Shown: in pieces, positions 1 to 26,953 of the stretch | Numbering within the stretch: the stretch's first letter is position 1 | Layout of the letters: the number at the start of each line of letters is the position of its first letter | Source: a virus | Strand: one strand, 5' to 3' | DNA length: 26,953 nt | Virus record (IMG/VR): IMGVR_UViG_3300044825_003206 | Coordinates: 1-26,953 of that record | Notes under the pieces: generated by a model | What the model was told of the DNA's origin: nothing | Databases searched by the model: none | Seen by the model: the letters and a program-made list of their open reading frames with translations, nothing else | Program-made: the position numbers and the translations under genes

Positions 1-169
1 CCGCTTCTACCGCGCCGACTCCGCGCGCGCTCATCCGACCTCCGATGGCGCTGGGCTCGGCTTGGCCATCACCAAGGCGATTGTCGAAGCTCATGGTGGG
101 CGCGCCAGTGTGAAGTCTGCGCAAGGCGTCACGTGTTTTTCCCTGGTTTTTCCACACTCGGGCGAATGA
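1..169 (+). CDS. Sensor histidine kinase, C-terminal fragment (host gene)
   Basis: This is the 3' end of a host gene. The frame opens at base 2 and gives 55 residues before TGA at 167-169; the 5' part lies off the left edge. The residues include RFYRAD, then [19 protein letters not shown], which is the G2 box and following helix of the HATPase_c domain, and end with a short strand (FSLVFP) and a five-residue tail. That is the usual end of an inner-membrane two-component sensor kinase of the CusS/EnvZ type, which phosphorylates a response regulator. The C-terminus looks complete, so the prophage next to it has not visibly truncated the gene. The signal it senses cannot be told from this fragment. 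The gene converges on the phage endolysin, with six bases between the two stop codons. Confidence 0.9.
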
Positions 170-178
170 AGTTCTTCA
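167..178. other. Short inverted repeat at the host-prophage junction; candidate prophage end
   Basis: TGAAG TT CTTCA spans 167-178 and contains the stop codons of both convergent genes: kinase TGA at 167-169 and endolysin TGA read on the minus strand at 178-176. Five T residues follow on the + strand at 182-186. It could be a weak terminator for the kinase, or lie within or beside the attachment core. The other prophage end is outside the window, so no direct repeat can be shown. The position of the junction is inferred from the change from host to phage genes. Confidence 0.4.
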
Positions 179-655
179 CATATTTTTGGATTGACTGTTG
201 AGAAGAAGCCAAGCAGCCTCGGCCTCTCTGCGAGCAACCAGCCCTGGCAAGACTCGGCCTCCTCCGTAAACCCAGCGCCGCAGCTCCGTGCTGGCGGCGG
301 CCCAGTCCCTCTGGTTCGCCCGACGCCGCAGCGTCGACGTTTGCAGCCGCCCTGCGCCGAGGTTGAACGTGAAGTCGACGATCGCCGCCAGTCTCCCCTC
401 TGGCTCGGTGGCCAGAACCGGGCAGAAGCGCAGCGTCGCTTCGAGCGCAGTCGCCAGGTCCCGCGCCAAGTACGCTTCCCCCTCTCCCTCCGAGATCGGC
501 GGATGCTTCGGATCGCAGAGATGGCCGTAGCCAATCGTCCAGTAGCCTGCCGGGCAGACGTAGGGATGCGCCCGGCCAGGATCGTTCTTCGGCACGCGGT
601 GAAAGCCCTCGAAGCGCTTGGCCAGATCAATGGCCGCTTGTGGAACCGCGATCAC
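176..655 (-). CDS. Endolysin, GH24 lysozyme (muramidase)
   Basis: A 159-residue cytoplasmic muramidase that would cleave the MurNAc-GlcNAc bond of peptidoglycan once the holin opens the membrane. The GH24 signature is clear: Glu16 in RFEGF and Thr40 in WTIGYGH45, the equivalents of T4 lysozyme Glu11 and Thr26. The position matching T4 Asp20 is Cys34 (YVCPAG), a variation found in some phage GH24 enzymes. The start is taken as GTG at 655, because its GTGA overlaps the holin stop and the reading starts at the expected distance before Glu16; an open frame continues upstream but overlaps the holin. There is no signal peptide or SAR-type N-terminal helix, so export should depend on the holin. It is the last phage gene before host DNA. 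No Rz/Rz1-type spanin overlaps or follows it. Confidence 0.92.
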   Translation of the reverse strand: MIAVPQAAIDLAKRFEGFHRVPKNDPGRAHPYVCPAGYWTIGYGHLCDPKHPPISEGEGEAYLARDLATALEATLRFCPVLATEPEGRLAAIVDFTFNLGAGRLQTSTLRRRANQRDWAAASTELRRWVYGGGRVLPGLVARREAEAAWLLLNSQSKNM

Positions 656-1128
656 GGCCGTACCCGGTCGAACACACGCCCCAGGAACCAGAAGTTCAAC
701 ACCCCAGCCCAGAGCGCTTGGTCGGCCTCCGTCCAGGCATGCAAGATGGCCGTCCCCCAACCAGCGCCAGCGGTCACGGCTGCTGCGAACGCTGCCGTCT
801 TTGCAGCGCAGTACAACGCCATAAACCAGTAGGTGATCATCGGCCGAACGCTGACCGACAGGGCATCAGCCCAGCCAACGCCCGATTTTTGGCCCTGTGC
901 TGCCACAGCATCACGCAAGGCCTCGACAGCGCCCACGTTCCAGGCCGCATCGGAGGCAGCGCCGATCTCGGCCATGCGCTGAGCGCCACGCAGCTTCTCG
1001 AACTCCAGCGCCTTGTCCTGCATCGCCAGTTCATGGCCACGTTCCCCCTTGCGATCCAGCCACTTCAAAATCTCGGGTGCTAGACGGAAGGCCCCGCCAA
1101 GGAGGCCGCCAAGCAAGGTCTCAATCAT
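652..1128 (-). CDS. Holin, 3TM type (GTA_holin_3TM-like)
   Basis: A 158-residue inner-membrane protein, taken as the holin that releases the endolysin. It begins with an amphipathic, Gly/Leu-rich segment (MIETLLGGLLGG), continues with a charged helical stretch (about 23-75), and has hydrophobic segments at about 97-127 (starting PMITYWFMALYC) and 135-151 (rich in Trp and Phe). This layout matches the 'holin of 3TMs, for gene-transfer release' family that sits beside endolysins in proteobacterial prophages. ATG at 1128 is chosen because it makes an ATGA overlap with the preceding gene. An open frame extends upstream to 1221 but lies inside that gene. The GTGA overlap with the endolysin suggests coupled translation. 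The family assignment is from recognition of the sequence pattern, not a search. Confidence 0.8.
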   Translation of the reverse strand: MIETLLGGLLGGAFRLAPEILKWLDRKGERGHELAMQDKALEFEKLRGAQRMAEIGAASDAAWNVGAVEALRDAVAAQGQKSGVGWADALSVSVRPMITYWFMALYCAAKTAAFAAAVTAGAGWGTAILHAWTEADQALWAGVLNFWFLGRVFDRVRP

Positions 1129-1424
1129 TGGGGACCTCCCATCAGCTTGAGCTTGATGGCAGCACCAACCAGAAGCGCGGCCAAGATGCCTGTGGTGACG
1201 ACCTTGATGGTCGTTTGCCACGCGGTATGGCGGGCATCGCGCCAGGCTTCAAGCAGATCACGCAACTCTCGAATGTCACGCGCGGCGTGGCCGTTTTCGA
1301 GGCCGAGGTGCGACAGGCAACGCTCCGCTCCACGTTCGGCTGCGCGGTCGAGCAATTCGTCGAAGTCCTCTTTGCGCAAGAGGAGCATGTTCTCGACGAG
1401 GGCAGGTTTTTCTTGATCAGACAT
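1125..1424 (-). CDS. Small membrane-anchored protein of lysis cassette (DUF6127-like)
   Basis: A 99-residue protein. Residues 1-65 are charged and probably helical (LLLRKEDFDELLDRAAERGAE, split here at the motif DELLDRA; later DIRELRDLLEAW). One hydrophobic segment at about 71-91 (VVTTGILAALLVGAA) ends in a short Lys-containing tail. This suggests one C-terminal membrane span with an N-terminal cytoplasmic domain. It resembles the DUF6127 group of short prophage proteins, but I hold that name loosely. It opens the lysis cassette just after an intrinsic terminator, with GGAG about ten bases before ATG, and overlaps the holin by ATGA. It could be a second holin, an antiholin or another lysis regulator; nothing in the sequence decides which. 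Confidence 0.75.
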   Translation of the reverse strand: MSDQEKPALVENMLLLRKEDFDELLDRAAERGAERCLSHLGLENGHAARDIRELRDLLEAWRDARHTAWQTTIKVVTTGILAALLVGAAIKLKLMGGPQ

Positions 1425-1437
1425 TGGCGGTCTCCAT

Positions 1438-1480
1438 AAAAACGAAACCCGCCCGGCGCGTGAGCACCGGAACGGGTTTC
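1438..1480 (-). terminator. Intrinsic terminator between tail genes and lysis cassette
   Basis: Read on the minus strand, GAAACCCG (1480-1473) pairs perfectly with CGGGTTTC (1451-1444). Inside it CCGGTGC (1470-1464) pairs with GCGCCGG (1459-1453), with one G-U pair and the loop TCAC. The stem is followed at once by C and TTTTT (1442-1438). On the + strand no T run follows, so it acts on the phage transcript only. It ends 13 bases before the ATG of the first lysis gene. Lysis expression therefore needs read-through, antitermination or a separate promoter; no convincing sigma-70 promoter was seen in the 90-base gap. Confidence 0.85.
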
Positions 1481-1514
1481 AAGGGATGAAGTTTTGGGTT
1501 GGGTGAAGCGGATT

Positions 1515-1742
1515 TCAGATTTCGATGACCTCAAGGGGCAGATCGGGCGCCAGCCCTTCGATCACCCCGTCGCGCACGAAGACATTGCGGCCCACCAGTT
1601 CGGGACTGCCCCCGCGTGCTTTCAATAAGCCGCCACCGGGCAAAACCACGGTTGCGACGTTGGCAGACACGGACTGAACGGCCCCGACCTGCAAGGCCGG
1701 ATCGGGGATCAGTGCCAGGAATTCCTTGAACAGATTACGCAT
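1515..1742 (-). CDS. Small OB-fold-like tail-tip protein
   Basis: A 75-residue protein: a short N-terminal helix (MRNLFKEFLALIP) followed by alternating beta-type segments and Gly turns (VGAVQSVSANVATVVLPGGG, then GRNVFVRDGVIEGLAP). The pattern, short strands with VLPGGG and VFVRDGVI, suggests a small OB-like barrel such as occurs in tail spike or hub plugs. ATG at 1742 overlaps the end of the 945-residue hub-like gene by eight bases (ATGCGTAA), so the two are probably translated together and act together at the tail tip. It is the last tail gene before the terminator. The fold is an inference from sequence pattern; it could also be a small chaperone or cap of the hub. Confidence 0.7.
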   Translation of the reverse strand: MRNLFKEFLALIPDPALQVGAVQSVSANVATVVLPGGGLLKARGGSPELVGRNVFVRDGVIEGLAPDLPLEVIEI

Positions 1743-4572
1743 GGCACTCGACTCCCAGGCTCTGGTAGACCTCGGGCAGCCCCACTTCGACGTTGGTCGA
1801 GCGGACCAGGCCCAGTTGGGTCTGGCCTTCGTCCTCGTACTGGATGTAGGCGCCAGGCCGGATGATCCCGGTCGTCGGCAATACCGGCAGACGCAACCCG
1901 ATCTCCAGTTGCCGTCCGGTGTCGGACAGGATGGACAGGCCCCGCTGGCGTGCGGCAGCCGCTGTCGTGATCAGAGGATCGGTGACCATCGGCGCCAGCA
2001 AATCCCCCGCTGAGCCGGCACGTGTCACCTGGCCGATGACACCTTGCTCCTGACCACTGACAAAGACCCGGTTGTAGGCCGGTTTGTCTCTCCATGCGAT
2101 CGACTCACGACTAATCGCGGCCGCTGGCAGGACAAAGTCCGGGGTAATTTCACCCCAGTGCCACGGTGCCAATGGGTACAGGGGGCGAACCTGGAACGAC
2201 ATGCTACTTGCGTGCGGAATCAGATACGCCCCTCCGGCACGCGCCAGGGTGGCCAACGCGCTGATGAACGCCCCCTGATGCGCAAAGATACCGGCAGGCA
2301 CATTCCACGCTTCCAGCCCATAGTCGATGGTCCAGCCCAAGGGGATGCCGTTCAAGGTCAGCACGTCATCAAAGAGTTGCTGATGCGATCGCGCATCCAT
2401 GTTGGTAAAGCTCATCGTCGCCGCGTAGGGCGCATCGAGCAGCGCCTGCCGCCCCCGCCCACTCACCCGCAGCATCGTCTGGCCAAATGTGCGCTCGCGG
2501 CTGAGGCTTTCGGCCAGGACGCGGAATTCAGTGCCATTGATCCATGCCGAGAGTTCGACCGGGCCTGCGTTGGTGGGCTCCACCAGCGCCTGCGCGGCCC
2601 CGGGCAAGGCGGCCTCGAAGCCCCATACCCAGGAGCCAGCATCCAGACGCAAGGACATGGACACGGTCGGCACGCTGACGTTGTCCGAGACGCGCTTCAA
2701 GGTGCAGTGATTGATCACGAGATAGACCCTCTGGATGGCAACGACCACCGTGCCGCCCACGGGAGGCGGCAATGGCGAGTAGCCGTCGCACTGGAAGAAC
2801 AACAGCCCGTCACTGGCAACGGGTGAAGCGAACACCAGATGCGGACTGCGCGAATAACACGCATCGGGTGGCACGACCGGAGGAATGACCACCCGGGACA
2901 GTCCTGGCGGGGGCACGCGCGCATCCTGGTACCGACCACCCCAGCCCCATCGCTCGGGCTGCGCACTTTGGTGATCGCTCGCCAGACCTCGCGCCAGAGC
3001 CACTGCCACTTGCCAGATGCCCCGTCGACTCGCGCGCACCGAACGATCGCCATCCTGTTGCAGACACAGAACTCCAACAGCCGCCCCTTCGGCATCCTGA
3101 TGGGGCGACATCAGGTCTCGCCATAAGGGGCTGGCATCTTGCTGCCGGAGCGGACTTTCCCAAGGCAGAGACATCGCGGACTGGTGCAGCTGCAGCCAGC
3201 GCAAGACACTGGGCTGCAAACGCTGCGGTAGTCGGTGCTCGATGCCCTGGCGCGCCTGCCGAGCAACTTGCCAATCGCTGTGCCAGCCGGCCAGCGATTT
3301 GCGCGCGTCTTGCTGACCGTGCCGAACGCCACGTTCCGATTGGCTGGCCAGTCGCCAGTGATCGCGGCGGTGCGCCACCGTGGGTCGAGCGGTCAAGGAG
3401 ACATAGCGCAGCGTCGTGTGCATCGACGCCAGCGTCGGAAGCACCCCACTCAAGGCAAAGGGGAAACGTGGTGCAATCTCCACGTGCGGGACTCCAGCCC
3501 CCGGCGGTGCAATGCCCATCGGCGTGGCCGCGAACTCGGCCCAGTTCTCCACCAGAGAGGTGCCAAACCGGGATGAATCCCAGCCTTGACCGTGGGCGAA
3601 GCTGTGAAACAGCCAGACGCGTGACGCACCGAAGGCGGTGTCCTGCCAGCCGTCCGGAAAGGCCCGGCTCTCCCAGGCGAAGTAAAACGGCGTGTTGAGT
3701 GCCGGTGGCCGGTTGAGGAACGCCTGCACGAAGGCGAAATCGACCGTGGCCCCTTGGGTGTCCGCATCGAACACCTTGGGTCGTGCGACGCGCTCGGGTG
3801 GCGCAATCCCTCGGGGCGCCACCGTCGCAGCCAGGTTGCGAACCCCAGCCCAGCCGAACTTGGACGCGTCCCCAACGGAAGCCGTCAGCGGCTGCTTGAT
3901 GCCCAGATGGAATGCGGCGTTGGCTGCCGGCGGAACACCGTAGGGCCGATCGAAGTTGAAATCGATACTGCCCGTTGCCCCGACGCGGGGCTTGCCAGTC
4001 ATCCTGGACGACTGCCACCCTGCAGCAAAAAGCTGTGGTGGTTTCTTGATCCGTTCGATGCTGCCGAAACGACTGCTGTCGCCCACCGTGGCCGCCGTAA
4101 CGACCATGGTGCCACCGAAGTAGAACGCGGTGTTTTGCCCCGTCAGGGGGGCATAGGCAGCCGCGAAGGCGAAGTCTCGACTTGCCCCACTGTTGGCAAC
4201 CGACGGCCAGATGCGCACGGCACGGGGCACCACCCCGCTGTCGATGCCTTGGGGGGCCACGGTGCGTGCCGCATTGGCCACGCCAGCCACCCCAAACGTC
4301 GCGCATTCTCCGGCTGACACACCCGCGGCCAGGGTATCGCCACTGAAATGAAAGGCGACATTGGCCACGGCGGGGGCCGCATAGGTCTGGTCAAAGGCAA
4401 ACCAAACCGCTGCCCCGTTCTGATCCGGGTAATAGATCGAGTGCGTCAGGGCGATCCGACTGGAGGACCACCCCAGCGGGGCGACCGTCCAGGCTGCATT
4501 CTCGATGCGCGGAAATCCAAACTTGTGTTGATCGCCCAGGCCAACGCCGGCGACCGGTAATGCGCCCGCCAT
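1735..4572 (-). CDS. Large tail-tip protein: N-terminal beta repeats plus C-terminal hub-like domain
   Basis: A 945-residue protein with three visible parts. Residues about 18-300 hold four copies of a roughly 75-residue unit, starting near 18, 93, 169 and 239. Each has FG..., V(A)N...VAP.G(I/W), then a strand pair of the type FAF...Y..P...N.AF(H/Y)F. A partial fifth start is near 336. Residues about 395-550 are rich in Gln, Arg, Trp and His and look helical. Residues about 600-945 resemble a baseplate hub of the gp27/gpD class (SMSLRLDAGSWVWGFEAALP, RVSGRGRQALL, LFDDVLTLNGIPLGWTID, final VRSTNVEV). The start has AGAGGAGC seven bases upstream. It ends overlapping the small OB-like gene. I infer a hub carrying its own surface-exposed receptor-binding arm. 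No lambda gpJ homology is evident. Confidence 0.75.
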   Translation of the reverse strand: MAGALPVAGVGLGDQHKFGFPRIENAAWTVAPLGWSSSRIALTHSIYYPDQNGAAVWFAFDQTYAAPAVANVAFHFSGDTLAAGVSAGECATFGVAGVANAARTVAPQGIDSGVVPRAVRIWPSVANSGASRDFAFAAAYAPLTGQNTAFYFGGTMVVTAATVGDSSRFGSIERIKKPPQLFAAGWQSSRMTGKPRVGATGSIDFNFDRPYGVPPAANAAFHLGIKQPLTASVGDASKFGWAGVRNLAATVAPRGIAPPERVARPKVFDADTQGATVDFAFVQAFLNRPPALNTPFYFAWESRAFPDGWQDTAFGASRVWLFHSFAHGQGWDSSRFGTSLVENWAEFAATPMGIAPPGAGVPHVEIAPRFPFALSGVLPTLASMHTTLRYVSLTARPTVAHRRDHWRLASQSERGVRHGQQDARKSLAGWHSDWQVARQARQGIEHRLPQRLQPSVLRWLQLHQSAMSLPWESPLRQQDASPLWRDLMSPHQDAEGAAVGVLCLQQDGDRSVRASRRGIWQVAVALARGLASDHQSAQPERWGWGGRYQDARVPPPGLSRVVIPPVVPPDACYSRSPHLVFASPVASDGLLFFQCDGYSPLPPPVGGTVVVAIQRVYLVINHCTLKRVSDNVSVPTVSMSLRLDAGSWVWGFEAALPGAAQALVEPTNAGPVELSAWINGTEFRVLAESLSRERTFGQTMLRVSGRGRQALLDAPYAATMSFTNMDARSHQQLFDDVLTLNGIPLGWTIDYGLEAWNVPAGIFAHQGAFISALATLARAGGAYLIPHASSMSFQVRPLYPLAPWHWGEITPDFVLPAAAISRESIAWRDKPAYNRVFVSGQEQGVIGQVTRAGSAGDLLAPMVTDPLITTAAAARQRGLSILSDTGRQLEIGLRLPVLPTTGIIRPGAYIQYEDEGQTQLGLVRSTNVEVGLPEVYQSLGVECHA

Positions 4573-4620
4573 GGCTTGCTCCTCTTGCGGCTCAGGTTAG
4601 TGCTTCATGTTTCCCACCCA

Positions 4621-7020
4621 TCATGTGTTGCGTGCATCAAAGTGCGCTTGCACGCGCGCTGGTGGCAGCACGTAGTTGTAGGCGGCGAACTCCCCGATCT
4701 GGCCTTGGAAACGTTCCGAGATGGTCGGCGCGGTGGCTGATGCGTTGGCGCCGATGCACAGCCACGTGGCCGTGCGGTAGGTGTCGGGAAACACTGTCGC
4801 GGTCTGCTCGTTGGCCTGCACCCCGTTTATGTACAGGCGGGTCTTCTTTTCAACCCAGGGGTCGTAGGTGACCGCCAGGTGGTAGGCCGACCCGGCCACC
4901 AGATTGGGATGGACGAAGAACACCGTCGTGGTCGTACCGGTCACATCGACGATCGACAACTGCAGGTTGCCGGCGACCAGGGACAGGTACATCGGCGGGT
5001 TGCCGTTATAGATGCGCAGCAGCCAGATCCTGGTGGTCCCCGTCACCGAAGACGGCCGCACGAAACACTCGACCGTGAAGGTCGAGGCCAGCGTGCTGAA
5101 GTTGTTGATCAGCAGCGAACCATTGCTGGTGGTGATGGCGCTCGATCCGGTCACGAAGCCGGGTGCGTTGAACACCGGATTGCCCTCGTACCAGGCAAAG
5201 TAATCCTGCTGACCCAGCGCATTGATCGGACGCTGGCTCTGCAGCTCGTTCATCCGAAAGTAATAGACCGGGTTGTCCGCTTCAACCTCGGCCATGTACC
5301 CCGCGTATTTGGGAGCGACGACATGCGTCTCCCAGTTGAGGTACGAGTCGTAGAAGCTCGCCACCTCGGCATCCGTGAAGGTGCGGTAGTACATCGCAGC
5401 CAAGCCGAACCCACCGCCATGCGCCGCCGGCACCGCACCCCAACCGGAGCCGTGTCCATGGGGCGGTGTACCGTAACCGCCAATGGCTAGCGCATCAAAG
5501 CGGCGGGCTGCGCCGTTGGGTTGGTTGGTGGTGGCAAGGTAGTCCCAGTTCTCGTTGGTCGGGTTGTTCGAGCGCAGCCAGCTCCACAGGCGCCCACCGC
5601 CCGTGATGGCGGTGGTCTGCACCAGCACACCATTGACGTAGAGTTTCACGCTGGCGTCCTGCTCGTAGGTCACCATGACGTGGTAAATCTCGCCTGCGAT
5701 GACAGGCGCCGTGGCACGCACGATCGAGAGGTTGCGGGTGCTCAGAGCCAGACGCACGTTCATCACCGCCGAGGTCACCTCCAGGGTGGGCCCGGCGGTC
5801 ATACCGTAGTAGCCCCAGTAGTCGTCGTACCCGTAGTACGCGTGGTCGTCCGAATCCCGCCGACCACCCCACATGAAGATCAACGCCGTCTCACTCGGCG
5901 CCGGCGCCTTGAAGATGTATTCCCAGGTAAGGTTCGTGTAGTTTTCCGGGGGGCTGGCTTGATTGCGACCATTGATGGCGCCTTGGCCTGCACGGATGAA
6001 CAGGCCGTTGGTGTTGGCCGTCGGGGAGAGATGCCGGCCCGACTTCAGGAAGCGGATCGCGCCGCCGACTCGCGTGTCCGGGTAGAAGTCGAACCCCCAG
6101 AACTGCTCGGTGGTCTGCAGCATGTTTTCTGCATGGCCGAGGATGTTGGAGCGGAAGTAGCGGTAAGTCGCGCCGTTGAGGTAGTCAGCGAAGCTCACCA
6201 GCATGCCAAGCGACGACTCCCGGCAACGCCGGGCCCAGAAAGCCGATTGCGGCGCTAGGTTGCCCTTGGTGTTGATGGGCTGGATACGGTCCCAGACCAG
6301 GGCGTTCTTGTACGGTGGGCCGCTGGGGTCATAGGACATGACCAGGAACTCGCGGTTCTCATTGAGCCCGTTGAAGGCGTAACCGCCGTTCTGGTCGGTC
6401 GTGGTGTAGCCCACCTTGTAAAAGGTATCGCGCTCAAACAGCACGACCGGGCGGTCAGCCTGGGCCACGCCGTCCTCCGAGACGATGCCGTAGATGCCCC
6501 CCGAGCCTCCGATATTGATGCGCGACGGAATCGGATAGGTGGTCGATTTGGTGGTGGCGCTGAACTTGTAGTCGCCATTGGCCGCGAGCACCGGGCGGTA
6601 GACCATGGCCTGGCGGTTCCAGGTCACGTTATCCGGGGAGGAATCGATGCAGAAGTCGACCGAGTTGGCCGGCACCACGGAATTGCTGTTGAGCGCTGTC
6701 TCAGACAGGTTGGCCAGCAGGTAGTCCCAGAGCACCGGGTCGGTGTAGGTGAACTGCACGAAGCGCCAGGACGTGGTCGTCTGGTAATCGGGGTAGTTCA
6801 CGCCGCAGTAGGTGGCCGTGGCGGTATCAGTGTCGATCAGGTTGGCCAAGGGGAAGGAGGTCCCGTTCATCAGGCCCGCCGAGATCGACAGGGTCACCCC
6901 GCTGATCAGCGGATTGCCGTTGGCGTCATGCGGCTTCAAGGTACGGAAGATCAACTGTCCGTAGTTGTAGGTGTTCACGCTGCGGAAATAGAGTCGCCAG
7001 AAGCGGACCGGAGTCGTCAT
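4621..7020 (-). CDS. Tail fibre/receptor-binding protein with two LamG-like domains
   Basis: A 799-residue protein. Residues 1-165 form a beta-rich N-terminal region of discoidin-like appearance (LANLIDTDTATATYCG, SWRFVQFTYTDP). Residues about 173-250 are a carboxypeptidase-regulatory-like beta sandwich (GGIYGIV to DRIQP). Residues about 335-565 and 580-797 are two concanavalin A/LamG-like jelly rolls, each with the diagnostic VTY(E/D)...KLYVNGV or TRLYINGV strand and a closing Y(Y/N)...L segment. The first carries a Tyr/Asp-rich loop near 390-407. LamG domains in tail proteins usually bind surface glycans, so this is a candidate adsorption protein. GAGGGG lies ten bases before ATG. The gene lies between a 141-residue structural gene and the hub-like gene. 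Confidence 0.82.
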   Translation of the reverse strand: MTTPVRFWRLYFRSVNTYNYGQLIFRTLKPHDANGNPLISGVTLSISAGLMNGTSFPLANLIDTDTATATYCGVNYPDYQTTTSWRFVQFTYTDPVLWDYLLANLSETALNSNSVVPANSVDFCIDSSPDNVTWNRQAMVYRPVLAANGDYKFSATTKSTTYPIPSRINIGGSGGIYGIVSEDGVAQADRPVVLFERDTFYKVGYTTTDQNGGYAFNGLNENREFLVMSYDPSGPPYKNALVWDRIQPINTKGNLAPQSAFWARRCRESSLGMLVSFADYLNGATYRYFRSNILGHAENMLQTTEQFWGFDFYPDTRVGGAIRFLKSGRHLSPTANTNGLFIRAGQGAINGRNQASPPENYTNLTWEYIFKAPAPSETALIFMWGGRRDSDDHAYYGYDDYWGYYGMTAGPTLEVTSAVMNVRLALSTRNLSIVRATAPVIAGEIYHVMVTYEQDASVKLYVNGVLVQTTAITGGGRLWSWLRSNNPTNENWDYLATTNQPNGAARRFDALAIGGYGTPPHGHGSGWGAVPAAHGGGFGLAAMYYRTFTDAEVASFYDSYLNWETHVVAPKYAGYMAEVEADNPVYYFRMNELQSQRPINALGQQDYFAWYEGNPVFNAPGFVTGSSAITTSNGSLLINNFSTLASTFTVECFVRPSSVTGTTRIWLLRIYNGNPPMYLSLVAGNLQLSIVDVTGTTTTVFFVHPNLVAGSAYHLAVTYDPWVEKKTRLYINGVQANEQTATVFPDTYRTATWLCIGANASATAPTISERFQGQIGEFAAYNYVLPPARVQAHFDARNT

Positions 7021-7032
7021 GGTCAGCGCCCC

Positions 7033-7458
7033 TCACAGACGGAAGATCTTGTTAATGCCGTTGTCCCAGGTGACGATGATGTCGCCACCGTTGGGCGTGA
7101 TCGGCAGGCCGGTGGCCGTGTCGATGTAGGCGATCAAGGGCGATGCCGCCTCATCGGGCGTGAGGCCATCGGTGCCCAGCACCTCGCGGTAAATCACCAG
7201 GGCCTCGATCGAGGGGCCATTGACCGCCGCGAAAGTCACGTCCTGCGCATCGGCGGCACCGTTGGTGCTGGTCTTGTTGGTCAGCGTGGTGGGCGCGGTG
7301 ATGCGGGCGGCCACCGGGATGCTGGCGAAGAACTCGTGGGTGGAGGCAAAGGTGTAGACGCCGGTGTCGACCATGACCACCTTGATGTCGTCGGTGAGCC
7401 AGTTCAGTTGTGCTTCGAGAAAGCGCTGCCGGCCCTTGTCGTAAAGGCTGTTTGCCAT
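7033..7458 (-). CDS. Conserved phage structural protein, 141 aa
   Basis: ATG at 7458 is chosen because CAGGAG lies seven bases upstream; an open frame reaches back to 7653 but overlaps the preceding gene. The product starts MANSLYDKGRQRFLEAQLNW and continues TDDIKVVMVDTGVYTF, then strands with many Thr, Ala and Val, and ends ITPNGGDIIVTWDNGINKIFRL (shown as IIVTWDNGINKIFRL). This pattern recurs in phage tail or virion proteins annotated as hypothetical, where a small protein displays a beta sandwich. No enzyme motif is present. Its place between the 131-residue and LamG genes suggests a tail-tip component. The exact role is unknown. Confidence 0.72.
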   Translation of the reverse strand: MANSLYDKGRQRFLEAQLNWLTDDIKVVMVDTGVYTFASTHEFFASIPVAARITAPTTLTNKTSTNGAADAQDVTFAAVNGPSIEALVIYREVLGTDGLTPDEAASPLIAYIDTATGLPITPNGGDIIVTWDNGINKIFRL

Positions 7459-7525
7459 GAATGGCTCCTGAAAGTGGAATGGAAATGAAACTTGTGCCCT
7501 GTCGCAGGTCGCGACCGGATCTGGC

Positions 7526-7921
7526 TCAGCCGAGAACGGCGTTGGCCATTTGGGCGTAACCGCCCGCGTAGAGCTGGGTCTGCTCAAAGCGGATCTCGCC
7601 GTCGCCGGCAAGATCAGAACAATCGAGGTCCATCGCTGTGACGTCCTCACCATTGACCAACCGCGCCCAGGTCGCCAGGCCCGACGCTGTGATCAAAGCG
7701 TTTTCCTGGGCGGTCAGCACCAGCTGCCCACCGACCACGCTGCCGCAGGGCCGGGTGAGGCGAACTTCGACCAGCATCACACTGCTCGGGTTGTCGGAGG
7801 GCGCCCCCGGTCGTACCCCGCCGTAGATGCGTACCCGTGCGGCTTGAGTGCCCCGGTCCAGGAAGGCCCGGGTGCTTTCCATGCGCGCCAAGTGGTGTTC
7901 GGTACTCAAAGTGATCGTCAT
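7526..7921 (-). CDS. Phage tail-region protein, 131 aa, unknown function
   Basis: The start ATG at 7921 forms an ATGA overlap with the stop of the 367-residue gene. The product begins MTITLSTEHHLARMESTRAF and runs through several beta-type segments (RVRIYGG, VMLVEVRL, GQLVLTAQ) into an acidic patch (AMDLDCSDLAGDGEIRF) and a short tail. There is no signal peptide or membrane segment. Overlap with its neighbour suggests co-translation and possibly direct interaction with that protein. I do not recognise a named family with certainty; related short proteins occur beside tail fibre genes in betaproteobacterial prophages. The 67-base gap that follows holds only the next gene's ribosome binding site and a short GTCGC/GCGAC inverted repeat. 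Confidence 0.7.
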   Translation of the reverse strand: MTITLSTEHHLARMESTRAFLDRGTQAARVRIYGGVRPGAPSDNPSSVMLVEVRLTRPCGSVVGGQLVLTAQENALITASGLATWARLVNGEDVTAMDLDCSDLAGDGEIRFEQTQLYAGGYAQMANAVLG

Positions 7922-9021
7922 GCGATCACCTGCGGCTGCAGCCGATCGGCGATCACCGCCCGGTAGTGATGCTCGTGGTCGTGCGCGACGACCGTGAAGC
8001 GCTGATCAGGGTCGAGGTGATCAAAGCGGTAGCTGCCGTCAGCAGCGCTCCAGGTCTCGGCCACCAGCAGGTTCGTCTGAGCACTGAAGAGTTGAACCCG
8101 ACGCACCAGCGCTCGGTTGGGCGTGCTGGCTTGAGCGGCCTTCTCCTTGACGGAACCGGTGATGAGTCCGGCACCACCAAAGTGGATGTTGCGGCGAAAC
8201 TTGGGCAAGGCATGCCAGCAGGCATCAAACCCACCGACGCGGTCCCACAGCACCGAGTTCGGGCTGTGCCAATGGGGCAGCGCCGCACAACGCGCACCCG
8301 GTGCCGTGTTGAGCAGCAAGGTGCGTTCATGCGGCGGGTTCATGAACTCTTCGTTGGCCACCAGATCACCGATGATCCAGTCCTGGACCTCCGCAACACT
8401 GGCCTTGCCCCACTGGATGTACATCGTCGCGCCGCGCGAGGCGTCATTGACGAAGTGGTCGACTGAATCGCCGGAACGACTGAACTGAAACGGGTTGGCG
8501 CCCGGAAGGTTGTGCTCGGCCAGATAGGGCACGATGGTGACTGTCAGCTGCGTCTCGCCCGTCGTTGGCCACGAATCCTGGAAGCTGTTGGTGCTCCAGA
8601 CGGTCTTGAGCTCGTAGGTTTCACCGGCCAGCTCATAGGGCCGCGTGACCATCCCGGTCGCGTTACTGCCGTCGTAGCCGGTGTTGCACCAGAAACGGAA
8701 GTTCAGCGGTGTGAGCGGCTCGTGCCCCAGTTCGATTTCGCACACCCAGATCCCCGCCACGGCCCAGCCGGAGTAGACGCCGATGTCGACCGCATCCGAG
8801 CCCAGCGCCTTGGTGATATCGATCGAGCCGTCCGGGGTGGTGTAGGTGTTGCCCGCGATACGCACCCAGCCCGTCGAACTGCTGACCTGGGCGCCTGAGG
8901 TGCCGTCGAAAGTGTCCGATCCACCATCACCCCAGGGGTTGCCGTCCTTGGACACGCCATAGTTGTTGAAGAAAGGCACGGTGTTGCCCGTGCCCAGTCT
9001 GGGCAGTAATAAGCGGCTCAT
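7918..9021 (-). CDS. Tail-region protein with C-terminal carboxypeptidase-regulatory-like domain
   Basis: A 367-residue protein. Residues 1-280 are beta-rich, with many Trp, Gly and Asn, and are not recognised as a known family. Residues about 282-367 match the carboxypeptidase regulatory-like beta sandwich: GLITGSV, RRVQLF, then ADGSYRFDHLDPDQRFTVV and a closing DRLQP. The same module occurs in the 799-residue LamG protein (residues 173-250). Such domains are structural spacers or binding modules rather than enzymes in phage tails. The gene begins three bases after the stop of the 422-residue gene and overlaps the next by ATGA. A tail-tip or side-fibre subunit is the most likely role. Confidence 0.72.
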   Translation of the reverse strand: MSRLLLPRLGTGNTVPFFNNYGVSKDGNPWGDGGSDTFDGTSGAQVSSSTGWVRIAGNTYTTPDGSIDITKALGSDAVDIGVYSGWAVAGIWVCEIELGHEPLTPLNFRFWCNTGYDGSNATGMVTRPYELAGETYELKTVWSTNSFQDSWPTTGETQLTVTIVPYLAEHNLPGANPFQFSRSGDSVDHFVNDASRGATMYIQWGKASVAEVQDWIIGDLVANEEFMNPPHERTLLLNTAPGARCAALPHWHSPNSVLWDRVGGFDACWHALPKFRRNIHFGGAGLITGSVKEKAAQASTPNRALVRRVQLFSAQTNLLVAETWSAADGSYRFDHLDPDQRFTVVAHDHEHHYRAVIADRLQPQVIA

Positions 9022-9024
9022 AAA

Positions 9025-10293
9025 TCACCGCCATGGCCCGGTAATGTCGAACGCCACCTGCGCCCCTTCAGACTCCGAGCTGTACTGGGTGCGGACCAGC
9101 AGAAAGCGTCGACCGGACTGGCCCACGACGTTGTCGATGATGGTCTGGTCGGTATAGGGCCGGTCCTGGTGCATCCAGTACATGCCCGGCATCATTCCGC
9201 GCAGGTGTCCGTCCTCCTGCCGCACATAGGTCGGCATCAGCCACAGGCTGTAGTCGGCTCCGTTGGGAAACGGCAGATTGCCGCGCCCGCACACCTGCTG
9301 ACCGTTGTTGGTATTGAGCGATGTCACGCCCCAACGCACGTAGTTGCCGACCTGCGTGTGGTTGCGCAGGATGACCTTGCCCCCGACGTCCAGCGAGTGG
9401 GTCAGCCCATAGCCGTTGTACTGACCGGGGTAACTTGAATACTGGTTGTTGATGCTCCAGTAGCGGTCATCCGCGCACAGCACGGTGTGGTAGCGGTCAC
9501 CCGGTTTGAAACTTTCGAGGTCGCCGAAGCAATAGAAATTGCGTCCGTACCAGTTGTACCCCGCCGCATTGGTCACGAACAGGAAGAACAAGCGTTCGTC
9601 GCCCACCAGCACCCAGTTGCGGTTGCCGCCGCCCCCATCACCGTAGTTCTCATACCCAGCCTGCTGCGCGTGGTACCACTTGTGCCAGCCCCACTGGTTG
9701 GCTTCCCACTGTGCCCAGTTCTGGTTCGGTTTGCTCGGATCGAACGGAGCTTGGGCGCCGACGATGGTCCCGATGTCGGCCATGTCTTCGACGATACCGA
9801 CGTTGGCCCACTTGGCCCAGGTGGTGCCGTAGGACGCGCCTTTCAGGCTGTCGTCGATCAGCAGCAGGTTGCCCGGCGATTGCGGGTGGACGCTGCAATA
9901 GGCGCGCTTGTGGGTGGTGGAGAAGGCGATCTCCCACCCCAGGGGGGCGACCTTGGCCGACAGACTGGTCGCTGTGGTCGCAGGCGATGCCGGCGTTCCG
10001 GTCACCGCATAGCTGAACGTGGTGGCGGTGACACTGAGGATACGGAACTGGCCGTTGTAAGCCGTCTCGTTGGCCCCTTCGATGACCACCACTTGGTCTT
10101 TGAGATAGCTGTGGCCGGTGGTGATCGTGGCGGTGGCCAAGCCATCGGCAAAGCTCAGACGGTCGATCCCCTTGAGGTTGAAGCCGTTAACGAGCACCGC
10201 ATCGAGCATGTTGACCAGATCACCCCAGGCGTTGGACACCTGCGGGGCGCCAGCCATGCCACTGTTGAAGTATTTGACGCTCAAATCAGTCAT
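9025..10293 (-). CDS. Tail-region protein, 422 aa, aromatic-rich (putative adhesin)
   Basis: Residues 1-115 form a conserved N-terminal part (SVKYFNSGMAGAPQVSNAWG, LVNMLDAVLVNGFN) followed by a small beta domain (ATATITTGHSYLKDQVVVIE, RILSVTATTFSYAVTG). I recognise this pattern from uncharacterised tail proteins of many proteobacterial prophages. The remaining 300 residues are unusually rich in Trp, Tyr, Asn and Gly (for example around 190-225) and look like an all-beta head. No catalytic motif is evident. Start ATG at 10293 has GGAG eight bases upstream. The aromatic-rich C-terminal part could bind glycans or form part of the distal tail. The family is unnamed as far as I can tell. Confidence 0.72.
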   Translation of the reverse strand: MTDLSVKYFNSGMAGAPQVSNAWGDLVNMLDAVLVNGFNLKGIDRLSFADGLATATITTGHSYLKDQVVVIEGANETAYNGQFRILSVTATTFSYAVTGTPASPATTATSLSAKVAPLGWEIAFSTTHKRAYCSVHPQSPGNLLLIDDSLKGASYGTTWAKWANVGIVEDMADIGTIVGAQAPFDPSKPNQNWAQWEANQWGWHKWYHAQQAGYENYGDGGGGNRNWVLVGDERLFFLFVTNAAGYNWYGRNFYCFGDLESFKPGDRYHTVLCADDRYWSINNQYSSYPGQYNGYGLTHSLDVGGKVILRNHTQVGNYVRWGVTSLNTNNGQQVCGRGNLPFPNGADYSLWLMPTYVRQEDGHLRGMMPGMYWMHQDRPYTDQTIIDNVVGQSGRRFLLVRTQYSSESEGAQVAFDITGPWR

Positions 10294-10305
10294 CTATTTC
10301 TCCGC

Positions 10306-13300
10306 TCAAGGCGTGTCCACATCACCGCGCAACAGCAAGGTGAAGGCATCGTCGGGTACCGTTTCCGGGCCCTGTTGGACCGTGCGCACCACCCAGACGG
10401 GAAACTGGGCGCCGATGGTGTTGAAGCGCAGCACGTTGCCGGTCGCCCAGCCGTTGCCCCAACCCAGCGCCGGCAGGAAGAAATAAGGCACGCCGGTGGA
10501 CGGGTTGTTCGGGGCGCAGTCGGTGCTGGTGTTGCCCGAGGCGATCACGCCGACGTTTTCACCGATCACCTCGAAGGACGTGCTGTTGGTGAAGCGCACG
10601 ATCCAGCGCTCGGTCAGCGCACCTCGGTTGGTGACACGGATCGGGTACTGGGTGTTGTTGAAGGTGGCCGTGGCCGATCCACCCGACAGGCTGTCGGCCC
10701 ACGCGCCGTTCCACGATGCCTGATCGAACACCAGACTGACCCGGGCGAATAAATCGCCGGCCATCAAGGCGCTGGCCACAAAACTGCCAGAACGGGGATC
10801 GCCCGGCGTGGCGAGCGGATAGTTATGGGTCAATGCGCGCGTGAAACTGATCTCGCCGTTGATCTGCGCATCCCGGACCACCGCCATGTCCTCGATGCGG
10901 TGCTCGATGGTGACCGGCTGGCTGTAGCCACTGACGTTGCTAAAGGTCACCGTCCCGGCTTCGAGGTCGGCTGTGTAGCCCGTCGGAATCACCACGCCAT
11001 CGTTGCCTACGATCCGGACCCGGGACAGACGGACCCGGCCGCAGTCGATGGTCTGGCCGTTGATGACCGAGGTCGTGATGCGTCCTGTGTGGCCGACCAC
11101 CGCAAACCCACCCGGGCGGAAGATCGGTACGCGCCCATCGCTGGGCAAGCGTACCGGGTCGATGCCCAGCAGATCGGCGTCCAGCGGCAAATAGCTGTAG
11201 GCCACCGCGCTGTAGCGCACACTGGAAGCTGCTACAGGTTCCGGCTTGAAGATCTTGCCGTCGGCACTGACGTTGCTGGCATCGAACCACGGCTCTGCTT
11301 CATTGCCGACCCCCGTGACCACGCTCCCGAAACGCACCCGCACCAGCCCGGTCTCGTAGTCCACGCTACCGCTGACGCCGGGAGCATCGATCTTGCCGTC
11401 GATCCCGGCGCTGACACTTTGCGTGCCACCGATGGCGCGGGCAAACTGGATCGACAGCGACCCTGGACGCAAGGGAGCGGCCCCGGTACGGAACACGAAC
11501 TCGCTGGAGATGTTCTCGCCCACCGTGGTCACGCAACTGGTCCGGGTGATGGCGTTGTTCGTTCCTGCCGTCCAGGAGGTCAGCGCAACATCGCCCGACA
11601 GATAGTTGATCGTGCCGCGCGTAACCCATCCGCCGGTGGTGAACTCTCGCAGGGTGCCCTGGCCGTTATCACCCCAGGGCTGCGCACCTGCAGCGGTGAG
11701 CAGAACTGTGCCCGTCACCACCTGGGCATTGACACCCGGCACCAGCTTGAAGGCTGGCAGAAACTGGAAGGTTTCCGAGTGGTTGCTGGTCGAGCCCGCG
11801 CTGTTGTAGCGCAGCTTCACATAGCCGGATTCGTCGTTCGGGTACATCGATGGCGCGTCGATGTATTGGATGCCCGCGTAGTTCAACCTGAACATCAACC
11901 CTGCGCTACCCCAGCCCAGACGCTGCGAGGTGTAAACCGGTCGAGGAATCTTGATCGTGACATCAGGTTGGAACACCACCGATCCGGTCGCGTAGTCCAC
12001 CGATCCGACCACCGAACCATTGAGCAGCACTCGGCCAGCGCCGTCGTCTCGGGCAATTTGCGTCGGATCGACGCCATTCCACAGGCCGATCCCCATTTCT
12101 TGAATCTGCTTTTGCGTGTAAACGCCCAGCCCAGTCGTGTCCGTCAGCGTGTTCCATTCCACCTCGAGCGATCCGGGTTCGATGGTCCCCAAGGTCGCGG
12201 TGACCGGCAGCGTCCCCGCGCCATTGCGGGAGGGGTGAGAGAACGAGTCTTCCTGCTTGGGGCCTGCAACGTAAGTGACGGTGAGCTGTGTTCCGACCGA
12301 CGGCAGCACGTTGGGTGCGAAGTCCACGCGGTTCTGCGCGACGCTCAAGTTGCCGGTGGCCGCCCCGGACAGCGCGCCTGAGGTGGCCGCCGTTGCCGTC
12401 TTGGTGCCGCCGTACTCCCAGGACACTGTGAGCGACCCGGGTTGCACCGAAGTCCCCGCAGGCGGGTTCAAGGCAAGGCTCTGGGCGGCCTTCAGGGTAG
12501 TGGATGGTTGCTGCGTCTCCTGCGTCGGCACGTTCCAGGTCAGCACGAGCGAACTGCCGACGTCGGGCAATGCGCCCAAAGTGACGACGAACGCGCCCGT
12601 GTTCCGGTTGAAGGTGCCCGCGCCGTAGCTGGCATCCAGGCCCTTGAGGGAGCCGTTACCGGCATCGGACAACACGTACCAGCGGCCCTGGGCCATGTAG
12701 CTGATCGTCAGCGTGCCGGGCTGCGGCACCGGATTGACTGTGCCCACGTAGGACTGGCTGCGGGATTCGGGCGTGACCGGGATTTCCGAGCTTTGCGGCG
12801 CACGCAGAATCTGCGCGGCGGGCGTGTAGGTAATGGATTTCGCGTTCGACATCGACCCCGAATTGAGGGTCAGGATGCCGTTGGCGTAGTCGATGGTGCC
12901 CATCGTGCCGCTGGCGGTCTTAAGTAGACCGGCGTCGTCGAAGATCGTGATGCCGTCCGTGCCAATGGTCAGTGACCCGGGCAAGCAACCGCCAGGCAAG
13001 TTGAACTTGGTGCTCGCCGTCCACGCGTGGCTGGCCGTATAGCTGACCGGCACAGCACCGGGCACAGGCAACCCTGCGGCGGCATACGGCGGAACGAAGG
13101 AAATCGGCGTCTCAGTCTGGGCGCTGGGCACCAACTGCGTGTAAATCGAGGTGCCCTTTATCGTGAAGTCGCCAAGAGCTGCTGCCTGGGTCAGCGGAAC
13201 CACGCCGACGTAGGTTCCAGCGTCGGCCACGACCGTGTCCCGCACCTTGGTGCTGTTCGTTGCGCGTGTGAACGTCCGCGTCGCGGGCGAGCCCGTGAAG

Positions 13301-13902
13301 TCGTAACGCAGGGCATCGCTGATATCGACGGTGACGACACTGGCTTTGTAGTCCTGGTCGTTGTTGTAGGTGAAGGTGCGCTCGACCACCGAGACTGAGG
13401 TGGCCCGGATGTACTGCTCTTTCTGCGTGCCCAGCCCCTCGTTCTCGATCAAGACCAAGGTCTGGCCGACATTGGGAACGGTGTCGGTCGTGCGCTGAAA
13501 AAGCTGGATCACCCGCTGACCGGCGATGTGGTTTTCGAACAGGTAGCCCGCCCATTCCGGGCCCTTGTTGAGGTAGGCCTCGATGCGGACTTGCGCCTGC
13601 TCGCGAGTGTCGAAGGTCCGTTCGGTAGAGAACAGCGTGACGCTGACCCTGGGATCGGCAGGCGGCTCGGCCACGATGACGTTGGCCCCGAAATAGGTGT
13701 CGGTATCGTCGGTCTGCACCGAGACGAAGGACTTGCGCAAATTGACCCGACCGCCGGCACGATCCACCTCGGAAATGTCGGGGAAGATCGCGTTCGACAC
13801 CCCATCGGCTATTCGCTGACCAGTGGGCGCACCACCGCCCTCAGGCACATCCGCCATCACGGCAGATTTCAGCAGTTTCACGTCGCCGGCTTGGATCGGC
13901 AT
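10306..13902 (-). CDS. Large beta-repeat tail structural protein, 1198 aa
   Basis: The third largest protein of the window. Residues 1-260 form an N-terminal region with mixed helix and strand. From about 305 on there are repeated modules, each opening with PG(S/T)L(T/S/E)(I/V) (308, 395, 488, 576, 812) and several closing with G(S/T)(V/I)(D/N)Y..G.(L/V) (335, 633, 763, 845). These look like tandem beta sandwiches of 45-75 residues. The C-terminal 200 residues (from about 1000) are less repetitive and end in a short acidic tail. There is no signal peptide, membrane span or enzyme motif. Its place directly after the tape measure and 135-residue genes, where lambda has M-L-K-I-J, suggests a main tail-tip or central fibre protein. 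GGAG lies eight bases before ATG. Confidence 0.72.
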   Translation of the reverse strand: MPIQAGDVKLLKSAVMADVPEGGGAPTGQRIADGVSNAIFPDISEVDRAGGRVNLRKSFVSVQTDDTDTYFGANVIVAEPPADPRVSVTLFSTERTFDTREQAQVRIEAYLNKGPEWAGYLFENHIAGQRVIQLFQRTTDTVPNVGQTLVLIENEGLGTQKEQYIRATSVSVVERTFTYNNDQDYKASVVTVDISDALRYDFTGSPATRTFTRATNSTKVRDTVVADAGTYVGVVPLTQAAALGDFTIKGTSIYTQLVPSAQTETPISFVPPYAAAGLPVPGAVPVSYTASHAWTASTKFNLPGGCLPGSLTIGTDGITIFDDAGLLKTASGTMGTIDYANGILTLNSGSMSNAKSITYTPAAQILRAPQSSEIPVTPESRSQSYVGTVNPVPQPGTLTISYMAQGRWYVLSDAGNGSLKGLDASYGAGTFNRNTGAFVVTLGALPDVGSSLVLTWNVPTQETQQPSTTLKAAQSLALNPPAGTSVQPGSLTVSWEYGGTKTATAATSGALSGAATGNLSVAQNRVDFAPNVLPSVGTQLTVTYVAGPKQEDSFSHPSRNGAGTLPVTATLGTIEPGSLEVEWNTLTDTTGLGVYTQKQIQEMGIGLWNGVDPTQIARDDGAGRVLLNGSVVGSVDYATGSVVFQPDVTIKIPRPVYTSQRLGWGSAGLMFRLNYAGIQYIDAPSMYPNDESGYVKLRYNSAGSTSNHSETFQFLPAFKLVPGVNAQVVTGTVLLTAAGAQPWGDNGQGTLREFTTGGWVTRGTINYLSGDVALTSWTAGTNNAITRTSCVTTVGENISSEFVFRTGAAPLRPGSLSIQFARAIGGTQSVSAGIDGKIDAPGVSGSVDYETGLVRVRFGSVVTGVGNEAEPWFDASNVSADGKIFKPEPVAASSVRYSAVAYSYLPLDADLLGIDPVRLPSDGRVPIFRPGGFAVVGHTGRITTSVINGQTIDCGRVRLSRVRIVGNDGVVIPTGYTADLEAGTVTFSNVSGYSQPVTIEHRIEDMAVVRDAQINGEISFTRALTHNYPLATPGDPRSGSFVASALMAGDLFARVSLVFDQASWNGAWADSLSGGSATATFNNTQYPIRVTNRGALTERWIVRFTNSTSFEVIGENVGVIASGNTSTDCAPNNPSTGVPYFFLPALGWGNGWATGNVLRFNTIGAQFPVWVVRTVQQGPETVPDDAFTLLLRGDVDTP

Positions 13903-13903
13903 G

Positions 13904-14311
13904 TCAGAGCTCCAGGAATCGAAGGGTCAATCGGTAAAAATCAGCGTCAGACCGGGCAGGAAAACCGAGCACCGGCTCGGCCTCGATCGCGGTCTCCGCG
14001 TGCCGAAAGGCCACCGTGTAAGTGCGACCATCGGCCAGGGTCAGTTGGAAACGGCCCGTGGCATCGGTGGGCGCCACCGCAGCCCAAAGCCGCAGTTGCT
14101 CTACCGTTGCGCGCGCAACCCAGGCCATGTCGGGTGCGCCCACCAAGGTGATGGGACGTCCTGCCAGTCGCATGGCCGACTGGATAAGTAGCGCCCCGGT
14201 GATCAGGTAAGCGCTGGTCGCAACGGTCGGCGACCAGCTGTGTTCGTCGCTCCACAACAAATCGTCAGGCAGCACCAGGGCCACCTCATCAGCGAGGTTC
14301 TTCAGTTGCAT
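13904..14311 (-). CDS. Putative distal tail protein, 135 aa, downstream of tape measure
   Basis: The gene starts 10 bases after the tape measure stop, the place of lambda gene M. The product has an N-terminal helix (MQLKNLADEVALVLPDDLLW), a strand-rich middle (RLAGRPITLVG, TYTVAFRH) and ends EPVLGFPARSDADFYRLTLRFLEL (last part DFYRLTLRFLEL). The closing pattern, with a single-strand ending in TLRFLE, is common in small distal-tail proteins that fold as a beta sandwich around the tube end. I infer a distal tail role from position and size only. Its ribosome binding site is weak (GTGTGAG). The next gene starts one base after its stop. Confidence 0.68.
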   Translation of the reverse strand: MQLKNLADEVALVLPDDLLWSDEHSWSPTVATSAYLITGALLIQSAMRLAGRPITLVGAPDMAWVARATVEQLRLWAAVAPTDATGRFQLTLADGRTYTVAFRHAETAIEAEPVLGFPARSDADFYRLTLRFLEL

Positions 14312-14321
14312 GGGAAAGAAC

Positions 14322-17300
14322 TCACACCGCCCGGGTACGGGCAGCGTCTAGAAGTTGCAGGAGACGCGACTCGTCGCGTGCATCGATAGAGGCCTGGACC
14401 TTGCGGTCACCAGAGGACAGCTCTACACGTACCGTGCGCGTCGGGCCACCGTCACCCGCCAGGACCGGGCGAGCCAGCGCCGAGCCTATGGGTTGCACCA
14501 GCCCGCCAGCAGCGAATCCTTGGACACCGGCCATCACGCGCCCAGCCAAGGCCTGCGCCGGAGCAGACAGGTTGTTAATCGCCTCGAAAAAGCCCGCACC
14601 GTAACGGGCAACAGCGTCCCGGTTCACGACAAACTCACCCGGGGTCAACATCGCCGGGACGGTGTCGGACTTCGACAGTCCGCCACGCCGGTAGTACTCG
14701 CCCTGGTTCTGTTCCATGTAGTCGATCAGCTCGCGTTCCAGGTCTTTGCCCCAGAGCAGCGGCTGGGCCATCGCCTGTCGCCACGTTTGCTTGATCCGCT
14801 CCAGGTTCTGGCGCTCGTTGCCAGTGAGCTGTTTGCGTCCGATGAATTCCTCCAGCGTGCGCCGATCCTGCTGCGCTTGTTTGCCGTAGTTCTCCATCGT
14901 CTTGCTGCGCATGTCCAGGCTGACCGATGCGCCGTAGTTCCACTGCAGCCAGTTGGTGTACTCGTTCATTCCCTGCAGACCCAAATCGATCATCTTCAGG
15001 GCTTCGAACGCGTCACGGTTCTTCTTTGGAGTTGTGGGTGTGCTGTCACCACTGTTGTCGGCTCCATTACCGGAAGGGCGTTTTGCGCCACCCAGCATTA
15101 CCGCGCCGCCCGTGGCGAACCGGGCCACCCCATTGGCCAGCCGCGAGAGCGCACCGCTCCCATATTTCTGCACCGCTGCCTTGCGAATCACGAAGGCACC
15201 GGCATCCAGGGTGCGCGGTACCGTGTCGTGATGGCCAGAGCCGGGCACCGAACCGCCTCCCATCCGGGGGAAGGCAGGAGCCACCGCGCCGCCGCCAGCA
15301 AAGTGCCTGACACCACCACCAACCAGGCCGCCGGTGGCATTGACCTCGACCCGCTGCACGTAGATGGTGTGCGTGCTCGAGGTGTTGGCGCCGTTCAAAC
15401 TCATGATCTCCGAACGAGCCGCTTCCGCATTGGTGCTGACCTGATGCCGAGACTCGGTCTGGATGCGATCCAGCGCCTTGATCATTCCCTCGACGTTGGT
15501 GATCGCGGCCTGCGCTTTCTCCGTGGCGACCTTGAGTTCGACCTGCGAGTTTTGCTCGGCGTAGGTCTTGAGCTTGTCGAGCGCATCTTTCGCTTTGCTG
15601 ACGTCCGCATCGACCGGCAGCGTCTTGCCCTCTTTAAGCAGTTGCTCGTACTCCTGCAGCTTCTTTTCCGCTTCCTGCAGATCGGCCTGAATCTTGAGGA
15701 GGAATTCCTTCTCTGCCAGCGCCTTGTCCAAGTCAGCGATCGCCTGATCGAAGCGGCTTTTGTCGGCATCGATCGTGACCTTCAGCCCATCCTTGAGCTT
15801 GGCCGTGATCTGGTCGATCTGTGTTTCGGTCTGCGTCAGGGTCTGCTGGATCTGCTCACGGGCCGTGATCGCCGACTGGGCGGCTTTCTGGTGCGCCGCG
15901 CTTTCTGCGTCCAGCGTCTTGTTGAGCAACTCCTCCGAGGTCCGGATGGCACCGATGGCGCCTGCCACCTCGTTCTTGCTCTGCACTGCGGCCTGATCGG
16001 CAGCCTGCGACTTCTGGGCAATCTCGGCCCGCAGGGTTTCGGCCTGCCGCATCAATTGATCGGCCGTGGCGTACTCCTGCTTGCGGTAGGCCTCGCGCGA
16101 CTGCGCTTCGAGCTGCACGACCTGGGTCATGTTTTGCTCGGATTGCTTCTTGGCATCCTCAGCGCGCTTGGCCTCATTGGTTTGCGAGGTGGCCACCTGG
16201 GCGGCCAGGTCCATGGCTTTTTGGGCCAGTTGTCGGGCCAGCTCGAGTTCGCCGTTGGCCAGGGCCTCGCGGGCCTTTTCCTGATACTCGGCGATCTGGT
16301 ACTTGCGATCTTCGTTGGCCTGGAACTCGGTCATGCCCTGACGGGCAATCTCGCGAATGCGCTCCTCTGTCGTCATCGACAACTGGCGCTTCTCGTTCTC
16401 AATGCGCTGGACTTCGGCCAAGTGCCGATTGGCTTCGGCGTTCAAGGCATCGATGTGCTGTCGGTACTCCGACAACGCCTGGGTCATGGTCTGGCGCTTG
16501 GTGGCCAGGATCTCATTTTCGACGCGGGTGACATTGGCCGACCGCTCGGATTCTGTCTGCCACTGGCGCTGGGCAGCTTCAGTGCGCGCCCGTCCCTCGT
16601 CGTCGATCAGCTTCAGCGTGGTCGTGGTTGCCTGCTGACGCAGCGTGGTTTGCTGCGTCAGCGCCTCAGTCAGCAGTTGCGTCGACTTGGTAATCAGCGC
16701 AGTTTCCGACTGGGTTTTGAGTTCCAGTGCGGTTTGTTCCTGCTGGTAGCGCGCCTTGACCGCATCGATCTGGCGCTGCAGGTTGGCCTCGACGATGCTG
16801 GTCAGCCCCTTGTAGGCATCGGCCATCTTGGCAGTCGCGTCATTGACGACCCCCTGCGCTTTTCCGACTGCCTGTTCGACTTCGCCCAAACGGGATTTCA
16901 GCTTCTCCAGTGCGCTGTGGACGGCCTCAACGCCACGCCCGACCGCCTCCTGCGTCCCCTGGCGAACGGCTTCCAGCCGCTTGGCAATCTCCTCGGCGGC
17001 GGTCGCGGCGGTATTCATCGCACCCTTGGCCGCGTCCGCTCCCTTGGATGCGTCAGCGTACATCTGGCCGAAGATCTGGTTCATCTCAGCGAGCCGCTGC
17101 TCGTGGCGCTTGGTGGCCTGCTCGATGGTGTCGGAGGTGAATACCGCTTTGAAGACTTCCCAGCGGTACTGCAACTGCTCGATGCCTTTCATTAGCATCT
17201 CGACCATGAAGATGCCTGCCTTGCGGACGACCTCGAATTTCTCGGACAACCACGTTCCGATCTCCCAGCCCACCAGGAAGGCACCCAGCACAGCGAACGC

Positions 17301-18377
17301 CGTCTTGAGTACGCCCACGCTGGCCACGGCTGCTGACACCGACAGATTCGCCGTCGCCCACGCAGCCGAGGTAGCACTGGCTGCAGCTATGGCTGCCGCG
17401 CCGGCGGTCTGCCAAGCGGTGATCAGCGCCGGGATCAGGCGATAGATCAGTACGGCCAGACCGACTTCAGCGATGCGCTTTAACCACTGCATCACCGTGT
17501 CGAGGTTCTGCGCCAGCCATGTCAGAGCCTCGGCCAGCTTCTTGGTAAAGCCGGTCGACTCGTCGAGTCTGCTGACCCACTGCCCGAAGGCATTGCGCAG
17601 GCGCTCAAAAGCTTGGCTCACCGTGGCTGGCAGCTGGGCGTATTCGCTGGCCAGCTTGTCCTTCTGGCTCATCAAGGCATTGACCACCACATCGGCAGTC
17701 AGACGACCTTCCTCAGCCAGCTTGCGCAGCCGCCCGATCGGCACGTTCAGGCCATCGGCCAGAGCCTGCGCCAGACGGGGGCTGTTCTCGACGACGGAGT
17801 TGAATTCCTCGCCGCGCAGCACGCCCGACGCCAGGGCCTGACCGAACTGCAGCAGGGACGACTGCGCTTCAGTGGCCGATGCACCGGAAAGACGCAACGC
17901 CTGCGAGATGCTTTCGGTGATCGTGAGCGCGTCCTTTTGCTCGCCACCCAGCATCCGCACCGCCTGCTGCAGCTTGCCGTACAGCGTGGCGGTTTCCTGG
18001 ATCGGCACGCCGATGCGCTGGGCGATGTCAAACAGCTCCTTTTGGGCGACGGCGTACTCACGCTGGCCAGCGGTAGCCAGCTTCAGGCGCGCGGACATCA
18101 TGTTCCATGCGTCGGCGATCTGGACGATCTCCTGCACCTTGCCTGCTGCCCAATTGATCGACAGGAAAGCCAGTAGCTGCGTCTTGGCAGTCGCCACTTG
18201 ATCGCCAAAGGCCGACATTCCTGCCTTGACCTCGGCCATCCCAGCGGCTGCCTTCTCACCAGCGGTCTTGGCGGTGCTTGAGAGCTCGCCGAGACTGCGC
18301 TCGGCAGACGCGATGGCGCGCTTAAGCCCCTCGTCGGCCCCTTCGAGTGCGACGAGGACGGAAATTCGGTTCGCCAT
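14322..18377 (-). CDS. Tail tape measure protein
   Basis: A 1351-residue protein that sets tail length and is ejected with the DNA. The N-terminal 60-270 region matches the tape measure N-terminal domain (AWNMMSARLKLATAG, ETATLYGKLQQAV, LASGVLRGEEFNSVVENSPR, LPATVSQAFERLRNAFGQW). Residues about 304-376 are strongly hydrophobic and can span membranes. Residues about 430-1000 are long coiled coil, rich in Gln, Glu, Lys and Ala. Near the C-terminus two Gly-rich segments each carry DTVP..L..G.FV(I/V)(R/N)..AV..YG.G, a repeated element of tape measure proteins. By the usual relation of about 0.15 nm per residue, this protein predicts a tail near 200 nm, longer than lambda's. It follows the frameshifted chaperone and DUF6441-like genes, as in other siphoviruses. 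Confidence 0.95.
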   Translation of the reverse strand: MANRISVLVALEGADEGLKRAIASAERSLGELSSTAKTAGEKAAAGMAEVKAGMSAFGDQVATAKTQLLAFLSINWAAGKVQEIVQIADAWNMMSARLKLATAGQREYAVAQKELFDIAQRIGVPIQETATLYGKLQQAVRMLGGEQKDALTITESISQALRLSGASATEAQSSLLQFGQALASGVLRGEEFNSVVENSPRLAQALADGLNVPIGRLRKLAEEGRLTADVVVNALMSQKDKLASEYAQLPATVSQAFERLRNAFGQWVSRLDESTGFTKKLAEALTWLAQNLDTVMQWLKRIAEVGLAVLIYRLIPALITAWQTAGAAAIAAASATSAAWATANLSVSAAVASVGVLKTAFAVLGAFLVGWEIGTWLSEKFEVVRKAGIFMVEMLMKGIEQLQYRWEVFKAVFTSDTIEQATKRHEQRLAEMNQIFGQMYADASKGADAAKGAMNTAATAAEEIAKRLEAVRQGTQEAVGRGVEAVHSALEKLKSRLGEVEQAVGKAQGVVNDATAKMADAYKGLTSIVEANLQRQIDAVKARYQQEQTALELKTQSETALITKSTQLLTEALTQQTTLRQQATTTTLKLIDDEGRARTEAAQRQWQTESERSANVTRVENEILATKRQTMTQALSEYRQHIDALNAEANRHLAEVQRIENEKRQLSMTTEERIREIARQGMTEFQANEDRKYQIAEYQEKAREALANGELELARQLAQKAMDLAAQVATSQTNEAKRAEDAKKQSEQNMTQVVQLEAQSREAYRKQEYATADQLMRQAETLRAEIAQKSQAADQAAVQSKNEVAGAIGAIRTSEELLNKTLDAESAAHQKAAQSAITAREQIQQTLTQTETQIDQITAKLKDGLKVTIDADKSRFDQAIADLDKALAEKEFLLKIQADLQEAEKKLQEYEQLLKEGKTLPVDADVSKAKDALDKLKTYAEQNSQVELKVATEKAQAAITNVEGMIKALDRIQTESRHQVSTNAEAARSEIMSLNGANTSSTHTIYVQRVEVNATGGLVGGGVRHFAGGGAVAPAFPRMGGGSVPGSGHHDTVPRTLDAGAFVIRKAAVQKYGSGALSRLANGVARFATGGAVMLGGAKRPSGNGADNSGDSTPTTPKKNRDAFEALKMIDLGLQGMNEYTNWLQWNYGASVSLDMRSKTMENYGKQAQQDRRTLEEFIGRKQLTGNERQNLERIKQTWRQAMAQPLLWGKDLERELIDYMEQNQGEYYRRGGLSKSDTVPAMLTPGEFVVNRDAVARYGAGFFEAINNLSAPAQALAGRVMAGVQGFAAGGLVQPIGSALARPVLAGDGGPTRTVRVELSSGDRKVQASIDARDESRLLQLLDAARTRAV

Positions 18378-18380
18378 GAC

Positions 18381-19025
18381 TCAACTCACCGTCCGGATCT
18401 GCTTCTCGATAGCCGACGACAGGCGCGGGATGCGGCCCGCGACCAGACGTTCGACATCGAGGCGCTTCTTGAGCACGACCTTGGGCACCAGGACGGCAAT
18501 CGGAATGTCCGCACCGCGTTTGAGGCGCTTGATGCCCTCGGCTTTGCGATAGCGGCGCTTAAAGCCTGCCAGTGGCCGGTCGTGTTCCTTGATGTTTTCG
18601 GCCATGAGGACGATATTCCCCTTTGCGTTCTTGATGAAATAGGCATTGCCGCCACGCATTAGCTCGGTGATCTGCGCCTTGAAACGTCTCCTGCCGACAC
18701 GCCCGTGCAGCGGGATCAGCATCCGACTGGCGATCAAGCCCCCACGCTCGTGCATCCCCGACCATGGAATCCGCGAACCCACGTACAGCGCGGGCAGGCG
18801 GTTCGGGTCTTTATTCAGCACCTTGGCGGTGAAGCCTTTGAGGAAGGACTTCTTGACCACCGCCATCTGGCCTGCGACGTGGCCGCGCACGTCCTGTTTG
18901 AGCTCGGACGCTTCGCTGGCAATGGCCCGCGACACGGCCTTCTTGACCTTGTCTCGGAACTCGCCACCCCAACGGCGCAGTTGCGCCTGCGCTGCTGAAC
19001 TATTGATGCGGACGGAGATGCGCAT
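18381..19025 (-). CDS. DUF6441-like phage protein (putative neck/tail completion)
   Basis: A 214-residue protein, very basic, starting MRISVRINSSAAQAQLRRWG and containing VKKAVSRAIASEASELKQDV, a PWSGMHERGG stretch and a Lys/Arg-rich C-terminal half ending RLSSAIEKQIRTVS. The pattern resembles DUF6441 proteins and, more remotely, HK97 gp10-type neck proteins. Start ATG at 19025 is preferred to the open-frame start at 19151: the earlier stretch lies wholly within the frameshift extension of the tail chaperone and its reading is Arg/Pro/Ser-rich and non-descript. The first 26 bases overlap the end of that extension. It sits between the chaperone and the tape measure. A role in tail completion is inferred. 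Confidence 0.78.
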   Translation of the reverse strand: MRISVRINSSAAQAQLRRWGGEFRDKVKKAVSRAIASEASELKQDVRGHVAGQMAVVKKSFLKGFTAKVLNKDPNRLPALYVGSRIPWSGMHERGGLIASRMLIPLHGRVGRRRFKAQITELMRGGNAYFIKNAKGNIVLMAENIKEHDRPLAGFKRRYRKAEGIKRLKRGADIPIAVLVPKVVLKKRLDVERLVAGRIPRLSSAIEKQIRTVS

Positions 19026-19601
19026 GGTCGGTGAGCCTGTCGAGGGTCTGGTCGAGATGGCGGGCATCGCTACGCGTGCCGATGGCGACGAGCGATAGCA
19101 ACCGCGCGTCGCGGGCTGCGTCGGTGCGCGCCATGGCGGCAACGAAGCCACGCACCTGCGCCAGGGTGTAGTCGAGGATGTCGGGCAGACGGTGGCCGTG
19201 CTCGATCAGGTACTGGACGGTGTCAAACCAGCCGCCATCACGGGTGCCAGCTTCGTTTGCGCGAACAGGCCGTCGAGCTTGGGTATCACCGTCCGCGTAA
19301 AAAAATCGGCGTTCACCTCGATTACCTTGGCCGCGAGCAGGATGGCCTGGTCAGCTTCTAGTCCGTCGACCCATGCGCGAGGTTTACCAACCGCGATGGC
19401 GATGGCCGACAGCAAGTCATCTCCGCGCTCACCAAACAGCGCCAGCCAGTCGATGTCCGAGGCGCTGAGCTGCTGCATCACCGGCGAGATTGCCCGCAGG
19501 AAAGGGGGCATCTGCCCTACCTTCAGCGGCTTGATAGCCAGCGGCTCGCCATCGATGACCAGTTCGACCGCCTGCGGAATCAGGGCATCCAGATCACTCA
19601 T
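19000..19601 (-). CDS. Tail assembly chaperone G-T fusion by -1 ribosomal frameshift
   Basis: At the run of seven T (19305-19299 on the minus strand) a ribosome slipping back one base leaves the G frame after residue 101 and reads 99 more codons to TAG at 19002-19000, giving 200 residues. The added part is stop-free and protein-like: GWFDTVQYLIEHGHRLPDIL, then DYTLAQVRGFVAAMARTDAA, and ends before the DUF6441-like start. This ILDYTLAQVR-type segment is what one expects of the T part of a tail chaperone. The fusion would coat the tape measure during tube assembly with a few copies per tail, the short G form being the majority. This is the siphovirus G/GT scheme; the sequence shows the site and frame, not the shift itself. 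Confidence 0.82.
19206..19601 (-). CDS. Tail assembly chaperone, short form (G-like)
   Basis: A 131-residue acidic protein (MSDLDALIPQAVELVIDGEP, then LAIKPLKVGQMPPFLRAISP, and AWVDGLEADQAILLAAKVIE) of the tail assembly chaperone type, found between the tail tube and tape measure genes. It would bind the tape measure protein and recruit tube subunits. ATG at 19601 has GAGGGG seven bases upstream; an alternative GTG at 19616 overlaps the tail tube stop and has no such site. The stop is TGA at 19208-19206. The final 30 residues are replaced when the ribosome shifts at the T run at codons 100-101. Confidence 0.88.
   Translation of the reverse strand: MSDLDALIPQAVELVIDGEPLAIKPLKVGQMPPFLRAISPVMQQLSASDIDWLALFGERGDDLLSAIAIAVGKPRAWVDGLEADQAILLAAKVIEVNADFFTRTVIPKLDGLFAQTKLAPVMAAGLTPSST
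19299..19319 (-). promoter_or_regulatory. Slippery heptamer T TTT TTT with upstream Shine-Dalgarno-like element
   Basis: On the minus strand the zero-frame codons are GAT TTT TTT ACG, so T TTT TTT (19305-19299) allows both tRNA-Phe to re-pair one base back. GAGGTGA (19319-19313), a good match to the anti-Shine-Dalgarno sequence, lies seven bases upstream. An internal Shine-Dalgarno at about this distance stimulates -1 shifting in dnaX. A downstream hairpin was not worked out. Confidence 0.8.
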
Positions 19602-19612
19602 GGCTGTTCCCC

Positions 19613-20365
19613 TCACAGTTGGACGATACGGCCGAACTGCCCAAGCACCGCATCAAAAGGTTTGGTGGTATCGGCCAGCAGCGAGCCCTCCAGCTCGAAC
19701 TTGTTGTACTCGTCCGAGATGAAGGAGATTTCCTTCAGAGGATCGAAGGCCACACGGTACAACTCGACCAGCACCTTGGCGTTGCCCTGCGCCGTGTTGA
19801 TGCCCTCCAAGCGCAGGTAACGCTCAGGCAGCGCCTGGGTGAAGATGCCGATCTCGGTGGCGATGCCATAGGCATAGCTGGCCTTGAACGGTGCGGTCAG
19901 TCCGGTGGTGTCCAGGAATTGGACGGCACCAAAGTCCAGATCGGCGGTGTAGTGCGTGCCGGCGGTCAGTGTGGCCGGCGTGCCTGCTGAATCCGTGACC
20001 ACCAGGCTCGACACCTTGGGGTGGGCCAGGAAGTAGCGGTCGCCCGGGGTCGGGGTGGCGCCACCAATAGGTTCGGCGGTCACCGTACCCGGCGTGCCGA
20101 CGACATGGTTGCCGTAAAGGGCCAGAGCGAGGTTTTCTTTGGTGAACTCCTCGATGGTCAGGTTCACCGTGGCCGACTTCTGTTTGACCATGCGGTGGTC
20201 CAGCGAACGCTGACCGGTCTGGCTCTCGTAGTGCTCCAGCACATCGGTTTTGAGAGACAGTTTGAGTTCGGCTACGTTGCCTGGCGAGCGGACTTCGATC
20301 GGCAAGCCAGCCGTGTTACGTTTGCCGAGAAAGACGCGGCCTTGGAATGAAGCGTAGGTGCTCAT
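19613..20365 (-). CDS. Major tail (tube) protein
   Basis: A 250-residue protein of the long-tail tube class. It begins MSTYASFQGRVFLGKRNTAG, followed by VRSPGNVAELKLSLKTDVLE and TVNLTIEEFTKENLALALYG, the typical tube-protein N-terminal half. Then come GTHYTADLDFGAVQFLD and a C-terminal half ending KFELEGSLLADTTKPFDAVL. The tube is built of hexameric rings of this protein. Position fits: after the tail terminator and before the chaperone/tape measure genes. Start ATG at 20365 overlaps the preceding 62-residue gene by ATGA. It lacks an obvious extra C-terminal Ig-like domain such as lambda V has. Confidence 0.88.
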   Translation of the reverse strand: MSTYASFQGRVFLGKRNTAGLPIEVRSPGNVAELKLSLKTDVLEHYESQTGQRSLDHRMVKQKSATVNLTIEEFTKENLALALYGNHVVGTPGTVTAEPIGGATPTPGDRYFLAHPKVSSLVVTDSAGTPATLTAGTHYTADLDFGAVQFLDTTGLTAPFKASYAYGIATEIGIFTQALPERYLRLEGINTAQGNAKVLVELYRVAFDPLKEISFISDEYNKFELEGSLLADTTKPFDAVLGQFGRIVQL

Positions 20366-20550
20366 GATTTGGGTTCCTTGCGTTGAACGAGGGAGGTTTC
20401 AGCCTCCACTCGGGTCGGTTTTGGTTCGGGCATAGCGATGTCGTTGGCCAACAGCCATTCGGCGATGTCGGCATCAACGTCGAGAACATCGCCTGCAGCA
20501 TGGGTCTTGCCCGCATGGGTATGCGGGCGGTTCAAAACGAGGCGGGGCAT
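20362..20550 (-). CDS. Small tail-region protein, 62 aa (DUF7210-like)
   Basis: A short protein, MPRLVLNRPHTHAGKTHAAG, then DVLDVDADIAEWLLANDIAM and a charged, Pro-containing tail. The HTHAGK.H..GD...VD...A.WL pattern is common in small proteins next to head-tail genes of proteobacterial phages, often annotated as DUF7210 or hypothetical. ATG at 20550 is chosen because AAGGA lies seven bases upstream; an open frame to 20646 overlaps the tail terminator and has no family-like sequence. It ends in an ATGA overlap with the tail tube gene. Role unknown; a structural accessory of the tube or neck is possible. Confidence 0.75.
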   Translation of the reverse strand: MPRLVLNRPHTHAGKTHAAGDVLDVDADIAEWLLANDIAMPEPKPTRVEAETSLVQRKEPKS

Positions 20551-20554
20551 AGGG

Positions 20555-21001
20555 TCATCCTTGGATGGAGATGTCGTTGGCGAGCGTGCGGTAGGTGATG
20601 CGATACCGCGCCGGCAAGGCCACCGCCACGGCGTCGGCGTCATCAACCTCCCATTCGCACTCCTGTTCCCTGACGCCGAGCGCTAAACCACCCACCGTTC
20701 CATCCGACAACAAGGCGAGATGGGCAGCGGTAAGAAGGCGATCGGCTTCGGTTTCCGGTGTCGTCGGCGCGACGTTTCGCGCCAGAGCAACCAGTCGAAC
20801 CGTCAGCTCGCGGGTGACGCGATCGTTGGCACGTTCGGTGATGGTTTCAGTCTCGGGAAACACCACTAGTGCCGGACATTGATCCCGGCTAATGGCCACC
20901 GTGGGCGAACGGTGCAAGGTGGCACCCAATGCTTCGACGGACGGCCGCACAGCGGCCATCACCGCCAGCAGAATCCGCTCGCGGATCGAATTTCCGGCCA
21001 T
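20555..21001 (-). CDS. Tail terminator-like protein (gpU-like)
   Basis: A 148-residue protein, starting MAGNSIRERILLAVMAAVRP. It has strand segments CPALVVFPETETITE and TRELTVRLVALAR, then a helix (TEADRLLTAAHLALLSD) and a closing strand pair ending ARYRITYRTL. This alpha-beta order with a final (I/V)xYRT strand is typical of tail terminators, which cap the finished tube and join it to the head. The gene lies between the FII-like and tail tube genes, as expected of Z/U in lambda; only one such gene is present. The assignment is by pattern and position. Confidence 0.75.
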   Translation of the reverse strand: MAGNSIRERILLAVMAAVRPSVEALGATLHRSPTVAISRDQCPALVVFPETETITERANDRVTRELTVRLVALARNVAPTTPETEADRLLTAAHLALLSDGTVGGLALGVREQECEWEVDDADAVAVALPARYRITYRTLANDISIQG

Positions 21002-21004
21002 GGG

Positions 21005-21307
21005 TCAGATCCTGCTGAGTTTGGCGCGCAGCTCCGAGCCATCGCCCACGGCTCGAATGTCACGCACCTGAAACAACTGACCATCGATTTCGACGGTCTC
21101 GCGCGCTGCCAACCCCACCAAGACGCTGGCGGGGTAAGACATCACGTACTCTGTGCTGAGCGTCAGACCATCGAGCAGGGTTTCGTCGGGAGCAGCGAAT
21201 CCCACCGCATGGGCCTGCTCGGGTGAACCATCGCTGGGCCGCCAGACGCAGGGTTTCAGAAACCCGGCGTGGGCGGCCGCCTCAAAGAGGTTTTCGATGA
21301 GCGCCAT
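21005..21307 (-). CDS. Head-tail joining protein (FII-like)
   Basis: A 100-residue protein, close to the 117 residues of lambda FII and in the same place, directly after the capsid gene. It starts MALIENLFEAAAHAGFLKPC and continues with beta segments (LSTEYVMSYPASVLVGLA, TVEIDGQLFQVRDIRAVGDG) and a C-terminal RAKLSRI. The central DGQLFQVRDIRAVGDGSE turn is common in this class. ATG at 21307 is two bases downstream of the capsid stop TGA; the open frame to 21352 overlaps the capsid. The ribosome binding site is not strong, suggesting coupling to capsid translation. Confidence 0.78.
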   Translation of the reverse strand: MALIENLFEAAAHAGFLKPCVWRPSDGSPEQAHAVGFAAPDETLLDGLTLSTEYVMSYPASVLVGLAARETVEIDGQLFQVRDIRAVGDGSELRAKLSRI

Positions 21308-21309
21308 GA

Positions 21310-22314
21310 TCAAGCCATCGTCAGCTTGACCAGCACGCCCGGTCGATGGCACATCGGCAGCGGGTTGGACTGGGTATGGAGATCGGTGCCCCGGTCGAAC
21401 TTGCGCGGCTCCTGCTTGGCGTACAGCGGCTGGCCCAGCGTGTTGGCCGTCTCGTTGAAGTCGGCTGGCGCGAAGTAGGTGCCGAAGGTGTCGATGGTGC
21501 CCAGCGGGAATGCGTGGGCTTCACCGGCAGCGATGAAGCGCCGGCTGGTGCCACTGGCATCGGTGGCCTGGCCACGATATTCCTCGAAGGTGACGCCTCC
21601 AAAGGTGAAGCCAGCGCGCATGTCATTGATCAGCACAACACCCTGCTGCCAGTTGGTGAAGGCTTGTTCGACCTTGGCATGGCCCGTGAGCGCATCGAAG
21701 AACTCGGGGGAACACAGCACATGGATGCCGGTCATGTACTCGCCCTTGAGGTTGTCCTCCAGGTGGCGCAGCACCTCGGCACACTTTTTCTTGACCTGGG
21801 TATTGGCGTTGCCCAGTTCGAAATTCACCGTCGCCGGCGTGATATCAAACTCGTCGTAGAGGTCGTAAATCACCGAACCATCGGCGTCCAGGATCACACC
21901 TTTGAGCGCCCCCATGCGCAAGTGCTCCAGGGTGATCGCGTGCTTGTTGCGCATGGTCTCCAGATGGCGTGCCATGACGCCGGCCAGCGATTCCATCTCG
22001 GTTTCGGAGCCGAAGGCGCGCAGCCCCTGGACTTCCTCGGGCAACACCACATCGTCGTGCGGGATGTGAGGAATCACAAAGGAACGGACTTTGCGCTTGG
22101 CACGCGTGCCCACCGTACCGGGGGACCCGGGCGGCATGGACGGCAGCAGATTGAGCACACCGTTCTGCTCTTCGACCACGATTTGACGGGTCCGCACGGG
22201 TTTCGCGGGAAAGAGCTTGATCTCCTCCATGCGGCCGTAGCGATTGGGAATGAGATTGATGGCCGCCGTCATGGATGCCATCGAGAACGCAGGGTTGTGG
22301 AAAGGGTTTTGCAT
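21310..22314 (-). CDS. Major capsid protein (lambda gpE family)
   Basis: A 334-residue protein, near lambda gpE's 341. The family features are plain: an N-terminal NPAFSMASMTAAINLIPNRY stretch, VVEEQNGVLNLLPSMPPGSP, RKVRSFVIPHIPHDD, and a C-terminal KLTMA. It forms the hexamers and pentamers of the icosahedral head by the HK97 fold. ATG at 22314 is chosen for its AGGGAG site about eight bases upstream; an open frame extends to 22419 but overlaps the decoration gene in another frame. It sits between the decoration and FII-like genes in lambda order. Confidence 0.93.
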   Translation of the reverse strand: MQNPFHNPAFSMASMTAAINLIPNRYGRMEEIKLFPAKPVRTRQIVVEEQNGVLNLLPSMPPGSPGTVGTRAKRKVRSFVIPHIPHDDVVLPEEVQGLRAFGSETEMESLAGVMARHLETMRNKHAITLEHLRMGALKGVILDADGSVIYDLYDEFDITPATVNFELGNANTQVKKKCAEVLRHLEDNLKGEYMTGIHVLCSPEFFDALTGHAKVEQAFTNWQQGVVLINDMRAGFTFGGVTFEEYRGQATDASGTSRRFIAAGEAHAFPLGTIDTFGTYFAPADFNETANTLGQPLYAKQEPRKFDRGTDLHTQSNPLPMCHRPGVLVKLTMA

Positions 22315-22331
22315 GATGGATCTCCCTGGCT

Positions 22332-22709
22332 TTAAGCGCCGGTGCGCACCAGGACACCCAGTGCTTTGAGTTGGAGGATGGCGGCTTGCTGCTCTTCTGC
22401 AGCGATGCCAGCGGGCCACTGGAGCGCGTGATCGGCAACGATGGCGTGACGCGCCACCATCAGGCCGTCGTTTCGATCTGCCAGGTGGGCATCAGCGTCT
22501 TGCATCAAGACGCCTGCGGCGTACTGACTGCCATCGGTGGCGGACGGGTCGATCTGCTTGACCTTCCCCGTTGCGGTCACCATGCCGAGGACGGTTCCCA
22601 GGGGCAGTGTTTGACCGGCGGCGACGGTCACGCGATCACGTGAGTACAGATTGGGCGCCTCGTACTTGAGGAGATCGCCAAGGTTGAGAGGTTCTTGCAA
22701 TGCGGGCAT
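22332..22709 (-). CDS. Head decoration protein (lambda gpD family)
   Basis: A 125-residue protein that would bind the threefold points of the expanded capsid as trimers and stabilise it. Recognised by LLKYEAPNLYSRDRVTVAAG, TLPLGTVLGMVTATGKVKQI, YAAGVLMQDADA and the closing LGVLVRTGA. It is slightly longer than lambda gpD (110). ATG at 22709 is preferred because GGAG lies seven bases upstream; an ATG at 22721 would add four residues but has no good site. It lies between the protease/scaffold and the capsid gene, as in lambda. Confidence 0.92.
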   Translation of the reverse strand: MPALQEPLNLGDLLKYEAPNLYSRDRVTVAAGQTLPLGTVLGMVTATGKVKQIDPSATDGSQYAAGVLMQDADAHLADRNDGLMVARHAIVADHALQWPAGIAAEEQQAAILQLKALGVLVRTGA

Positions 22710-22727
22710 TTCAGGCTCCATTCAGAT

Positions 22728-23075
22728 TCATTGAGATCCGAGGCGGCTCTTCACGGCCTGGACCAGGGGGTTGTGGGGTGATGCCGGATTGCCTGCGTTG
22801 GCAGCAGCCACGGCGGCTTGCGGGTCGATGCGACTGACGATCTCGGGCGAAGCGTCGGCCTGCGCCGCGAGCAACTGGTTACGCACTTGGGCCGGGGCTG
22901 TTTGGGCTTCAAGGAAGCCCGCGATCAGGTCGGTTCGCCCGGCCAGCGTGCAGGTCTGGGCGATTTCCACGGCATCAGCCACGGTCATTGCCGTGGTGGC
23001 TGCCGGTTGAGGAGGACTGACAACAGGATCAGTAGCAAGCCGATCAGGAGCAGCGGGGTCGGTTCGATCATTCAT
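22728..23075 (-). CDS. Capsid scaffold from an internal in-frame start (Nu3-like)
   Basis: Met306 of the protease reading (ATG at 23075) is preceded by GGAG (23085-23082) with a six-base spacer, a better site than those of several genes here. Starting there gives a 115-residue protein equal to the C-terminal scaffold part: MNDRTDPAAPDRLATDPVVS, a Pro/Ala-rich linker, then helices (TVADAVEIAQTCTLAGRTDL, QVRNQLLAAQ) and a basic end (VKSRLGSQ). This is the lambda C/Nu3 nested-gene plan, in which free scaffold is made in excess of the protease fusion. The internal start is seen in the sequence; its use is inferred. Confidence 0.75.
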   Translation of the reverse strand: MNDRTDPAAPDRLATDPVVSPPQPAATTAMTVADAVEIAQTCTLAGRTDLIAGFLEAQTAPAQVRNQLLAAQADASPEIVSRIDPQAAVAAANAGNPASPHNPLVQAVKSRLGSQ

Positions 23076-23990
23076 AAAAGACTCCATCTGGAGGTTGCGG
23101 GAAGAGCCCGAGTGGCTCACCCGGGCCGGATGGCCCGGCTGTGAGGTGTCCAGATTCGGGAGTGAGGAAACAGATTCGAGGAGTTGCGCCAGGGCGTCGT
23201 CGAAGGTGCCGATGGCATCCGCCAGCCCGATCGCCACGGCGGCTTGCCCGAAGAAAAGACCGGCCTCGGTGTCGCGGACCGTGGATGGGTCGATGCCCCG
23301 ATTGCGGGCCACCGTTTCGACGAACAGGCCGTAGATGCGATTGACCTCGGCTTTGAGGAAGGCGTGGGCTTCGCTGGAAATCGGCTCGTGCGGGTTGAGA
23401 TCGTTCTTGCGATCACCAGCAAACACGGCGGTGTAGCGAACGCCGTCCTGCACATCCTTCTCGGACTGGTCGACGTGCATGGCAATGACGCCAATCGAGC
23501 CAACACCGCCAGTGCGCGAGACGAAGACCTTGCTGGCAGCAGATGCCAGTGCGTAGGCCGCCGAGAAGGCCATGTCGTTGGCCACGGCCCAGACGGGCTT
23601 GATCTGGCTTGCTGCACGAATGCGGTCGGCCAGATCGAACACGCCACCGGACTCGCCACCCGGCGAATCGATGTCGAGCAGGATGGCCGCAACCTCTGGA
23701 CTGGCCAGTGCCGCATCCAATTGAGCGGCAAGGCCGGCATAGCTGGTCAGGCCGGACTCGGCTTCCAGTCCTACGGTACGGCGCACCAAGGTGCCGTGAA
23801 TCGGAATGACTGCGATCTTGGGTGTTTGAGCCGGCGCATCACGGGCTGGCGGAGAGAATCCTGCGGGTGCAGCGAGATCGGCTAATCCGACCCTGGGCCC
23901 GAGTACAGCCAGGATCACGTCAAGTTTTGGGCGATGGATCGCCAGCGGCACACCGAATAGGCGCGCCGCCAAATGGGGTAGCAATGTCAT
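22728..23990 (-). CDS. Capsid maturation protease fused to scaffold (lambda gpC-like, peptidase S49)
   Basis: A 420-residue protein. Residues about 56-265 are an S49/ClpP-like serine protease: LLDIDSPGGESGG forms the oxyanion-side loop, Ser143 in MAFSAAYALAS is the nucleophile and Lys195 in AGDRKND the general base. Their 52-residue spacing is the same as between Ser166 and Lys218 of lambda gpC. Residues about 306-420 are the scaffold part, low-complexity and rich in Ala, Pro and Gln, with helical segments. The protease would process scaffold and portal inside the procapsid. GAAGGA lies five or six bases before ATG. It follows the portal gene by nine bases. Confidence 0.92.
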   Translation of the reverse strand: MTLLPHLAARLFGVPLAIHRPKLDVILAVLGPRVGLADLAAPAGFSPPARDAPAQTPKIAVIPIHGTLVRRTVGLEAESGLTSYAGLAAQLDAALASPEVAAILLDIDSPGGESGGVFDLADRIRAASQIKPVWAVANDMAFSAAYALASAASKVFVSRTGGVGSIGVIAMHVDQSEKDVQDGVRYTAVFAGDRKNDLNPHEPISSEAHAFLKAEVNRIYGLFVETVARNRGIDPSTVRDTEAGLFFGQAAVAIGLADAIGTFDDALAQLLESVSSLPNLDTSQPGHPARVSHSGSSRNLQMESFMNDRTDPAAPDRLATDPVVSPPQPAATTAMTVADAVEIAQTCTLAGRTDLIAGFLEAQTAPAQVRNQLLAAQADASPEIVSRIDPQAAVAAANAGNPASPHNPLVQAVKSRLGSQ

Positions 23991-23999
23991 GGGTGTCCT

Positions 24000-25511
24000 T
24001 CAGACAGGAGGTGCGCTTGTCACTGGATCAATCGGTGCAGCGTTTTTGTTCGGCTCTGCACTACCGCCATCCTTGGATGTGCGACGTGGGTCGGAATCGA
24101 AGATCAGTCCCAGGTCGTCGGCACGCTGGTTGTCAGCCGCTATCTCGCGGTCTACGTCCTCGGCGTCATAGCCAAACGCCGAGATGGCTTCCGAGCGGCT
24201 CATCAAGCCCGCACGGATGGCAAGCAACATGGCCTTGAACTCTTTTTCTGGGTCGACCCATTGCCAGCCCTGCGGAATCCACTTGACCTGCAGGTACTGG
24301 CGCCGCTTAGCCGCTCCACCTCGGGCAAATCCAGGTGCTTCGATGGCGCCGGCTAGCACCGCCTGCTTGAGCCAGGCAGCCCAGACCGGACGACACAGCT
24401 GGTGCACCAGAACGCTGTGCTGGACCATCTCGCAACGGCGCCGGAACTCGAGCAGACCGGCCCGGATGCTGGAGTAGTTCACCCCAGTCAAATCCCCGGT
24501 GAGTTGCTCATAGGTCACGCCGATCGCAGCCGCGACCGCCCGGAACTGGTTGCGCAGGAAATCGGAGTACGACCCACCCACATCGGCGGGGTCGGAGAAC
24601 TTGATGTCCTCCCCTGGCTCCAGGATCTGCAGCGTGCCCGGCTCCAAACCGGCCAAGGCGATCCCGTTGGCGTCGGCCGCGCCTTCGCCCATCAGGTTGT
24701 CCTCGGGGTTCTGGCGCGTGACGAACCCGGCGAACATGGCTGCGGTTTTTTTGCGGACCAGTTCTGCGTCGTCGTACTGGTCGAGTTCGTTGAGTTTGAC
24801 CAGGGCGCGCGACAGCCAAGGTTCCCCCCGGATCTGGCCTGGGCGCAGTACGCGATAGAGATGGATGATCTCTTTGGCGTCGATGCGCACGGTATCCAAG
24901 CCCCCCTGGCCGGACATCGGCGCCAGCCGCCCGTCTTCAGGATGGGATTTGTAGAGGTGATAGGCGACGCGCCGCCCCAGACTGTCGAACTCGATACCGG
25001 CACGCACCACGTTGCCAGACGGCAATTCAGTGTTGAGATTGATCGGCAGGTGCTCTGCCTCGAGCAATTGCAGTTGCAGCGGCACAACCAGACCATCCTC
25101 TGGCCGGCGGGGACGCAAACGAATAAAGCATTCGCCCCCTTCGAGCATGGCCCGACATGCCAGCGCTTGCAGACCGTAGAAGTCGGTCTGACCGGCGGCA
25201 TCGGCCTCTGCAGTCCAATCACGCCACAGTGCCTGCACCTCAGTTTTGAAGCGCTCGTCGCTGGCCAGGCTTTGTGGCTTGATGCCGGTGCCGACTGCAT
25301 TGGCAACGAAGGCCTCGATGCCCGACTGGGCCCAGGCATTGCGTCGCACCAGGTCGCGGCTCTTGATACGCAGGTCGCTGCTGGTGGCCAGTAGTGCGGC
25401 CACCGCTCCGGGGTTGCCGGGCATCCATGCCAGCGAGCGGCGACCACGACCTGCCGCATCGTGGATCGGTGGCTGGCCAAACAGGGTTCGGAATTTGGAG
25501 TACCAAGCCAT
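24000..25511 (-). CDS. Portal protein (lambda gpB family)
   Basis: A 503-residue protein, near lambda gpB's 533, forming the dodecameric portal ring. Family marks are SRDLVRRNAWAQSGIEAFVA, NAVGTGIKPQS, MLEGGECFIRLRPRR, LQLLEAEHLP, EIIHLYRVLRPGQIRGEPWL and the C-terminal WIPQGWQWVDPEKEFKAMLL. ATG at 25511 makes a TGATG overlap with gpW and has AAGGGG five bases upstream; an open frame to 25562 lies inside gpW. The C-terminal 35 residues are polar and look disordered. Next gene in order is the protease, which may trim the portal N-terminus as in lambda. Confidence 0.94.
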   Translation of the reverse strand: MAWYSKFRTLFGQPPIHDAAGRGRRSLAWMPGNPGAVAALLATSSDLRIKSRDLVRRNAWAQSGIEAFVANAVGTGIKPQSLASDERFKTEVQALWRDWTAEADAAGQTDFYGLQALACRAMLEGGECFIRLRPRRPEDGLVVPLQLQLLEAEHLPINLNTELPSGNVVRAGIEFDSLGRRVAYHLYKSHPEDGRLAPMSGQGGLDTVRIDAKEIIHLYRVLRPGQIRGEPWLSRALVKLNELDQYDDAELVRKKTAAMFAGFVTRQNPEDNLMGEGAADANGIALAGLEPGTLQILEPGEDIKFSDPADVGGSYSDFLRNQFRAVAAAIGVTYEQLTGDLTGVNYSSIRAGLLEFRRRCEMVQHSVLVHQLCRPVWAAWLKQAVLAGAIEAPGFARGGAAKRRQYLQVKWIPQGWQWVDPEKEFKAMLLAIRAGLMSRSEAISAFGYDAEDVDREIAADNQRADDLGLIFDSDPRRTSKDGGSAEPNKNAAPIDPVTSAPPV

Positions 25512-25732
25512 CAGAACCCCTTGGCCGTAGTGACCCGGATCTGGCGAGGGGCACCCGGCCACAGGCCGGTTTCAGCAGCTTGCTGTGCCAGACCGCGTTT
25601 GACCTCACGGATGGCCACGGTCAGTTCCTCGATCGAGCGGTACTCGACCGTCTTGTCGCCGAAGCTGACGCGGCGTTCGCCCTTGGCGAGCGCGGTCTCC
25701 AGTGCCTGGAGTTGGGATTCTGTGTAGGCCAT
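25511..25732 (-). CDS. Head-tail joining protein gpW
   Basis: A 73-residue protein, close to lambda gpW's 68. It begins MAYTESQLQALETALAKGER and continues RRVSFGDKTVEYRSIEELTV, the helix-hairpin-helix arrangement of the gpW fold, then IREVKRGLAQQ and a short tail. gpW attaches below the portal after packaging and stops DNA leaking before the tail joins. It sits directly before the portal gene, as in lambda. Both its ends are TGATG stop-start overlaps, so translation is probably coupled through the four-gene run from 26615. Confidence 0.93.
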   Translation of the reverse strand: MAYTESQLQALETALAKGERRVSFGDKTVEYRSIEELTVAIREVKRGLAQQAAETGLWPGAPRQIRVTTAKGF

Positions 25733-26124
25733 CAGCGGTACACCACGAGGTTGATTTCAGAGGAATCGTCAAATGCCGTCGCAGCCGTCGCGCAGGAGAT
25801 GTCGACGTACTGGGCCGTCTTGAGGTCGGAGCTGGCGCGCACGATTGCTATGCGCTGCTGGCCGGTGTTGGTGCTGCTGCGGGCGAGCGCCGTCCAGCAG
25901 TAGTTCGCATCCGGCATCGCTACGGCGAAATGCACGCGGTACCGGCCCGCCGCCGTGCGCACGACGCTGGCGACGTTGTGCGCGCTAGCGATGACGACCT
26001 GACCGCTGACGTAGCCGAAGCTCACCCACACCCGGGCAAGGCCGGGATGTGTGGCGTCGATCTTGGTCTTGACCTCGAAGCCGATGCGCGCCGCCAGCGC
26101 GGCGATGCTGGACGCGAGACTCAT
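25732..26124 (-). CDS. Putative head/tail fibre tip protein, 130 aa
   Basis: The N-terminal 20 residues (MSLASSIAALAARIGFEVKT) resemble the start of the gene before it. Residues about 32-130 are a beta domain: WVSFGYVSGQVVIASAHNVA, then RYRVHFAVAMPDANYCWTAL and a closing SEINLVVYR. This strand-rich pattern, with a G.Y.V.F...M core, is known from the C-terminal knobs of phage fibres. It starts at a TGATG overlap with the upstream gene. Lambda has no gene between A and W, so this pair is an insertion in the head module. It may decorate the head or portal vertex. The function is not established. Confidence 0.72.
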   Translation of the reverse strand: MSLASSIAALAARIGFEVKTKIDATHPGLARVWVSFGYVSGQVVIASAHNVASVVRTAAGRYRVHFAVAMPDANYCWTALARSSTNTGQQRIAIVRASSDLKTAQYVDISCATAATAFDDSSEINLVVYR

Positions 26125-26615
26125 CAGGCCAGCGCCCCGTCGAATATCACGACGAAGTCGGTGTCGGTGTTGCCGACATCGCTGGCCGCCACCGCACCGA
26201 TGTTGGTACGGGCCTGCAGTTGCTCGGCCACCGTCAAGGTCTGCGCCGCGTCGAAACGCACGCGCAGATTGACTGCGGCCAGAAGCGCATCCAGTCCCGT
26301 GGTGCCGTTCTGCAGCAACTGCTGGATTTCCACCAGGGTGTCGTAGGCGGCGTCCGCGCCACCCAAAATGTCAGCCTTGAGCGCGTCGAGCAGCGACACG
26401 ATCTTGTTCGACGAGTAGGTGCTGGAGGTGGCGATCTGGTTGTCGTCGATGGCGGTGGCGGACAGCACCGCCGCCTTCAGCTCGTTGATCGCCGCGACCA
26501 GACTCGACTTGTCGGTGGTGGACAGGCCAGCGAGATTGCCTGCCGTCGCCCGGACGTCGTTGAACTCCTGGGCGACCCGGATGACCAGGCTCTCGATACG
26601 AGTGGCAAGACTCAT
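26124..26615 (-). CDS. Putative fibre shaft protein, 163 aa, between terminase and gpW
   Basis: The protein opens MSLATRIESLVIRVAQEFND, then carries motifs of trimeric fibre shafts: LSTTDKSSLVAAINELKAAV (31-50), SSTYSSNKIVSLLDALKADI (64-83), DAAYDTLVEIQQLLQ, and VRFDAAQTLTVAEQLQARTN (119-138) followed by IGAV. These are well known from tail and head fibre proteins. It ends FVVIFDGALA. AGAGGAG lies five bases before ATG. The terminase gene ends 17 bases upstream, and the stop overlaps the next gene as TGATG. With its neighbour it could form a two-protein fibre; a head-fibre location is inferred from its place in the head genes. Confidence 0.75.
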   Translation of the reverse strand: MSLATRIESLVIRVAQEFNDVRATAGNLAGLSTTDKSSLVAAINELKAAVLSATAIDDNQIATSSTYSSNKIVSLLDALKADILGGADAAYDTLVEIQQLLQNGTTGLDALLAAVNLRVRFDAAQTLTVAEQLQARTNIGAVAASDVGNTDTDFVVIFDGALA

Positions 26616-26632
26616 GAAAACTCCTCTGAAAA

Positions 26633-26953
26633 TCAGGACAACCAGCGGCTCTTGATGACGCGCCGACGTGGTGGGGTTGCAGAAACAGAGAGGCCACCGC
26701 GTTGGGTGGCCTCGTCTGGGTCGAACGCTTGAATCGGGGGCGGCTCATCCGGTGGCCGTTCCATCCCGAGTTGGCGCTCCAGTTCGCGCCAGTGGCGTTC
26801 CTCGAAGCGATCCAGGCCCGCCGCCGATGCGGCCGCCCGGGCGTACACGTAGCAGTCGAGCGCTTCATTGCGCTCGCGCATCTTTTGCCACTCGCGCACC
26901 GGGAAGCCGTTGCGGTCGCGGCGGGTGATAAGTTGTTCTGCGCAGAGCTGCTG
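26633..26953 (-). CDS. Terminase large subunit, GpA family, C-terminal fragment
   Basis: The frame is open to the right window edge, so this is the last 106 residues of the protein that packages DNA into the procapsid (ATPase plus cos or pac nuclease). It reads QQLCAEQLITRRDRNGFPV, then REWQKMRERNEALDCYVYAR, the conserved close of the GpA nuclease domain, followed by AAASAAGLDRFEERHWREL and a Pro-rich tail ending RRRVIKSRWLS. The Walker and nuclease residues lie outside the window. GpA type with gpW, gpB, gpC, gpD and gpE downstream is the lambda head plan. The 17-base gap to the next gene carries its ribosome binding site. Confidence 0.92.
   Translation of the reverse strand, partial: QQLCAEQLITRRDRNGFPVREWQKMRERNEALDCYVYARAAASAAGLDRFEERHWRELERQLGMERPPDEPPPIQAFDPDEATQRGGLSVSATPPRRRVIKSRWLS

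Follow-up and report, generated by a model that had tools for sequence, protein, structure and literature searches.

A conserved T_TTT_TTT heptamer predicts a programmed -1 frameshift in the G/GT tail assembly chaperone gene of a previously unannotated phage

Results

Gene organization around the tail assembly chaperone

The window analysed here is a stretch of 26,953 nucleotides from the virus record IMGVR_UViG_3300044825_003206, with a GC content of 63%. Tail genes are encoded on the minus strand in the order tail tube (phrog_807), G/T, DUF6441 and tape measure (TMP_3), DUF6441 being the one extra gene before the tape measure gene. The features are as follows.

19613..20365, minus strand: major tail (tube) protein with an Ig-like domain, upstream of G (phrog_807, E 2.2e-81)
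19608..19614, minus strand: GAGGGGA, likely ribosome-binding site of G (sequence reading)
19206..19601, minus strand: G, tail assembly chaperone, zero-frame product of 131 aa (phrog_1442)
19313..19319, minus strand: probable stimulator, an internal Shine-Dalgarno (SD)-like GAGGTGA separated from the T run by 7 nt (anti-SD match)
19299..19305, minus strand: slippery heptamer T_TTT_TTT at codons 100-101 (Phe-Phe) of G (sequence and conservation)
19000..19299, minus strand: T part, read in the -1 frame, with 99 codons followed by TAG (phrog matches, codon-position variability, cross-clade alignment)
19000..19601, minus strand: predicted GT fusion of 200 aa, join 19601-19299 + 19299-19000 (frame geometry, phrog_14432)
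18381..19025, minus strand: DUF6441 protein, downstream neighbour (PF20039, E 7.1e-80)
14322..18377, minus strand: tape measure protein, 1351 aa (PF20155 TMP_3, E 1.8e-65; phrog_8010, E 0)

The G frame runs from ATG at 19601 to TGA at 19208-19206, and its codons 99-102 read GAT TTT TTT ACG. The T7 run at 19305-19299 lies within the overlap of G and T and is phased T_TTT_TTT, as in a canonical X_XXY_YYZ heptamer. A slip of -1 at this run opens a frame of 99 codons from 19299 to TAG at 19002-19000, and the predicted peptide across the junction of the fusion is VIEVNADFFYADGDTQAR. The codons, the run and the extent of the -1 frame had been given in an earlier note on this DNA and proved exact to the base. 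The previous stop in the T frame is TGA at 19353-19351, and the first possible start codon (ATG, GTG or TTG) in the frame is a GTG with 51 codons left to the end. T thus lacks a start of its own, and production of the full T part needs a change of frame. The T span had also been described as free of other genes. This holds for most of its length, but the last 26 nt overlap the start of the DUF6441 gene (ATG 19025). Among the loci fetched for the clade, 118 contained the DUF6441 gene, which lay directly after T among the matches listed. A tblastn search of its protein against the phage record collection gave no match.

The T frame encodes a conserved chaperone part

G was matched over residues 1-130 by phrog_1442 (tail assembly chaperone, E 2.4e-32). 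The T part matched phrog_13355 (E 1.1e-21) and phrog_14432 (E 3.9e-8), and phrog_14432 spans both halves of the GT fusion (residues 48-189, E 7.1e-12). A Pfam search of the T part matched no family. Predicted models of G and T were of moderate confidence (pLDDT 72 and 75) with no significant PDB match, and nothing significant was obtained when solved structures and viral models were searched by sequence and by fold.

The openness of the T frame was considered as evidence and rejected, as the frame also stayed open in 15% of shuffles that preserve the dinucleotides of this span, and a frame of 99 codons is thus not significant. On the other hand, variability in the T-only region beyond the G stop was 0.17, 0.10 and 0.37 at T-frame codon positions 1, 2 and 3, which is the signature of a translated frame. 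Together with the two phrog families and the conservation of the protein, this bears out the earlier proposal that the extension is a genuine chaperone T part. Sequence conservation, and not the length of the open frame, is the decisive evidence for the predicted frameshift.

Conservation of the slip site in close relatives

We gathered 119 relatives with both halves from viral contigs and bacterial genomes. In 116 of the 119, T_TTT_TTT or, in a few cases, T_TTT_TTC stands at nt 296 of G, and another relative (L079) has the slip heptamer at an offset of 9 nt. The two exceptions are a sequence masked by N's at the slip site (L094) and one with six T's (L105). Apart from these, no relative had lost the T run while keeping both frames, so that the run and the frame relation, whose conservation the earlier note had proposed to check, are kept among related prophages. 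The two exceptions are prophage copies in one MAG assembly (CP059256.1); in the copy with six T's the frame relation is changed and the G frame is truncated, possibly owing to a sequencing (homopolymer) error or to decay of the copy. The hosts of the relatives are nearly all Burkholderiales or Xanthomonadales-type. A near-identical tail module was also seen in a contig labelled Myxococcota (L089, a MAG), reflecting either a binning error or wide spread.

Codon usage at the site was examined in 75 dereplicated sequences. GAT was found in 75/75, the first TTT in 75/75 and the second TTT in 74/75, whereas Phe codons in the rest of G comprised 109 TTC and 28 TTT (80% TTC), and other conserved Asp columns in G used mixed codons. 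As a control, the only other 7-base homopolymer in the window, an A7, was kept in 1 of 38 relatives. This run lies in the portal gene (24746-24752, minus strand), reads CGC AAA AAA ACC, which is not the phase of a canonical -1 site, and corresponds to AAG AAG in most relatives. A sliding 5-codon test for synonymous conservation in G gave 0.166 and as a window fell short of the 95% limit of 0.175; the signal was concentrated in the single codons Glu95, Asp99, Phe100 and Phe101.

The slip site and the T part in diverged phages

The site was also present at homologous codons of G in phages with about 20-30% identity in this protein, whose -1 frames are open for about 78-99 codons. The heptamer is T_TTT_TTT in Stenotrophomonas phages DLP5, DLP3 and Summit, T_TTT_TTC in Pseudomonas phages pAN, phi2, TC7 and PotUPM1 and in some forty pAN-like contigs, and T_TTT_TTG in Stenotrophomonas phage QH16. 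In the family alignment of G, N97 and F100 do not vary. The T parts can be aligned from clade to clade around W..xVQxLI.HGH...YTL.Q, with W24, L31, G35 and Q48 invariant. In the Summit record the join bears the annotation 'tape measure chaperone frameshift product', and a literature search for a paper on the Summit frameshift found none. The fusion is unannotated in the records of DLP5, DLP3, QH16, phi2, TC7, pAN and PotUPM1, in keeping with the earlier statement that annotation from open reading frames alone misses the 200-aa GT product.

An SD-like element upstream of the slip site

The earlier note had placed an SD-like GAGGTGA seven bases upstream of the T run and suggested that it stimulates the shift. 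Its position was exact. No other site in G matches the anti-SD sequence as strongly as GAGGTGA (-11.5 kcal/mol), which is fixed in the clade of the window; when seven other genes were scanned, only 0.04% of their windows reached this strength. No ATG, GTG or TTG stands at initiation distance downstream of it. SD-like elements that act in -1 frameshifting have been reported at a spacing of 9-14 nt before the shift site (PMC5009743), and the GAGGT core, which ends 9 nt before the run, falls inside this range.

Taking these features together, we lean towards a role of GAGGTGA in stimulating the predicted frameshift, by a modest degree over an even chance. The competing explanation, that the slip at T7 is real and GAGGTGA is mere Glu-Val coding sequence with no stimulating role, is rather less than evenly probable. 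Glu-Val is conserved as protein in the clade, the codon of Val96 is free to vary between GTG and GTC in relatives, and a second anti-SD-like stretch, GGTGATC, stands just upstream in many relatives and would compete. Moreover, the Summit/DLP5 clade keeps the slip site, and an anti-SD scan of that clade found the SD-like element absent (-4.2 kcal/mol). A stimulating role is plausible. Coding constraint does not readily account for Glu95, however, which is encoded by GAG in 74 of 75 sequences, compared with 37-80% GAG at other conserved Glu columns, and the strength of the anti-SD match and its agreement with the published spacing also speak for the stimulator.

Downstream RNA structure

Single-sequence folding revealed no excess of stability downstream of the slip site over shuffled sequences (z 0.22). 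A search for covarying structure downstream detected no compensatory pairs, and the RNAalifold consensus amounted to only -2.6 kcal/mol. Within 19215-19294 (minus strand), GGACGGTG follows closely on the slip site and could form a long-range stem of 8 bp with CACCGTCC, which lies about 65 nt further downstream; the match is perfect in the window and in many relatives. We rejected the stem as a stimulator; it showed no covariation, and 3' arms shuffled among the sequences paired equally well.

Ribosomal slippage and other origins of the frame change

The family match, gene order, slip site, T protein and Summit annotation strongly support the earlier proposal of a programmed -1 frameshift making G and GT. 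Judged from these sequence features, the locus is very probably a lambda-type G/GT tail assembly chaperone gene. Several points count against it: in E. coli test constructs, U_UUU_UUU is reported to be much less shift-prone than A_AAA_AAG (PMC5009743), the folding and covariation analyses support no downstream RNA structure, the SD-like element is absent in the Summit/DLP5 clade, and the models of G and T gave no significant match among solved structures.

The same frame change would result if RNA polymerase added a U at T7 and the edited mRNA were translated normally into GT. A homopolymeric T run is the right substrate for such transcriptional slippage, but runs cited for this process consist of more than 8 T's (PMC3711429), whereas the run is 7 here and six T's in several relatives, where it is followed by C or G. 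The X_XXY_YYZ phase is kept in these relatives, which argues against polymerase slippage, as ribosomal slippage requires phase and polymerase slippage does not. We therefore consider transcriptional slippage very unlikely. Two further readings, an open frame due to chance and a single gene split by a sequencing error, can be dismissed almost entirely. Common as such an open length is by chance here, more than a hundred separate contigs, as well as phages that have been isolated and sequenced, share the same -1 geometry; this conservation already contradicts both readings, and the codon-phased variability and family matches of the T frame also speak against them.

Discussion

In the mechanism that we propose, most ribosomes would read G to its end and produce the 131-aa protein. 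We infer that a minority would slip back one base with two tRNA-Phe on the UUU UUU of U_UUU_UUU, and that the slipped ribosomes would continue in the -1 frame to give the 200-aa GT. The upstream GAGGUGA probably pairs with the tail of 16S rRNA and pauses or pulls back the ribosome, which would raise the frequency of the event. By analogy with lambda, G would coat the tape measure protein and the T domain would recruit tail-tube subunits, and the ratio of G to GT would matter for tail assembly.

The arrangement resembles lambda gpG/gpGT in that overlapping frames lie between the tail tube and tape measure genes, with a -1 slip near the 3' end of G and a T domain made only as a fusion. Lambda uses a different slip heptamer. 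Unlike in lambda, a DUF6441 gene stands here between T and the tape measure gene, and T matches no Pfam family. Summit, DLP5 and DLP3 share a homologous G (phrog_1442), T_TTT_TTT at the same Phe-Phe codons and an alignable T part, but their G is only about 22% identical, they lack the SD-like element and their T directly adjoins the tape measure gene. In pAN, phi2, TC7 and PotUPM1 the position and phase of the slip are the same and the -1 frame is open for 78-88 codons, whereas their slip sequence is T_TTT_TTC and their records carry no annotated fusion.

In Bacillus phage SPP1, gp17.5 and gp17.5* also form a pair of tail chaperones, for which a -1 shift at UUUUUUC is putative (PMC6316719). 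E. coli dnaX has an upstream SD-like stimulator at a comparable spacing (PMC5009743), but differs in its A_AAA_AAG slip, its downstream stem-loop and its shorter frameshift product.

The slippery sequence is not new, as U-run heptamers of tail chaperones are already on record in SPP1 (PMC6316719) and in the Summit annotation. Our results thus point to an ordinary G/GT programmed -1 frameshift, well known in principle, in a phage that was previously unannotated. They matter for annotation, in which gene calls based on open reading frames alone miss the 200-aa GT product, as has happened in several deposited relatives.

A more specific proposal, that this mostly Burkholderiales prophage clade combines a weak U_UUU_UUU with an internal SD stimulator and uses no downstream RNA structure, falls just short of an even chance in our estimation. 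If true, U_UUU_UUU with an SD element would constitute a minimal SD-driven -1 signal in a tail chaperone, whose gain or loss separates clades within a single chaperone family. The natural series of U_UUU_UUU, U_UUU_UUC and U_UUU_UUG, with and without the SD element, could show how tailed phages tune the ratios of their tail assembly chaperones.
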